A stretch of 64,000 nt of DNA from Haloquadratum walsbyi J07HQW2 (GTDB taxonomy: Archaea; Halobacteriota; Halobacteria; Halobacteriales; Haloferacaceae). The stretch lies in the NCBI RefSeq assembly GCF_000415985.1, contig NZ_KE356561.1:2847089-2911088 (forward strand), read 5' to 3'. Both the position numbers and the translations under genes were made by a program. Below, one piece after another: positions 1 to 64,000 of the stretch. Under the pieces are notes generated by a model that did no database searches, had not been told where the DNA came from, and worked only from the letters and a program-made list of their open reading frames with translations. The stretch's first letter is position 1, and each line of letters begins with the position of its first letter.

Positions 1-552
1 GCGTTCTGTGAGCAAGTAATCATCACTCAAAACTTCTCTAAGTTCCTTAACAAACTGCGACACTGGAACTGTCAGCTCTGATCGCGTGAACACCACGCCT
101 CCGCCCCAAGCGATGTCATCGGCATTGCCCAACTGTAGGTAGAACATGAGTGTGAATAGGGCTCCATACCAGGGTTCGAACAATCGCCACCACCCACGAC
201 CGGTGAAGAATGGAATTGCCGTTGCCGGTCCGTGTGTTTCGCCAGCAGCGACCAGTCGGTCAAGCCAATCCATACTCCGCTCAAAGTCGTCATCAGTCCA
301 GACGAATCGATTGTGGCTGGCTTCAGTCATTCCATGTGCAAGCGCATTCGCTTTTCCCGAACACCCCTCTGGCTCCCCAGCAATCAGAATTTGCACTCCG
401 TCCGGTGGCTCATGACTAGCGACTGGGTCTTGTTTGGTGTCACAAATAATGAATAATTCGTCATCCGGCGCTAACTGCGCAGCCATCTGGTCACAGGCTG
501 TGTTCCACTCGACTGTCGGCAGCAGCACACTCACTGGGTCACGATCAGTCAT
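1..552 (-). CDS. Family 2 glycosyltransferase (N-terminal part, cut by window edge)
   Basis: The frame is open from an ATG at 552 to the window edge: 184 residues, with the C-terminus missing. The fold expected is a GT-A, nucleotide-sugar-dependent transferase that acts at the cytoplasmic membrane. Visible support is an acidic DDD triad at residues 87-89 after FVWT (the D-x-D type metal and sugar-nucleotide site), an early PTVEWN segment, and a GGGVVF stretch near residue 160, where ceramide-glucosyltransferase-like enzymes place their acceptor loop. Cys-rich or signal sequences are absent. The gene faces left and has its own AT-rich upstream region. The substrate cannot be read from this fragment. 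Family call fairly sure, specificity unknown. Confidence 0.7.
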   Translation of the reverse strand, partial: MTDRDPVSVLLPTVEWNTACDQMAAQLAPDDELFIICDTKQDPVASHEPPDGVQILIAGEPEGCSGKANALAHGMTEASHNRFVWTDDDFERSMDWLDRLVAAGETHGPATAIPFFTGRGWWRLFEPWYGALFTLMFYLQLGNADDIAWGGGVVFTRSELTVPVSQFVKELREVLSDDYLLTER

Positions 553-890
553 CAAATTATACTATTTGCCTCACTGGCGCTACTTCAATGGTAACTACAT
601 CGAACGGAAGCGGTCGGGTTATCTACACTATACAGAGCCGGCTCGCCGGTCTGATAAATGAGATTTATCGACCAGTCGATTAGTGCGCTAGCTTAACAGA
701 TAGCTATTCGAATATACTCTTAAGAGTGATCCAATCGTTCTCGGAAGTTACCTCTTATACTGGCTATGACAATGTTGACGATGCTCAATGCGTTTTGAAA
801 GATCTTAGAACCCGAGATGTATACTCACTGTAACTAGAGACATGTGTATATATTTGTGTGGTTTTTATTTCCTGGACACAGAGATTAGTT
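553..890. promoter_or_regulatory. Divergent intergenic region between glycosyltransferase and peroxiredoxin
   Basis: No convincing gene lies here; short frames on both strands lack haloarchaeal character. An A/T box (tagtataat on the minus strand, about 556-566) sits just upstream of the left-facing glycosyltransferase. A second (gtatatattt, about 845-855) sits about 40 bases before the peroxiredoxin ATG, a plausible TATA element giving a very short leader. The middle holds nothing I recognise. Confidence 0.4.
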
Positions 891-1376
891 ATGTTAACAG
901 AGGGAGATTCTGCCCCGGAGTTCACTCTACCGATCGCTCACGATGATAGTAAAGTCGGGTCGTTCACGCTTTCGAACCATCTTGAAGAGCCACCTCTCGT
1001 GCTTGCGTTCTTTCCGGGTGTGTTCACAACCACCTGTTCCCACGAGATGAAGACGTTCCAGGCGCGACTATCAGCCTTCAAGAATGCTGGAGCGACTATC
1101 TTCGGTATCAGTGTCGACTCCCCCTTTGCACAGAACGCCTTCCGTGAACGATTAGGTTTGGAGTATGGTCTCCTCAGCGATGCCAACCGTGAGATCATTG
1201 AGAAGTATGGTGTCTCGATGAATTGGGAGAAATACGGAATAAACGCGGTCGCCAAGCGTGCTGTTTTTATCATAGATGGCGATGGCAAAGTCAGTTATTC
1301 GTGGGTTGTCGACGACACGAAAACGAAACCTGACTACGACGAAATCGTGGCGACGGTCGAAGCCATTACAGCCTAA
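891..1376 (+). CDS. Peroxiredoxin (AhpC/TSA, Bcp/AhpE-like)
   Basis: Thiol peroxidase of 161 residues, expected to reduce hydrogen peroxide and organic hydroperoxides in the cytoplasm. The peroxidatic cysteine is Cys49 in the motif PGVFTTTC, the P-x3-T-x2-C signature of the family. No other cysteine is present, so it looks like a 1-Cys enzyme needing an external thiol. The conserved ISVDSPF and LLSDAN segments follow. I chose the ATG at 891 because MLTEGDSAPEF matches the usual N-terminus; an in-frame ATG at 858 would add 11 residues with no counterpart in the family. A strong hairpin follows about 30 bases after the stop. Confidence 0.9.
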   Translation: MLTEGDSAPEFTLPIAHDDSKVGSFTLSNHLEEPPLVLAFFPGVFTTTCSHEMKTFQARLSAFKNAGATIFGISVDSPFAQNAFRERLGLEYGLLSDANREIIEKYGVSMNWEKYGINAVAKRAVFIIDGDGKVSYSWVVDDTKTKPDYDEIVATVEAITA

Positions 1377-1675
1377 CTGCCTTCCACGACATTTCTGCCG
1401 GATTCATCCCCGCCTCAAGGACGGAGGCTGGGGCCTTGTCCTTTATTTCAGTAACTATCTGGTTTGGTTTCTTGATCTTTTGGAGTCAATGTAGTGTAAT
1501 CGAGTAAGCACTCGCCACACTGCGAGGCAAGGTAATGAGTCTCTTCGCTATCGGTTAGCATATATGTGCATGCTCAAGGACATCACCAGTATCTTGGCTA
1601 AACGTCTCACGCTAAAATACGCCATTGAGTATCATTTGAGTGGTGAAATAGAAAGATAAAATAAAACGTTCGGTA
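1377..1675. other. Intergenic region with one hairpin
   Basis: There is no gene in this 299-base gap between the peroxiredoxin and the convergent tRNA gene. Its only distinct structure is the GC-rich hairpin at 1408-1433, listed separately. The rest is AT-rich and shows no long open frame. Confidence 0.5.
1408..1433. terminator. GC-rich hairpin, possible terminator or solo IS end
   Basis: CCCC-GCCTC pairs with GAGGC-(T)-GGGG around a 7-base loop. It lies downstream of the peroxiredoxin stop and could end that transcript. Its form (C-run, hairpin, then ggggc) also resembles the subterminal hairpins of the IS200/IS605-type elements elsewhere in this window, so a relic end is the alternative. 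Confidence 0.4.
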
Positions 1676-1748
1676 AGCCGGTGGAGGGATTTGAACCCTC
1701 GGCCTATTCCTTACGAAGGAATCGCTCTCCCAGCTGAGCTACACCGGC
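1676..1748 (-). tRNA. tRNA-Thr (anticodon CGU)
   Basis: The minus strand folds as a full cloverleaf. The acceptor stem GCCGGTG pairs with CACCGGC, the D arm has GCTC/GAGC, and the anticodon stem ATTCC/GGAAT carries loop TTCGTAA, giving anticodon CGT. The T arm is GAGGG-TTCAAAT-CCCTC. The discriminator base is U, as expected for archaeal tRNA-Thr. CCA is not encoded and no intron is visible. It decodes ACG. Confidence 0.95.
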
Positions 1749-1794
1749 ATTGCTCATGTATGTATATTCCAGTAATGTTCAAAACATTTCCGAA

Positions 1795-2783
1795 TCAGCG
1801 TCTCTGTAATCGCACATCAAGACAGATGTTGTACTCATGAGGTGCATATGACCGGACTTCATGCCGTGTCTCAACGGACACGGTGTACGTTTGCTCTGCA
1901 GCCGATCGAATTGCATTAATCCCAGGCTCAAATAGTGTATCCTCGTGTTGAATATCATAATAATGAATCACACAGTCATCACCAGCGAGTCTCACAGCCG
2001 TCTGTAAAAATTCATCAGCACTGTGAGGAAGATTCATTATTAATCGATCAGCCCAGTCTGTGTAGGAATCAGATAATGCTTTGACGTCCCCAGAAGCGAC
2101 AGTAAGATTATCTACGACGTCATTTTGTTCGGCATTTATTAACAAATACTCAACAGCAGATTCATTCAATTCAGCAGCAACAACATCTGCACCATGAGCA
2201 GCCATTGGAACTGCAAATGGTCCGACTCCGGCGAACATATCAATTACACGTTCATTAGAATCACTCTGTGTAACCACACGATGACGCTCAGTCGCAAGTC
2301 GTGGTGAAAAATACATCGAGTCGACATCCAATTTGAACGTGTGTCCATACTCTCGATGACATGCTTCTGTTTGCTCTCCAACGAGGACGTCCCAATCACG
2401 GGTTCGATATGGTCCATGTACCTTTGAGGCTCGATTTAGGACAGTCTTAACAGGAATGTCAGATTCGACATCGCATCAGCAACCGCACGTGCTTTCTGAT
2501 CGTCAGCTTCATCAATGATAATAATCTCACCGAGCCGTTGATATGAGGGATCAAATCCAAGTTTATCAGCAGGGGTTGTTGGTGTATCACGAGTCGTTAC
2601 CCCGTGTGTCACAACATTGAATTGATCAGATACAGCCGATGGATCGGTAACAGGTATATACAGATAATTGTCTGTTGTATCAATCTCATGAATGGTGTCG
2701 ATAAGCCCTCGTTCAGCAAGTGTTGTCCGCGTTTGCTCACCTGCGGTCGTCGGGACACGAACACAAGGGATGTCATCAGACAT
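1795..2783 (-). pseudogene. trm5: tRNA (guanine37-N1)-methyltransferase Trm5/Taw22, frameshifted near 2470
   Basis: The product would methylate G37 next to the anticodon using S-adenosylmethionine. Two frames together make about 329 residues, the usual length. The N-terminal frame (MSDDIPCVRVP to VADAM) runs from 2783. Near 2470 the frame must move by one missing base to continue as VESDIPVKTVLNRASK, then DWDVLVGEQTE, YFSPRLATERHR and the SAM-binding DMFAGVGPFAVP. Adding one base restores the alignment without loss, so a single-base deletion fits best. The genomic cause is open: true inactivation, sequence error or recoding. The gene is likely important for reading-frame maintenance, so a real loss would be surprising. 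It lies close to tRNA-Thr on the same strand. Confidence 0.85.
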
Positions 2784-2982
2784 TGAAGTGACTATCTATC
2801 TCAGTTTGATTTAGGTATTCCGAGATTAGCTGACACGTGCCACCAGATAGGGGTAATCCATCAGCAATCACATCAGCAAGTAATTTACCCACAATCACAG
2901 GGTAAGTGTGGACCTGTATGATAGAGCGATAACATACAAGATCATTTCACGACCGCAGAAAAGCGTATATTAGATAGAGAAG

Positions 2983-4092
2983 TTATGCACTTGCTGCGTC
3001 AGCGCCGGATTTGTTGGATCGGTTATCCCATGCTTCGAGCAGTTCTTGATATCGGTTTCGAATGGTGACTTCTGAGATATCCGTTACTTCACTCACATCA
3101 GCCTGTGTGAGTTCATCATTCGTCAACTGTGCAGAAGCATACAAAGCTGCTGCAGCGAGTCCAACTGGGGATTTCCCTGAGTGCACATTTTGACGTTTGG
3201 CGCTTTCCAGTAGTTCTCGGGCTGTCCGTTCGGTCTCTTTCGGAACCTCAAGATCAGAGGCAAACCGAGGGACGTATTCAGCCGGGTCAGCCGGTTGAAT
3301 CTCTAATGAGAGTTCACGGACAATGTATCGATATGCTCGCTCAAACTCATCCTCATCAACTCGAGAGACGCGAGCGACTTCATCGATACTCCGCGGCACT
3401 TGTGCCATCCGTGCTGCAGCGTGTAATGCAGCTGTGGAAATTCCTTCGATAGAACGACCAGGCAGGAGATCCTCATCAAGCGCTCGACGGTAAATCACAG
3501 ATGCGGTCTCACGAACGCTCTCTGGAAGACCAAGTGCAGATGCCATCCGGTCAATCTCGCCAAGTGCTTGTTTGAGGTTCCGCTCTTTTGAGTCACGAGT
3601 CCGGAACCGTTCATTCCATGTTCGAAGTCGTTGCATCTTCTGCCGCTGTGTTGACGACAGAGAGTTCCCATATGCGTCTTTATCTTGCCAGCCGATATTT
3701 GTCGAAAGCCCCTTATCATGCATCAACTTCGTCGTTGGGGCACCGACACGAGATTTCTGGTCTCGTTCGGCACTATCGAACGCACGCCACTCTGGTCCAC
3801 GATCGATTGAGTCTTCATCAACAACGAGTCCACAATCTGCACAGACTGTCTCACCACGCTCATCATCGGTAATGAGATCTGTCGACTCACACTCTGGACA
3901 GTGAACTGTTTCTTCAACCTCTGAAGACTCATCGGCAGTTTCTTTTCTTGTCGATTCCTCTGATTCAGCAGTTTTCGAGTTATTCCGCGTACCTCGGCGT
4001 TCAGATGTCGTACTATGATCTCGCCAGGTACGACCATCGCTTTGCTCATCTTCCTCAGTCTCGCGCGTGCGCGCGTGAAGGGAGTCACTCAT
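2983..4092 (-). CDS. tfb: Transcription initiation factor B (TFB)
   Basis: This 369-residue factor bridges TBP-bound TATA DNA and RNA polymerase. A zinc ribbon uses Cys65, Cys68, Cys84 and Cys87 (HCPEC and VCADCG), followed by the B-finger region (GPEWRAFD, RVGAP) and two cyclin-like repeats (from about residues 165 and 260, including GRSIEGISTAALHAA and GKSPVGLAAAALY). The ATG at 4092 begins MSDSLHA. An in-frame ATG at 4185 would add 31 basic residues unlike the family, and a TATA-like ATATAG lies at about 4140-4146, between the two starts. The roughly 60-residue acidic, Ser/Thr/Glu-rich stretch before the ribbon is longer than usual and probably disordered. Haloarchaea carry several TFB paralogues; which one this is cannot be told. 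Confidence 0.93.
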   Translation of the reverse strand: MSDSLHARTRETEEDEQSDGRTWRDHSTTSERRGTRNNSKTAESEESTRKETADESSEVEETVHCPECESTDLITDDERGETVCADCGLVVDEDSIDRGPEWRAFDSAERDQKSRVGAPTTKLMHDKGLSTNIGWQDKDAYGNSLSSTQRQKMQRLRTWNERFRTRDSKERNLKQALGEIDRMASALGLPESVRETASVIYRRALDEDLLPGRSIEGISTAALHAAARMAQVPRSIDEVARVSRVDEDEFERAYRYIVRELSLEIQPADPAEYVPRFASDLEVPKETERTARELLESAKRQNVHSGKSPVGLAAAALYASAQLTNDELTQADVSEVTDISEVTIRNRYQELLEAWDNRSNKSGADAASA

Positions 4093-4619
4093 GTTAGTTA
4101 TTGAAGAGTGCGACGAGAACGTCCGTCGCCTCGTTCTATCATATAGTAAATTGGTATAAGACAAAAAAGTGTCGGCTGTGTGCAAAAGTCATACAAAAGT
4201 GGGGGCTCTAAAGTAGAAATTTACCATCGACGGTTAGTCACTATCAACCCTTCTGTCCATTCTTACAGATTTACGGTTTTATGAGTATAGACGCACGTTA
4301 TCCTCATATTAGCAGTTATTAATTATCTGAAGAAGACTCTAGCATCTCCTCAATTACAGATATGAGCGACGCACAGCCGGTTCTTTTACCGATAACAGTA
4401 TCTTGTGAAGAGAGTGATTTATTCATAGGTCTCTCTGTCATAGGATCATAATTTGTTTATTATTTTTGTTATTTTTGTGTTAGCACGACAATATTTCAAC
4501 ATATTCTATTATTGCCTCGACTGAGTCTGCGCTCTCTGTGGCTGCTGTCTTATATATAGCTGTTCGCGTCGATATACTAACAAGAAGACACTTACCAGCA
4601 TGCTATCGAGGCTTATTCA
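4093..4619. promoter_or_regulatory. Divergent intergenic region, AT-rich
   Basis: About 525 bases separate tfb from the membrane protein gene. A TATA-like ATATAG (about 4140) fits the tfb promoter, and a TATATATAG run (about 4549-4557) fits the rightward gene. I see no open frame with haloarchaeal protein character and no hairpin resembling an IS end. Confidence 0.4.
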
Positions 4620-5243
4620 ATGGTTGGCCTTCAATCACAACACTTCTCTTCGCGAGCCATTGTTGGAATCGGGTCATTTTTGCTTACACTCATCGCACTA
4701 CAGATTACCCGTCAGACATCTGGATACCCAGCACGTACTCCTGTTCGTTTGTGGCCACGTCTTCTGATCACTCAGCTCAGACGTGATATCAATGAGAATA
4801 ATACACTTCGATATGGCTGGGCAATTACTGCATTATGCTCGATTAGTGTTTCAGGGTTGCACTTTGGCGGGCTTTACTTTGATATCTACACTGCTGTGTC
4901 ATGGTGGGATATTCTCACGCACTCATTGAGTGGATTTGGTGTCGCAGCAGTTCTAGGACTTACATTTCAATCATCAATCAGATCAACCACATATTGGGTT
5001 ATTCCTGCCGTATTCGCATTTGGAACCGGATTTGAGGTATATGAATTCTTATTTAAGACGTTCTGGTATAATTGGACTCTTCGATTTTATCTACTTGATA
5101 CTGTCATTGATCTTATCGTTAACACTACCGGCGCGATAGCATTCGTAGTTGGTGTTCATATTCTGAGAGAAGTCAATATTCTACCAGACTCAGCGGATGA
5201 TAATCCAATGACCGCTAAGTTATCCTCACGCCGCAATCGCTGA
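4620..5243 (+). CDS. YjdF/DUF2238-like integral membrane protein
   Basis: 207 residues with about five hydrophobic segments. The spaced motifs WWDILTHSLSG, GFEVYEF and YLLDTVIDLIVNTTGA match the conserved acidic and His residues of the DUF2238 (YjdF) family: W-D-x-L-x-H-x-x-SG, then E-x-x-E, then D-T-x-x-D. The biochemical function is unknown; intramembrane polar residues suggest a transport or channel-like role, which is a guess. ATG 4620 is the first start after an in-frame stop at 4578-4580. It ends 28 bases before the convergent helicase gene. Confidence 0.65.
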   Translation: MVGLQSQHFSSRAIVGIGSFLLTLIALQITRQTSGYPARTPVRLWPRLLITQLRRDINENNTLRYGWAITALCSISVSGLHFGGLYFDIYTAVSWWDILTHSLSGFGVAAVLGLTFQSSIRSTTYWVIPAVFAFGTGFEVYEFLFKTFWYNWTLRFYLLDTVIDLIVNTTGAIAFVVGVHILREVNILPDSADDNPMTAKLSSRRNR

Positions 5244-5271
5244 TATCCTCTGAATTGAATTATTTGTTCCG

Positions 5272-7342
5272 TCACAATTGCATATGCCCTTTCGCGAATA
5301 TATCGATATTAACACCGAGTGTCTCCGTGAGTGCATCGGCAGCCCCAAGCAGCCATCGCGCTCGCTCGACGTGTGACTCAACATCCCCAGGACCGACGCG
5401 GTATGTCTCAACAATTTCATCAATTGTCACTCCATTGCTCCATGCAGTAAGTATCCGTGCGAGCTTAATTGTACAGAGCCATGATTCAAAATCATCAATT
5501 TCGCCCATGTCCCTCACAAATGAGTCCATGTTGCTCGTTGCAAATCGATATAGATCAGCTCGTTCACTATTCCCAAGATATGTATCATGCATATCAGGCG
5601 TCCCACATACGATTTCAAGCGCAGTTAACACCGCAGTACGCTCTACCGGCAGCGTCGCAATCGATTGAATCCCATCAACGAGTTCTGCGCCTGTCGTTGG
5701 TCGAATGTACTGCTGTGAGACAGTCTGACCAACTGATGTCGCAGCAAGTGCTGTGTCGGATGTATCTGCCGTGAGCAGTCCCATGTCAATCAGTTCAGTC
5801 ACAACATCATCAACGACAGCGGTGAGATCTGCTGTGGATGATTGATGTGCGAAAAACGTCGAATCTAATACATCAAGGATTTGATCATTTGAGTCAGCGA
5901 ATCCAGCAACGATCAATGCAAGAACATGTGTTCTGAGTGCGTCACGAGCTGTAAGCTGTGATTCAATGGATTCAGGACCCGCATCAATATATTGACGCCA
6001 TCTTGATCCTGTTCGGATATCTCTGTCATCATTTACAGATACTTGTGTACTACTTGAATCAGTGTTATTGACTATATCACCAATCAGGACTGCCTCTCCA
6101 TACGGGTCAAGATGCGGTCGACCAGCCCGACCACACATCTGATGTACCTCAAGAGCAGGTAGCCGTGCCATCTTCTCTCCTGTATATCGTTTTAAATCTC
6201 GAACGACAACACGCCGCGCTGGAACATTCACGCCCGCAGCAAGCGTTGGTGTTGCACAGATCACGCGAAGGTCGCGGTTACGAAACGCCGACTCGATACG
6301 GATTCGATGATCACTTCGAAGTCCAGCATGGTGAAATGCAACGCCGGCAATCACCGTGTCTGCGAGCTGTCGCCCAGTCGGTGTAGTTCCAATATCGCGT
6401 ATGTCCTCAGCAAGCTCGGTATTTGATCCAAATCCTACAGCAGCTAACTGCTCGGCGAGTGACGCTGCTTCCCGACGTGACCGAACGAACGCAAGACACT
6501 GTCCACCCGATTCAACCGCATCGGATACAAGCGCAATCGTAGCCTCTGTGTCTGTGTCTGTGTCTGTGTCTGTGATCAGTATCAGTATCAGTTCCATCAT
6601 CCACCGTTTCAATTTCAGGGGTAGCAGTACGATTACTATCGGCTGCTATCGACAACCGGTTTCCATCATCAAAGACAACCCTCTCGTCAACTGCATCATA
6701 AACACCTGTTCGGAGCGAGACTGGTCGCCAAGTTGAAGAAACAAGCTCTGCATCCAACCATGACGCGACTTCCTCTGGATTATCAATTGTTGCTGAAAGT
6801 GCAACAACTTGCACACCAGGTGCTCGTCGCTGGATTGTCGCAAGCGTTATCTCAAGCGTTGGACCTCGATTTGCACTTCCGAGTAAGTGTACTTCATCAA
6901 CAACAACGCAAGCTAATTTATCGACCCATGAGGCGCCGTTTCGAATTGCAGAATCAACCTTTTCAGCTGTCGCAACAACGACATCAGCAGTCTCTAAATC
7001 GTCTTCAGCCGTGTCGAAATCTCCTGTCGAAATGGCGGCTTCGATACCAGGAAGTGCGGTGAATGCCTCATATTTCTCCCTCGCAAGGGCTCTAAGCGGA
7101 ACAATATATAATGCAGGTCCATCGGCTGTCAACATCGCTAGTTGCGCAATAAGCGTTTTTCCAGCGGCAGTTGGAATAGCGACAATGACGTTTTCACCAT
7201 CAACAACGCCGGCTTCCACCGCTGCTTCCTGTGGAGGATACAACTGTGTGATACCCGCATCGTAATAATGTTCGCGAATAGCTGCGGACACCGGCAATTC
7301 CTTGATGTCCAATGACACACCATTATTCAGACCTACGTGCAC
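5272..7342 (-). pseudogene. Hel308-like superfamily 2 DNA helicase, split by a frameshift at hexanucleotide arrays
   Basis: The gene encodes an ATP-dependent 3'-5' DNA helicase of the Ski2/Hel308 type, linked to replication-fork repair. The N-terminal frame (from 7342) has the Q-like motif PPQEAAV, Walker A AIPTAAGKT (about residues 55-63), DEVH (149-152) and LSATID. The C-terminal frame (ending at 5272) has FVRSRREAA, FHHAGL, ATPTLAAGVNVPA and motif VI HQMCGRAGRP, then winged-helix and ratchet-like regions. The joined length of about 690 residues is near the family norm. The frame changes by one base exactly where two hexamer arrays meet (6574/6575). Both correct frames read Thr-Asp repeats there, so the arrays lie in a poorly conserved acidic linker. 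It could be a contingency switch, a true pseudogene, or an error in repetitive sequence. Confidence 0.85.
6545..6592. repeat. Two abutting hexanucleotide arrays inside the helicase gene
   Basis: Plus strand: TCTGTG five times (6545-6574), then ATCAGT three times (6575-6592). On the coding strand both encode Thr-Asp repeats, but in frames offset by one base, so the helicase frame breaks at the junction. Hexamer gain or loss alone would keep frame; an odd event at the junction is needed. Confidence 0.9.
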
Positions 7343-7484
7343 AAAAGCACGAGGCGTATCTATTTCAGGTCAGTCCGACTGTCTGCGGTCATCCTGGATC
7401 AAAGACTCGAATATCCTTCTACAATAATAAAACTCACAAATAAAGTTGTGTCTATTATATGTTACAACCCAGATTCTTATTATG

Positions 7485-7504
7485 AGATTAGATTAGATTA
7501 GATT
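7485..7504. repeat. Pentanucleotide array AGATT x4
   Basis: Four perfect AGATT copies followed by GAATT-AGAT, ending just before the stop codon of the aminotransferase gene (7508). It is the longest 5-bp array in the window. It lies in the convergent gap after the aminotransferase on the side of the helicase promoter, so length changes could alter a 3' UTR or promoter region. Confidence 0.9.
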
Positions 7505-7507
7505 GAA

Positions 7508-8656
7508 TTAGATATATTCATATTCTGCAAGCCGGCTGACAGCTTCACGAAGTCGGGTCTCACTTGCAGCATATGAAATACGTGCATGCCCTGGAGAACC
7601 GAATGCCGACCCGGGAACAGTCGCGACATGTGCATCTTCAATCGCACCACTGCACCAGGCTTGATCATCATTATCAACAGGCAACATCATGTAGAATGCG
7701 CCATCACCGATTGGTACATCAACACCGTGTGAACTGAATAGCTCTGCGAGCATATCACGTCGTTCGTGGAATGCATCACACATCTCACCAACAGCATCAT
7801 CAGTATTTTCAATTGCTTCAACACCAGCCCGCTGGACGAAATTCACCGCACACGACACAGAGTGAGAATGCAACTTGGCAGCCTGATCAATCAATGCGCT
7901 GGGTGCATGAACATATCCAAGTCGCCATCCAGTCATTGAGTACGCCTTTGAAAATCCATTAATCGTTATTGTCCGGTCACCCATTCCTGAAATCGATGCA
8001 AGACTTGTCTGTTCGACTCCATATGTTATTTTATCATATATCTCATCAGAAACAACGGTAATATCATACTCAACCGCTAGATCACGGACACCTTCAAGCG
8101 CAGCATCGGTGTACACTGCACCTGTTGGATTTGACGGCGAATTAATTACGAGCAACTCAGTCTCTTTTGAGACGGCTGCTTCAAGATCATCAAGTCCTGG
8201 CTCAAGTTGGAAAGAGTACGGTGCGAGATCAACCCGTGTCAATGATCCTCCAGCGAGTCGTGACATCGCTTCATATGAAACCCAAGCGGGATCAAGTAGC
8301 ACAACCTCATCACCATCATCAATTAGTGTCTGGAATGCTTCATATAATGCTTGCTTGCCACCAGGCGTTACGATGATTTCCTCATCGATAGCATCGATTC
8401 CATCTTTCCGCAGTCGTGCAGCAATCGCCTCTCGAAGCTCGGGAACTCCATTTGATGGGGTGTATCCTGTGTGACCGGCATCCATTGCATCCTTTCCGGC
8501 TTCGACAATGTTCTGTGGCGTTGGGAAATCGGGTTCACCAACAGAGAGGTCAACAACATCAACGCCATTTGCCTCTAGCTCGCTTGCTTTGTTACTAATT
8601 GCCAACGTTGCACTCGGCTCAACCCGTTCAACACGGGATGCGAAGTCGAAATTCAT
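7508..8656 (-). CDS. aspC: Pyridoxal-phosphate aminotransferase, aspartate aminotransferase type
   Basis: 382 residues, class I/II aminotransferase fold. It likely transfers the amino group between aspartate (or a similar amino acid) and 2-oxoglutarate in the cytoplasm. Family landmarks are VDLSVGEPDFPTP near the start, TPGGKQALYEA, the SPSNPTGAVY segment, VVSDEIYD, and the PLP lysine in NGFSKAYSMTGWRLGY (about residue 232), ending with GHARISYA and its carboxylate-binding Arg. Its ATG overlaps the stop of ribH (ATGA), so the two are translationally coupled. The exact amino-acid specificity is not determined by these motifs. Confidence 0.92.
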   Translation of the reverse strand: MNFDFASRVERVEPSATLAISNKASELEANGVDVVDLSVGEPDFPTPQNIVEAGKDAMDAGHTGYTPSNGVPELREAIAARLRKDGIDAIDEEIIVTPGGKQALYEAFQTLIDDGDEVVLLDPAWVSYEAMSRLAGGSLTRVDLAPYSFQLEPGLDDLEAAVSKETELLVINSPSNPTGAVYTDAALEGVRDLAVEYDITVVSDEIYDKITYGVEQTSLASISGMGDRTITINGFSKAYSMTGWRLGYVHAPSALIDQAAKLHSHSVSCAVNFVQRAGVEAIENTDDAVGEMCDAFHERRDMLAELFSSHGVDVPIGDGAFYMMLPVDNDDQAWCSGAIEDAHVATVPGSAFGSPGHARISYAASETRLREAVSRLAEYEYI

Positions 8657-9240
8657 GCCAACACCTCTATCATATCGATGGCTGCGTTTACCGCTTCCGC
8701 ACCTTTCCCGACACGCTCGCGTGCTTCCGCACCGCTCTGTCCCGGACCGGAGACACCAAATGTGACCGGAGTATCCCGCTCAAGGCTGATATCGGTCAAT
8801 TTCTGTGCGACTGCATCACCAATAACTTGATCATGATTAGTATCGCCGGTAACGATAGCGCCGAGAACAACAACAGCATCGATATCTTCACGACGGGCTA
8901 ATCGATCTGCAGCAAGTGGCGTATCATAAACGCCTGGGACCGGGAGCGTTATACTGACTATTGCATCTCTGTCAGCCGCAGTCTCCTGTGCTGCTGTCTC
9001 CATTTCCGTCGTAACTGAGCGGTTGAAATCGGCAACAATGAGTCCTAGATTGACCGTCTCTGTTATTTGACTCTCGATATCTGACTCAGCACGTAATTTC
9101 TCTCTGGAGTCATTTTCATTTTTATCCATAGTCTGTTCTTGTTGCTTCTCTTTTGACGAATTCACATCCTCGTGGGTAGCGGTATCTGTCTCCATATCGG
9201 TCGAGGTGTGTTCATTCATTGTTATATTGGTTAATATCAT
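8653..9240 (-). CDS. ribH: 6,7-dimethyl-8-ribityllumazine synthase with extended N-terminus
   Basis: This is the penultimate step of riboflavin synthesis, condensing the pyrimidinedione amine with dihydroxybutanone phosphate. LGLIVADFNRSVT, VPGVYDTPLAADRLA, VVLGAIVTGDTNHDQVI and the archaeal GVSGPGQSGAEA segment are all present. The core is about 135 residues. It is preceded by up to 60 hydrophilic Glu/Asp/Thr/Lys residues not typical of the enzyme, which usually has about 150. The start is uncertain: ATGs at 9240 and 9219 are in frame and both give an extension. The stop overlaps the aminotransferase ATG by four bases. Confidence 0.88.
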   Translation of the reverse strand: MILTNITMNEHTSTDMETDTATHEDVNSSKEKQQEQTMDKNENDSREKLRAESDIESQITETVNLGLIVADFNRSVTTEMETAAQETAADRDAIVSITLPVPGVYDTPLAADRLARREDIDAVVVLGAIVTGDTNHDQVIGDAVAQKLTDISLERDTPVTFGVSGPGQSGAEARERVGKGAEAVNAAIDMIEVLA

Positions 9241-9320
9241 ACCAGTTCAAATTAGCTATCGGTCTTTTCTGTTGAATTCAAACACAAGAATGTTAATCTC
9301 GTGGCTACGATAGCCGCTCA

Positions 9321-11249
9321 ATGAATTCAGATGAGGTCCCAGAGGGGGCTGAATCGCTTCCAGCCGGTGAAGAGTCACAACGACGCACGACCATTGGGTC
9401 TCGAGTGTCCACCCTCCCGGTTATTGATGCGATACGTGCACAGCGCACACTTGTGGGTGTTGTTACCGCTACTGTGTTTGCGCTTGTGTTACGTCTTAAT
9501 GCGCTCGGTGGTCGTGTCTTCCACTGGGATGAAGGTCGCGTCGGTTACTGGATCCTTCGATATCACGAGACTGGAATCCATACGTATCGACCGATAGTCC
9601 ATGGTCCATTTATTCCGATTGTTGATCGCTGGTTGTTCGAAATTGCCCCAATTACTGATGCGACTGCCCGTCTTCCGATCGCTGTTATCGGGGGACTGTT
9701 ACCGCTTGCAGCACTGTTATTTCGTGAGCATCTTCGAGATATTGAAATCATATCACTCGCGACTTTGCTGGCAATTAATCCGCTGGTTGTCTATTACTCT
9801 CGGTTCATGCGCAATGATGTTCTGGTTGCCACATTCGCATTTATCGCGCTTGGAGCTGTCATTCGCGGACTTGACACAGGTCACCTTCGATATAGCTTTG
9901 CCGCAGCCGTGGCGCTGGCTCTTGCGTTCACAACAAAGGAGAATGCACTTCTCTATCCAGTGTGCTACATTGGTGCTGCTGTTGTTGTGGTTGACTGGCG
10001 TCTCACACGGGCAGTAGCACGTGAAGAATCACACACACACATTCTTTCAGAATGGAAAACCCGGATTTATGTAGCGCTCACCGGACATGGAACAACACCG
10101 GGAATGTCACTTGCCCGCATTGGTTGCACATTTATTGGGTCACTCGTGCTGTTTATCGCTATCTTTACATTTTTCTATGCTCCACGTCCAGACCTTTGGC
10201 AAGCAATTGCTAACCCAACTCAACTACCAGACACAATAACAGCAGGAACTATCGGCGCAGCAGAGAAATTCATTGATCTGTGGGCAACAGGGGGGCGACA
10301 AGATCATGCGTATTTACCATACTTCCATGATCTTGTTGAGACTCTTGTATACGGTGCCCCAGCGCTTCTCTCATTTGGTCTCCTTGGTATCATCACAAAT
10401 CGATATGGTGTAATCACCGACCGTCGTCGACCACTGATCACATTTGCCACATACTGGGCAGTTGCATCCCTTCTTGGATATCCACTTGCGACTGATATTC
10501 AGGCACCATGGGTTACTATCCATATTATTGTCCCACTTGCAATTCCTGCGGCTGTCGGTCTCTCATTTGTCATTGAATCGGCTCACGATGCACTAATGAG
10601 GATTAATACTGACACTGTAACCGCTGGATTGGCGATTCTTATAATTCTTGCAGCTGCTGGCGGCGTTGCAGGTGCAAATGCAACGTATTTCAACAGTGCA
10701 TCCGCGGATGATAAACAGGTACTTCAGTGGGCTCAGCCGGAGAATGATCTTAAATCATCGATGTTGACTACCGGAGCTATCGCAGCGAGTAATGCGGGAA
10801 CTGATGTCCTCTTCGTCGGGACGACTCCACCAAGTGCAAGTAATACTGATTTCTATGTCGATAATGAATCCTCAGTTGCAACGGCACCACCCGGTGGTCC
10901 TGCATGGCACAGTCGACTGCCACTCCCCTGGTATCTCGAACGCACTAATGCGACAATTACGAGTACCGATCCTGACACTGAATTGGAAACGGCACTTTCA
11001 GACCCCCCGCCAGTCGTCATCAGCAAAGGTCATGACCGAGATGCGGTCTCAGCTACACTACAAGGGTACACAGCCTCTGAGCACAACTTCCGACTTTGGG
11101 GCGAGACCGTTGTGATATTTATTCATGATGAAACACGTGCATCAGTTATTGAATCGCCTCAAAAGTCATCATCTTCAGTCTCATCCCCGTCAGAATCGCC
11201 TGTCTCATCAACGCACAACTACCCGGTATCGATCGATACCGAGACATAG
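9321..11249 (+). CDS. Agl23-like GT-C membrane protein (TIGR03663 type)
   Basis: 642 residues with about 11-13 membrane spans. The family was named for association with flippase activity in haloarchaeal N-glycosylation, and its fold resembles dolichyl-phosphate-sugar-dependent GT-C transferases. The first external loop carries the acidic pair Asp70-Glu71 in FHWDEGR, the position of the catalytic acidic motif in GT-C enzymes, followed by YRPIVHGPF. SRFMRNDV and TTKENALLYP are further family-like segments. A hydrophilic Ser-rich tail follows the last span and an extracytoplasmic domain of about 170 residues. Upstream it is divergent from ribH. Function in glycan transfer is inferred from family, not proven. 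Confidence 0.8.
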   Translation: MNSDEVPEGAESLPAGEESQRRTTIGSRVSTLPVIDAIRAQRTLVGVVTATVFALVLRLNALGGRVFHWDEGRVGYWILRYHETGIHTYRPIVHGPFIPIVDRWLFEIAPITDATARLPIAVIGGLLPLAALLFREHLRDIEIISLATLLAINPLVVYYSRFMRNDVLVATFAFIALGAVIRGLDTGHLRYSFAAAVALALAFTTKENALLYPVCYIGAAVVVVDWRLTRAVAREESHTHILSEWKTRIYVALTGHGTTPGMSLARIGCTFIGSLVLFIAIFTFFYAPRPDLWQAIANPTQLPDTITAGTIGAAEKFIDLWATGGRQDHAYLPYFHDLVETLVYGAPALLSFGLLGIITNRYGVITDRRRPLITFATYWAVASLLGYPLATDIQAPWVTIHIIVPLAIPAAVGLSFVIESAHDALMRINTDTVTAGLAILIILAAAGGVAGANATYFNSASADDKQVLQWAQPENDLKSSMLTTGAIAASNAGTDVLFVGTTPPSASNTDFYVDNESSVATAPPGGPAWHSRLPLPWYLERTNATITSTDPDTELETALSDPPPVVISKGHDRDAVSATLQGYTASEHNFRLWGETVVIFIHDETRASVIESPQKSSSSVSSPSESPVSSTHNYPVSIDTET

Positions 11250-11314
11250 ATGTGATCTATTTGGACTTTCGCTGAAACTCAAGTTTTATTCGGACTGATT
11301 GGGTACCGACGGTC

Positions 11315-12514
11315 GTGTCAGTCACTCTTCCTGGACCAACGCTTGGTGTTGTCGGCGGAGGGCAACTTGGTCGAATGCTCGCTGAGGCTGCTGCTCCGCT
11401 TGGTGTCGAAGTAATTGTCCTTGATCCAACACCAGATTGCCCTGCTGCTCCTGTTGTTCGCGATCAGATTGTTGGTGAATTTGATGATCCAGACGCTGTC
11501 TCTGAACTTGCTGGTCGTGTTGATGCAATTACATTTGAGATTGAACTTGCAGATGCTGATCTTCTTTCAGACGTTACATCGACATTCGATGTGACGGTCA
11601 ATCCAGCACCCTCAACATTAGCGATGATCGAGGACAAACTCATTCAAAAACGAACTCTCGATAACGCTGGTATTCCCGTTCCATCGTTTCGAGCGGTCGA
11701 TACGGTTTCTGAGCTCAAAACAGCACTTGACATATTTGATGCTGTAATGCTAAAGGCTCGAACCGGGGGTTATGATGGTCGGGGGAATGTGCCAGTTACC
11801 GACCCCGCGAATGCTGCAGATGCACTTGCGTCAGTCGGTGGTTCAGCTATGGCTGAGAGGTTGATTGATTTCACGCGAGAACTCTCTGTAATTGCTGTCA
11901 AAGGAACCGAAACCACACGGACATTTCCACCAGGAGAGAACATACATGAAGCAGAGATTCTTCGTGAAACTATTATTCCCGCTCGTACCAGCGAAGATGC
12001 ACGTGACCGCGCAGATGCAGTCGCCCGTGATGTTCTCGAGACATTAGATGGTCGCGGAGTCTTCGGTATCGAGATGTTCGAGACCGCTGATGGGAATATT
12101 CTCGTCAATGAGATTGCCCCTCGACCACACAACTCTGGACACTGGACAATCGAAGGTGCTCACAGTTCACAGTTTGAACAACATGTCCGTGCCGTGTTGG
12201 GCTGGCCGCTCGGGTCAACAACACGCCGATCACCGACTGTTATGACAAATATTCTCGGGACAGTCGACACCCCATGTCCGGCAATGCTTACTGGTATTGA
12301 ATCAGTTCTTGCAGATGAACATACCTCGATGCACTGGTATGGAAAGGATGAGGTTCGCCCACTTCGTAAGATGGGGCACCTGACGCTTACTGATGATACG
12401 GCTGAGGCACACGATTCATCAGCAGAACCAGACCCATCATCGATTCAATCATTAATTGAGAGAGCACGTCGCTGTCGAGAAGCAGTAGCGTTTATTGAAA
12501 CACCGCTTGAGTAA
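11315..12514 (+). CDS. purK: N5-carboxyaminoimidazole ribonucleotide synthase
   Basis: ATP-grasp enzyme of 399 residues that carboxylates AIR to N5-CAIR in purine biosynthesis. The N-terminal GVVGGGQLGRML nucleotide-binding start, LDPTPDCPA, LKARTGGYDGRG and NEIAPRPHNSGHWTIEG are diagnostic. Translation starts at GTG 11315; the preceding ATTCGGACTG region gives a very short leader. purE follows after 10 bases, so the two consecutive steps are co-transcribed. Confidence 0.96.
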   Translation: MSVTLPGPTLGVVGGGQLGRMLAEAAAPLGVEVIVLDPTPDCPAAPVVRDQIVGEFDDPDAVSELAGRVDAITFEIELADADLLSDVTSTFDVTVNPAPSTLAMIEDKLIQKRTLDNAGIPVPSFRAVDTVSELKTALDIFDAVMLKARTGGYDGRGNVPVTDPANAADALASVGGSAMAERLIDFTRELSVIAVKGTETTRTFPPGENIHEAEILRETIIPARTSEDARDRADAVARDVLETLDGRGVFGIEMFETADGNILVNEIAPRPHNSGHWTIEGAHSSQFEQHVRAVLGWPLGSTTRRSPTVMTNILGTVDTPCPAMLTGIESVLADEHTSMHWYGKDEVRPLRKMGHLTLTDDTAEAHDSSAEPDPSSIQSLIERARRCREAVAFIETPLE

Positions 12515-12524
12515 TTACAATACG

Positions 12525-13178
12525 ATGCCGGCACATACTCCAGAGACTCCGACGGTACAGGCACTTCTTGACCGACTTCACAGCCAAGCTGATGCTGATA
12601 TTACTTCAACAGAAACACCTGACATCGGGATTATTATGGGATCTGATTCGGATCTAGACATCATGTCGGGTGCCCATGAGGCGCTTGAACAACTTGGGTT
12701 TGATGAACAGACTGAGTTCATGACTTCCCCGGACGCCCGATTCACGTATGAAACGTATGTTGTCTCTGCACACCGGACACCACAAGTACTGTATGCCTAC
12801 GGCGAAACAGCAGCTGACCGTGGAATTGATGTAATTATCGCCGGTGCCGGTGGAAAGTCTGCTGACCTTCCGAATATGACCGCCTCGATCGCATATCCAA
12901 TTCCCGTTATCGGTGTTCCTGTTCAGGAGAAATCGGTTGACTCGGTCATTGGAATGCCAACAGGTGCACCAATCGTTGCTGTTGATGCTGGAAAATCACA
13001 TAATGCGGCGCTTTCGGCTGTGCAGATTCTCTCTCGTGAGCAGGACGCGCTCAAAACACGACTTGAGAATTACCATACAGAGCTCATTACCGATGTTGCA
13101 GCAGATTCATTTCGAGTACATGATATCGGAGTCACATCACGCGCTGACAGTGATGAATCGAGTGCATCACACGAGTGA
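12525..13178 (+). CDS. purE: N5-CAIR mutase
   Basis: 217 residues that convert N5-CAIR to CAIR, the step after PurK. GIIMGSDSDLDIM begins the catalytic core at about residue 38, then VVSAHRTP and IIAGAGGKSADLPNM. The core is the normal size, but about 35 residues precede it and about 25 acidic residues follow it, as often seen in haloarchaea. ATG 12525 lies 10 bases after the purK stop; a frame-compatible ATG at 12495 would overlap purK and is less likely. Confidence 0.95.
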   Translation: MPAHTPETPTVQALLDRLHSQADADITSTETPDIGIIMGSDSDLDIMSGAHEALEQLGFDEQTEFMTSPDARFTYETYVVSAHRTPQVLYAYGETAADRGIDVIIAGAGGKSADLPNMTASIAYPIPVIGVPVQEKSVDSVIGMPTGAPIVAVDAGKSHNAALSAVQILSREQDALKTRLENYHTELITDVAADSFRVHDIGVTSRADSDESSASHE

Positions 13179-13603
13179 ATTCATAACTATTGGTATTTGT
13201 CTGGTGAGTATATGTATTCTCACGAGCCATATGAACCTCACATGAACTAACACAGTATAGTAGAGCAACCCAGTGAACTGCTCGGGGTCAAGCCCCGTGG
13301 CATTCGCCGTGTCAACTCGTAAATCTGTAATTATCTTGCTTGTTACTGCATACTGTCAGTGTGGAATAGTCACTCACGTCTCCTAAACAGAGAATGAAAG
13401 AATGAAATCTATTTCTCCAGATTCATCATATAAGCGGTATTTTTGTCTCAAATAGATCATTTGCGCCTACGCTTCACATATGAGTGTTCTGGGGTAGATG
13501 CATCAACAGTATGGAGATAATCCACCCGTGACGACATCAAGCGGTAATAAATCAATGCTTATACAGGGGCGTCGCTAATGAGAGACTGTTAGGAGAATAC
13601 GGA
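13179..13603. promoter_or_regulatory. Intergenic region upstream of the nuo operon
   Basis: It contains no gene. It holds a small perfect hairpin at 13283-13297 (CGGGG-TCAAG-CCCCG) inside text resembling an IS200/IS605-type end. An AT-rich stretch (about 13535-13562, aataaatcaatgcttatac) is the likely nuo promoter zone, about 45-60 bases ahead of nuoA. Confidence 0.4.
13283..13297. other. Hairpin resembling a solo IS200/IS605 end
   Basis: CGGGG-TCAAG-CCCCG palindrome followed by tggcattcgcc. It matches the general form of the hairpin ends of tnpB-type elements in this window (C/G stem with a short A-rich loop). No transposase remnant adjoins it. A terminator for purE, about 105 bases upstream, is the alternative. 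Confidence 0.35.
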
Positions 13604-14017
13604 ATGAGTGAATGGATCGCAGTCGGTGCACTCGGACTTGTCGCTGTTGGTATCCCGCTAGGGATGATGGCTGTATCAGCGATTCTTCGTCCGACTGTTC
13701 CCGAACAAGGAAAAAGCGCCACGTATGAGAGCGGCGAGATTCCGACTGGGTCAGCACGTGTCCAGTTTAATATCCAATACTACATGACCGCGTTGCTGTT
13801 TCTTGTATTCGATGTTGAAACCGTACTCATACTTCCATGGACCGTTATTTATCGGCCCGCATTAGAAGCCGGCGCAGATCTTACCACGGTGTTGCTACCG
13901 ATGCTTGTGTTCATTAGTATCCTCATCGTCGGATTGGTCTGGGCATGGCGAAACGGCGCTGTTAAATGGATCAAAAGTCCGCTCGCAACCCGTCAAAAAA
14001 CAGAACGAGATACATGA
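13604..14017 (+). CDS. nuoA: NADH dehydrogenase-like complex I subunit A
   Basis: 137 residues with three membrane helices. The loop sequence KSATYESGEIPTGSARVQFNIQYY is the conserved quinone-channel loop of subunit A, and VFDVETVLILPW is the second conserved segment. It is part of the membrane arm of a proton- or ion-pumping quinone reductase. It is the first gene of the operon and overlaps nuoB by ATGA. Confidence 0.95.
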   Translation: MSEWIAVGALGLVAVGIPLGMMAVSAILRPTVPEQGKSATYESGEIPTGSARVQFNIQYYMTALLFLVFDVETVLILPWTVIYRPALEAGADLTTVLLPMLVFISILIVGLVWAWRNGAVKWIKSPLATRQKTERDT

Positions 14018-14718
14018 GCAGCGAACAAAATAACGCATTCGTCACAAACGACACCCAAGTACAGACCGATACTCGAGACGCCCGAATATCAGGCACTGAT
14101 GAACGATTCAATTCGAAACTTCGCGAGGCATTCGGCTCTTCGCCGTTTATTCTCACGAAGTTTGACCAGTTTATGAACTGGGTCCGTGGGTCATCGATGT
14201 TCATGCTTCAGTTCGGTATTGCATGCTGTAGTATCGAGATGATGCATACTTATGCGGTCAAACACGATCTTGATCGCTTCGGCGCTGGTGTTCCACGGGC
14301 ATCACCACGTCAAGCTGATGTCATCATTGTCCCCGGCACAATCGTCTCCAAGTTTGCCCCTCGTATGAAACGCGTGTATGACCAGATGCCTGAACCAAAA
14401 TTCGTTGTTGGTATGGGCTCATGCACAGTCTCGGGTGGTCCGTTCCAAGAGGGATACAACGTTATCAAGGGCGCTGAAGAAGTCATCCCTGTTGATATCC
14501 ACATTCCTGGATGTCCTCCTCGTCCGGAAGCACTTGTCTATGGAATCGCAAAGCTCCAAGAACGGATTGCTAACGGCGAATCTGCACCGGTGACAGTCAA
14601 GCCGTATGAACTTCAGCAGTTTGATGACCTCTCACAGGACGAGATTGTCTCACAACTGGCTGATGATATCGATGAAGACGATCTTGTGATGCGATATGAC
14701 TGGGCTGATTCTTCATGA
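14014..14718 (+). CDS. nuoB: Complex I subunit B (N2 iron-sulfur cluster)
   Basis: 234 residues. It holds the terminal 4Fe-4S cluster N2, ligated by tandem Cys71-Cys72 (IACCSIEMM), Cys137 (GMGSCTVSGG) and Cys167 (IPGCPPRPEAL). It passes electrons to the quinone in the connecting module. ATG 14014 overlaps the nuoA stop; an in-frame ATG at 13966 lies inside nuoA and is unlikely. The N-terminal 35 residues are hydrophilic and variable. Confidence 0.96.
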   Translation: MSSEQNNAFVTNDTQVQTDTRDARISGTDERFNSKLREAFGSSPFILTKFDQFMNWVRGSSMFMLQFGIACCSIEMMHTYAVKHDLDRFGAGVPRASPRQADVIIVPGTIVSKFAPRMKRVYDQMPEPKFVVGMGSCTVSGGPFQEGYNVIKGAEEVIPVDIHIPGCPPRPEALVYGIAKLQERIANGESAPVTVKPYELQQFDDLSQDEIVSQLADDIDEDDLVMRYDWADSS

Positions 14719-16394
14719 GTCTTGAAGAACCCGAACCAACCCAGAGCGTTGAGAAAGCGGCTGAACAACTACCAACAACAGGTGATGAGATTGAATCACT
14801 CCTCAGCGATGTTGTTATCGGCCGAGATGACCATCTGAACGCACCAGGGATGGTTATTCGTCCGGATGATGTTCAAAAAACACTACGCCGACTCCGGAAT
14901 AAGGCTGGATTTGATCATCTCTCCTGTGTGACTGCTGAGGAGCGTGTTGACCGATATGAATCGATTTATCATCTCACAAGTTATGATGAACGCACTCGTG
15001 AGGTGAGCGTCGTTGTTCCAACCACAAAAGACGACCCCGTCAGTGAATCAGCTGCGCCCGTTTTCCGAACCGCAGACTGGCATGAGCGCGAGGCATATGA
15101 CCTCGTTGGAATCAATTATGACGATCATCCAGATCTTCGTCGAATTCTCCTTCCACAAACGTGGCAAGGGCATCCACTTTCGAACAACTATGACCAGGAT
15201 CGACCACAGATAGTCACCCTGAATGAATGGGAGAATCCTCTTGCAGAGGACCACCGAGAAGAGGAAGGTGACACAATGTATGTCAACATCGGTCCACATC
15301 ATCCAGCCACACACGGAGTTCTTCACGTCAAAACCGTGCTTGATGGCGAACAGATAGCAGATATTGATCCTGATATTGGCTATCTTCATCGATGCGAAGA
15401 GCAGGTTTGTGAGGCGAAAACATATCGCCATCAGATCATGCCGTATCCGGATCGCTGGGATTACGCCTCATCTGGGCTGCTTAATGAGTGGGCATACGCA
15501 CGCGCTGCCGAGGATCTCAATGATCTTGAGGTACCAGAGTACGCACAAGTTATCCGGACAATGGGCTCTGAGATCTGTCGTATCGCCTCACATATGCTCG
15601 CAGTCGGGACCTTTGCACTAGACGTGTATGGGGACTTCACTGCAATTTTCATGTATGCTATGCGTGATCGAGAGAAAGCGCAAAATATCCTTGAAGACCT
15701 CACCGGTCAGCGGATGATGTTCAACTACTTCCGACTTGGTGGCGTTGTTTGGGATCTACCAGAGCCTCGTGATGAGTTCTTCGAGACGATTCGTGACTTT
15801 CTTGAGGATCTTCCAACAGCGCTTGAGGAGTATCATGATCTGATCTCCTCAAATGAAATCCTTCAGGTGCGGACAATTGACACTGGTGTGCTTCCACCTG
15901 AGGAGGCAAAATCCTACGGTGCAACAGGACCAGTGGCCCGTGGGTCTGGGATCGATTATGACATTCGTCGCGATGATCCATATGGGTACTACGACCAACT
16001 CGATTGGGACGTCGTAACTGAGGATGGTTGTGATAACTTCAGCCGACTTCTTGTCCGACTTCGTGAGGTCGAGGAATCTGCAAAAATTATCGAACAGTGT
16101 GTTGATATCCTCGAGGGATGGCCTGAGGACGAGCGCACGATACAGTCAAACGTTCCACGAACACTCCGCCCTGATGATGATGCTGAAATCTATCGTGCTG
16201 TTGAAGGCGCAAAAGGTGAACTCGGTATCTACATCCGTGGCGATGGCACTGAGGAACCAGGGAGATTCAAAATTCGGAGTCCGTGCTTTTCAAATCTACA
16301 GACACTTCCAGAGATGTCCAACGGTGAATACATCCCAGATATGATTGCTTCTCTTGGAAGTCTCGATATTGTTCTTGGTGAGGTGGACCGCTGA
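14715..16394 (+). CDS. nuoCD: Complex I fused subunits C and D
   Basis: 559 residues. Residues 1-185 resemble NuoC (DRYESIYHLTSYDE, REAYDLVGINYDDHPDLRRILLP). From about residue 188 the NuoD domain begins with MYVNIGPHHPATHG and continues with YLHRCEEQ, MPYPDRWDYAS and the C-terminal SPCFSNLQ. NuoD forms most of the quinone pocket with NuoB. The C-D fusion is usual in haloarchaea and in some bacteria. Overlaps by ATGA with nuoB and by one base with nuoH show tight coupling. Confidence 0.96.
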   Translation: MSLEEPEPTQSVEKAAEQLPTTGDEIESLLSDVVIGRDDHLNAPGMVIRPDDVQKTLRRLRNKAGFDHLSCVTAEERVDRYESIYHLTSYDERTREVSVVVPTTKDDPVSESAAPVFRTADWHEREAYDLVGINYDDHPDLRRILLPQTWQGHPLSNNYDQDRPQIVTLNEWENPLAEDHREEEGDTMYVNIGPHHPATHGVLHVKTVLDGEQIADIDPDIGYLHRCEEQVCEAKTYRHQIMPYPDRWDYASSGLLNEWAYARAAEDLNDLEVPEYAQVIRTMGSEICRIASHMLAVGTFALDVYGDFTAIFMYAMRDREKAQNILEDLTGQRMMFNYFRLGGVVWDLPEPRDEFFETIRDFLEDLPTALEEYHDLISSNEILQVRTIDTGVLPPEEAKSYGATGPVARGSGIDYDIRRDDPYGYYDQLDWDVVTEDGCDNFSRLLVRLREVEESAKIIEQCVDILEGWPEDERTIQSNVPRTLRPDDDAEIYRAVEGAKGELGIYIRGDGTEEPGRFKIRSPCFSNLQTLPEMSNGEYIPDMIASLGSLDIVLGEVDR

Positions 16395-17455
16395 TGTCGG
16401 TGATACTGCAGTCGAAAACGCTGCTTCCTGAGACGATTGCAGATCTACTCGGTCTCTCAGGAACTATCGGGGCGATTGTTGGTGGAATGATTGGTGCATT
16501 TGTGATTGCCAACCTGCTGTTAGTTCAAACAGCTGTCGCAGGACCATGGGCTAAGCGAAAGATCACAGCCGCATTCACCAATCGTATTGCAGTCAATCGT
16601 ATCGGTCCATTTGGCTTACTTGTCATTGTTGCCGATGCTGTCCGATTATTATCAAAGGAACTTGTCGTTCCGGAGGGTGTTGACCGTCCAGCATGGGACC
16701 TTGGACCACTTATCATCCCGTTTTCGGCGCTGCTTGGGTTTGCGGTAATCCCGATGGGAAATGGTATCCAGTTGGCTGATCCCGAGACTGGAATTGTGTT
16801 TGCATTTGCAGCGGCTTCGATTGCATCACTCGGACTTATTATGATGGGATATAGTTCGAATAATAAATTTTCACTACTCGGTGGACTCCGTGCAATCGCA
16901 TCGAATATTGCCTATGAGATCCCCCTTGTGATTACAGGGGCATCGGTCATTTTATTCACTGGGACGCTCCAAACGAGTGCAATTGTTGCACAACAGAGTG
17001 AACCGCTCATTTCAATTGCTGGTGTGATAATACCACAGTGGTTTGCATTCGTCAACCCGTTTGCGTTTGTACTGTTTGTGATTGCAAATCTTGCAGAAGT
17101 GGGTCGAAACCCATTCGATATTCCTGAGGCACCAACAGAAATTGTTGCCGGATATCAAACTGAATACTCATCGGTATACTTTGTACTGATTTATCTTGGT
17201 GAGTTTATTCATATCTTCCTTGGTGGCGCCATCGTAGCAACGCTGTTCCTCGGTGGTCCTGCCGGTCCAATTCTTCCGGGATTCATTTGGTTTATTATCA
17301 AGATCTGGTCATTTTATCTCTTCACACAGTGGGTTCGGTCAGCGATCCCCCGACTCCGTGTTGATCAGTTTCTTGATGTCGGTTGGAAGGGGATGCTTGT
17401 CCTCTCGTTCGCAAATCTGGCACTCACGGCCATTATCGTGGGAGTGATAGCATGA
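16394..17455 (+). CDS. nuoH: Complex I subunit H
   Basis: 353 residues with eight or so membrane helices. It links the quinone site to the pumping arm. ITAAFTNRIAVNRIGPFG, the RNPFDIPEAPTEIVAGYQTEYSS loop region and SAIPRLRVDQ are conserved; the charged loop lines the quinone channel. It starts at ATG 16394, sharing one base with the nuoCD stop, and overlaps nuoI by ATGA. Confidence 0.96.
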   Translation: MSVILQSKTLLPETIADLLGLSGTIGAIVGGMIGAFVIANLLLVQTAVAGPWAKRKITAAFTNRIAVNRIGPFGLLVIVADAVRLLSKELVVPEGVDRPAWDLGPLIIPFSALLGFAVIPMGNGIQLADPETGIVFAFAAASIASLGLIMMGYSSNNKFSLLGGLRAIASNIAYEIPLVITGASVILFTGTLQTSAIVAQQSEPLISIAGVIIPQWFAFVNPFAFVLFVIANLAEVGRNPFDIPEAPTEIVAGYQTEYSSVYFVLIYLGEFIHIFLGGAIVATLFLGGPAGPILPGFIWFIIKIWSFYLFTQWVRSAIPRLRVDQFLDVGWKGMLVLSFANLALTAIIVGVIA

Positions 17456-17913
17456 TTGGATTGCTCAAATCAATGGCGACAACGATGAAGCATGCATTGG
17501 ACGGACAGACATTCACAGTCGAATATCCTGACGTCGCTCCAGAAGTCAGTCCTCGTTTCCGCGGGGTACATAAATTCAGCCAAGAGCGCTGTATCTGGTG
17601 TCGACAATGTGAGAAGGTCTGTCCGAATGACACAATTCAGATTGTTCAAGATGACAAACGAAATGGTGAGCAGTATAATCTTCACATCGGACAATGTATT
17701 TATTGTCGATTATGTGAGGAGGTTTGTCCTGTTGATGCAATTTTGTTAACGCAGAATTTTGAATTTACTGCTGATACGAAAGATGAGTTTGTCTATAACA
17801 TGGAACAACTGAAGAATGTGCCGTGGTACAAAGATATTGATCCGCTCAATTCCCGCGAACCAGACCGCGGTGGATGGATCGACGAAGGAGCCGGTGAAGT
17901 TGATTATCAATAA
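17452..17913 (+). CDS. nuoI: Complex I subunit I (two 4Fe-4S clusters)
   Basis: 153 residues. Two ferredoxin-type motifs bind clusters N6a and N6b: Cys47/50/53/57 (CIWCRQCEKVC) and Cys82/85/88/92 (CIYCRLCEEVC). In haloarchaea, which lack NuoEFG, it is the probable electron entry from an unknown donor. ATG 17452 overlaps the nuoH stop. A gap of 290 bases follows before nuoJ, unusual in an otherwise overlapping operon. Confidence 0.96.
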   Translation: MIGLLKSMATTMKHALDGQTFTVEYPDVAPEVSPRFRGVHKFSQERCIWCRQCEKVCPNDTIQIVQDDKRNGEQYNLHIGQCIYCRLCEEVCPVDAILLTQNFEFTADTKDEFVYNMEQLKNVPWYKDIDPLNSREPDRGGWIDEGAGEVDYQ

Positions 17914-18108
17914 TCGGTATCTCTGATCTATTGTAGCTGTCTATGTCTTATTCCTGCTCGTTTAATTTTCTCTCCGCATAAGCTATGACGCTTCTTTTCA
18001 AACTGTGAGTTGAACTGAACGTATAGATACGGTCAAGTCCACGTTTTAGCCATTCTCACCGGTAAGCAGTAACGTTTGAGTGAATCTTATCTACGATTTT
18101 ATTACTCT

Positions 18109-18139
18109 AGGGTATACACATGTGCATAAGAGATACCCT
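18109..18139. other. Hairpin in the nuoI-nuoJ gap
   Basis: AGGGTAT (18109-18115) pairs with ATACCCT (18133-18139); the loop contains the palindrome CACATGTG (18117-18124). It lies 65 bases before nuoJ. It could be a processing site, attenuator or protein-binding site between the two halves of the operon. Confidence 0.5.
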
Positions 18140-18203
18140 TATTGCGATTACTTTCGGGAACTTCTCGAAATATTCAAAAGGATACCTCAAGGAGACACGT
18201 ATA

Positions 18204-18464
18204 ATGGTTTATGAGACAATCGCATTTGTGCTGTTTGCGGTTATTACAGTCGGATGCAGTTTAGGCGTCGTTCTCATGCAGGACATATGGCATTCTGCAC
18301 TCTTGCTTGGAGGGGCGTTATTGAGCGTTGCAGTGCATTACATCATGTTACAGGCAGAGTTCCTCGCCGCAATGCAGATTCTTGTCTATGTTGGCGGGAT
18401 ATTGATTCTTGTCACATTTGCTGTGATGCTGACGCGGACGCAACCGGAGGGAAGTAATATATGA
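18204..18464 (+). CDS. nuoJ1: Complex I subunit J, N-terminal half (J1)
   Basis: 86 residues, three membrane helices. MVYETIAFVLFAVITVG and QAEFLAAMQILVYVGGILILVTFAVM match the N-terminal part of NuoJ; the latter includes the conserved pi-bulge helix region. The start at 18204 is supported by AAGGAG at 18189-18194, nine bases upstream. An ATG at 18120 would add 28 residues without family counterpart. The C-terminal half is encoded separately by the overlapping next gene, as in other haloarchaea. Confidence 0.9.
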   Translation: MVYETIAFVLFAVITVGCSLGVVLMQDIWHSALLLGGALLSVAVHYIMLQAEFLAAMQILVYVGGILILVTFAVMLTRTQPEGSNI

Positions 18465-18820
18465 CAACACGACCAGAACTCAAGCTTGGATCGCATCTTC
18501 TGCCAGGACTTGCTGCTATCGGATTGTTCATTGTGATGACCGTAGCATTCCTGTCTGCATCATTCCCACAACCACAGGGATTCCCTGCAAATGCAAATAT
18601 TACGGCAAGTATCGGCTATGCGATGTTCAATCTCGATGTTGGCGATGTCGCCGGTGAGAGCTTTCTTGCTGCGTTCATCGTTATTGCACTCACCCTAGAT
18701 GTTGCACTTGATGGGTCGATTCACCTTGCACGTCGTGAGCGCTCTGAAGAGGACTCTTCAGTTCTTACTGACGGCGGACGAAAACTCAAAAAACAAATAT
18801 TCAACGAAGGTGACGAGTAA
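18461..18820 (+). CDS. nuoJ2: Complex I subunit J, C-terminal half (J2)
   Basis: 119 residues with two membrane helices (about residues 15-35 and 68-88) and a charged tail. It supplies the remaining helices of NuoJ; the pair J1-J2 equals one bacterial NuoJ. It overlaps J1 by four bases and nuoK by one base. Identity rests mainly on position and topology, since this half is poorly conserved. Confidence 0.85.
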   Translation: MTTRPELKLGSHLLPGLAAIGLFIVMTVAFLSASFPQPQGFPANANITASIGYAMFNLDVGDVAGESFLAAFIVIALTLDVALDGSIHLARRERSEEDSSVLTDGGRKLKKQIFNEGDE

Positions 18821-19122
18821 TGCTTACACCACAGTATTATCTCATTCTCTCAGCAGCAATATTCTGCACCGGATTATTCGGTGTTTTGACACGGCGGAAT
18901 GCATTGCTGTTTTTGATGTCTGTTGAATTGATGTTGAATGCTGCAAATATCAATCTCATCGCGTTTTCATATCTGTGGGGTAATATCACTGGACAGACGT
19001 TCGGATTATTTGTTATGGCTCTCGCCGCAGCAGAGGTCGCCATCGGTATTGGGATTATTCTGGTATTATATCGCAACTTCGACGGCGTCGACGTCACCGA
19101 CGCTACAACAATGAAGTGGTAA
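18820..19122 (+). CDS. nuoK: Complex I subunit K
   Basis: 100 residues, three membrane helices. GLFGVLTRRNALLFLMSVELMLNAANINLIAF contains the conserved membrane glutamate of helix 2 (in SVELMLN), and MALAAAEVAIGIGIIL contains that of helix 3; both lie on the proton path. It overlaps nuoJ2 by one base and lies one base before nuoL. Confidence 0.95.
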   Translation: MLTPQYYLILSAAIFCTGLFGVLTRRNALLFLMSVELMLNAANINLIAFSYLWGNITGQTFGLFVMALAAAEVAIGIGIILVLYRNFDGVDVTDATTMKW

Positions 19123-19123
19123 T

Positions 19124-21148
19124 ATGGTCGGAATATTTGACTTCACACCAGCAATCGTTCTGTTACCGTTTGTCTCATTCCTCATAGCACTCGCTTTCGG
19201 CAACCGACTTCCAAAGGGCGGCGCACTTGCCGGAATTACAGCAACCGGCGGGTCGTTATTGATTGCAATTGTGACCGCAGTCGTTGTTGCTAGAGGAAAC
19301 GTGTATGATGCAACCGTCTATACGTGGGCTAGTGGTCTTGATGTAGTTGATCTAACTTTTGGTGTGCTCATTGACCCACTGTCAGCGATGATGTTGATCA
19401 TCGTTTCACTTGTTTCATTCCTTGTTCATATATTCAGTCTTGGGTACATGAACGCCGAAGGCGAAGTCGGACTTCCGCGATATTATGCTGGACTCGGACT
19501 TTTTTCTGCATCAATGCTTGGCTTCGTCGTTGCAGATAATCTATTGATGGCATTCATGTTCTTTGAGCTGGTCGGGCTCTGTTCGTACCTGCTCATTGGG
19601 TTTTGGTTCCGCGAGCCAGGTCCGCCAAGCGCAGCAAAAAAGGCATTTCTCGTCACGCGATTTGGAGATTACTTTTTCCTTATTGGTGTTGTTGCCGTCT
19701 TTGCAACATTTGGAACAGCCGCGTTTTCCGGGAGTGAGTCATTCCCAGTGCTTGCAGAGGCAGCGTTGCAGGGAGGAGCTGCTGAATCTATCCGAACGTT
19801 CGGATTTGAACCACAGCTGTGGTTTACGATTATTGGATTGTTGATCCTTGGTGGTGTCGTTGGAAAATCAGCGCAATTCCCACTTCATACATGGCTTCCA
19901 GATGCGATGGAAGGTCCAACACCTGTTTCGGCTCTCATTCATGCCGCGACGATGGTCGCTGCTGGCGTTTATCTCATTGCGCGAATGTATGGTTTCTATG
20001 CGCTGTCACCGACAGCACTGGCGATCATTGCATTCTTTGGTGGGTTTACAGCGCTTGTTGCTGCGACAATGGGTGTTGTCAAACGCGAAATAAAACAGGT
20101 GCTCGCGTACTCAACCATCTCACAGTATGGATATATTATGCTTGGTCTCGGTGGTGGTGGCTACGTCGCTGCAACATTCCATCTCATGACACATGCATTC
20201 TTCAAGGCGCTATTATTCCTTGGCGCAGGATCAGTCATCATCGCGATGCATCATACTGAAGATATGTGGGAAATGGGCGGATTGAAAGAAAAGCTCCCAG
20301 TCACATATTATACATTTATTACCGGGTCACTCGCACTTGCGGGCATTATCCCCTTTGCTGGATTTTGGTCGAAAGATGAAGTCCTCTACGAGACGTTACT
20401 ACATGGACTCGATGGAAATATAATCCTCTTAGCCGCGTATGCAATGGGACTTATCGCCGTATTTTTCACCGGCTTCTATACTTTCCGGATGGTCTTTTTA
20501 ACATTCCACGGAAATCCCCGATCAGAAACAGCTCGTGACCCAGATGCAGTTGGAATGAATGTTAAAATTCCACTCGTCGTTCTTGGGACACTCGCCGCGA
20601 CGACTGGCTTTCTCAATATGACGCCCGTTGCGAAGTTGACCGGCTTACATATCGAATTCCTACATAAGTGGCTTGAGCATGGCTTTGCCAGCCTGACTGT
20701 CGAACACTATGGCGAGCTTCTACATGATGTTGCTGGCTACGGTGCGGCTGGCATCGAATTAAGTCCAATTCTTCCTGGTGCCGTATCGCTTGGATTGGCA
20801 CTCGCTGGGTTCTTATTAGCATATCAACTGTACAATGTCCCTGAGCCAGTTGCTCACACTGACCGTCTCGGCAGTTTCAAAACAATGTTATACAATAATT
20901 ATTATCAGGACGAATATCAGGTCTGGATTGCAACACGTTTCACACAGCCGCTTGCCCGTGTTGCGAACAAACTTGATCAAGGCGTCGTTGACGGAGTGGT
21001 AAACGGTGTTTCCGGTATAAGCTTATTTGCTGGCAGCCGAATCAAACGAATTCAAACAGGCGTTATTAGCAATTATGCAGCACTGCTAACGCTTGGACTT
21101 ACGGCACTGTTAGTCGGACTTGGACTCATGGGAGGGTGGTTTGCATGA
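19124..21148 (+). CDS. nuoL: Complex I subunit L (antiporter-like)
   Basis: 674 residues, about 15-16 membrane helices. It is the distal antiporter-like proton channel. FFELVGLCSYLLIGFWF carries the key glutamate of helix 5; GKSAQFPLHTWLPDAMEGPTPVSALIHAATMV carries the helix 7 lysine and helix 8 His; VKREIKQVLAYSTISQYGYI contains the broken-helix region. The C-terminal lateral-helix segment follows RLGSFKTMLYNNYYQDE. The stop overlaps nuoM by ATGA. Confidence 0.96.
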   Translation: MVGIFDFTPAIVLLPFVSFLIALAFGNRLPKGGALAGITATGGSLLIAIVTAVVVARGNVYDATVYTWASGLDVVDLTFGVLIDPLSAMMLIIVSLVSFLVHIFSLGYMNAEGEVGLPRYYAGLGLFSASMLGFVVADNLLMAFMFFELVGLCSYLLIGFWFREPGPPSAAKKAFLVTRFGDYFFLIGVVAVFATFGTAAFSGSESFPVLAEAALQGGAAESIRTFGFEPQLWFTIIGLLILGGVVGKSAQFPLHTWLPDAMEGPTPVSALIHAATMVAAGVYLIARMYGFYALSPTALAIIAFFGGFTALVAATMGVVKREIKQVLAYSTISQYGYIMLGLGGGGYVAATFHLMTHAFFKALLFLGAGSVIIAMHHTEDMWEMGGLKEKLPVTYYTFITGSLALAGIIPFAGFWSKDEVLYETLLHGLDGNIILLAAYAMGLIAVFFTGFYTFRMVFLTFHGNPRSETARDPDAVGMNVKIPLVVLGTLAATTGFLNMTPVAKLTGLHIEFLHKWLEHGFASLTVEHYGELLHDVAGYGAAGIELSPILPGAVSLGLALAGFLLAYQLYNVPEPVAHTDRLGSFKTMLYNNYYQDEYQVWIATRFTQPLARVANKLDQGVVDGVVNGVSGISLFAGSRIKRIQTGVISNYAALLTLGLTALLVGLGLMGGWFA

Positions 21149-22671
21149 TTATTGAATTACTTATTGCATTCACGTTCATTGCTGCACTGATCATTTTTGT
21201 CGTTCCAGACAAAACTGCAGGTCGACTTGCTGCAATAGCGAGTGTTATTCCGATCCTTGGGAGCCTCTGGATGTGGGCACAGTATGACGCGACTGGGAAT
21301 GCTCTCCTTGGTGGATCTATCGCATATAAGACAGATATCATCTGGCTGACGCTTGGTGGGCTTGATCTTCACTGGTTCGTTGGTGTTGATGGGATCAGCC
21401 TCCCGCTTGTTGTTCTGACGACTATCCTGACGATGCTTGCGATTGTCAGTGCATGGACACCGATTGATGAACGACAGTCTCAGTTTTATGGATTGATGTT
21501 ATTTATGGAGGCAAATCTCCTCGGTGTCTTTACGACACTTGATTTCTTTGTCTGGTTTATTTTTTGGGAGGGGGTCTTGGTTCCGATGTACTTCCTCATC
21601 GGAGTTTGGGGAGGTCCTAATCGCCGATATGCAGCAATCAAATTTTTCGTATATACAAACATCGCTTCACTTGCGATGTTCATTGGATTCATTGCATTGG
21701 TATTTGGACTTGGCTCATCGGTATCATCAATGCGACTTCCTGAGATCACACAAGCTCTTCGTGCAGGAAGCCTCACCGCATTCGGTGGCATTGATGCTGC
21801 AACGCTGAAACTCGTTGCTTTCATTGCGATGTTCGTTGGGTTCGCCGTCAAAGTACCAGTCGCGCCATTACATACGTGGTTGCCGGATGCTCATGTTGAA
21901 GCCCCGACCCCAGTATCTGTGATGCTCGCCGGGGTTCTGCTTAAGATGGGCACATATGCACTACTTCGATATAATTTTACGATGATGCCTGATGTGGCGA
22001 CAAATCTTGTTATTCCGATTGCGAGTATTGCTGTTATCAGCGTTATTTATGGGGCATTGCTCGCACTTGCACAACAAGATCTCAAGCGTATCGTTGCATA
22101 TTCGTCAGTATCATCGATGGGATATGTGATTCTTGGACTTATTGCATATACGACATATGGTGTTGGTGGTGCAACATTTCAGATGGTTGCCCATGGGCTC
22201 ATCTCTGGATTGATGTTCATGTCTGTCGGGGTAATTTACAATGTAACTCATACACGCATGGTCGGTGATATGTCCGGTATTGCAGATCGTATGCCGATCA
22301 CTGCTGGGATTTTCATCGCGAGTGCATTTGGATATATGGGATTACCGCTAATGGCTGGCTTCGCCGGCGAATTCTTCATTTTTAAGGGTGCATTCGCCTC
22401 GACAGTTCATACGGCAATGCCATTGTTCACAGCGGCGGCGATGTTTGGGATCGTGATTGTCGCAGGATATCTTCTTTTTGCGATGCAACGAACACTGTTC
22501 GGACCGTTCTCATTTGATGGTGAATATGAGATTACAACCGCTGCAATGCATGATATTGCGCCTCTTGCGGTCTTATTGGCTCTTGTTATTGCATTAGGTG
22601 TTGCTCCTGACATATTCTTCGGGATGATTCAAGAAGCAGTTACACCAATTCTTTCGGGAGGTGGGGTGTAA
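21145..22671 (+). CDS. nuoM: Complex I subunit M (antiporter-like)
   Basis: 508 residues, about 14 membrane helices. FFVWFIFWEGVLVPMYFLIGVWG carries the helix 5 glutamate and VKVPVAPLHTWLPDAHVEAPTPVSVMLAG the helix 7-8 Lys/His region. ATG 21145 overlaps the nuoL stop; an in-frame ATG at 21136 lies inside nuoL. It shares one base with nuoN. Confidence 0.96.
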   Translation: MIIELLIAFTFIAALIIFVVPDKTAGRLAAIASVIPILGSLWMWAQYDATGNALLGGSIAYKTDIIWLTLGGLDLHWFVGVDGISLPLVVLTTILTMLAIVSAWTPIDERQSQFYGLMLFMEANLLGVFTTLDFFVWFIFWEGVLVPMYFLIGVWGGPNRRYAAIKFFVYTNIASLAMFIGFIALVFGLGSSVSSMRLPEITQALRAGSLTAFGGIDAATLKLVAFIAMFVGFAVKVPVAPLHTWLPDAHVEAPTPVSVMLAGVLLKMGTYALLRYNFTMMPDVATNLVIPIASIAVISVIYGALLALAQQDLKRIVAYSSVSSMGYVILGLIAYTTYGVGGATFQMVAHGLISGLMFMSVGVIYNVTHTRMVGDMSGIADRMPITAGIFIASAFGYMGLPLMAGFAGEFFIFKGAFASTVHTAMPLFTAAAMFGIVIVAGYLLFAMQRTLFGPFSFDGEYEITTAAMHDIAPLAVLLALVIALGVAPDIFFGMIQEAVTPILSGGGV

Positions 22672-24209
22672 TGACTAGTTCGACACTAGTATTACCTGAT
22701 ATGATTACCCTACAGTCAGGGTTGCCGTCTGGAATTTTGGCGCTTGCTCCGGTCATTCTGCTTGCAGGCACTGGGCTTGTGTTGTTGCTCATCGATATCA
22801 TATTTACTGAGACAGTAAATGATCTGTTGTTAACCGGGGTCTCTGCGGTAGGATCATTGCTTGCATTCGGTATTACTGGGTGGTTCCTCATCAGTGGGCT
22901 TGGACAGGCACAGACGGGTGGTGCTATCACACTGTACGGTGATGCGCTCATCATTGATGGATTAAGTCTGTTCTTTACACTAATATTCACTATTGTGACC
23001 ACGATGGTCGCGGTCGCGTCATATGATTATCTTAGCCCTCAGCAGTACAAGGCTGAGTTTTACTCACTCATATTATTCGCAGCAACAGGTATGGCACTGA
23101 TGTCGATGTCAAACTCACTTGCAACGGCATTTGTGAGTCTTGAGCTTGCATCACTGCCATCATATGCACTTGTTTCATTTCTTAAAGAAGACCGAGGGAG
23201 TATTGAGGCTGGATTAAAATATCTCCTCATTGGGGCGCTGTCATCGGCTGTCTTTGTCTTTGGAGTCAGTCTTATCTATGCAGCCACTGGATCACTGCTT
23301 CTCAGTGATATTGCTGAGTCGGTCGCAGAGACAGAACTCGTCGGTGTGCTTGGAATTGGTATATTGATGATTGCAGGTGGATTCGCATTCAAGACTGCAT
23401 CCGTACCATTTCATTTCTGGGCACCAGAAGCATATGAAGGGGCTCCGGCACCGGTATCAGCGTTTCTGTCATCTGCATCAAAGGCTGCTGGATTTGCTGT
23501 TGCATTTCGTGTGTTCACTGAGGCATTCCCACTCAGCTCACTTCCAGTCGGAATTGACTGGGTGCTTGCATTTCAGCTATTGGCTGTTGCAACAATGACA
23601 CTTGGTAACTTCGCGGCTGCGACTCAAGAAACAGTGAAACGAATGCTTGCATACTCATCAATCGGGCATGCAGGCTATGCGCTTATTGGTCTAGCAGCAC
23701 TTTCAGCCGGTGGTCCGAACGGTGATGTGCTCGGAGCATCGATGGCACATCTATTCGTATACGGCTTCATGAACACAGGCGCGTTCTTATTCATTGCCCT
23801 TGTCGAACATTGGGGTATCGGTCGAACCTTTGAAGATTACAATGGATTGGTAACACGGGCCCCGATTGCTGTTGTTGCGATGACGGTCTTTCTGTTTAGT
23901 CTTGCTGGACTGCCACCGTTTGGTGGCTTTATTTCAAAATATGCGTTATTTTACTCGGCAATTGAATCTGGATTCTGGTGGCTTGCGGCTGTCGGTGCTG
24001 TCAACAGCGCATTGTCACTGTTCTACTATAGTCGTGTTATAAGAGCAATGTGGATTGAGTCACCGACACAAGATCTCTCTGCGCTTGAATCGCGTCCTGT
24101 TGGGCTCTATGCTGCGGTCTTGTTTGCTGGAGTTGGAACACTTGTTTTGCTCCCTGCATTTGGTCCTGTCGTTGAGACTGCACAAACTGTCGCAGCAGCA
24201 CTGTTTTAG
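22671..24209 (+). CDS. nuoN: Complex I subunit N (antiporter-like)
   Basis: 512 residues, about 14 membrane helices. It is the last subunit of the operon and contacts NuoJ/NuoK. SLELASLPSYALVSF carries the helix 5 glutamate; FKTASVPFHFWAPEAYEGAPAPVSAFLSS and VKRMLAYSSIGHAGY are conserved. No gene for NuoE, NuoF or NuoG follows: a 186-base AT-rich gap leads to an unrelated gene. Confidence 0.96.
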   Translation: MTSSTLVLPDMITLQSGLPSGILALAPVILLAGTGLVLLLIDIIFTETVNDLLLTGVSAVGSLLAFGITGWFLISGLGQAQTGGAITLYGDALIIDGLSLFFTLIFTIVTTMVAVASYDYLSPQQYKAEFYSLILFAATGMALMSMSNSLATAFVSLELASLPSYALVSFLKEDRGSIEAGLKYLLIGALSSAVFVFGVSLIYAATGSLLLSDIAESVAETELVGVLGIGILMIAGGFAFKTASVPFHFWAPEAYEGAPAPVSAFLSSASKAAGFAVAFRVFTEAFPLSSLPVGIDWVLAFQLLAVATMTLGNFAAATQETVKRMLAYSSIGHAGYALIGLAALSAGGPNGDVLGASMAHLFVYGFMNTGAFLFIALVEHWGIGRTFEDYNGLVTRAPIAVVAMTVFLFSLAGLPPFGGFISKYALFYSAIESGFWWLAAVGAVNSALSLFYYSRVIRAMWIESPTQDLSALESRPVGLYAAVLFAGVGTLVLLPAFGPVVETAQTVAAALF

Positions 24210-24395
24210 ATTTCATAGTTCCGACGTTTGAGTTTTATTTCTCATACCACAGCTTCGATTTCCTGATGCATGTAGGTGAAATATCATACATGATAACGCA
24301 TTTGATATATAAGGAGGCTAATATTTATTCTCGGATACGGACGATAATAATATTATGACGGCAGTGTTTTAGCGCCTGCATTCGAACTATCGTGT

Positions 24396-25868
24396 ATGAA
24401 TCGGCGGTTGCTACTTGGGTGTGGCTCTGCCGTCCATGATGCGGTTGAACGCTTTATTAACCGGTCTGGACCTCTTACGATTGTCACGCGGCATGAGACT
24501 GCTCTTGAATCACTCGATGGTGACGATACCCATCACATACAGGCTAATCCTGATGACTCGACGGTATATCCTTCAACCGCCGATATGATCTTTATCGCCG
24601 GTGACGAAGCTGAACAAAATGCAATTACGGCTGAGACTGCTCGAGCGGAGTTTCCACATGCACATGTCACCAGTCATATCCCTTCGAGCGCCTCTCAGAA
24701 GACACGACAGCGAATCAATGGTGCAAGTGATCGAATAGTTGACGCCCGTCGAGCGCTGGTGAATCGCTTTAGCGATATATTGACACACTCAGGTACTAAT
24801 CAGCTACATCAACTGTTCGCAACATTGCGTGCTATTGACGATACCCTTGCAATTGTGATGCATGACGCTCCCGATCCAGATGCAATCGCAAGTGCCCTTA
24901 GTTTAGTAGAACTCGCTGACAGTGTTGATGTTGATGCTGATCCATGTTATTATGGATCGATCTCACATCAAGAAAATCGTGCCCTCGTTAATCTGCTTGA
25001 TCTTGATTTGATTGAACTTGAATCAAATACCGATGTCGAGACATATGATAGCGTTGCACTTGTTGATCACTCACGACCAGGAGTCAATGATGGACTTGAC
25101 CCTGCTACGACCGTTGATATTGTTGTTGACCATCACCCACCACGGGCACATGTTGAGGCGTCCTTTGTTGATCTCCGTCGTAATGTCGGTGCAACAAGCA
25201 CTATCTTTGCAGATTATCTTCGCAGAATAAATGCAACACCCAGTGAGTCTGTTGCCACAGCACTATTATTCGGAATTCGGACCGATACAAATGACTTTGC
25301 CAGAGAAGTTTCTACGGCAGACTTTGAGGCGGTCGCATGGTTACTCACTCACGCAGATCTTTCGATTCTTGAAGATGTTGAATCTCCGCAGATGACTTCA
25401 ACTGTTCTTGAGACACTCTCAAATGCGATTCAGAATCGTGATGTTCGTAGTAACGCGCTCACCTCGAATGTTGGTGAGATTATCGATCGTGAATCACTTG
25501 CTCAAGCAGCAGATCATGTGTTGAATCTTGAGGGAATTAATATTGTTATTATATATGGGTGGATTGACGATACCGTCTATCTCTCTGGACGAGCACGTGG
25601 TGTTGATATTGACCTTGGTGAAACACTTCGGAATGCTCTTGGAAATATTGGGAGTGCTGGCGGACATGCTGACTTGGCTGGTGCACAGATTCCACTCAAC
25701 GCAGTTAATTCAGCTCAGGAGGAATCGTCAGACGACCTCTATGCAACTGTCTCAGACGCGATTTCAACACGGGTGTTTGGAGCCTTAGATGATGAAACGA
25801 CAGTACTTGAGCCTGAGGAAGACAAATCATCTCTTGAGTCATTTCAGTTCCCTCAAAAGAGCAATTAA
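24396..25868 (+). CDS. DHH-family phosphoesterase with N-terminal Rossmann-like domain
   Basis: 490 residues. The first ~110 residues start MNRRLLLGCGSAV, resembling a TrkA-N/NAD-binding fold. A DHH phosphoesterase domain follows: HDAPDPDAIASAL (about 155) is motif I, VALVDHSRPG is motif II, VVDHHPP (about 245) is motif III and RTDTNDF is motif IV. GSAGGHADLAGAQIP is the DHHA1 substrate-recognition GGH loop. Family members cleave cyclic dinucleotides, nanoRNA or pAp with metal ions; which substrate applies is not visible. Haloarchaea use cyclic di-AMP, so a role there is possible. The start ATG 24396 lies about 80 bases downstream of a TATATAA-like box (about 24306-24312). Confidence 0.85.
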   Translation: MNRRLLLGCGSAVHDAVERFINRSGPLTIVTRHETALESLDGDDTHHIQANPDDSTVYPSTADMIFIAGDEAEQNAITAETARAEFPHAHVTSHIPSSASQKTRQRINGASDRIVDARRALVNRFSDILTHSGTNQLHQLFATLRAIDDTLAIVMHDAPDPDAIASALSLVELADSVDVDADPCYYGSISHQENRALVNLLDLDLIELESNTDVETYDSVALVDHSRPGVNDGLDPATTVDIVVDHHPPRAHVEASFVDLRRNVGATSTIFADYLRRINATPSESVATALLFGIRTDTNDFAREVSTADFEAVAWLLTHADLSILEDVESPQMTSTVLETLSNAIQNRDVRSNALTSNVGEIIDRESLAQAADHVLNLEGINIVIIYGWIDDTVYLSGRARGVDIDLGETLRNALGNIGSAGGHADLAGAQIPLNAVNSAQEESSDDLYATVSDAISTRVFGALDDETTVLEPEEDKSSLESFQFPQKSN

Positions 25869-25934
25869 CAGTTGTCTGCGGTCATACCACGATGATGGGT
25901 ACGTTTTTTAATACTGATTGACCATTAACATATA

Positions 25935-26717
25935 ATGAGCGAGAAGGTGACCGTCGATGAGTACATGACACGTGATGTTCAGACTGTCTCTCCGACTGAC
26001 ACCGTCGCTAACGTCGCCCAACAGATCAAAAATAGCGCTGGTCATACCGGATTTCCTGTTTCGGAAGGGCGGACTGTTGAGGGGGTCGTGACCGCTTGTG
26101 ATCTTCTCCTGGTTGATGATGAGGCACCTATCTTTACCGTGATGACTGAGGATATCATCGTAGCACATCCGGATATGGCAGTTGTTGATGCTGGACGAGT
26201 TATTCTTCGGTCGGGTATTCAAAAACTCCCTGTTGTTGATGATGCAGGTAACCTCGTTGGAATTATTTCTAATACAGACGTTGTCCGCTCACAAATAGAG
26301 CGTGCAACACCGGAGAAGGTTGGAAAATTAATGCGGACACTTGAGCAAATTCATGGCATTTGTGTTGATCAGGAACGTCGCTCAATCACGCTTGATAATC
26401 TCGTTCCGACACAAAGCCGTGTATATGGCGACGAACTTGAGGGACGACAATATGAACTCGAACGTGGACTTGCGGAACCGCTTGTCGCAATCGATACTGC
26501 TGGTGCATTACTTCTTGCTGACGGTCACCATCGTGTTATGGCTGCTGCGGAAATTGGGATTGACGAGATGGAAGCATATGTTATCATCGTCAGTGATCCC
26601 GTAGAATTAGGAATGCAGCGGACAGCAGAAAAAGAAGGGCTTCACTCAATTGGTGATATTGAGGTTGTTGAGTATGGACGACATCCCCTTGTTGAAACGA
26701 CACGCCGACTGCAATAA
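25935..26717 (+). CDS. CBS-pair protein fused to a ParB/SerK-like domain
   Basis: 260 residues. Two CBS motifs occupy about residues 1-125 (VDEYMTRDVQTVSP; GIQKLPVVDDAGNLVGIISNTDVVR), a module that binds adenine nucleotides. The C-terminal half (about 135-260) has LVPTQSRVYGDELEGRQ, LVAIDTAGALLLADGHHRVMAA and a final acidic segment. DGHHR is the signature of the ParB/sulfiredoxin fold and of the archaeal ADP-dependent free serine kinase SerK. The gene is therefore either a nucleotide-regulated SerK-like enzyme making O-phosphoserine or a DNA-binding ParB-like protein; I favour the former because no helix-turn-helix follows. It stands alone, downstream of the DHH gene. Confidence 0.75.
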   Translation: MSEKVTVDEYMTRDVQTVSPTDTVANVAQQIKNSAGHTGFPVSEGRTVEGVVTACDLLLVDDEAPIFTVMTEDIIVAHPDMAVVDAGRVILRSGIQKLPVVDDAGNLVGIISNTDVVRSQIERATPEKVGKLMRTLEQIHGICVDQERRSITLDNLVPTQSRVYGDELEGRQYELERGLAEPLVAIDTAGALLLADGHHRVMAAAEIGIDEMEAYVIIVSDPVELGMQRTAEKEGLHSIGDIEVVEYGRHPLVETTRRLQ

Positions 26718-26765
26718 CACAGTAGTCTTCTGATAGTAAACTTTCGACTTTCGCTTTCTCCGCGC

Positions 26766-27050
26766 TTAGTGGTTATGTCCCATTGCTTCGCTCAATGAGA
26801 CACCGAATCGGTCCTCAAATAACGACTCCATCTCATCATTGAGTTCTTCAAGATCTGCCGGTGTTTCGCCCTCACCGTGATGAACAACAGCATGTGACTG
26901 TTGTGCAAATGATTGAATGACTAAATCACAGACAACTGCAATTGAATCTTCTCCCTGCTCAGTAAACATATCCGGAAGACCAGCAGGAAGTTCAACATCT
27001 TCGGTATTTCCGTTAGGATCTTCAATAGTGTACGTTTCTGTCGAAGCCAT
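26766..27050 (-). CDS. Small conserved acidic protein of unknown function
   Basis: 94 residues, strongly acidic, ending EAMGHNH. I recognise the general form of a haloarchaeal conserved protein (TIEDPNGNTEDVELPAGLPDMF; EDSIAVVCDLVIQSFAQQSHAVVHH) but cannot assign function. His residues are clustered (HAVVHHG and the C-terminal HNH), which might bind metal. ATG 27050 is chosen; a TTG two codons upstream is less likely. It ends 49 bases from the convergent CBS gene. Confidence 0.65.
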   Translation of the reverse strand: MASTETYTIEDPNGNTEDVELPAGLPDMFTEQGEDSIAVVCDLVIQSFAQQSHAVVHHGEGETPADLEELNDEMESLFEDRFGVSLSEAMGHNH

Positions 27051-27147
27051 ACTCAATTACAACAGCCAGTACATAAGGGTCTGTGGGACAGCGACCAGCT
27101 ACCTGTATTCTACGAATTTTAATCTAACTAACGACTACTGTCTCAGC

Positions 27148-28215
27148 TCAGTCGTCACTTTCAACAGCTGTTACATCAGCTCCAGCTGCTGCTGTCTGAG
27201 TACGCTCAAGATCTTCAAGATATTCATCAACATCAAGAGCAGCCTTTACACCCATACCACCAGCGGTTGCTGCTTGTTGATAGTGATAATCAACAACATC
27301 TCCTGCAGCAAAGATGCCAGGAACGTCTGTCTTAGTCTGCCCACCACCATCGCCACCTGCGGCATCAAGATATCCGCGGTCATCAAGTGCAACACCAGTG
27401 TCGTTGAGGTACTCGGTATTCGGCGTGTGTCCAATTGCGTAAAAAACCGCCCCAACATCAAATTCAAACGTCTCGGTATCCGAATGATCCATTTTTTCTG
27501 TTGGGTAGCCTTCAGGATGTTGAGCAAGTACCGTATGGTCGACACCGTCTTCACGTGTACCGTGTAACTCGGTCAATTCTGTGTTTCGCATGATTTCGAC
27601 ATCACCATCTTCGACATGTTCCATTATCCGGTCAACCCAGTAATCCTCAGCTCGGAACTCTTCACGACGATGAACGATGTGGACTGTTGAAGCAAATTTC
27701 GTAAGGAAACTCGCTTCCTCCATCGCAGCATCGCCACCGCCGACAACCATGATCTCCTCTCCACGGAAGAAAGCTCCATCACAAGTTGCACACGTTGAAA
27801 GCCCATATCCCATCAGTTCATCCTCACCGGGAACACCGAGCGTCCGCGCGGATGCACCTGATGCGACAATCAATGCATCTGTTGTATACGTATCACCGTT
27901 AGACACATTAAGAATAAGTGGTTGCTCATCATCGTTGACTGTTTCAACAACGCCATGACGAATCTCCGCTCCGAAACGCTTTGCTTGTGACTTCATGTTC
28001 TGAATAAGCTCTGGACCAGAAATCCCCTCGGGGAATCCAGGATAATTCTCAACCTCGGTGGTCAATGTAAGCTGCCCTCCAGGCTCATCACCCTCAAGCA
28101 CCAGTGGATCATTATTAGCTCGCCCAGCGTAGATTGCCGCTGAGAGACCAGCAATCCCTGACCCGGCAATGACTAATCGCCGGTGCTCAGCAGATTCATC
28201 GGTCTGTGTTGTCAT
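27148..28215 (-). CDS. trxB: Thioredoxin reductase (FAD/NAD(P)-dependent)
   Basis: 355 residues. FAD-binding GSGIAGLSAA near residue 18, the redox disulfide CATC (about residues 142-145), the nucleotide-binding VVGGGDAAMEEA, and the C-terminal FAD motif GIFAAGDVVD are in the right order. It would reduce thioredoxin or glutaredoxin-like partners. The last ~25 residues after the YLEDLE helix form an acidic tail. ATG 28215 is preferred over a TTG two codons upstream. Two paralogous flavoproteins are common in haloarchaea, so the partner is uncertain. Confidence 0.92.
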   Translation of the reverse strand: MTTQTDESAEHRRLVIAGSGIAGLSAAIYAGRANNDPLVLEGDEPGGQLTLTTEVENYPGFPEGISGPELIQNMKSQAKRFGAEIRHGVVETVNDDEQPLILNVSNGDTYTTDALIVASGASARTLGVPGEDELMGYGLSTCATCDGAFFRGEEIMVVGGGDAAMEEASFLTKFASTVHIVHRREEFRAEDYWVDRIMEHVEDGDVEIMRNTELTELHGTREDGVDHTVLAQHPEGYPTEKMDHSDTETFEFDVGAVFYAIGHTPNTEYLNDTGVALDDRGYLDAAGGDGGGQTKTDVPGIFAAGDVVDYHYQQAATAGGMGVKAALDVDEYLEDLERTQTAAAGADVTAVESDD

Positions 28216-28425
28216 ATACAATGATATTTGACAGACTCACCCTTTTAATCTTCGCTGTTGTGTACAATCCACGTCCAATAGAAATGTATTATTTACACAA
28301 TACATTAACTCGAAGGAATCTGATATTAACAAGTCGATTCTGTTTTTCTGTATTCTAATCGATGAGTAGTATGCTGTCCTGTGTTCGTGCGATGGTCCTT
28401 TGTCTTCAACCGTTGACGACTGAAT

Positions 28426-28713
28426 ATGCCCGCTGAGTTGATTGCCAAAACAGATCAGTATGAGCGAATGCTTACAGACGCACTTGAAGTGGCAGAAATC
28501 GCAGTTCCACCGACAACGCCACTCGGTCGCGCGGCTCGTGAAACACGTGAGATGGCTCGTTCATATCTTGAGGATGGTCGGCATTTTAGAGCCGATGATG
28601 ATCCGGTGAATGCACTCGCAGCGTTTTCTTATGGATATGGCTGGCTTGATGCTGGTGTGCGAATGGGATTATTCACGATTCCTGAAGATTCAGATCTATT
28701 TACTACGATATAA
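28426..28713 (+). CDS. DUF357 family protein
   Basis: 95 residues. The segment DDDPVNALAAFSYGYGWLDAGVRMGL is the hallmark of the DUF357 family, a small all-helical archaeal protein often encoded near RNA or translation genes. Function is unknown. The ATG at 28426 closely follows a TATA-poor region with no visible Shine-Dalgarno sequence. Confidence 0.8.
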   Translation: MPAELIAKTDQYERMLTDALEVAEIAVPPTTPLGRAARETREMARSYLEDGRHFRADDDPVNALAAFSYGYGWLDAGVRMGLFTIPEDSDLFTTI

Positions 28714-29053
28714 ATGACTCATATTTGTAGTTTATGTGTAACTATGAAATCAAATACGGATTAGAACACTTTGAATTATTATTACATCGAAATCAACGTT
28801 CCTAGGCGTTAATATCGGAGTCACCGACCTCAAGCAAAGAGAGAGCGGTGACCGCATACCACCGACCGATAATGATAGTGATTAGCTTAGATTGACCTCC
28901 TCGCACGGCTAAAGTCGTTGGATTTCGCCTCGAATTTCTATAATAGATCGGATAAATGATATTTCAATGAGGTGTCCGATGAACTAATGCTTACTATAAG
29001 TCTCTTAGTATCAACCAGGATCGAGATGTCTGTAGTTCATCCATGTTCATTTA
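28714..29053. other. Intergenic region with an IS-end-like relic
   Basis: There is no gene. Positions 28891-28930 carry ATTGACCTCC followed by a degraded ACGGCTAAAGTCGT hairpin, the arrangement seen at both ends of the IS200/IS605 element at 46.2-48.05 kb. The rest is AT-rich. No transposase remnant is visible. Confidence 0.45.
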
Positions 29054-30544
29054 TTAATCGTTCAATCGATACGTTGTTGCCTCATCAGTATCTTGCACTT
29101 CAATCCCAATATCGTCGAGACCGGCTCGAAGCGCATCCGCCCGGTCATAATTCCCTATTTCCCGTTCCGTCTCACGTACGTCCAATACGAGTTCAATAAG
29201 TTCTTCAGCAATCTCAATCGTTCCATCACCAGTAGAGCGATCGTCAAATTTGAGTCCGCATACATCCCCGCCAAGAGCTTCGAACGTCTCAATCGCCATA
29301 TACAGTCCATGATAATCATACCGTTCCCGTGAGTCGATATGCCGATTCACAGCTGTCGCAAGTTCGAGGAGGGCAGCCGTCGCCTCTCGAACATTGAAAT
29401 CATTGTTCATCGCAATAGTAAATGATGACTTTGTTTCTGAAATACTCGAACGAAGGGACTCATCCTCAACTGTTGCATAAGCATCGGTGCTATCAGACGC
29501 CTGAACAGCCGCCTCATACGCACGATTAAGTCGGTCCCATCGCTCGGTTGCCTCTGTCAGTTCGGATTCACCCAGTGTTTGCTCACTTTGGTATGCTGTT
29601 GCGAGATAAAACATCCTAAGAATATTGACACCATACTCATCAAGTGCCTCATCAACAGTGAGGATATTACCAATACTTGAGGACATTTTATCACCTGCTG
29701 ATTGGAGTAACCCGACATGGAGCCAGTATCGTGCGAACTGTTGATCGGTCGCTGCTTCACTTTGTGCAACTTCATTCTCATGATGTGGAAAAACAAGATC
29801 GCGTCCACCGACATGGATATCTAGTGTCTCGTCTAAATGTTCCATCGACATTGCTGAACATTCAATATGCCATCCTGGTCGCCCCTCTCCCCACGGTGCA
29901 CTCCACGTTTGCCCACGAGCGGTCTCAACCGAATCAAGCTCAATTGACCGATGTTCTGCTACATCATCCGGGTCAACAGCACCATCCTTCCATAATGCGA
30001 AATCAGCCGGATGTTGCTTTTCAGCACGCTCATCTGCAGGACCCTGCATCTCCATTTCATCAAGTTGTTGATTCGAGAGATCCCCATACCCGTCAAACGC
30101 AGTAACATCAAAATATACAGACCCGTTTGATTCATACGCATACCCATCTTGGAGTAGAGTTTCGACAAGATCGATAATTGTCGGAATATGCTCAGAAACA
30201 CGCGGATAAACCGTTGCTCGTTTGAGATTTAACCCACGCATATCCCGGATCACACTATTCGTAAAGTAGTCTGCGACAGTCGTCTCACTCTCACCTAGAT
30301 CATCTTCACCGACTCGAGCAACAATCTTCTCATTAACATCGGTGAAGTTCTCCACATGTCGGACATCGTACCCCTGATGCTCAAGCCAACGATGCATCAT
30401 ATCTGCATGTACCCACAATCTAGCATGCCCCAAATGTGCGTGATCCGAGACAGTCAGCCCACAGACGTATAACAACACTTCATCACCACGCGGTTCAAAC
30501 TCTTCGCGTTCGCCCGTTAGGGTATTTGTCACGGACAATGTCAT
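29054..30544 (-). CDS. cysS: Cysteinyl-tRNA synthetase
   Basis: 496 residues, class I aminoacyl-tRNA synthetase that charges tRNA-Cys. CGLTVSDHAHLGHAR contains the HIGH-type HLGH and the zinc-binding Cys; GWHIECSAM and FPHHENEVAQSEA give the remaining zinc ligands; the KMSKS equivalent is KMSSS in GDKMSSSIGN. The C-terminal helical domain follows NDFNVREA. The start at 30544 is 26 bases after the broken DUF7523-type gene, with which it shares strand and probably a transcript. Confidence 0.96.
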   Translation of the reverse strand: MTLSVTNTLTGEREEFEPRGDEVLLYVCGLTVSDHAHLGHARLWVHADMMHRWLEHQGYDVRHVENFTDVNEKIVARVGEDDLGESETTVADYFTNSVIRDMRGLNLKRATVYPRVSEHIPTIIDLVETLLQDGYAYESNGSVYFDVTAFDGYGDLSNQQLDEMEMQGPADERAEKQHPADFALWKDGAVDPDDVAEHRSIELDSVETARGQTWSAPWGEGRPGWHIECSAMSMEHLDETLDIHVGGRDLVFPHHENEVAQSEAATDQQFARYWLHVGLLQSAGDKMSSSIGNILTVDEALDEYGVNILRMFYLATAYQSEQTLGESELTEATERWDRLNRAYEAAVQASDSTDAYATVEDESLRSSISETKSSFTIAMNNDFNVREATAALLELATAVNRHIDSRERYDYHGLYMAIETFEALGGDVCGLKFDDRSTGDGTIEIAEELIELVLDVRETEREIGNYDRADALRAGLDDIGIEVQDTDEATTYRLND

Positions 30545-30570
30545 ATCGTGCGGTACTCACGTCGATGGTT

Positions 30571-31090
30571 TCAATTCGTCGGAATGACCGTTAATGCGGC
30601 TTCGATACTGCGGAGTGCGTCTGCACCCTCCCGACGTGGAACGACGATAATGAACATATCACCCACACCCACACTTCCCATTGCTTTGATATTGATATCG
30701 TCCGTTTGGATGTGCTCAATTGCTGTTGTGAACCCCGATATGGTTACCTCGGAGATATTGTCAACAATAATAGCGGATAACTGTCCATCAGTCGTAATAA
30801 TAATGTCTCAACATCCGATTCATTTTGATCTTGAACTACATCATGATCCTCGCTCACAATATCAACGCCATGATGCATTCGAACTGTCACATCGGATGCT
30901 TCTACGGTAGTGAACTCATCAAGAGTATCAGCAAATCGACGAAGCGCTCGTGCAACTGAGTCAATATCTCCATCGATATCAAGAAACGATGCGGCGGCGC
31001 GATAATTGATGATATCAGCGCGTAACGCGATTACAAGCCAAGCCAAGGATGAGCACGAGCAGCAGCACGTGTCTCAGCAGCGAGTGACAT
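30571..31090 (-). pseudogene. DUF7523-like protein, broken by two frameshifts
   Basis: Three frames together rebuild one protein. MSLAAETRAAARAHPWL begins at 31090; IALRADIINYRAAASFLDI continues after a break near 31040; IITTDGQLSAIIVDNISEVT and RREGADALRSIEAAL continue after a second break near 30803 to a stop at 30571-30573. I recall this layout (N-terminal helix-turn-helix-like region, then ACT-like C-terminus) from the haloarchaeal DUF7523 group. The first break coincides with a 5-bp tandem duplication (AAGCC twice at 31035-31044 on plus); removing one copy joins HPWL to VIALRADIINY. The second needs about one added base. It lies immediately upstream of cysS. Confidence 0.75.
31035..31044. 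repeat. 5-bp tandem duplication causing a frameshift
   Basis: AAGCC-AAGCC on plus, followed by AAGG. On the coding strand one surplus GGCTT moves the reading frame by +5 and creates an immediate TAA. Deleting one copy restores the conserved frame of the gene at 30571-31090. Confidence 0.85.
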
Positions 31091-31386
31091 ACTTTCGATA
31101 TGTGTAGCGGTTGCATACATGTAGCGTCCTCTAACCTATCCCTACGCTGTTATCAACACACAATCGAGGGGACAGTCTGAGAAATCATTTATAAAATGAT
31201 ACGTACTCATATTATGGATTGATTCATATTTTTGGGTTATATTTGTTGAGGATAACGTATGGCTGTATCCTCACTGCATTCATTAGATAGGTTGGCTTTT
31301 TACCGGGATAGCTATCCTCTAAGTGTTGAAGAGATCACTGAGCAAACCCGAAGTAAATAAGAGGACGCCGGTTGATTCAGTAATAT

Positions 31387-32262
31387 ATGCAAGCCCTCGT
31401 CATCGTAGCACACGGGTCACATCTTAATCCAGATTCGTCGACCCCGACACATCAACATGCAGACACTATCCGCGCGAGCGGTGCTTTTGATGAGGTTAGA
31501 ACCGGATTTTGGAAAGAAGAGCCGTCACTTCGAGAGATCCTTCGAACTGTTGAAGCTGATGAAATCTATCTTGTTCCACTATTCATCAGTGAAGGGTACT
31601 TTACAGAACAGGTAATTCCTCGTGAACTCCGATTGGACGGCTGGGATGTTTCTGAATGGAATTCTGATGGGCTGAGTGCTGACACAGCAACCCTTTCAGC
31701 TACCGATACCGACCAGACCGTTCACTACTGTGGTCCCGTTGGTACTCATGAGGCAATGACCGATGTACTTGTTCGACGTGCTGAAACCGTCACAGACGAC
31801 CCATCGGTTGGTGATGGATTCGGGTTTGCGGTTGTTGGTCATGGAACCGAGCGAAATGAGAACTCTGCAAAAGCAATTGAGTATCACGCTGACCGCGTCA
31901 GTGAGCTTGACCGATTCGATGAAGTCCAAGCACTCTATATGGACGAAGACCCCGAAGTGGACGACGTCACTAACTTCTTCAATACCGACGATATTGTTGT
32001 CGTCCCATTGTTTGTCGCGGATGGATTCCACACCCAAGAAGATATTCCGGAAGATATGGGTCTTACAGATGATTATCGAACAGGATACGATGTACCCGCG
32101 ACTGTAGACGATCATCGAGTCTGGTATGCAGGTGCTGTCGGGACCGAAGGGCTCACAGCAGATGTGATTCTTGAACGTACCGCTGATGCTGGTGCGGACA
32201 TCTCAACAGCGATTGAAACGGTTCGTGAACAGACTCGAGAAACAACTGTCGCGGATGATTGA
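31387..32262 (+). CDS. cbiX: Sirohydrochlorin cobaltochelatase (two-domain CbiX)
   Basis: 291 residues, twice the size of the small archaeal CbiXS, with two chelatase halves. ALVIVAHGSHLNPDS holds the metal-binding His near residue 9; VPLFISEGYFTEQVIP is the second conserved segment. The second half repeats these as FGFAVVGHGTERN and VPLFVADGFHTQEDIP. It inserts cobalt into sirohydrochlorin early in the anaerobic cobalamin pathway. It overlaps the next gene by eight bases, so the two act together. Confidence 0.9.
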   Translation: MQALVIVAHGSHLNPDSSTPTHQHADTIRASGAFDEVRTGFWKEEPSLREILRTVEADEIYLVPLFISEGYFTEQVIPRELRLDGWDVSEWNSDGLSADTATLSATDTDQTVHYCGPVGTHEAMTDVLVRRAETVTDDPSVGDGFGFAVVGHGTERNENSAKAIEYHADRVSELDRFDEVQALYMDEDPEVDDVTNFFNTDDIVVVPLFVADGFHTQEDIPEDMGLTDDYRTGYDVPATVDDHRVWYAGAVGTEGLTADVILERTADAGADISTAIETVREQTRETTVADD

Positions 32263-33502
32263 GGTATCAGGCAAAGTCAGCGAAGCGTTAATCACCTATC
32301 TCACCGACTCAGAACGTGAAATCGATTTTGATGGGCTTCATATTAGCTCCACAGACAAGGGCTACCAGGTTGACACTCCATCAACTGACGCGTCTGAGTT
32401 CACCCATACAGCGCTTCTCGACTATATTACAACTGCAGAGGTTGCCCCATATGTCACAAATTGGTATTATTGGGAATCGACGCTTTCAGAACTTGGTCGT
32501 CATCGCCGGGCGTTCCTCCGACATGCAGAGGGTGCACATACCCATGATGTCCCAACGCGATATACAGCTCTCCGTTCAGATGATGGCTGTCTCACCGAGT
32601 GGGGAGAGATACAACTAACAACAACACTCGACACTCGAGGTCGTCGCCACTACGATATTCGTCATCAAGCTGATGAAGAGGCTACACCTGAGAGAATTGA
32701 AACATATACCGATCCGCTTGATGCCCGTGAAATTTCGACATATGATGACCGTGGTCGTTATCGACCATTACAGACAGCACCATCGCTCCAGACAGGATGG
32801 ATATTTCCCGATCTTAATGGACGCGATGCAGTCGAGACGATTAATTTCCTCTACCCAGCCTCAATTGCTAACTGGAATCTTGAACGCAACGACGAACTTG
32901 ATGTCACACACTGGCGTGAGACGGTTGATCGCCAAACCGGGATTTATGATATTGTCGAGGAACTTCCCCGGTCCGCTGTTGAATGGGTAGCAGAAGCCTG
33001 TTGTGTAGACTCACAGTGTCTCAAGCGTCGCGAGTGGCAGTATACCGAGGATGACCAACTAGAGGCTGATGGCGGAACGGGAACGTTCCCTTGTCGAGAG
33101 CCCTGTTCGCTTGTTATCGCAGCATCTCGTCGATGGACAAAGCTTGAAGAGGAGGATGAACGAACCTATGAGTTTGATCTCACACCATCCGAAAAAGAGC
33201 AAATTGAAGATATCATCAACGCTGTTGCTGACGGTCGTGTTGATGAGATTCGAGAAGCTGACGTGTATAAAGGAGCAAACCAGTATCGGACACGATTCCT
33301 TCGTGCAAAACGAGTCGATGATGAAGGCCGTCTCTCAGGTACGCCAACAGAAAATAGCCAACATACTGCCGTAGACGACACCGATGATGACGCAGAATCT
33401 GAAAATGAAGATGAATCACATGATCACGATGGTGATCGTCACGACAATCAGATGAGTGAAAAGCAAACTGAGGATAACGAAGAACTCACTGGAGATGAAT
33501 GA
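32255..33502 (+). CDS. DR2241-family iron-sulfur protein, CbiX partner
   Basis: 415 residues. A cysteine cluster ACCVDSQC (about residues 248-254) and FPCREPC (about 280-284) is the 4Fe-4S ligand set of the DR2241 type; in Deinococcus DR2241 the same region is fused to a CbiX domain. Here it is a separate gene overlapping cbiX. It probably stabilises or redox-tunes the chelatase. The last ~60 residues are an Asp/Glu/His-rich low-complexity tail. ATG 32255 (MIEVSGKVSEALITYL) is preferred; an upstream in-frame ATG at 32171 lies inside cbiX. Confidence 0.78.
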   Translation: MIEVSGKVSEALITYLTDSEREIDFDGLHISSTDKGYQVDTPSTDASEFTHTALLDYITTAEVAPYVTNWYYWESTLSELGRHRRAFLRHAEGAHTHDVPTRYTALRSDDGCLTEWGEIQLTTTLDTRGRRHYDIRHQADEEATPERIETYTDPLDAREISTYDDRGRYRPLQTAPSLQTGWIFPDLNGRDAVETINFLYPASIANWNLERNDELDVTHWRETVDRQTGIYDIVEELPRSAVEWVAEACCVDSQCLKRREWQYTEDDQLEADGGTGTFPCREPCSLVIAASRRWTKLEEEDERTYEFDLTPSEKEQIEDIINAVADGRVDEIREADVYKGANQYRTRFLRAKRVDDEGRLSGTPTENSQHTAVDDTDDDAESENEDESHDHDGDRHDNQMSEKQTEDNEELTGDE

Positions 33503-33647
33503 GGTGTCCGATATAACTCGCTTTGATACTTTTAATAGAAGTGTGAATGATATTTTTTATTAGGTGTTTGGTGAGTAGCTGAACTTCATGATATATTTAT
33601 TTGAGACGTATATTCATTAGAAGTCACCTAACGCATCACCTATGTGT

Positions 33648-34250
33648 TCAGTCGAATCCGAGTAACAACCCGAGTGCAACCGCAACCACCACACCCAGAG
33701 TGGTTCCAACTAATAGCACTGTGACTGAATTTGGGACGATCATCGCAATAATAACTGCAATCCCGACTGCAATAACCCCAAGTCCGCCCACAGCAGCGAT
33801 CCCTCCAACCCCGGTCTCAGTGACATTGTGCATTTGAATCCACTCCCGCCCACGGGTGAGCACTGAGCCGCTATCAGTCTCTGATGACCCGTCATCTTCT
33901 GCAGCTTTTTTTGTCTTATCGGAGTCTGATTCTGGTGCTGCAATCGTTATGGAGACACATTCAGTTTCAGACCCATATCCTGATGCGACAGTCAATTCGC
34001 CTTTAATCGGATACTGATGATCTGATACACGAACGCCAACTTGTCGATTATCATCTGCTTCGACGTAATGATTAACCTCAGGTAGCTGTGCCCTTTGCGA
34101 AAGTTCCTCATCAAAGCGGAGGTGAACATGCACAGACTCGCCCATATTCTGCAGTTCGATGTTAAAATCCTCACGAGCGGTAAATGCGTCGGGTGCATCA
34201 ACTGAATATAGCTTCCCAACGTTCAGCCGGACCGTGAGTGGTTCTATCAC
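33648..34250 (-). CDS. Membrane-anchored conserved protein (DUF7524-like)
   Basis: 200 residues. Residues 1-100 form a beta-rich domain (PLTVRLNVGKLYSVDAPDAF; LQNMGESVHVHLRFDEEL) like a small CARDB/Ig module, then an acidic linker, then two C-terminal membrane helices (about 147-170 and 177-198). The topology suggests a soluble domain tethered by a hairpin anchor. The haloarchaeal DUF7524 identity is from memory of the layout and uncertain; function unknown. Confidence 0.6.
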   Translation of the reverse strand: MIEPLTVRLNVGKLYSVDAPDAFTAREDFNIELQNMGESVHVHLRFDEELSQRAQLPEVNHYVEADDNRQVGVRVSDHQYPIKGELTVASGYGSETECVSITIAAPESDSDKTKKAAEDDGSSETDSGSVLTRGREWIQMHNVTETGVGGIAAVGGLGVIAVGIAVIIAMIVPNSVTVLLVGTTLGVVVAVALGLLLGFD

Positions 34251-34381
34251 GAACTGGGTGACGGCGCCCGCTAGTAAAAACGTTTAGATTGAACTGTAAT
34301 CTATCACATACAGCTATTGACTCTCAGCGCCAACTCACAGTTAATCAGGGCATCAATATGTGAGCTATACGATTTATCTGC

Positions 34382-34567
34382 TCACTCCTCACGCATATCT
34401 GGAGGAAGCAAGTTTGGAATCCCGTCTTCGATTGGATACACCTCACCAGTCTCAGTTCCAATGAGTTGTCCTTCGATGATCTCCTCACCATCACGCTCGT
34501 CCACCTCAAGTTCGAGTTCACTCTTATCTAGAGGATCACAGAGGATATCCATCAATGACTCTTTCAT
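34382..34567 (-). CDS. Trm112-like small zinc-ribbon-fold protein
   Basis: 61 residues. LMDILCDPLDKSELEL, then GQLIGTETGEVYPIEDGIPNLLPPDMR matches the Trm112/UPF0434 fold. Archaeal Trm112 binds and stabilises several methyltransferases that act on tRNA, rRNA and release factor. Only one cysteine is present, so it would not bind zinc, as in many family members. It lies 55 bases downstream of purA's stop on the same strand. Confidence 0.85.
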   Translation of the reverse strand: MKESLMDILCDPLDKSELELEVDERDGEEIIEGQLIGTETGEVYPIEDGIPNLLPPDMREE

Positions 34568-34621
34568 CGATAACAGCGAAGATTGCGTCGGTAAAAAGAC
34601 TACGGGTTTTTGAATTCGTTA

Positions 34622-35953
34622 CTAATCAGTAGTAGTAAATGGGTTGATCAATTCAACCGTCTCAGCGCGATCCGGTCCAACACCAATCGCATAAATTGGG
34701 GTATCGAGTTCGTCTGTGAGATATTCAAGATACTGTTGTGCATTTGCTGGAATCGCCTCATATCCCTCACTTGCAACGTCGCTCCATGCAACACTATCCC
34801 ATGGGTCAAATGATCGAAGATTCGGCTCACACTCTGCCCATTTTTCCGTCGTAGTTGGGATAGTAGATTGCTCTTCGCCGTTGAGATCATATGAGTGCCC
34901 AACACAGACCTCATCAAGTCCAGCGAGCACATCGATATGATTTATTACAAGCCCGGTGAACCCATTCGATCGCGTTGCATGTCGGAGCATCGGAATATCA
35001 AGCCACCCAATTCGTCGGGGACGCCCGGTCACTGTTCCAAATTCGCCACCTTTCTCTCGGATGTGATCTGCAAGCGGCTCATCAGTACCTGTGAGTTCTG
35101 TTGGAAGCGGTCCAGTTCCGACCCGCGATAGATATGCTTTGATTATCCCAACAACCTCACCGCGACCGATAACTGTCGGGCTGATTCCTGTTCCAGTTGC
35201 TGCTCCACCTGCTGTTGGATTTGATGATGTAACATATGGGTAAATTCCGTGGTCGATATCAATCGATGTCCCTTGTGCGCCTTCGAATAAAATTGCTGAA
35301 TCATTATCAAGACGCTCGCTGAGAAACTCGCCTGCATTAATTGTCATGTCTTCCTCGACTAGTCGCTCCCCAAGTTGACGATACTTGTTGAAGAGGAATT
35401 CAATATTAAACGCTTCGTCTGTTTCTACCTCAAATATACTCTCGGCGAGTGCACGCTTTTGTGGAACGACATATTCAAGTCGATCTCGAAGGACAGCCGG
35501 ATCGAGTAAGTCTCCAATCCGAACTCCCCGTCGACCTACTTTATCCTCATACGTTGGTCCAATCCCACGACCGGTTGTCCCAGCCTCAAGATTGGAGTCT
35601 GATTTAGCGTCTTCTTCAATCCCATCAAGAACCCGATGATATGGCATAATGACGTGTGCACGACGAGCGACGCGGACATCAGGTGTAAGTCCGCGGTCAC
35701 GGAGGTCATCAATCTCACTGAATAATGTCTTAAGATTGATTACGCAGCCGTTGCCTAACACGCCGATTTTGTCTCGGACTGCACCACTTGGCACCAACGA
35801 CAATTTATACTCATCACCGTCTTCAACAACGGTGTGACCTGCGTTGTCGCCGCCCTGATATCGTACGACGACATCGGCGCCGCCTCCCCATAGATCAACG
35901 AGCGCGCCTTTGCCCTCGTCTCCTAACTGAGAGCCGACGATTGTGACGGTCAT
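34622..35953 (-). CDS. purA: Adenylosuccinate synthetase
   Basis: 443 residues. First committed step to AMP, joining IMP and aspartate with GTP. VGSQLGDEGKGALVD is the N-terminal GTP/IMP site (family GDEGKG), DNAGHTV follows, and GTVTGRPRRIGWLD is the later conserved signature. The start ATG 35953 gives MTVTIVGSQ; an in-frame ATG at 36025 would add 24 residues with no family match. It is encoded downstream of purNH on the same strand. Confidence 0.96.
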   Translation of the reverse strand: MTVTIVGSQLGDEGKGALVDLWGGGADVVVRYQGGDNAGHTVVEDGDEYKLSLVPSGAVRDKIGVLGNGCVINLKTLFSEIDDLRDRGLTPDVRVARRAHVIMPYHRVLDGIEEDAKSDSNLEAGTTGRGIGPTYEDKVGRRGVRIGDLLDPAVLRDRLEYVVPQKRALAESIFEVETDEAFNIEFLFNKYRQLGERLVEEDMTINAGEFLSERLDNDSAILFEGAQGTSIDIDHGIYPYVTSSNPTAGGAATGTGISPTVIGRGEVVGIIKAYLSRVGTGPLPTELTGTDEPLADHIREKGGEFGTVTGRPRRIGWLDIPMLRHATRSNGFTGLVINHIDVLAGLDEVCVGHSYDLNGEEQSTIPTTTEKWAECEPNLRSFDPWDSVAWSDVASEGYEAIPANAQQYLEYLTDELDTPIYAIGVGPDRAETVELINPFTTTD

Positions 35954-36098
35954 ATAGGATATTTCTGCATGCCAATTGAAACCCATTACGACTTTATTTA
36001 TTGATAAATCCAAAGAGGATTCCACTCGATGACCGTCTCAGGTTATACTCTCTCTATCCTGCGGTCTATTCGCCTGTGCGCATGATAATCTAGTATCA

Positions 36099-37703
36099 TT
36101 AATCGTGTTTGAAGCAGCGCCGACCGGTAAAGACCATCGGTATACCCTGTTCTTCACAGGCAGCAATCACCTGATCATCGTTTACAGACCCGCCAGGCTG
36201 AATCACAGCCTCAATATCAGCCTCAGCAGCGGTTTCAACACCGTCGGGGAATGGGAAAAATGCATCAGAAGCCATGACGCTGCCTGCTGGTCCACCATTC
36301 TCCGCATGCTCAGTGGCTTTCATCACTGCCAATCGAACAGCATCAACACGCGATACCTGTCCCATTCCAATACCCCTGGTCTCAGTTCCATCCGCCAACA
36401 CAATTCCATTTGATTTGACATGTTTTAATACACGCCATGCAAATTCCATCGTGATTAATTGTTCTTCTGTTGGCTCAACACTCGTTACGACTTCAAGATC
36501 ATCTCGTGACGGCGCCCATGTATCCTGCTCTTGCACCAACCGTCCTCCAATAAGCGGCTTAGATATCGTTGAGCGTTGTTGATGAGTCTCCTGAGAGTCA
36601 CTCATAGAGTCGATTTCAAGAACCCGAAGGTCTTCACGCTCTTTGAGAAACTCAATTGCGCTGTCAGTATACCCTGGAGCAACAACTACCTCTTTGAATG
36701 AGTCAATAATTGCTTTAGCAGTTGTATCATCACACTCTCGATTCAACGCAACAATGCCACCAAATGCACTCATCGGGTCAGTGGCAAGTGCATCCGCGTA
36801 TGCATCCGCGAGTGTCTCAGCAGTCGCGCATCCTGCAGGATTTGTATGTTTGATTACTGCTGCAGTTGGCTCTTCGAACTCCTGTACGAGTCGTAATGCA
36901 GCATCAGCATCATTATAATTATTATATGAGAGCGCTTTTGCCCCCTTATTTAGCTGCGGTGCTCTCACAACACTTGGTTCAGCACTACCCATATCGCCGT
37001 ATACAGCAGCTGCTTGGTGTGGGTTCTCCCCATACCGCAGTGTATCTATACGATTACTTGAGACATGCCTCTCCTCAGGGAGCTGGTCATTATCATCACC
37101 GTCGACAGAAACTGATGGTGGCGTTTCAGAACCATCGATCGCGATGTTATCATTACTAAACAACCGAATCGTACGCGGATATGCAACGAACTCCGCTTTC
37201 GTACGCACCCGCTTTTTTAACGTGGAAACATCATCATCGGTTCGAACTGGGACGGACTCCTGGGTAATGATCGGACCCTCATCGACGGCTTCCGTGACAA
37301 GATGCACAGTACATCCTGTGATCCGAACATCTGCCTCCAGCACTCGTTCGTGTGTATGTAATCCTGGAAATGCTGGAAGTAGTGACGGATGGACGTTCAA
37401 CACTGGTGGTGTTGATTCAATAAACGTCTCAGTGAGGACCCGCATATATCCATCAAGACAAATAATATCGATATCGTGCTGTGCAAGCGTATCAAGAATA
37501 CGCCGTTCATGGTTTTCTCTGGATTGTTCATCTGGACGTTCGATAACGGCGGTCGGGATGCCACGTGCGGAAGCCGCATCAAGCACGGGCGCGTCTGCAT
37601 CATTTGTCACAATCACTCCGATTGTCGCGTCTCCAGGCGATTGATCCGCGATGTGTAGTAGATTTCGACCGTGGTTACTCGCTAAACCGGCAATCGTGGG
37701 CAT
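36099..37703 (-). CDS. purH: PurN-PurH fusion (GAR and AICAR formyltransferases)
   Basis: 534 residues. Residues 1-190 are phosphoribosylglycinamide formyltransferase-like (MPTIAGLASNHGRNLLHIAD, LNVHPSLLPAFPGLH with its catalytic His, HLVTEAVDEGPII). Residues about 215-534 are the AICAR transformylase part of PurH (RYGENPHQ, KHTNPAGCA with the catalytic Lys-His, SAFGGIVALNRE, final MVFTGRRCFKH). The IMP cyclohydrolase domain that normally precedes PurH is missing, so ring closure must be done by a separate enzyme (archaeal PurO). This fusion is known from haloarchaea. It lies 145 bases upstream of purA, on the same strand. Confidence 0.93.
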   Translation of the reverse strand: MPTIAGLASNHGRNLLHIADQSPGDATIGVIVTNDADAPVLDAASARGIPTAVIERPDEQSRENHERRILDTLAQHDIDIICLDGYMRVLTETFIESTPPVLNVHPSLLPAFPGLHTHERVLEADVRITGCTVHLVTEAVDEGPIITQESVPVRTDDDVSTLKKRVRTKAEFVAYPRTIRLFSNDNIAIDGSETPPSVSVDGDDNDQLPEERHVSSNRIDTLRYGENPHQAAAVYGDMGSAEPSVVRAPQLNKGAKALSYNNYNDADAALRLVQEFEEPTAAVIKHTNPAGCATAETLADAYADALATDPMSAFGGIVALNRECDDTTAKAIIDSFKEVVVAPGYTDSAIEFLKEREDLRVLEIDSMSDSQETHQQRSTISKPLIGGRLVQEQDTWAPSRDDLEVVTSVEPTEEQLITMEFAWRVLKHVKSNGIVLADGTETRGIGMGQVSRVDAVRLAVMKATEHAENGGPAGSVMASDAFFPFPDGVETAAEADIEAVIQPGGSVNDDQVIAACEEQGIPMVFTGRRCFKHD

Positions 37704-37789
37704 AATCGTCGGAGTTCACGCAGGTTGTAAGTCAGTTCCGGTCTCGTCATGACGTATATAAAAAGCCACATCAATCGACTATCTATCTT

Positions 37790-38270
37790 TCTTCAAAGAG
37801 AGAATCCCGGCGTTTACGCCGGGCGTGAATCCGACAACTCTGCTACAAACTACAGTCTGACGACGATACGAATATGTAACTCGCATCGGTCCATAACATG
37901 CCATACACCGAGGCGGTTCCACCGCCCACCCAATTGCACAATATCGGGATTCCGAGATCCAGAATGTTCGAGACACCCTCTCGAACCGCTGTGGTGTCTC
38001 GGTGAAGATAACTATAACTCCGAGTCCCCTGCCGGGATAGGAGTAACGGCGGTGTGGCTCGGCTCCGCCATCGGCTCGTCATGCCGACGAGTCGTCACCC
38101 AGCAAATATCCCACCCCACCCCAGCGGAGCGGTGCGGTGCGGTACGGTACCGTGGGAAGCCCCATCGTTTACCACGGGGAGGAGGTCACGAGTGATCAGC
38201 ATTCTTCGGCGCTTGCAAACGCGGGTATTCTCCTTGTATTCTATAATGACTGTTGGTGTTAATTGTCAGT
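37790..38270. mobile_element. Decayed IS/MITE-like element between purNH and purB
   Basis: The left end shows CAAAGAGAG followed by a perfect hairpin CCCGGCGT-TT-ACGCCGGG (37806-37823). The right end shows GCGCTTGCAAACGCGGGTATTCTCC (from about 38208), nearly the same text as the solo relic near 42230. A second end-like hairpin (CCCCATCGTTTACC-ACGGGG) lies at about 38160-38182, before GAGGAGGTCAC. The interior has no transposase frame but is GC-richer than its surroundings and full of short tandem repeats. It looks like a non-autonomous or collapsed IS200/IS605-type element. Boundaries are approximate. Confidence 0.5.
38111..38150. repeat. Cluster of 5-bp tandem repeats in the decayed element
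   Basis: CCACC twice (38111-38120), then CCAGCGGAGC, then GGTGC twice and GGTAC twice (38131-38150). All units are five bases long, the same unit size as the frameshift scars in the tnpB genes and at 31035. Confidence 0.8.
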
Positions 38271-38848
38271 GACATGTTTAGGATGTCTCTCATAGCTACG
38301 ATGTTAATCTGATATCAAGGAGTCTACAGATATCAAGGCGAGTGCCTCGGAGTCCGGAGTCGGGAGTCGGGGCTTTGATACTGTACTGATGTGACCCCGA
38401 GACCGAGAGGGTGAAGCCGACATACACACTGATGACGCTACATAGGTCATAAAAGAACACAGCCAGAAAATCTCACAGACGGATTACCGATCTTCATTTT
38501 CATCTACTGCTGGCTGCGACAGTTTGGAAATGTAACCCCTGTCACCATCCGTCACTGGCGGTGCGACGGGGACGGGGGCGGGTGGGGGTTTCACCGGGTC
38601 AGGGTCAGGTCATGGTCATGGTGGAGTGACCGGCTCCCACTCCCACGGACACATCGCGTGTGCGGGTGTGACTTCCAGCCGATTCCTCACGGAAAATGTC
38701 GGGATGACTGAAATTCCCTTGCCGGGGCAGTGCAGCCTCACTAGGGAAGCCTCGGAGTCGGAGTCGGGGCTTGTCCCCGAGGGACTTCACGATATGCTAT
38801 ATTAGCAGCATCGACATCCTTTTTGAGATACCACCGGCATCTCAGCAT
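38271..38848. other. Non-coding GC-skewed region upstream of purB
   Basis: No gene is supported. It contains GC-rich low-complexity blocks: GGAGTC-type hexamer or heptamer runs at about 38350-38375 and 38752-38772 (TCGGAGTCGGAGTCGGGGC), and GGGTCA/GGTCAT repeats at about 38597-38622. The paired GCCTCGGAGTC...GGGGC motifs at 38345-38372 and 38750-38772 suggest two related, possibly IS-derived ends. The AT-rich 60 bases before 38849 are the likely purB promoter. Confidence 0.4.
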
Positions 38849-40246
38849 ATGGACGATCTCTCTCGTGATAACCCACTTGCAGCGGTCTCACCGCTTGATG
38901 GGCGATATTCAGCGCGGACTGCGCCGCTTGTCTCACATACAAGTGAGGCAGCACTGATGCATGCTAGACTCCGTGTTGAGATTGAATATCTGTACGCGCT
39001 TGATGCGCTTGATGGAGTCTCATTCTCGTTAAATAACTCTGACCGTGATACTCTCGAGACAACTCTTGACTCGTTTGACGGCGATGATGCTGCGATGATC
39101 AAACAACTTGAGGTTAATGGCGCAGCCGGATACAGCGCGACTAACCACGATGTCAAAGCGATTGAATACTTTCTCCGGATACAGACACCATCGTATATCC
39201 ACCCATGGATCCACTTCGGGCTCACCTCAGAGGATATTAACAACCTGTCTCATCGGCTTTTGATACGTTCAGGCGTGTCAGACGTGCTTGTGCCAGCATT
39301 ACAATCACTTCGTGATGAACTGACATCGCTTGCACAGGAATATCGAGATACACCAATGTTAGCTCAGACACACGGACAACCAGCAACCCCGACTACATTC
39401 GGCAAGGAGATGGCGGTTTATGCAACGCGTGTTGGAACAGCTATTGGTCGGATTACAAATGCCAACAGTGAACTCACAGGCAAACTTGCTGGAGCCTCAG
39501 GGACATATGCTGCTCATACGGCTGCTTACCCTGATATTAATTGGCAAGCGTTTGCACAATCATTTGTTACCGATTTTGGTTTTGAACACATAGAATTAAC
39601 GACACAAATTAACCCTTGTGATGACCTTGCAACATTATTTGATGCGCTTTGTGGAGTAAATGATATCATCGTTGATCTTGACCGTGATGCATGGTTGTAT
39701 ATTTCTGATCGATATCTTGGTCAGGAAGCAACGACTGGAGAAACGGGGTCATCAACGATGCCACATAAAGTCAACCCAATTGATTTTGAGAATGCAGAAG
39801 GGAATCTCTCAAAAGCTACCTCTGATCTCCGGTTCCTCGCTGATTACATCACCAATTCGCGACTTCAACGCGACCTTTCAGACTCAACTGTTAAGCGTAA
39901 TATTGGCGCTGGCTTTGCACATGCATTAATCGGATATAAAAAGACGACTGATGGTCTACAGAAAGTAGTCCCGAATCAAACAGTAATGCAGTCAGAGCTT
40001 GAATCCTATCCAGAGTTGATTGGAGAGGCAATTCAAACTATTCTTCGACGTGAGGGCGATGTAGATGCGTATGAACGTATTAAGGAACTTACACGAGGAG
40101 AAGACGTCACACTCGAAGACTTCCAGGAGCTTTTTGAGTCACTCTCAGTTTCAAAATCTGTTCGTGAAGAACTCCAGGCACTCTCACCATTGAGATACAC
40201 TGGACGTGCGAACGAACTTGTTGATGAAATCGATGAACAGTCATAA
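38849..40246 (+). CDS. purB: Adenylosuccinate lyase
   Basis: 465 residues. It acts twice in purine synthesis (SAICAR to AICAR, adenylosuccinate to AMP). NPLAAVSPLDGRYS opens the protein; the fumarase/aspartase-superfamily signature GSSTMPHKVNPIDFEN carries the catalytic serine loop, and TAHTAAYPD-like and KRNIGAGFAHALI segments follow. ATG 38849 (MDDLSRDN) is chosen over an in-frame ATG at 38771, which would add 26 unrelated residues derived from IS-like sequence. It stands alone. Confidence 0.96.
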   Translation: MDDLSRDNPLAAVSPLDGRYSARTAPLVSHTSEAALMHARLRVEIEYLYALDALDGVSFSLNNSDRDTLETTLDSFDGDDAAMIKQLEVNGAAGYSATNHDVKAIEYFLRIQTPSYIHPWIHFGLTSEDINNLSHRLLIRSGVSDVLVPALQSLRDELTSLAQEYRDTPMLAQTHGQPATPTTFGKEMAVYATRVGTAIGRITNANSELTGKLAGASGTYAAHTAAYPDINWQAFAQSFVTDFGFEHIELTTQINPCDDLATLFDALCGVNDIIVDLDRDAWLYISDRYLGQEATTGETGSSTMPHKVNPIDFENAEGNLSKATSDLRFLADYITNSRLQRDLSDSTVKRNIGAGFAHALIGYKKTTDGLQKVVPNQTVMQSELESYPELIGEAIQTILRREGDVDAYERIKELTRGEDVTLEDFQELFESLSVSKSVREELQALSPLRYTGRANELVDEIDEQS

Positions 40247-40314
40247 TACCATCACCGCGACTGAATCCGAACTACCGAATTGACACTGTGACATGTCGCT
40301 TCTGGATCTATGAG

Positions 40315-40347
40315 TGAGTAGATATATGCAATATCAATTTTTACTCA
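40315..40347. promoter_or_regulatory. Inverted repeat upstream of gdh, candidate operator
   Basis: TGAGTA (40315-40320) is matched by TACTCA (40342-40347), flanking an AT-rich TATATGCAATAT core that could be a TATA or BRE region about 45-70 bases before the gdh ATG. The neighbouring gene encodes GfcR, so regulation by it or by a TrmB-type factor is possible. Confidence 0.35.
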
Positions 40348-40389
40348 GAATAAAAGAAATCTTTTGTACACTGGCTGTCTCATGCACAT

Positions 40390-41466
40390 ATGCAAGCTAT
40401 TGCAGTCTCACGCGATTCTGAGGGACCAATCTGTATTGAAAAGCCTCGACCTGAGCCAGAACCAGGTGAGGCATTGGTCCGAACACTCCGCGTTGGTATT
40501 GATGGCACTGATCATGAGATACTTGCTGGATCCTATGGTGAGTATCCCGATGGTGAGGATCATCTTATTCTCGGACATGAGGCGGTCGGCGTAGTCGAAG
40601 ACCCGGGAACAACCGATTTTGAGCGTGGCGAGGTTGTAGCGCCAATAGTCCGGCGCCCACCAGATGGAGGCTCTGTGTACTTCGACCGTGGCGAACCGGA
40701 CATGGCACCCGAGGAATCATATTATGAACGTGGTATTATTGGGTCTCATGGTTATTTCTCTGAGTTCTTCACTTCACAGGCACAATATCTCGTTTCAGTT
40801 CCTCCGTCATTGGCTCGCGTTGGATTTCTCATTGAACCACTCTCAGTCGTGAATAAAGCCATTGAGTTGGCAATGACTTCGCGGTCATCATTCAATTGGG
40901 AACCAACATCGGCACTTGTCTTGGGTAATGGTAGTCTTGGACTACTGATGCTCGCTCACCTTACATCAACAGATACCTATGAGCGATGCTACTGTCTTGG
41001 ACGTCGTGACCGACCGGATCCGACGATTGATATCATCGAACGGCTGGGTGCGACGTATATTGACTCTCGGAAAACACCTGTCGACACGATTCCGTCTGCA
41101 TATGAATCGATGGACTTCGTCTGTGAAGCAACCGGACATGCACCACATGCCTTCAAAACGATTGATGCACTCGCACCGAATGGTGTCGGTGCGCTGCTTG
41201 GTGTTCCTGAGTCATCAACCTTCGAAATTGACGGCGGCGCACTCCACAATGAACTTGTTTTACATAATAAAGCGCTCATCGGTAGTGTAAATTCAAATGC
41301 TGATCATTTTGAGACAGCGACCGATGATCTCCGCACGTTTCCAGAGTGGTTTATTGATGCATTAATCACCGATGTATATCCACTCTCAAACTTTATCGAT
41401 GCATTTGATGATGACGACACCACTATAAAAACAGCCGTGCAACTCAGCGCATATGAAGAACGTTGA
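40390..41466 (+). CDS. gdh: Glucose 1-dehydrogenase (medium-chain, zinc)
   Basis: 358 residues. It oxidises glucose to gluconate with NAD(P), opening the haloarchaeal semi-phosphorylative Entner-Doudoroff pathway. Metal ligands match the Haloferax mediterranei enzyme: Asp38 (RVGIDGTD), His63 and Glu64 (ILGHEAVG), and Glu149 (GFLIEPLSV). The nucleotide-binding motif is LVLGNGSLGLLML. Substrate loops ESYYERGIIGSHGY are typical. It overlaps gfcR by 14 bases, so both are expressed together. Confidence 0.94.
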   Translation: MQAIAVSRDSEGPICIEKPRPEPEPGEALVRTLRVGIDGTDHEILAGSYGEYPDGEDHLILGHEAVGVVEDPGTTDFERGEVVAPIVRRPPDGGSVYFDRGEPDMAPEESYYERGIIGSHGYFSEFFTSQAQYLVSVPPSLARVGFLIEPLSVVNKAIELAMTSRSSFNWEPTSALVLGNGSLGLLMLAHLTSTDTYERCYCLGRRDRPDPTIDIIERLGATYIDSRKTPVDTIPSAYESMDFVCEATGHAPHAFKTIDALAPNGVGALLGVPESSTFEIDGGALHNELVLHNKALIGSVNSNADHFETATDDLRTFPEWFIDALITDVYPLSNFIDAFDDDDTTIKTAVQLSAYEER

Positions 41467-42145
41467 TGATCTTATCGAGAATGCAGCCGAACTTGCCGAG
41501 CGAGGACTCTCCAAAGGTGAGATTGCCGATGAATTAAATGTCTCTCGAGAAACGGCTAGCTGGCTTGTCGAGCGAAGTGACCCAGGCGATGATAATCAAT
41601 CACCATCATCAAACAAGCCAACAGAAGCACACGATATCCATGTCGACTGGAGTGCTATTGGACGTGATTCAAAACGGCTCACACACATTGGACGAGCAAT
41701 GGCTGATCTATTAATGAAAGAAGGTGAGGCGGTCGATTTGACGATTGGAATTGAAAAAGCGGGTGCATCACTCTCGACGGTTGTTGCTCAGGAACTTGAT
41801 ACAGACCTTGGATCGTATGCGCCTGCAAAACACCAGTGGAACGAAGGTGACATTGATGAACTTGGTGGGTCGTTCTCACGGAATTTTGCACAGATCCGTG
41901 ACCGTGACTGCTACGTCGTTGATGATACAATCACCTCCGGTACAACGATGCGAGAAACAATCGAAGCGATTCGTGATGCCGGTGGTCGACCTGTCGCATG
42001 TGTCGTTGTTGTTGATAAACAGGGCGTTGATTCGATCGCCGATGTCCCTATTTATTCACTGATTGACGTTGTTCGTGTCGATAGTGACAGTAATGCTGAT
42101 CATGATATATCTGATAGGTCGAAGTCGACGCGACCTAACAGGTGA
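41453..42145 (+). CDS. gfcR: GfcR, sugar-metabolism regulator with phosphoribosyltransferase domain
   Basis: 230 residues. An N-terminal helix-turn-helix (LSKGEIADELNVSRETASWLVE, about residues 19-40) is followed by a type I phosphoribosyltransferase fold with the PRPP loop CYVVDDTITSGTTM (about 153-166). It belongs to the PyrE2-like group that, in Haloferax, activates glycolytic and pyruvate-metabolism genes in response to sugar. Overlap with gdh suggests the regulator is co-expressed with a target enzyme. Residual phosphoribosyltransferase activity is possible. Confidence 0.9.
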   Translation: MKNVDDLIENAAELAERGLSKGEIADELNVSRETASWLVERSDPGDDNQSPSSNKPTEAHDIHVDWSAIGRDSKRLTHIGRAMADLLMKEGEAVDLTIGIEKAGASLSTVVAQELDTDLGSYAPAKHQWNEGDIDELGGSFSRNFAQIRDRDCYVVDDTITSGTTMRETIEAIRDAGGRPVACVVVVDKQGVDSIADVPIYSLIDVVRVDSDSNADHDISDRSKSTRPNR

Positions 42146-42214
42146 GCGAGTTCGATGAGAGAAGCGCCGTACGCAGTTTCAGTTGATATCAATTACTATT
42201 GGATTCTCTTTTGT

Positions 42215-42265
42215 TGACATCTTCCCGCGCCTGAAGACGCGGGTATTCTCCTTATCTTGTATAAA
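42215..42265. mobile_element. Solo IS200/IS605-type end (hairpin relic)
   Basis: TTGACATCTT, then hairpin CCCGCG-CCTGAAGA-CGCGGG, then TATTCTCCTTATCT. The leading TTGAC and stem match the end of the element at 46.2 kb, and the trailing TATTCTCCTT recurs at about 38222 and 46160. No transposase adjoins it. It lies between gfcR and the glutaredoxin gene and might also terminate the gdh-gfcR transcript. Confidence 0.55.
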
Positions 42266-42336
42266 CTGCGGTAGTTGAGTAAATCTGAATTAATTTCGAC
42301 ACAACCTCTTTGTTATCCGACTTCATATAATATAGT

Positions 42337-42684
42337 ATGACGTTTCAGCCTGATTCCGAATTAAGCGATGATGAGGTCACGACTCGTGTCAATGAGACAA
42401 TCGCAAACAACGATGTTGCCCTGTTCATGAAAGGCAATCGATTGATGCCACAGTGTGGGTACTCACAACGAGCAGTCAATCTCATTTCACAACACGTTGA
42501 GGAGTTCGAAACTATCGATGTGCTTCCTGCACTTGATCAATATCGCAGTGCACTTGACGATCATAGCGGTTGGGAAACGATTCCCCAGACGTATGTCGAT
42601 GGTGAGTTCATCGGTGGTAGTGATATTCTCGCTGAACTTGATGAGCGGGGGGATCTTGCAGATACACTTGACCTTGACGACTGA
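42337..42684 (+). CDS. Monothiol glutaredoxin (Grx4 type)
   Basis: 115 residues. The active site CGYS at 40-43 is that of monothiol glutaredoxins (usually CGFS), with FMKGNRLMPQ before and the cis-proline loop IPQTYVDGEFIGGSDIL after. Members bind 2Fe-2S clusters and act in iron-sulfur assembly rather than disulfide reduction; haloarchaea use gamma-glutamylcysteine instead of glutathione. The N-terminal ~20 residues are acidic. It has its own promoter region (TATAATATAG just upstream). Confidence 0.9.
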   Translation: MTFQPDSELSDDEVTTRVNETIANNDVALFMKGNRLMPQCGYSQRAVNLISQHVEEFETIDVLPALDQYRSALDDHSGWETIPQTYVDGEFIGGSDILAELDERGDLADTLDLDD

Positions 42685-42998
42685 GTCCAATTACGACAAC
42701 AATTGGTCTATTACGGCTCTATCACCGAGAATATAAATAATGTGTGATAATCCATCTTATTCCCAATAAGAACTACTTTTTATTTTTATATTATCAGTGA
42801 CTTAGCAAAATGACCGTTCAGTAATTATTATGCGCAGAAATATACCCAAGAATTCTTCAATCTATTGGCACAATCAGACATGATAAAGTAGATATGACCG
42901 CATCTCTCTCGGACATTATATAAGTCCGGGACTCATATATTTATATAGGTACCGACGTCGCGTTTTCTCCATCTCGCACGGGTACCCGAAACGCAATT
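42685..42998. promoter_or_regulatory. AT-rich intergenic region before the DUF7110-type gene
   Basis: No open frame is supported. The stretch ATATATTTATATAGG at about 42936-42950 is a strong TATA-like candidate for the following gene, about 50 bases before its ATG. The rest is AT-rich without visible structure. Confidence 0.4.
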
Positions 42999-43568
42999 AT
43001 GTCAGGCCGTGTATACCGACTCCACTCGACACTAGAACTGCCACTCGAAGACGTCGAAGCGTTTCTAAACGGTGACCCGGACCTGCCCACCGAGATTGAG
43101 TCAATTGAATTAACACGTCGAAACAACACACTCATTTTGAAAGCTGTTGCTGCTGATGATAATCTCAGTAAATATACACCAACTGCACAACTGAAAGCAA
43201 GTGTTACAGAAAATCGCGTGTATGAAGAGGAACCACCACGTGGTGGCAACCCGCGATGGACTGATGAGGAAGAAGAGGAAATACCATCAGAACTCGTTGA
43301 GTTCGCTTGTTTCAAAGGTGACCGAGAGACGGTTCTTCAAAACACTGCACTCCAGCATCCGATGTTTCGCGTCTTCCGTCAGATTGCGCTTCTTGCGGAA
43401 AAAGGGACGCTCACTGCAATTACTGAGGTAGATGAGGACCTTTCGGCTCATCGAATTGTCGAAGGCGAAGAGCGACCAGCGACAATTGAGGTCGTTGAAA
43501 ACCCATCACAGGATGAGAGTGGATCTGGCGGCGTAGACTGGCGCGATAATAAATTCATCAGTGATTAA
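42999..43568 (+). CDS. Conserved haloarchaeal protein (DUF7110-like)
   Basis: 189 residues, acidic, no membrane segment. GRVYRLHSTLELPLEDVEAFLNGDPDLP opens the protein; EEPPRGGNPRWTDEEEEEIPSELVEFACFKGDRETVLQNTALQHPMFRVFRQIALLAEKGTLTAI follows. I recognise it as a conserved halophile-only family whose role is unknown. The C-terminus is a low-complexity acidic and Gly/Ser tail. Single gene with its own promoter. Confidence 0.7.
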   Translation: MSGRVYRLHSTLELPLEDVEAFLNGDPDLPTEIESIELTRRNNTLILKAVAADDNLSKYTPTAQLKASVTENRVYEEEPPRGGNPRWTDEEEEEIPSELVEFACFKGDRETVLQNTALQHPMFRVFRQIALLAEKGTLTAITEVDEDLSAHRIVEGEERPATIEVVENPSQDESGSGGVDWRDNKFISD

Positions 43569-43782
43569 TTGATTATTGCAGGTCCTGCAAACCCGTCGCT
43601 TCGTTTTGAATCCTTCATTAGCCGCTGTAAGAGTTACTGTATTCAATTAAACTACCTCATACTGAACTGTGCATAGTGATAGTATGGAGGTGAATTCCTG
43701 ATATCTTCAGCAATAAGTATGCTCTACTCATTCTGTCTCACCAGCCGGTGAGTATTTTCCACTTGTCTACACAAGATGATGT

Positions 43783-45159
43783 ATGTTCGAACAGCGTGGT
43801 CAAGATGGAGCAGACGCAATTCAAATTCCATCTGGGACACCCGTATCAGCTACACCAAAAGAATGTGCTATGGCTGCTGTCACTGCTGGTGTCAATGCAG
43901 CACATCCTAAGCAGGTTCTCTCCGAAATGATAACACGAGAGGGCGATACACTCTCGATTGCTAATAATCAATACGACCTATCGGAGTATCAAGAAGTGGT
44001 TATCCTAGGTGGTGGTAATGCTGCCGGTGGCATTGCACGATATCTCACCACAATAATTGATGATTACCTCACTGGAGGAGTCATTATTACAGATAACCCT
44101 GTAGATGCCGACCCAATCACCGTTATTACCGGGACTCATCCGCTTCCAACCAATTCAAACATCAGTGGTGCCAAACAGATTCGTTCTTGTGCCCGTAACT
44201 GCGATGATAATACCCTTGCTCTCGTCGTGATTACTGGTGGAGGAAGCGCGCTTTTATCAGCACCAATTGCAGGTATCGATGAGCCTGCACTACGGAAAGT
44301 AACTCAGGAGCTAATTCAGTGTGGTGCACCGATTGATCGGATTAACGCCGTTCGAAAGCATATCTCGACGATCAAGGGAGGACAATTGTCACGTGCACTT
44401 ACTCCAGCTCAGACGGTTGGTCTCATCTTTAGTGACGTTACATCAGGTGACCCTAGCGTTGTCGCTAGCGGACCACTATCGCCAGATTCGACAACATATG
44501 CAGACGCACTCACGACACTCGGTGAATTCGCTATTGACACGCCCGAGTCAGTTCGTATGCATCTTCAACGTGGTGCCGACGGTAAGATCGATGAAACTCC
44601 ATCTAAGCAGTCCTCATCAGCATTTGACTCGACGACAACGATTATCCTTGCAGACGGAATGACCGCACTTGATGCCGCAGCAAACCGATGTTCAGACCTG
44701 GGTTATGAGCCATTAATTCTATCTTCATCCATTCGTGGAGAAGCACGTGAAGCAGCAAAAACACATGTCGCTATTGCAGAGGAAATTCAGCGAAACAAAA
44801 TTCCAATTGACTCTCCAGCAGCTGTCTTAGCTGGTGGTGAAACAACTGTGACGGTGACAGGCGATGGAGCCGGTGGTCCAAATCAGGAGTTTGCACTCGC
44901 AGCAGCAATTGAACTTCCCCCGAATACAGCAGTTTGTGCGGTTGATACTGACGGATTTGATGGTCCAACGGATGCCGCTGGGGCAACTGTAACAGCTGCG
45001 AGTATCAACGAGCCATCAGCAGCTCGCGCAGCACTCGACGCAAATAATGCGTACTCATTCCTTGATAACCATGCCACGTTGATGATGTCAACTGATGGGG
45101 CGACTGGTACTAATGTTAATGATCTTCGTGTTCTCACCGTTCTAACGGAAGATACTTAA
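43783..45159 (+). CDS. Glycerate 2-kinase (GckA/MOFRL family)
   Basis: 458 residues. It phosphorylates D-glycerate to 2-phosphoglycerate with ATP. GGGNAAGGIARYL, ITGGGSALLSAP, KHISTIKGGQLSRAL and the C-terminal MOFRL region (LAGGETTVTVTGDGAGGPNQEFALAAAIEL; DTDGFDGPTDAAGA) are diagnostic of the DUF4147-MOFRL type. It fits a glycerate branch of sugar oxidation. It starts at ATG 43783, which gives an N-terminus slightly longer than the usual core. Confidence 0.9.
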   Translation: MFEQRGQDGADAIQIPSGTPVSATPKECAMAAVTAGVNAAHPKQVLSEMITREGDTLSIANNQYDLSEYQEVVILGGGNAAGGIARYLTTIIDDYLTGGVIITDNPVDADPITVITGTHPLPTNSNISGAKQIRSCARNCDDNTLALVVITGGGSALLSAPIAGIDEPALRKVTQELIQCGAPIDRINAVRKHISTIKGGQLSRALTPAQTVGLIFSDVTSGDPSVVASGPLSPDSTTYADALTTLGEFAIDTPESVRMHLQRGADGKIDETPSKQSSSAFDSTTTIILADGMTALDAAANRCSDLGYEPLILSSSIRGEAREAAKTHVAIAEEIQRNKIPIDSPAAVLAGGETTVTVTGDGAGGPNQEFALAAAIELPPNTAVCAVDTDGFDGPTDAAGATVTAASINEPSAARAALDANNAYSFLDNHATLMMSTDGATGTNVNDLRVLTVLTEDT

Positions 45160-45186
45160 TAGCTGTAATAATATGTAATTATACAT

Positions 45187-46158
45187 ATGCCGGAAAGTTT
45201 CCCTGAATATCTCGATGTCGACTATACCGATGGCAGCGAGGAGACAGCAACCGACTATCCGACGATTGAATCAAAAATTGAGAAAGCAGTTGCGGTAACC
45301 AAACGCGGTCTTGAGGAATATGACAATCCAGTTGTCATGTGGACCGGTGGAAAAGACTCGACACTGACACTGTATTTCATTGAGGAAGTGGCTCGTCAGC
45401 ACGGTCTTGAGACACCACCAACAGTATTTATTGATCATTTCCAGCACTTTGATGAAATACATGACTTTGTTGACCGATGGGCAGATGCCTGGGATCTTGA
45501 TGTGATGTATGCTCGTAACAATGACATCGGTGAGTACGTTGATGAGCATGATCTTGAACCGGGCGATGATATTCCTGTTTCAGATCTTTCAGAACACAAT
45601 CAACATCATGTACGCGACTTGCTTGAGTATGAAGAGGATACCTTCCCATTCTTACTCGACACATATGTTGGCAACCATCTTCTGAAGACAGTAGCACTCA
45701 ATGACACACTTGAGAGCGAAGGTGTCGACGGAGTCATCTCCGGTGTTCGCTGGGATGAACAAGAAGCCCGTGCTGAGGAGACGTTCTTCTCATCGCGACA
45801 TGACCCAGACATTTATCCACCACATGACCGCATTCAGCCAATCCTCCAGTTTGACGAACGCGCCGTTTGGCAAACATTTTGGAACTTCGTCGTCCCAGAT
45901 ACCGTTTCAGCATATCCTGATGAAGGATACGTGCCAACCGGTGCCGATGATCTCCCAAATGGTGTGACAGTTGATGACGTTCCGGTTTCGCCTAAATACT
46001 TCGCTGGATTCCGCTCACTTGGCAGCGAGGTCTCGACAGAAAAGACAACTGAGGAACCAGCATGGCTACAGGACGTCGAGAACACCACAGAACGAGCTGG
46101 TCGTGCACAGGATAAAGAAGATCTGATGGAACGTCTTCGCGATCTTGGATATATGTAA
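45187..46158 (+). CDS. PAPS-reductase/ATP-sulfurylase-type adenylate alpha-hydrolase
   Basis: 323 residues. The PP-loop VVMWTGGKDSTLTLYF (about residues 48-63) defines the adenine-nucleotide-binding superfamily of CysH and CysD. FIDHFQHFDEIHDFVDRW and VISGVRWDEQEARAEETFFSSR match the CysD-like branch; the CCxC/CxxC cluster of assimilatory APS reductases is absent. Sulfate activation or a sulfur-transfer role in cofactor or tRNA thiolation is possible; haloarchaeal members are poorly characterised. It lies 27 bases after the glycerate kinase gene and may share its transcript. Confidence 0.8.
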   Translation: MPESFPEYLDVDYTDGSEETATDYPTIESKIEKAVAVTKRGLEEYDNPVVMWTGGKDSTLTLYFIEEVARQHGLETPPTVFIDHFQHFDEIHDFVDRWADAWDLDVMYARNNDIGEYVDEHDLEPGDDIPVSDLSEHNQHHVRDLLEYEEDTFPFLLDTYVGNHLLKTVALNDTLESEGVDGVISGVRWDEQEARAEETFFSSRHDPDIYPPHDRIQPILQFDERAVWQTFWNFVVPDTVSAYPDEGYVPTGADDLPNGVTVDDVPVSPKYFAGFRSLGSEVSTEKTTEEPAWLQDVENTTERAGRAQDKEDLMERLRDLGYM

Positions 46159-46520
46159 TATTCTCCTTAGATAAATAGCGCTGATACTCTCATTGACCTC
46201 CCCCCGCGCCTGCAGACGCGGGAATCCCACCACGGGATTTCAGGCCGAGCGTGGCCCTATGGTTTCAAGACGCATACGTCCCAAGCGTCTCTTGCTGGGT
46301 AGCATCGGCTTGGGTGTCTTGTGGGGCGGAGGCGGTCAAACGCCCCCCATCCTCAGCCGAGTCATCGCCATCCGTGTCCGTGTGTTCTCTTGCATGGCTC
46401 TCTCCGCTGAGGTAGCGGTCTGCGATGTTTATCGCGCCGTTCACGTCCGCTTGGTACTCCCCCATCCAGCATGCGTCGTTCGTACACTTGAACGTCGCCT
46501 GTCGTGGGCGATATCCTACC

Positions 46521-46530
46521 TCACCTCACC
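46521..46530. repeat. 5-bp tandem duplication in tnpB zinc ribbon
   Basis: CTCAC-CTCAC on plus; GTGAG-GTGAG on the coding strand. The extra copy shifts frame and yields a TAG four codons after the CHAC zinc motif. Deleting one copy gives CGEVGYRPRQ, the expected sequence. Confidence 0.9.
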
Positions 46531-47385
46531 GCAAGCGTGGCACTCTTTCGACGTGTTGCGCGGGTTCACCGTCTCAACGGGGATACCCTTCTCGACGGCC
46601 TTGTAGCGTATCTGCGCGTGGAGTTTGGCGAACCCCCATCCGTGGAGACGGCGGTTCATGTACTCGCCGTAATCCATCGACTCGCGTATGTACGTGAGGT
46701 CTTCTAGAACGAGAACGGGGTTCTCGACGGATTCGGCGTACTCTACGACCTCGCTGGTGACGGTATGGAACACGTCGTCGATCTGGTTCCATATATCGTC
46801 CCCGAACGAGTCAGCGATACGCTCACTGCCACGCTGCTGAAGCCGTCGCGTGGCAGTGAAGTGGGTTTTGCGGAGCCGACGAACGGTCTTGCCCTCGTCG
46901 GCCCACAGTTCGGGCGAGGTCGGAGAGCCGTGGTCGTCGCGGTGACACACCGTGACGAGTGACGCTTCCCCGATGTCTACTCCGATGGGAGTCCGTTCTT
47001 CGGCGGACACCTCGGAGCGTTCCTCTACGTCGCGGGTGGCCGTAACGTGGAGATACCATGTTCCGTCCCGCTCGAACAGCCGACTCTCGCCCATCTCCGC
47101 GTCACCAGCGTTCAACGCTTCCAGCCAGTCTCGCTGTTCGGGGTTCGGCTGTGCTGGCATCCAGAGGTGGTAGTCCTCGTGGTGTGGGATTTTGACGTAC
47201 CACTCGATTGCATTCTCGGGCTTGTGGTCGAGTCGTAGTCCCTCGTTGGTGAAGCGGACAGGGTGGTCGTCGTGAAGTTCGCCCGCGTTGTACGTCGTCT
47301 TCAACTGCGGGACGTACTTCTTGAGCGCGTTCTTGGCGTACCCGCTCAGGTCGGAGTCAACCACAACGTCGTTCGCTCCGGCTTG

Positions 47386-47395
47386 CGTGGCGTGG
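47386..47395. repeat. 5-bp tandem duplication in tnpB N-terminal region
   Basis: CGTGG-CGTGG on plus; CCACG-CCACG on the coding strand. Deleting one copy joins DAGCTT to QAGANDVVVD in frame. It is the second pentamer scar in this gene. Confidence 0.9.
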
Positions 47396-47518
47396 TACAT
47401 CCGGCGTCGAAAGCGTCTTGGAGGGCGTTCTGGTACGCCTCTCGCGTCTCTCGGAGTTTCCTCCGCTTGTGGGCGTTCGGCTCTACCAGTTTGAGTTCGA
47501 GCGTCTTCGTGAGTTCGG

Positions 47519-47920
47519 TCACGAGTCGCCCTCCTTGTGCTGTTGGATGTAGTTGTCGACTGTCTCACTCGATACGTGCCCTGCTGTTCCTGCGTAGTAT
47601 CCTCTCGCCCATCCGATTTTCTCGCCGTCGTGGTCGGCGTAGCGGTGGTTGTACTTGCGCGAGGAGATGCCCTTGAACCAGTTGGCGAGCAGAGCCGGTT
47701 CGTTCTTGGGCGGGCTACTGACGAACAGGTGAACGTGGACGTGGTCGGGGTCGGGCTGTACGGTGAGGTCGAGTATTTCGACGCCTTTGTCGTCGGCTAT
47801 TTCGTGGAGGATGGATCTGACACGACTGGCGACCTCGTTGACGAGTACCGAGTGGCGGTACTTCGGCAGCCACACTATGTGGTAGTTGAGGTTGTAGGTC
47901 GCGTGTCGTGTGGTCTTCAT
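47519..47920 (-). CDS. tnpA: TnpA, IS200/IS605 Y1 HUH transposase
   Basis: 133 residues. The HUH metal site is HVHVHLFVS, and the catalytic tyrosine is in TVDNYIQQHK near the C-terminus. NLNYHIVWLPKYRH and FKGISSRKYNHRY are family segments. It cuts and rejoins single-stranded element ends at subterminal hairpins. The frame is intact, so the element may still be mobile and could mobilise related ends in trans. Its stop overlaps the tnpB GTG. Confidence 0.96.
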   Translation of the reverse strand: MKTTRHATYNLNYHIVWLPKYRHSVLVNEVASRVRSILHEIADDKGVEILDLTVQPDPDHVHVHLFVSSPPKNEPALLANWFKGISSRKYNHRYADHDGEKIGWARGYYAGTAGHVSSETVDNYIQQHKEGDS

Positions 47921-48330
47921 CCTTCTTACACACTATGGGGTCACAGAATGTTACTACTGACGGTAAATCGGTGGGAAATCCAGCCGTGGCGTCGTCGGCG
48001 GACGTGTACGCTATTGTCCGCTTGACCCCCGGCTAAAGACGGGGGTATGCGCTCGTAACTTTATCATAGATACATATCTTACTTTCCGATACTGGTATTA
48101 TGCCTGTAGTCTTTTAGCGCATACGCCCTTCTCGCCGGTTGTGACCGCCAACACATCATAGTGGTGAGAAAGTGCATTGTGATTGGAATGGAATACAATA
48201 CTGATGAGTACCTGATCGCTGCACTGTCTCCGGATAGCGAATTCAAACAAAATAAAACATTATACGTTCATCTAACTAACAATACAGTAATAAAATTGAA
48301 TATGAACCACTATAATCAAAACTCTACATC
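47921..48330. other. IS right-side flank and intergenic region before dph6
   Basis: It contains the outer hairpin of the element (48026-48045). About 70 bases beyond lies AGCGCATACGCCC (48116-48128), partly the reverse complement of TATGCGCTCG adjoining the hairpin (48046-48055). The remaining AT-rich DNA holds the dph6 promoter zone. No gene is seen. Confidence 0.4.
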
Positions 48331-49074
48331 ATGAAACTGTCCGATAATAAACAATCTGATCACTGGGTAAGTCTTTTTTCCGGTGGTAAGGACTCCTCAT
48401 GGGCGCTATATCGCGCGCTTGGGGATGACCGTGATGTCACACATCTGCTCACCGTACATCCAAGTGAGGACTCATACATGTATCATGTTCCTGAAACGGG
48501 ACTCGCTCAGCTTGCGGCTGAGAGCGCTGGAATTGAATTAATTGAGATTGATCCAGATGATTTCGACGCATCCAGTGCGGTCAACGCAAGTACACAGGGT
48601 GACCGTGAGTTAGAGCCGCTTGAGAATGCACTTGCGGAACTTGATGAGACGCTCACAGGAGGTATCACCGGCGTTACTGCTGGGGCGGTCGAGAGTGAAT
48701 TTCAGACGAGTCGAATACGAGGAATGTGTGATCGACTCGATATTGAACTCTTTGCACCACTTTGGCAGCGCGATCCGATGACACTTGGTAAAAATATGAT
48801 TGCTGCAGGATTCGAGATTATCATTGTTCAGGTCGCAGCGCGTGGTCTTGATTCCTCATGGCTTGGACGCACTCTTGATACTAAGACATTGTCAGAACTC
48901 GCTACACTCAATGATCGCTATGGAGTCCATGTGCTTGGTGAGGGTGGTGAGTTTGAAACGTTCGTGACCGATGGTCCACATCTCTCTCGACCAATCGAAA
49001 TTGAGTATACAACTACGTGGAAAGGAACACACGGTTACATCGATGTGACAAATGCAACGCTTGGGTCAAAATGA
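48331..49074 (+). CDS. dph6: Diphthine-ammonia ligase
   Basis: 247 residues. It performs the final ATP-dependent amidation of diphthine on elongation factor 2. The N-type PP-loop SLFSGGKDSSWAL (residues 14-26) and the family segments HLLTVHPSEDSYMYHVP, GITGVTAGAVESEFQTSRI, LFAPLWQRDPMTLGKNMIAAGFEIIIV and GVHVLGEGGEFETFVTDGP all fit. Length is normal for the archaeal enzyme. It is flanked by the insertion sequence on the left. Confidence 0.93.
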   Translation: MKLSDNKQSDHWVSLFSGGKDSSWALYRALGDDRDVTHLLTVHPSEDSYMYHVPETGLAQLAAESAGIELIEIDPDDFDASSAVNASTQGDRELEPLENALAELDETLTGGITGVTAGAVESEFQTSRIRGMCDRLDIELFAPLWQRDPMTLGKNMIAAGFEIIIVQVAARGLDSSWLGRTLDTKTLSELATLNDRYGVHVLGEGGEFETFVTDGPHLSRPIEIEYTTTWKGTHGYIDVTNATLGSK

Positions 49075-49270
49075 GAAACACCGATTAATATTGTTTAGTA
49101 AAACTCGTACGCAACGTGGGATAGAAAAATTGTGATTGAATGACTTCTGTGGGCGTTTCCCCATCCTCGCATCTTTGATATCCGCTGGAGCATATGAGTA
49201 CGGATGGATTGCTTATTTTCTTACTGACAGCTAAATGTGAATCAAAAGTAGTGGAATAAAGACACCACTT

Positions 49271-50233
49271 TCAGTGACGGATTTGTGAGTACGACCCGAT
49301 GAGTGTGTCAGCGAGATCAACCGCTTCAACGCTACTTTCTTGATCAATAACGCTATCACTGATCGTCGCAGCATTAATGTCGGTGTTTTTGAACACGACT
49401 GTTCGTTCAAGCTCAGAATCAACAACAGACGCTCCAGACATAATGTGGACATTATCACCTAGTGTTGAGTCTTCGACAGTTGCTGTACTATCGATGAATG
49501 TTTCTCCGTCAAGATACCACGATACAGCATCAAGATAACTCTCTGGCGTTCCAATATCAAACCACGCACCATCGAATGTGAACGCATGTACAGATCCTCG
49601 ATTCTGTAGCCATTGCATCAACCAGCCAGGCTCATCAGGATTATTCCCATCTGCAAGATATGTTTCAAAGTTTGGAAGCGTCTCTGCTGGGAATGCATAA
49701 CATGCAATCGAGACTAACGTGCTTTCTGGATTGTCTGGTTTCTCTTGAAAATCGATAACCCGATCATCAGCAAGCTGCACCAGTCCATATGACGATGCAC
49801 GATCTTTCGATCCAACATCATACGCAGCCAGACAAGGGGTTCCTTTCGATTCAAAGAAATCGACGAACTCACCCAGATCGAATGAAAGTAAGTTATCACC
49901 AGCGACAACGACGAGATCATCCGAAACGTTCTCGCGGTCAATTAGCTGTTCAAGCGCACCAACAACTCCGAACTTTTCATTTTCTTCACTTGTGTCCTCA
50001 ACAGATAATGTTGGTTTCTCATACGATGATGACTCAATATAAGACTCAAAATCATCGGCAAACCGTTCATTTGTGCTAACAAACACCTCATCAACCCGGC
50101 TGTCTTCCTCAAGATCCTCAAAGATAATATCAATAACAGTGCCATCACCAACTGGCAGAAACATCTTTGGTCGGTCTTTTGTGATTGGCCACATCCGTGT
50201 TGCGTACCCACCTGCAAGAACGACTGCTTTCAT
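49271..50233 (-). CDS. Sugar-1-phosphate nucleotidyltransferase
   Basis: 320 residues. The nucleotide-binding start KAVVLAGGYATRMWPITKDRPKMFLPVG is the G-x-G-x-R-x6-PK signature; VVVAGDNLLSFDL, GLVQLADDRVIDFQEKP and FDIGTPESYLDA complete the RmlA/GalU-like core. The last ~80 residues form an incomplete left-handed beta-helix (TVEDSTLGDNVHIMSGASVVDS; VVFKNTDINAATISDSVIDQESSV). It makes an NDP-sugar for surface glycans or N-glycosylation. The sugar specificity is not readable. Confidence 0.9.
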   Translation of the reverse strand: MKAVVLAGGYATRMWPITKDRPKMFLPVGDGTVIDIIFEDLEEDSRVDEVFVSTNERFADDFESYIESSSYEKPTLSVEDTSEENEKFGVVGALEQLIDRENVSDDLVVVAGDNLLSFDLGEFVDFFESKGTPCLAAYDVGSKDRASSYGLVQLADDRVIDFQEKPDNPESTLVSIACYAFPAETLPNFETYLADGNNPDEPGWLMQWLQNRGSVHAFTFDGAWFDIGTPESYLDAVSWYLDGETFIDSTATVEDSTLGDNVHIMSGASVVDSELERTVVFKNTDINAATISDSVIDQESSVEAVDLADTLIGSYSQIRH

Positions 50234-50336
50234 AGCCTAGGACTCTTTCTGGAGTGACAAGTATGTTTCCAAACAGTATGAAAATACAGTGAATCGTCCT
50301 GAAATATATATTCCCCCGGAGCTGCTATTGATATAA

Positions 50337-50771
50337 ATGGATAAAAATAATCTATCACCTGACACAGAAGAGACCCACTCTCAAGCAGACTCAGCGCATC
50401 AGCCAGGGTCTAAGACGACCACAGAATCAGAATCATCGACTGACGACACGGTAGAATATACTAAACCCACAGCACAATCAGACGCACAAACAACGCGAGA
50501 GCATATCAGAGCCGAAATCCGGACAACACCACAAACAGCCTCAGAATTAGGATCGCTCGTCAATATCCCTCGCAGCGTTGTCTTTGGGCATGTCGATCAT
50601 ATTGCACGAAGTGTTGATTCAGCTTCTGATGAACAATTTTTGGTCGCCCCTCCGACATGTAAAAACTGTGGCTTTGATCGGTTTGATGACCCAATCAATA
50701 ATCCATCACGTTGTCCCGATTGTCGGTCTGAGCGGATATCAGAGCCGGAGTTTGTCATTGAACCGCTGTGA
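50337..50771 (+). CDS. HTH plus zinc-ribbon predicted transcriptional regulator
   Basis: 144 residues. A ~55-residue acidic, disordered N-terminus is followed by a winged-helix-like region (REHIRAEIRTTPQTASELGSLVNIPRSVVFGHVDHIARSV) and a C-terminal zinc ribbon CKNCGF...CPDCRSE. This matches the archaeal group with an HTH fused to a Zn ribbon (COG3357 type). Targets are unknown. It starts about 100 bases from the divergent nucleotidyltransferase and is convergent with hpt, six bases away. Confidence 0.8.
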   Translation: MDKNNLSPDTEETHSQADSAHQPGSKTTTESESSTDDTVEYTKPTAQSDAQTTREHIRAEIRTTPQTASELGSLVNIPRSVVFGHVDHIARSVDSASDEQFLVAPPTCKNCGFDRFDDPINNPSRCPDCRSERISEPEFVIEPL

Positions 50772-50777
50772 TAAGAG

Positions 50778-51344
50778 CTAATCGTCCCCACTAGAATCTA
50801 CAATGTCAACTGTTCCATCCGTCACACGAACATTAATGAGACTTTTAACATTATGACTACTATTATCTAGTTCGTTTGGACCGGCTTTCTTGATCACAGC
50901 GACGGTATCAACGACTTCTGCACCAATTTCACCGAGTGCATCGAGTACTGCCCGCATTGTTCCACCCGTAGAGAGAACATCATCAAGAACAAGAACTCGC
51001 TCGCCATCACGAACATCATTAATATACATCTCGTTCTCAGCATAGCCCGTCTGCTGACTGAGTGAGACTTCACCTTCTAGCCCGTACTGACGCTTTCGAA
51101 TAACAACGAGTGGAATATCAGTCATCAACGACACGGCTGTTGAGATATGAATCCCCATTGCCGCCGGTGTTACAATCTTATCAACATTGTCAACCTCGAC
51201 TTTGCGAATGATCTTGATAACGATTTCACGAAGTAACTCTGGTCGTAACACTGGGACACCATCGCTGACAGGGTGCACGAAATACTCATAATCACCTTTC
51301 TCAATAATTGGCGCCTCAAGTAGCGATTGCTGCAGCTTATCCAT
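50778..51344 (-). CDS. hpt: Purine phosphoribosyltransferase (hypoxanthine/adenine type)
   Basis: 188 residues. It salvages a purine base with PRPP. The PRPP-binding loop is [18 protein letters not shown] (about residues 115-131); [36 protein letters not shown] is the archaeal HGPRTase-like segment. Haloarchaeal members annotated as Hpt can prefer adenine. The gene closes a set of purine genes in the window. Starts at ATG 51344 near a TATATAAAA box (about 51364-51372), consistent with a leaderless or short-leader transcript. Confidence 0.9.
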
Positions 51345-51430
51345 GTCGATGGTATTCTATGTCATATATAAAAGCTGACGATTCATCTTGTTATTGAGTG
51401 TGTTGTTAATTTAATTTTTATATCTACTGT

Positions 51431-51751
51431 TTACTCTTGATCATCAAAGCCCTGATTAATTTTGAGTAACCTCAGCACAAATGGCTGAATAAGATGGAAT
51501 ACAGGAGAAGCTTGGCGGACGGGTGCTATTGACGTTGCAAGTGTCATTCCTCGTCTGTTATTCGCCGATCTCCAAATGATCCGGATTATTTGCCCATTCC
51601 ATTCAGCTATTATTATCGTATATCGTGCTGTTTCACCGGCAACAGCGCTGAGAGATGACTGAGGCGTGAACTCAGTGTCACCTACAAGAGCAAGTTGCTT
51701 CAGGCCAATTGCATCATCATTTGAATGTCTGATATCACCTTCATATGTCAG
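51431..51751 (-). other. Start-less open frame of 106 codons, possible gene remnant
   Basis: Between hpt and the mrp operon the minus strand stays open for 106 codons, from just after TAA (51752-51754) to a TAA at 51431-51433. No early start codon is available; the first in-frame ATG is past the middle. It reads as plausible protein (GLKQLALVGDTEFTPQSSL; YTIIIAEWNGQIIRIIWRSA; FVLRLLKINQGFDDQE) but is less acidic than its neighbours and uses AGA and ATA codons rare in haloarchaea. It may be the C-terminal remnant of a lost gene, or a chance opening. I do not recognise it. Confidence 0.35.
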
Positions 51752-51807
51752 TTAGCTACAATGGAACGGAAGACGTATTTGGGTGCTTCAACAATTGTCA
51801 ATAACAT

Positions 51808-51864
51808 ATGAGCCGAGAGCCCGATGACGCACAACCGCTGGTCATCCACGCCGGAGGTGAGTAA
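51808..51864 (+). CDS. 18-codon leader ORF before mnhE
   Basis: ATG 51808 to TAA 51864 encodes an acidic 18-residue peptide (MSREPDDAQPLVIHAGGE). Its last codons GGA GGT GAG contain a strong Shine-Dalgarno sequence (GGAGGTGA, 51853-51860), six bases before the mnhE ATG at 51867. Translation of the peptide could deliver ribosomes to mnhE. It is too short for similarity evidence; a remnant of a longer gene is possible. Confidence 0.45.
   Translation: MSREPDDAQPLVIHAGGE
51853..51860 (+). promoter_or_regulatory. Strong Shine-Dalgarno site for mnhE
   Basis: GGAGGTGA matches the anti-SD of archaeal 16S rRNA over eight bases, with ideal spacing of six bases to ATG 51867. Most genes of this window lack such sites. 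It fixes the mnhE start and suggests internal initiation or coupling in a leadered transcript. Confidence 0.7.
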
Positions 51865-51866
51865 TA

Positions 51867-53073
51867 ATGGCGGGCAGCACTGCTGATGCACATTCTCGTC
51901 TGCTCGTACCTGTCAGAGAGTCCACGACGATTCGAAATACCGTTGCGTACGCAGTTCGCGCTGCTGAGTCAGCAGCAACAGCGAGTGAGGATCCGGCTGT
52001 CCACTTCGTTTATCTCTCACGACAACGAGCGGTTGATGACGGCGCTGCTGGTAATATTTCTTCGGGTGATGAACTTTTAGAACGCGTGACTGTGTGGGCA
52101 GATGAGGATAGGAATACTGCTGCTGGAATCGGAATCGGAATCGGAAGCGGAAGCGAAAGCGGAAACGAAAGGTTCTGTAAATGCTGATACTGCCGATGAG
52201 AATGTGATCGAGATCGAAACGGCACTTCTTGGCACGGATCGATATCTATTCAGTCCTGCTGACTTTGCTGAGATCACCACTGACTACGCTGAAGAACATG
52301 ATCTTAATCGGATTATTATCGATCCCGAATACCAACCTGGTGGAGGAGCACCGATGCTTCGGTCATTTGAGACAGCCCTCGCACAGACGGACTGTACCGT
52401 TGAGGAAGCTCCGGTTGACCGCCAAACCAGTCGATCGCGAATATCAACCCCTTCAACGCTGACGAAAGGTATTGCAACATTTCTTGTTTGCAATGTATTT
52501 TATCTCCTCATCGCCGGATCGATAACCCCATTTAATCTCTTGACTGGTTCGGTAACTGCACTTGCTGCCTCAATCGCGTTTTCGAATATTACATTCACTA
52601 CTTCGCCAGGGTTCATTCAAACTGGTATTCGTGTGCTCCGAATGGGTGTATTTGTTCCATATCTCTTGTGGGAGATTGCAAAAGCGAATCTTGCAATTAC
52701 GTATATCATTCTTCATCCATCGCTTCCAATCGACCCGGAGATGCAGCAGTTTCGCGCTGGCGTTCGAGGGGCCCTCCCAGTGATGACGCTTGCAAACAGC
52801 ATCACACTTACTCCTGGAACGTTAACAGTCGATGTTGATGATGGGCTCTACATCCACACATTGACTGAAAGCGCACGTGCTGATCTTAGCGCCGGTGGTC
52901 TAGAGCGAGCAGTCCGATTCGTTTTTTACGGACGGGCAGGCGCCCGACTTCCGGCACCGACAGAGCGCAATAGTATCGTTTCGATTACAACTGATCCTGA
53001 CTCCGAGTCTGATCTCAATACCGATATCATTACTGAGTCATCTTCATCGCAGACACCACAGGAGGCTGACTAA
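51867..53073 (+). pseudogene. mnhE: Mrp/Mnh antiporter subunit E with N-terminal Usp-like domain, frameshifted
   Basis: The N-terminal frame (from ATG 51867) is like a universal-stress-type domain (SRLLVPVRESTTIRNTVAYAV; VHFVYLSRQ). The frame breaks by one base in 52102-52184, at or before a degenerate GGAATC/GGAAGC hexamer array, and ends at 52187. The +1 frame continues as VIEIETALLGTDRYLFSPADFAE, completing the Usp-like part. The MnhE domain follows with two or three membrane helices (FLVCNVFYLLIAGSITPFNLLTGSV; IAKANLAITYIILHPSLPIDPEM; TLANSITLTPGTLTVDV). Internal ATG 52102 could start a shorter MnhE. Subunit E is needed for antiporter assembly. A true loss would be costly, so error or re-initiation should be considered. 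Confidence 0.8.
52125..52172 (+). repeat. Degenerate hexanucleotide array in mnhE
   Basis: GGAATC three times, then GGAAGC twice, GAAAGC, GGAAAC and GAAAGG. The +1 frame reads acidic Glu-Ser/Glu-Ala repeats, typical of haloarchaeal linkers; the upstream frame reads Gly-Ile/Gly-Ser. The frameshift therefore sits at the left edge of the array. Confidence 0.8.
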
Positions 53074-53399
53074 TGTCTATATCGCTAACAGCCATTATAC
53101 AGAGTAATATTGATCTTGGTCTTAACGACCCAATCGAAGCTGTGTTTATTGGGGCTGCTGTTATTCTTATTTTGTCAGCAGTCATACTCTCATATCGAAT
53201 CGTTTCTGGACCAACGATGCAGGATCGAGTTATCGCAGTGAATAGCGTTGGGACAACAACAGTCGTTGTTCTAGCACTCCTTGCGGCAGCACTCGATCGT
53301 CCTGGTTTTCTTGATATTGCTCTTGTGTATGCAATGTTGAATTTCCTGATGAGTATCGCTATTTCGAAATTTACTGTCGAACGCGGAGACGTGCTCTAA
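53073..53399 (+). CDS. mnhF: Mrp/Mnh antiporter subunit F
   Basis: 108 residues, three membrane helices. IEAVFIGAAVILILSAVILSYRIVSGPTMQDRVIAVNSVGTTTVVVLALLAA contains the conserved GP-x2-DR-x2-A-x-N loop of MrpF. It belongs to the Na+(Li+)/H+ antiporter, which exports sodium using the proton gradient. One-base overlap with mnhE. Confidence 0.93.
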   Translation: MSISLTAIIQSNIDLGLNDPIEAVFIGAAVILILSAVILSYRIVSGPTMQDRVIAVNSVGTTTVVVLALLAAALDRPGFLDIALVYAMLNFLMSIAISKFTVERGDVL

Positions 53400-53400
53400 A

Positions 53401-53757
53401 ATGTCTCCTCTCGACATTATTGCCACTGTACTTGTTCTTCTCGGGACATTTTTTGGACTTGTTGCCACCATTGGTGTTATTCGACTTCCCGATTTGTACA
53501 CTCGTGCGCACGCTACCTCAAAAAATGATACTCTTGGTATTGTGCTTGCACTAACGGGTGTTGCACTGGTATTTGGGAGTGGTGTGACAACGGCGAAAAC
53601 AGTTTTACTAGCAGTATTTGTTTTCATTACAAATCCGACGGCTGCACATGCTATCACGCGTGCAGCGTATGATCAAAACATCGTCCCATGGACGGCAGAG
53701 GCGGAAGCAGAAGTGAATGTGAACGCGAGTGCAAATGCGGAGGGTGAGGACCGATGA
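53401..53757 (+). CDS. mnhG: Mrp/Mnh antiporter subunit G
   Basis: 118 residues, three membrane helices. GTFFGLVATIGVIRLPDLYTRAHATSKNDTLG is the MrpG signature (RLPD-x-Y-x-R-x-HA). The C-terminus ends in an acidic EAEAEVNVNASANAEGED tail. It overlaps the next gene by ATGA. Confidence 0.93.
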   Translation: MSPLDIIATVLVLLGTFFGLVATIGVIRLPDLYTRAHATSKNDTLGIVLALTGVALVFGSGVTTAKTVLLAVFVFITNPTAAHAITRAAYDQNIVPWTAEAEAEVNVNASANAEGEDR

Positions 53758-54299
53758 CTCCACTTCAGTGGGGGATCCTTGCTTCTGTCCTCTCGCTTGC
53801 TGTGGTTGTCGCTGCTGCGGCAGTCCTGCTTCAGGATGTACTTAATGCAATTATTGCATTCGCCACGTTCAGTTTTGGTGTTGCGATCACATGGATTCTC
53901 TTTGCAGCACCAGATGTTGCGCTCACGGAGGCTGCAGTTGGAGCTGGTATCACAACAACACTGCTTCTTGTGACAATTGCACGAACAGTTCGTCAGAGTG
54001 GTGACCGACTTCTTGAAAAAGTTGACCCCCGTGCGGCTATAACAGCCATATTATTCGCTGGACTCCTTGCGACAACGGTTGATGATCTCCCCGCAGTCGG
54101 AAGTCCACAGTCACCCATTGCAACGTCATCAGTAACATCATATTATATTGAGAACGCGTATCCAGAGACAGGAGTTGAAAATGCTGTTACCGCAGTGCTA
54201 GCCGCATATCGTGGTTTTGATACCCTTGGTGAGGCGACCGTTGTCATTGCTGCTGGGCTTGCCGTTCTCGTTGTTCTTCAACAGGAGTCATATGCATGA
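53754..54299 (+). CDS. Mrp subunit resembling the MrpA C-terminal region (MbhD/DUF4040 plus MbhE)
   Basis: 181 residues, about five membrane helices. VLLQDVLNAIIAFATFSFGVAITWILFAAPDVALTEAAVGAGITTTLLL is the DUF4040/MbhD segment that in bacterial MrpA lies at the C-terminus, here a free gene. The second half (YPETGVENAVTAVLAAYRGFDTLGEATVVIAAGLAVLVVL) corresponds to the MbhE-like part. Separate encoding of these domains is typical of archaeal Mrp and Mbh operons. Confidence 0.88.
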   Translation: MTPLQWGILASVLSLAVVVAAAAVLLQDVLNAIIAFATFSFGVAITWILFAAPDVALTEAAVGAGITTTLLLVTIARTVRQSGDRLLEKVDPRAAITAILFAGLLATTVDDLPAVGSPQSPIATSSVTSYYIENAYPETGVENAVTAVLAAYRGFDTLGEATVVIAAGLAVLVVLQQESYA

Positions 54300-54847
54300 G
54301 TAACAAATCATCCACACCCACATCGACGTCCGCTGATACTCACGACCGTACAGAAAGTATTGCTAACCCTACATACGTTGAAAGCACAGTTATTATGACG
54401 ACTGTTAGGCTGGTAGTCCCATTTATTTTCACCTTTGGGCTGTTCGTGATGTTCCATGGTGCTGACTCCGCTGGTGGTGGCTTCCAAGGTGGCGTCATCG
54501 TTGCCTCAACGGTTCTGCTCCTTGCATTCGCGTTCGGCATCGATGCGACACGAAGATGGATCGAAGGACCGCTCATCCGAACTGCAATTGCGACTGGTAG
54601 CGGATTATTCATTATCATCGGACTTGGTTCGATATTGGTCAATGGTCAATTTCTCGAATACGCTGCATATGATATTGGAACTACTGGTATAAAATACGGA
54701 ATTGAACTGGTTGAACTCGGAATTGGTTCGATTGTCTCAGGTGTCCTCATTGGGCTATTTTATACACTTGCCCGCGGAGACATGCTTACGCAGGGAGATA
54801 TTACTCAGCCTTCACCACAGAAACAACAGGAAAATGATGGCTCATGA
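54296..54847 (+). CDS. mnhB: Mrp/Mnh antiporter subunit B
   Basis: 183 residues, four membrane helices. TVRLVVPFIFTFGLFVMFHGADSAGGGFQGGVIVAS contains the MrpB signature (HG-x3-PGGGF-x-GG; here ADSAGGGFQGG). The first ~35 residues are a hydrophilic Ser/Thr-rich extension. It overlaps mnhC by ATGA. Confidence 0.93.
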   Translation: MSNKSSTPTSTSADTHDRTESIANPTYVESTVIMTTVRLVVPFIFTFGLFVMFHGADSAGGGFQGGVIVASTVLLLAFAFGIDATRRWIEGPLIRTAIATGSGLFIIIGLGSILVNGQFLEYAAYDIGTTGIKYGIELVELGIGSIVSGVLIGLFYTLARGDMLTQGDITQPSPQKQQENDGS

Positions 54848-55212
54848 CTCCAATTGAACTACTTACCTCACGATTCAGTTATATTATCTACGTCGCATTA
54901 GTTGGTATTGGGTTGTATGGAGTTATCAACAGCTCAAATCTTGTCAAGAAGGTAATTGCACTAAATATATTTCAGGTTGGCATCTTCTTGTTTTTCATTG
55001 CTGGTGGGTATGTCAACAACGCCGCCCCTCCGCTTGTTGAAAAGGGGACTGAGGCTGTGTATGCGAGTCCACTCCCACACGTGCTTATCTTGACCGCTAT
55101 TGTCGTTGGAGTGAGCCTCACTGCTGTTGCACTTGCACTCATTATTCGTGTGTATAATGCGTATGGTAGTCTTGATGAAGATGTGATTCGAGAGGTGCAA
55201 TTAAATGACTGA
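54844..55212 (+). CDS. mnhC: Mrp/Mnh antiporter subunit C
   Basis: 122 residues, three membrane helices; homologous to NuoK. VGIGLYGVINSSNLVKKVIALNIFQVGIFLFFI and PLPHVLILTAIVVGVSLTAVALALIIRVY are the conserved segments, the second with the TAIVVG motif of MrpC. It overlaps mnhD1 by eight bases. Confidence 0.94.
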   Translation: MTPIELLTSRFSYIIYVALVGIGLYGVINSSNLVKKVIALNIFQVGIFLFFIAGGYVNNAAPPLVEKGTEAVYASPLPHVLILTAIVVGVSLTAVALALIIRVYNAYGSLDEDVIREVQLND

Positions 55213-56716
55213 TGCGCTTCCATTACTCGTAGTCATTCCATTATTTGCAGCCCTCTTCCCAGTCGCTCTTGGATATCTCTGGAACGATGCTGGATGGGTT
55301 ACAGCGGCTATCACTGCAGTTGTGCATCTCGGGCTTGCAGGTATCGTTGCACAACAGGTACTAAATAGCGGTCAATTTAATTATGCTGTTGGCGGATTTC
55401 AACCACCGATAGGCATTGAACTTGTTGCTGATAGTGTTACTGCGGTGCTTGTCGTTCTCGTTTCGATTATAACGATTCTTACTGTCGCGTATGCTCGTCG
55501 TGCTGGACCACATCAAAATGCGTTCTACAGTGAACTGTTGTTGCTTACTGCTGGCGTATCTGGTGTCATCATTACCGGCGACTTATTCAATCTATATGTC
55601 TTTCTCGAGATTACCGGTCTCGCAACATATGCACTTGTAGCCGCCAACCGATCACCTGCAGCAGCACTCGCGAGTGTCAAATATCTTCTTGTTGGAACAA
55701 TTGGCGCATCGTTGTACCTCCTTGGTGTCGGATATCTCTATATCGCTACGGGGACATTAAATATGGCTGATCTTGCGAGTCAATTACCGGCAGTTGGATA
55801 TGACACACCACTTGTCGTGACCGGGTTTACATTGTTGATGACCGGACTTGCGATTAAAACAGCCCTGTTCCCAGTTCATACATGGCAGCCAAATGCATAT
55901 GCTGAATCACCACACAGCGTCACCGTATACATTGCTGCATTGGTATCTACTGCTGCCGCATATGCGATATTCCGGATCACATACACAGTGTTCAGCACTT
56001 CATTTGCATCGGCTGTTCCGCTTGCACTTGATGCGCTTGCATGGGCTGCGGCAGTGAGTGTCATTGTCGGATCCGTCCTGGCTGTCGTTCAATCAGATCT
56101 CAAACGAATGCTTGCATATTCTTCGGTCGCACAATTTGGTCTTATTATTGCTGGAATCGCAGTAATGAATGAAATAGCGCTCACAGGGAGTTTAGTCCAT
56201 CTTGTTGGTCATGCTGTTATGAAAGCGGGTCTATTCGTCGCCCTTGGAGGGCTTGCAAGCATTGCTGGAGGGCGGACGATTGATGATATGATCGGTCTTG
56301 GTCGACGTGCACCGATTGTGAGTCTTGGATTTGCAACGCTTGCGTTTGCGCTTGTTGGTGTCCCACCAGCCATTGGATTCGCCGGAAAATGGCAGATTGT
56401 ACTTGGTGCAGTGTCAGCCGGTCATTGGGCTGTTGCAACGGTTGCTGTTGTCAGCACCATGCTTACACTCGCGTACTTCTTACGTATTGTTGAACGCCTA
56501 TATTTCCGATCACCGTCTTCGGTCCCAGTTGATGAACAAACATCAGACATGAGTACAAACATGACAACAGATGGCGGCAATGCTACGTTACCATCATCAA
56601 TTAGTACAACAACTCGTGTAATCGTCACACTCTCTGCAATCAGTGCAATCGGACTTGGACTTGCTGCATCAGATCTTATTGTCGTCTTGGAACCAGCATT
56701 GGAGGTATACTTCTAA
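55205..56716 (+). CDS. mnhD1: Mrp/Mnh antiporter subunit D (first copy)
   Basis: 503 residues, about 14 membrane helices, NuoM/N-like. FLEITGLATYALVA carries the helix 5 Glu; IKTALFPVHTWQPNAYAESPHSVTVYIAALV the helix 7 Lys and loop; QSDLKRMLAYSSVAQFGLI the later helix. The region after EQTSDMSTNMTTDGG is a short polar insert before the last helix. It shares one base with the next gene. Confidence 0.93.
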   Translation: MTDALPLLVVIPLFAALFPVALGYLWNDAGWVTAAITAVVHLGLAGIVAQQVLNSGQFNYAVGGFQPPIGIELVADSVTAVLVVLVSIITILTVAYARRAGPHQNAFYSELLLLTAGVSGVIITGDLFNLYVFLEITGLATYALVAANRSPAAALASVKYLLVGTIGASLYLLGVGYLYIATGTLNMADLASQLPAVGYDTPLVVTGFTLLMTGLAIKTALFPVHTWQPNAYAESPHSVTVYIAALVSTAAAYAIFRITYTVFSTSFASAVPLALDALAWAAAVSVIVGSVLAVVQSDLKRMLAYSSVAQFGLIIAGIAVMNEIALTGSLVHLVGHAVMKAGLFVALGGLASIAGGRTIDDMIGLGRRAPIVSLGFATLAFALVGVPPAIGFAGKWQIVLGAVSAGHWAVATVAVVSTMLTLAYFLRIVERLYFRSPSSVPVDEQTSDMSTNMTTDGGNATLPSSISTTTRVIVTLSAISAIGLGLAASDLIVVLEPALEVYF

Positions 56717-58860
56717 TGGCTGAGATTACATCATTAAGACCACTATTAGCGGTCATCCTCCCGGCTATCGGTATCGCCGGAATTGTTCTCTCACGCCGAT
56801 ACCCGAATATTCGAGAGGGAGCGACAATTCTCACTGCTGTTTCGACGGCTGGTGTCATTGCAAGCCTCCTCCCCGCTGTCCTTAGTGGTAGTGCGTATGT
56901 TACCAATCTCGGGACGTTTGTCCCTGGTGTCGCTTTTAGTCTTCGCGCAGATGCGCTTGGAACACTCTTTGCACTTCTTGCAAGCTTCTTGTGGATTATT
57001 ACGAGCTTCTATAGCATTGGTTACATGCGCGGACTGGATGAGCATGCACAAACGCGATACTTTGCTGCTTTCGCAGGAAGTGTTAGCGCAGCAATCGGGG
57101 TTGCCTTTGCATCAAATCTCATTATTCTATATATTTTTTATGAACTGCTCACTGTTGCAACGTATCCGCTTGTCACACACGATGAAAGCGATGTAGCACG
57201 GGCAGCAGGTCGAAAATATCTTGCATACACCTTTGGTGGTGGTGTTGCCGTTCTTGCCGGTATTGTGCTTGTTTTCTGGTCAACCGGTACTGTTGCATTT
57301 ACCCCTGGGGGAATTGCTGAACTCGCCTCCATCGACCCACTTCTCGCTCGTGGCGCCTTTGCCCTTCTTGCTGGTGGATTTGGTGTAAAAGCAGCACTCA
57401 TTCCCGTCCATTCATGGCTCCCAGACGCGATGGTCGCCCCAACTCCAGTCTCGGGACTGTTACATGCTGTTGCGGTTGTCAAAAGTGGTGTCTTTGGGAT
57501 TTCTCGTCTCGTTCTCGACGTTTACGGTCCAGAAACAGTTGCACAACTGGGAGTTGGGGTGCCACTAGCTGCTGTTGCTGCGGTGACGATTGTCATTGCG
57601 AGTGTGATCGCGTTGAGACAAGATAATCTCAAACGACGACTTGCATATTCAACGATTAGTCAACTTTCATATATCGTCCTTGGGCTTGGCTTATTTTCCC
57701 CGGCAGCACTCATCGGTGGGTTACTTCACATCCCTGCACATGCGTTTATGAAATTAACACTATTCTTCTGTGCAGGCACTATTCATGTTGAGACTCATAC
57801 CGATAACATTAGCCAGATGGCTGGAATTGGTCGGCGAATGCCACTGACAATGAGTGCGTTTGCTGTTGCAAGTGTTGGAATGGCTGGATTGCCACTTGTC
57901 GCAGGATTTGTGAGTAAGTGGTACCTGCTTATTGGATCCGTTGACGCCGGTTATCCAATCTTCGCAGTTGTGTTGCTTGGCTCGGGGATACTAAATATCG
58001 CATATTTCTGGCCGATTGTATATCAGGCATTTTTCCAAACTGCAGCCGAAACAGATGCGAAACCAGTCATCGAATTTTCACTCGGTGGTCGATGGAACTC
58101 AACTCGAACCGATGGTCGTGGACATGAATATGATGATGACCACGACGAAGCCCCCGACACTGACGATAGCGATGACAGTACCGATGTAGTTGATACCATT
58201 ATCAATGAACGGTCTGGCGATGCTGACGATGCATCGGCGCAACAAAAACCACAACAAATGGCAAATAATCCTGGCGATCCAGACGCAGAAACGACATACG
58301 CTGTTGATATTTATCCAAGCGACCACGATACCTCTAGCAAAACAGACTCTGGAGAAATGAAAGCCACTGCTGATGCGTCTTCACCAGCGCCTGATAATGA
58401 AACCGCAACACCAGATATGAATAGAACACAAGACAGCCGTGACATGGAAATTAGTTCATCACCAGACCCATCAACCGAATCTACTCATACATCAGATGCC
58501 CCGCCTGCCGATGTGTCTGAGAGTGAGATGGAAGCAAATACAAATACAAATACAAGTACTGGTGCCGGTACCAGTGCCAGCAACAGTCATACAGATACTC
58601 AGACACCGACGCCGAACAATCGTCCTGACTTTGATCTCTCAAGTGATAATGATACACTTGAAGCCGAAGAACACGATTCGCATATGTCAGATCCTATGTG
58701 GGAACAGCGCACTATTTGGACAGAGAGCACGTGGTTTATGATTGCACCAATTGTAGTTGCTGTTACTGGGGCAATTGCGCTTGGGATTATCCCACAACAG
58801 ATTGCGTTTCTCTCGCTGATTGAGCAAATTGTCTCTGCAGTAATGGGGGTAATAATATGA
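56716..58860 (+). CDS. mnhD2: Mrp/Mnh antiporter subunit D (second copy) with a ~200-residue acidic insertion
   Basis: 714 residues. The N-terminal ~455 form a standard NuoL/M/N-like channel: YELLTVATYPLV (helix 5 Glu), VKAALIPVHSWLPDAMVAPTPVSGLLHAV, QDNLKRRLAYSTISQLSYI. Between about residues 459 and 660 is a hydrophilic, Asp/Ser/Thr/Asn-rich low-complexity stretch with no predicted membrane segment, including three CAAATA-type hexamer repeats (ANTNTNTS). The final helices resume at TWFMIAPIVVAVTGAIALGI. Homologues usually have about 500-600 residues, so the loop is enlarged. It overlaps mnhD3 by ATGA. Confidence 0.92.
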   Translation: MAEITSLRPLLAVILPAIGIAGIVLSRRYPNIREGATILTAVSTAGVIASLLPAVLSGSAYVTNLGTFVPGVAFSLRADALGTLFALLASFLWIITSFYSIGYMRGLDEHAQTRYFAAFAGSVSAAIGVAFASNLIILYIFYELLTVATYPLVTHDESDVARAAGRKYLAYTFGGGVAVLAGIVLVFWSTGTVAFTPGGIAELASIDPLLARGAFALLAGGFGVKAALIPVHSWLPDAMVAPTPVSGLLHAVAVVKSGVFGISRLVLDVYGPETVAQLGVGVPLAAVAAVTIVIASVIALRQDNLKRRLAYSTISQLSYIVLGLGLFSPAALIGGLLHIPAHAFMKLTLFFCAGTIHVETHTDNISQMAGIGRRMPLTMSAFAVASVGMAGLPLVAGFVSKWYLLIGSVDAGYPIFAVVLLGSGILNIAYFWPIVYQAFFQTAAETDAKPVIEFSLGGRWNSTRTDGRGHEYDDDHDEAPDTDDSDDSTDVVDTIINERSGDADDASAQQKPQQMANNPGDPDAETTYAVDIYPSDHDTSSKTDSGEMKATADASSPAPDNETATPDMNRTQDSRDMEISSSPDPSTESTHTSDAPPADVSESEMEANTNTNTSTGAGTSASNSHTDTQTPTPNNRPDFDLSSDNDTLEAEEHDSHMSDPMWEQRTIWTESTWFMIAPIVVAVTGAIALGIIPQQIAFLSLIEQIVSAVMGVII

Positions 58861-60767
58861 GTGGGCTCTCTGCATTGATTTCTGCCATCATGTACGTGTT
58901 TACACTTACCGGGACGTTTTCACGGTCAATCACCACTGCTTTCTCTGATATCACGTATGCACTACTCCCGGCTGCTGCGGCACCGTCATTACCGACCATC
59001 GAGTTCGTGCTTCCATTTCCACCTGCATTTGCAATTCTCAGTATCGCGCTCATTGCGCCATTTCTCTCACGGCGAGTTGGTCATGGATTAGGGGCGATTG
59101 TGACCGCTGGTGTTGCAATTATTTCACTTATTTCGCCTACTGGCGCACACTTACCGGTTACATTCCTTGGATTCGATGCTGTGTTATTCAATGTAGATGC
59201 ATTCTCCCGGGTAATGGGCGTTATCTTTGGGACAATTGGTGCAGCGGCAGTCCTTTATTCATACTCATCACAGGCATCGAACCGACAGACAGCCTTTGCA
59301 CTTGGCTACGTCGGGACAAGTGTTGGATCAGTGTTTGCCGGTGATTGGTTAACCCTCGTTTTCTTTTGGGAGTTGATGGCTATTACCAGCACGGCACTAG
59401 TCTGGGACTACGGTGGTGAAGCCGTTCGTGCTGGATTCAGATATGCCATCTACCACGGCATCGGTGGAAGCTTACTGATTGCAGCCATAATCTGGCATTA
59501 TGTTGATGTCGGATCATTCCTATTTACCGCAGCGACTGGATTGACGCCAGGTGTCCCTGCTGCACTTGCTGCTGTTGGCATCGGTGTTAACGTTGGGTTT
59601 GTAGGATTACATGTGTGGCTTCCAGACACATATCCCCGACCACATATCGCTGCGAGCGTTTTCCTCTGTGTGTATACAACAAAGACTGGTGTCTACGGTC
59701 TTGCCCGTGCTTTCCCTGACGGAAACATTCTCATTGCATACATGGGCGCAGCAATGGCGTTGGTCGGCGTTGTATACGCACTCTTACAAAATGATATGCG
59801 CCGGCTACTATCATATCACATTCAATCACAGGTTGGATATATGGTTGCCGGGATCGGGATTGGAACCGCTCTGGCGACAGCAGGCGCGTTTGCACACGTA
59901 TTCAATCATATTCTGTATAAAGCACTGCTGTTCATGACTGCTGGTGTCGTTGTCTCTCGTGTTGGTGAAGAAAATCTAAAATATCTCGGTGGACTTCGCC
60001 AGTATCTCCCACTCACTGGATTGGCGTTCGCCATCGCAGCGCTATCGATTAGCGGATTTCCTGGATTTAATGGCTTTGTCAGCAAGGGCATGATCACCGC
60101 AGCAGCTGATAAAAAGAATCTTGATGGAATCTTCTATATATTACTTGCGGCTGGCGTCGGAACATTCATGTCATTTATTAAATTCGGGTATTATGCATTC
60201 ATCCGCTCAGCTCCTGATTCGGGAGCAATCGGTGATAATGCCGATACTGACATTATTCCATCAGCGACTGGTCAGCGTATTGCGATGCTCGGCGTCGCAG
60301 TGTTATGTGTCGTGTTTGGGTTATTCCCAGATGCACTCTTTGCACTTCTTCCGGGAAGCACTGCTGATGCACATCCATTCACTCTGGGGCACCTCGCTGA
60401 AGGTGTCATTCTTGCTGTGCTTGGCATCATTGGATTCGCACTTGTCAAACGACCAATATCCAATCTTGGAAGGATTCCCGATGTTGATGCCGTGATCAAT
60501 CCTGGATCGTTTTATATCACTCGTGGACTCGTTCGCGGAACAACAGAACTATTCGCGACCGTTGATACTATGATTCAGACTATAGCAGCGCGCTCACTCA
60601 CGATTACTGCTGATCCGTATAGCGCGGTCCGACGACCAGCCGCGATACTTCTCCAACGAGACCCGGACACGCTGACTGATGGAAGCCTACAGGCAACGAT
60701 CGGAACAAGTGTCCTTCTTGTTGTCGTCGTACTTGTGATTGCCTTTGTCGGAACAATGTCCATGTGA
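58857..60767 (+). CDS. mnhD3: Mrp/Mnh antiporter subunit D (third, MrpA/NuoL-like)
   Basis: 636 residues, about 15 membrane helices; largest copy and closest in form to MrpA's NuoL-like half. FFWELMAITSTALVWDYG carries the helix 5 Glu; VGLHVWLPDTYPRPHIAASVFL, NDMRRLLSYHIQSQVGYM and SISGFPGFNGFVSK are conserved. The C-terminal extension includes a horizontal-helix-like region (RGLVRGTTELFATVDTM) and a last membrane span. It ends the operon; a tnpB fossil follows. Confidence 0.93.
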   Translation: MSGLSALISAIMYVFTLTGTFSRSITTAFSDITYALLPAAAAPSLPTIEFVLPFPPAFAILSIALIAPFLSRRVGHGLGAIVTAGVAIISLISPTGAHLPVTFLGFDAVLFNVDAFSRVMGVIFGTIGAAAVLYSYSSQASNRQTAFALGYVGTSVGSVFAGDWLTLVFFWELMAITSTALVWDYGGEAVRAGFRYAIYHGIGGSLLIAAIIWHYVDVGSFLFTAATGLTPGVPAALAAVGIGVNVGFVGLHVWLPDTYPRPHIAASVFLCVYTTKTGVYGLARAFPDGNILIAYMGAAMALVGVVYALLQNDMRRLLSYHIQSQVGYMVAGIGIGTALATAGAFAHVFNHILYKALLFMTAGVVVSRVGEENLKYLGGLRQYLPLTGLAFAIAALSISGFPGFNGFVSKGMITAAADKKNLDGIFYILLAAGVGTFMSFIKFGYYAFIRSAPDSGAIGDNADTDIIPSATGQRIAMLGVAVLCVVFGLFPDALFALLPGSTADAHPFTLGHLAEGVILAVLGIIGFALVKRPISNLGRIPDVDAVINPGSFYITRGLVRGTTELFATVDTMIQTIAARSLTITADPYSAVRRPAAILLQRDPDTLTDGSLQATIGTSVLLVVVVLVIAFVGTMSM

Positions 60768-61614
60768 TTATTGGTCACGTTCCGCTCTCACAGTCAAGCT
60801 GAGTTGATGTTGACCGATTTATTTCCTTTCTCGAAAAGATGAATCGACAATAAGACGAGCAAATACAGAATACAGATACCACAAAGATAGGAGTCAGTTA
60901 CCCACGACTGAAGTCGTGGGCTTGTCAGTGGACGGAGGCGGTGTAATCGCCGTTCAGGTTCAGCGTCCCTGACGGTAGCGCACACTGACAGGGTGCGCCT
61001 CCGCTCGAAGACTTCTGCCCCGAGCGGAGACGTTTCAACAATTTCCGAGCGATGTTCTTGCTCGCGTTATAATCCGCGTTCAACTCGTCCTCACACTTCT
61101 GGCACACGAACTGGTGTTTCGACCGCCGATTCGAGTCATCTGTCAAGCCACATGACGAACACCGTTGACTCGTGTACGCAGGATTCACCTGCGTCACCTC
61201 GGGACCGAACATCTCGGCTTTGTACTCGACGTACTGGTACAGGCGGCGGAACGCCCATGCGTGGAATCGCTTTGCACCAGCCATCCGGTCACGAATCCCA
61301 GTCAAGTTCTCGAATGCGACGTGTGTACAGCCGTGGTCGCGGGCCTCTTCGAGAATATGGTTCGAGGCACGGTGGAGCTCATCCTGCATCCAGCTGTGTT
61401 CGTGGTCTTGCATCGACTGAATTGATAACTGTGCCGACCGTGTGCCTGTCTGTTGCATCGACCCGCGAGTCTTCTCGAACTCTCGGCGTCGGTGGTTCAT
61501 CTCGTCGGCGTTCCCGATGAACGTGCCTGTGGAAGTTACAGCGAGCGAGCCGTCCACGTTCAGGTCAACACCAAGGACTGTTCTGTGCTTGGTATCGGAA
61601 GAAGGAGTCGTGGA

Positions 61615-61656
61615 GTGCTCGTGCTCGTGCCCTTGCTCGTGCTCTTGCTCCCGTGG
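61615..61656. repeat. Hexamer array GAGCAC/GAGCAA in degenerate tnpB
   Basis: Coding strand GAGCAA/GAGCAC hexamers give Glu-Gln/Glu-His repeats in the correct frame and Arg-Ala repeats in the shifted one. It lies in a linker between the OB-like and RuvC parts, next to a one-base gain at its upstream edge. Confidence 0.7.
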
Positions 61657-61800
61657 TTCGGCGCATCCGTGCGTGGAGGTAGAACGACTCTGTGGGGCGA
61701 TCGTACTGCACCGTGGACATACGGAACTCGTAGTCCTCGTTCAGCAGGTACTCACCAATCGGCGCTCCCTCTGAGTCGGTGGGAATCACGTAGTCACACT

Positions 61801-61815
61801 CGACCCGACCCGACC
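61801..61815. repeat. 5-bp tandem triplication in degenerate tnpB
   Basis: CGACC three times on plus, then CGACG. On the coding strand, removing two copies (10 bases) joins VNRRV to ECDYVIPTDSEG in frame. It is the fourth pentamer event on a frameshift site in this window. Confidence 0.88.
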
Positions 61816-62190
61816 CGACGGTTCACTGTCGAAAGGGAAACGTGGTCACGGTGGAACGTCGCTGAACGCTTGTCGTAGACAACGCTCCACGCATCGAAGT
61901 GCGGTTAACTCGTGTTGTCGCCTTTCTTGAGTCGGGCGATACCGCTTTTGATGGTCTCGATAGCACGCCGAATCCCTTTCTGGACGAGGTTTGCAGTCAA
62001 CTCTGTCTCGTTTCGGAGTTGGTCGTAGAGGGTGTTCTCGGCCTTCTGTTTCGAGGTCACGCAGTAGTCGTTCGGGTGTCTCCAAGCCCACTCGCACAGT
62101 GGAGAACTGATTTTTAGTCTGATGGAGGTCGTCACACCGCTCGTCGGGCACGTTGAGTTTGACTTTGACGGTGCGAATCACGTCCTCCAT

Positions 62191-62417
62191 CCGTGTTTCA
62201 CATGTACATCCTGAATTGGCTCTTTATAGATCATACGATTGGCGTGGGGGAGGGGAGTCAGACTGCTATCGCTCGTGGGTTGTTTCGGGGGTTGTCGGAT
62301 TCCTCCCACGAGTAAAGTCGTGGGCTTCCTCCTTGCATCTGTGTGAGATTTTATCATAGAAAAATAAATAATACTGTTTTTGCTTGTGAAGAGACAACAA
62401 TGTGAATCTGAAGTCAT
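62191..62417. other. Element end and short gap upstream of the coaBC stop
   Basis: It holds the 62305-62324 hairpin and, to the left, a GGGGGAGGGG block (about 62246-62255) inside the fossil element. No gene is visible in either strand. Confidence 0.4.
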
Positions 62418-63596
62418 TCATTCCGTGGTTTCTTTCTGATCACTACTGAATTTCTCAACGAGTTTATCTGCGATGGTCGCACCAAGAGCTTGTTTTGAAT
62501 CATCAACCACTGTTGTCGAATCATCAATGACAATTGCACGCGTCTCAGCAGCACCCATCACCGAGGCATCGTTTGCGACGACGAAAGAAAGGGTAACTCG
62601 ATCACGAAGGCTCTCTGCGATAGCAATCATTGATTCCTCATCACCCGATGTCTCAGCTTTAAATCCGACCATCGGGAGATCCGGGTACGCATCCCGTACC
62701 GCGTCGAGAAGTTTTTCTGTTGGTTCTAACTCAAGTGTTCGTGGCTTGCCCGATCGAAGCTTTTCTGAGGCAGTATCAACAGTATAATCACTGATCGCAG
62801 CTGCGGAAATAAACATATCAGCTCCGGTATCAAGTGTTTTAAATACCGCAGATCGCATCTCTGCGATTGACTCAACTGACCGTGTTTGTGCATAATGAAC
62901 ATCATTTCCAGTATGAATAAGTGTGACCTCAGCTCCACGTATGTGACATTCGCGTGCAACAGCTCGACCTGTCCGTCCTGAAGACCTATTTGTAAGTACT
63001 CGAATAGGATCGATTGACTCTGCGGTTGCACCTGCGGTCACCACAATATGCTGCCCACCGAGTGGTTGTGACCCCGCAGCGCTTGCTACTGCGGTAACAA
63101 TGGCATCTTCTGTTGCAATCTTTGCTTTTTGCTCCTCAATACGTGGAGAAACAAACGTTACACCCCACGATTCAACAGTCTCAATCGCATCAAGCACTCC
63201 TGGGTGATCATACATCGGCTCATGCATCGCAGGAGCAATGATGACTGGAACGTCCGCACCAAGTGCTGTTGTCGCACATGTCGTTACTGGAGTGTCATCG
63301 ACTGCCGTAGCGATCTTTCCAACCGTGTTTGCTGTTGCTGGGGCAAGTAATAAGACATCAGCCCATCCAGACCGACCGCACATCTCAACATGTTCGACTT
63401 GACCGGTTATTTCCGTCACGACTGGATTTTCAGTTGCGAACTCGACAGCCCACGGATGGATGATGCCCTGTGCGCTTTCTGTCATCACTCCACGAACAGT
63501 CGCACCCTGTCGACGTAACTCATGGGCGAGTTCAACCACCTTGACAGCGGCTATGCTACCCGAAACACCCAATGCGACGTTAACACCGTTCAGCAT
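62418..63596 (-). CDS. coaBC: Bifunctional phosphopantothenoylcysteine decarboxylase/phosphopantothenate-cysteine ligase
   Basis: 392 residues; two consecutive steps of coenzyme A synthesis. The flavin-dependent CoaC half opens with GVNVALGVSGSIAAVK and holds MTESAQGIIHPWAVE, LLLAPATANTVGKIA and APAMHEPMYDHP. The CoaB half starts HIVVTAGATAESIDPIRVLTNRSSG, with AAISDYTV, KLRSGK and LVGFKAET-type segments (MVGFKAETSG). ATG 63596 (MLNGVNVAL) is chosen; an upstream in-frame ATG at 63647 overlaps the relic at 63611-63644. It is convergent with nothing and faces the fossil element. Confidence 0.94.
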   Translation of the reverse strand: MLNGVNVALGVSGSIAAVKVVELAHELRRQGATVRGVMTESAQGIIHPWAVEFATENPVVTEITGQVEHVEMCGRSGWADVLLLAPATANTVGKIATAVDDTPVTTCATTALGADVPVIIAPAMHEPMYDHPGVLDAIETVESWGVTFVSPRIEEQKAKIATEDAIVTAVASAAGSQPLGGQHIVVTAGATAESIDPIRVLTNRSSGRTGRAVARECHIRGAEVTLIHTGNDVHYAQTRSVESIAEMRSAVFKTLDTGADMFISAAAISDYTVDTASEKLRSGKPRTLELEPTEKLLDAVRDAYPDLPMVGFKAETSGDEESMIAIAESLRDRVTLSFVVANDASVMGAAETRAIVIDDSTTVVDDSKQALGATIADKLVEKFSSDQKETTE

Positions 63597-63610
63597 TATT
63601 ATAACATTTG

Positions 63611-63644
63611 ACAGGCGTCGGCTAAAGCCCACGGTGTCAACCCA
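63611..63644 (-). mobile_element. Degraded IS200/IS605-type end upstream of coaBC
   Basis: On the minus strand: GGGTTGACACCGTGGGCTTTAGCCGACGCC, holding TTGAC and a GGCT-TT-AGCC hairpin as in the ends near 28900 and 48030. It lies between coaBC and the next gene, in the opposite orientation. No transposase adjoins it. Confidence 0.4.
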
Positions 63645-63784
63645 CACAGGATCAGAGGAATATGTCTTACTTTAATTACAAGATGATACTATAGTTAATT
63701 CGAGGTTCCCCTATCGTTGCTTACTTTCATACCATACTATCCAGCATAACACTCATTTTGTTTCGGTAAAAGCCATGAACTACT

Positions 63785-64000
63785 GTGGATGAACTCACTG
63801 TTAGCACTATTGTGTATCGCCCTCCGAATGAAATATATGATTTTCTTATCAAATTCCAACGATATGCTGCATACTCAGATCACCTTCGAGAGGTCACTGA
63901 ACGGTCAAAGTCTGCGAGAGCTCATAGTTCCAAGACAGAAAATACACAATATGGACTAAAATTCGCATGGTGGAAACTAACGTACACCGTCGAATCAGAG
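63785..64000 (+). CDS. SRPBCC (START/polyketide cyclase-like) protein, cut by window edge
   Basis: 72 codons from GTG 63785 to the window end, frame open. DELTVSTIVYRPPNEIYDFLIKFQRYAAYSDHLREVTE and LKFAWWKLTYTVESE match the N-terminal part of the SRPBCC hydrophobic-ligand-binding fold found in many haloarchaea. A 15-residue polar insertion (KSARAHSSKTENTQY) lies between them. The ligand is unknown. The GTG start is the first in frame with the family's usual (M)DELTVST opening. Confidence 0.7.
   Translation, partial: MDELTVSTIVYRPPNEIYDFLIKFQRYAAYSDHLREVTERSKSARAHSSKTENTQYGLKFAWWKLTYTVESE

Follow-up and report, generated by a model that had tools for sequence, protein, structure and literature searches.

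A one-base break in the only trm5 gene of a composite Haloquadratum walsbyi genome is most likely a consensus error

Archaeal Trm5 and the split locus

The tRNA guanine37-N1-methyltransferase Trm5 of archaea is coded in one reading frame that covers domains D1, D2, and D3; the best solved relatives of the protein considered here are 5yac, called Trm5b, and M. jannaschii MJ0883 (2yx1/2zzm). As described in PMC5372744, D1 and D2-D3 of the M. jannaschii enzyme behave independently, D2-D3 is active alone, and Arg145 together with Asn265 recognizes G37. In H. volcanii, one m1G37 gene, HVO_0929, has been assigned by homology (PMC2584109).

In the window, i.e., the whole 64,000-nucleotide stretch analyzed here, which sits in one scaffold of 3,594,539 bases, D1, D2, and D3 are also covered when both parts of trm5 are taken together; however, these parts occupy two adjacent frames (Table 1) instead of one continuous frame, with the split at approx. 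2469. In particular, residues 1-105 and 106-329 of the C23 Trm5 (329 aa) match the two frames in a tblastn search against the window and meet at 2469, and the C-terminal frame is open from 2475. The D1 domain profile PF18093 matches the N-terminal ORF (E 1.3e-11), and PF02475, the TRM5/TYW2 methyltransferase domain, matches the C-terminal ORF (E 4.4e-39). A chance match is excluded, as one half shares 73% and the other 81% of its residues with a single relative protein. DNA alignment demonstrates that the gene is one base short compared with both J07HQW1 and C23 and that it carries no other frame change; the deposited gene has 989 nt including the stop, whereas 329 codons and a stop amount to 990 nt. 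A sequence-only reading of this DNA had placed a single missing base near 2470 and had held that adding it would restore 329 residues, and the tblastn search, the alignment, and the length of the gene agree with both points.

Table 1. Features of the trm5 locus, frame lesions, and repeat arrays (window positions unless a scaffold is named)
Feature	Position	Strand	Remarks
trm5 (tRNA guanine37-N1-methyltransferase), frame interrupted	1795..2783	-	sole copy in genome; profile and DNA searches, relatives' alignment
N-terminal ORF, 115 aa, D1 domain (Pfam Trm5_N)	2436..2783	-	out-of-frame tail; TAA at 2436-2438
C-terminal ORF, 178 aa from TTG at 2331, TRM5-TYW2 methyltransferase domain	1795..2331	-	
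One-base deficit relative to both close relatives	2466..2473	-	placement resolvable only to within a few bases; scaffold position about 2,849,558
Last stop of -1 frame to stop of 0 frame	2436..2478	-	a -1 shift could join the parts
hel308-like helicase gene, TCTGTG hexamer array in variable linker	6545-6574		splits ORFs 5272-6612 and 6512-7342
159-aa gene, frame-breaking 22-nt gap relative to both relatives	30777-30807		
398-aa gene with repeat insertion	window genome		
Short gene broken at hexamer repeat	window genome		
DNA polymerase B-like gene, lesion in intein-looking stretch (codons 319 to 750)	scaffold C1 about 2,944,189		
glpA-like gene of the sister genome (G016)	C1 about 1,076,914		protein otherwise about 90% identical
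Hexanucleotide arrays	52125-52164; scaffold C1 about 2,944,189 and about 2,970,598		

Counted in the J07HQW1 protein, the break falls at residue 103, within D2 (Pfam TYW2_N_2 spans 77-136). Upstream of TTG 2331, no ATG, GTG, or TTG was found in the C-terminal frame; the C-terminal part has an in-frame ATT at 2457. The C-terminal ORF lacks the stretch from the break to 2331, including the residue that aligns with M. jannaschii Arg145, a position counted by hand from the alignment. An internal start yielding a working D2-D3 was rejected, as the earliest ATG/GTG/TTG is 2331, beyond the Arg145-aligned residue. Unless the frame changes or a rare start codon is used, this gene cannot yield an intact D2-D3, and thus a real break should abolish the Trm5 enzyme.

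Copy number, conservation, and constraint of trm5

A profile search of the genome yielded a single match to PF02475, the DNA of trm5 likewise has a single match in the genome, and no match to TrmD (PF01746) was found across it. A further copy of the trm5 locus was sought in viral_contigs, with no match. These searches rejected both a second copy and a replacement enzyme; a second intact trm5, which the earlier reading had named as the finding that would overturn it, is therefore absent from this assembly. With a sole trm5 copy and no TrmD, a true break should leave the organism unable to make m1G37.

The family was surveyed in 148 genomes, 147 of which have a Trm5 match, and the best match reaches E 1e-19 or better in 146. 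The open frame is no shorter than 319 aa in 145 of these 146 clear matches, and the window genome alone is shorter (226 aa). G046 has a weak Trm5 match only, and G012 has none; as G012 holds the first part of trm5 beside a run of N, its gene is cut by an assembly gap. The frame break was found in none of the relatives examined, the two closest included. trm5 is one open frame throughout in H. walsbyi J07HQW1 (KE356560.1), which has 79% DNA identity to the window over the locus, and in comparison genome G015, which we take to be H. walsbyi strain C23 (78%). Across the trm5 region, DNA identity to C23 is 83.7% for J07HQW1 vs. 77.6% for the window genome.

In comparison with C23, dN and dS are 0.147 and 1.53 for the first 104 codons and 0.102 and 1.12 for the remaining codons. 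On the branch leading to the window genome, the dN ratio of trm5 is 0.89, which ranks 71 among 97 genes, at the upper quartile and a little above the median (0.74). No other lesion was found in the 989 nt of the gene. A decaying pseudogene was rejected on the grounds that there is no second lesion and that both parts are under ordinary constraint, and nothing in the sequence suggests that trm5 has long been dead. Moreover, CCN proline codons number 44.3 per 1000 in the window genome, 44.7 in the sister, and 44.4 in C23; CCN use shows no sign of long-term m1G37 loss.

Frame lesions in the composite genomes

Frame lesions in conserved genes were counted in collinear stretches of 184 kb in the window genome, 220 kb in the sister J07HQW1, and 200 kb in C23. 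The sequence-only reading had stated that this genome carries other frame lesions, which is borne out: 6 of 112 conserved genes in the 184 kb, trm5 included, are broken, as are 6 of 130 in the sister, compared with 1 in 253 comparisons in C23. Taken together, the two composites (12/242) differ from C23 (1/253) with a Fisher p of 0.0013, which serves as a guide only, given that the 253 comparisons (116 + 137) partly concern the same C23 genes and are not independent. Single-base lesions outside repeats amount to 3/242 in the composites vs. 0/253 in C23, a difference that is not significant (p = 0.12). The lone C23 lesion is probably a by-product of the broken polymerase gene of the sister.

The counts were hand-curated from the frameshift calls of C23 to the window genome, of C23 to J07HQW1, and of the window genome to C23 together with J07HQW1 to C23. 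A 209-aa ORF (window 53295-53392), which looks like a wrong-strand ORF, was dropped together with its sister call, the two composites sharing the difference from C23. Also dropped were STOP calls lying no more than about 60 codons from the ORF start, which resemble start-site differences, and, from the J07HQW1-to-window-genome calls, a stop at codon 208 and a frame call at 174406, which were taken as paralogue matches (63-73% identity).

The five other lesions of the window genome lie at hexanucleotide repeats or consist of a 22-nt gap (Table 1); the helicase, polymerase, intein, glpA-like, and DHH-like names used here come from reading the translations only. The hel308-like linker is also broken in the sister composite and is one frame in C23. 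The polymerase-B-like gene is broken in both composites as well, and it is hard to believe that both truly have a broken replicative polymerase. Outside repeats, the sister has two one-base deletions approx. 60 nt apart in its glpA-like (glycerol-3-phosphate-dehydrogenase-like) gene and one one-base deletion in its DHH-like gene. Per 184 kb, the two Lake Tyrrell composites contain 13 and 15 hexanucleotide arrays vs. 3 in C23, and several arrays coincide exactly with frame breaks in conserved genes. Either the assembly may have collapsed repeats of varying length at these arrays, or the repeats may truly drive variation of the frame there.

Explanations of the frame break

According to PMC3630111 (Podell et al. 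2013), the window genome is a composite Haloquadratum walsbyi population genome from Lake Tyrrell; the composites were built de novo with Celera 5.4 and iterative binning from the reads (Sanger and 454 Titanium) of many cells, and the mean depth was 8.8-fold for both Haloquadratum composites. These reads belong to BioProject PRJNA59457, and Lake Tyrrell short reads obtained later cover 99.7% of J07HQW2 at a mean depth of 222-fold (PMC4330952). Table 1 of PMC3630111 and the GenBank title of KE356560.1 seem to use the labels J07HQW1 and J07HQW2 the opposite way round. The trm5 break is best explained as a consensus error that the living organism most likely does not share (probability approx. 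0.77), given that a composite consensus of approx. 8.8-fold mean depth underlies the scaffold and other frame lesions occur in it. Its observed basis consists of the one-base deficit, the single copy, the lack of further decay, and the presence of lesions in both composites. A one-base undercall, or a single deletion-bearing read, may have become the consensus at this site, in which case the underlying reads would show an intact trm5, and G37 is most likely methylated in the organism by a normal Trm5 of 329 residues. The lesion is like the single-base consensus errors of composite and draft assemblies in that a one-base deletion interrupts an otherwise constrained gene, but it differs from the typical ones in adjoining no run longer than 2, whereas 454 errors are typical of long homopolymers. 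Further points against a consensus error are that the assembly started from Sanger reads (PMC3630111), that trm5 has the sole one-base lesion outside a repeat among the 112 genes of the window genome, that natural populations may truly differ from an isolate, and that the branch dN ratio of trm5 exceeds the median. The case counsels caution: reads should be checked before single-base lesions in important genes of composite population genomes are called gene loss.

Next in likelihood, though clearly unlikely, is a real and very recent frameshift in some cells, in which case the sampled genotype would be a trm5 mutant, perhaps temporarily viable through polyploidy or doomed; in a polyploid, other chromosome copies could stay intact. 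This accords with the deposited sequence being broken at a site that is not an obvious place for homopolymer errors, and a low-depth consensus from a diverse population may retain a minority variant. It is opposed by the long open frames kept across the family, by the undecayed state of the rest of the gene together with unchanged CCN use, and by the lack of either a second copy or a TrmD to compensate. It is very improbable that a free-living Haloquadratum lineage of Lake Tyrrell really is without the sole m1G37 methyltransferase it once had and copes with unmethylated G37 and raised +1 slippage in translation, and the real loss of Trm5 that the sequence-only reading had entertained is unlikely, a consensus error being the better explanation. 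An even more doubtful proposal is that Trm5 is split and works as two polypeptides: the independence of D1 and D2-D3 in M. jannaschii and the activity of D2-D3 alone (PMC5372744) would favor it, but the break lies inside D2, and the C-terminal ORF, starting no earlier than TTG 2331, is devoid of the Arg145-aligned residue. Least likely, and scarcely credible, is recoding, by which the ribosome would shift by -1 within the 43-nt stretch to make full-length Trm5, possibly as a form of regulation. The frames do overlap for approx. 40 nt without a stop, so that a -1 shift would join the parts; however, no X_XXY_YYZ slippery heptamer was found in 2436..2478 and the longest run there is 2, and on this basis both programmed frameshifting and transcriptional slippage were rejected. 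A programmed -1 frameshift should, moreover, be kept in relatives, which instead have a continuous single frame, the two closest included (at least 319 aa in 145/146). Thus, of the two explanations that the earlier reading had wanted set aside first, recoding has no supporting signal, whereas error remains the best explanation. That reading had also linked the gene to +1 slippage. m1G37 does prevent +1 shifts, and not -1 shifts, as reported in PMC5372744; the link is irrelevant here, since trm5 needs a -1 (or +2) shift and +1 slippage without m1G37 would not mend it. If the break were real after all, an archaeon living in nature would lack m1G37, in a family that keeps the enzyme in a long open frame in 145 of 146 clear matches.
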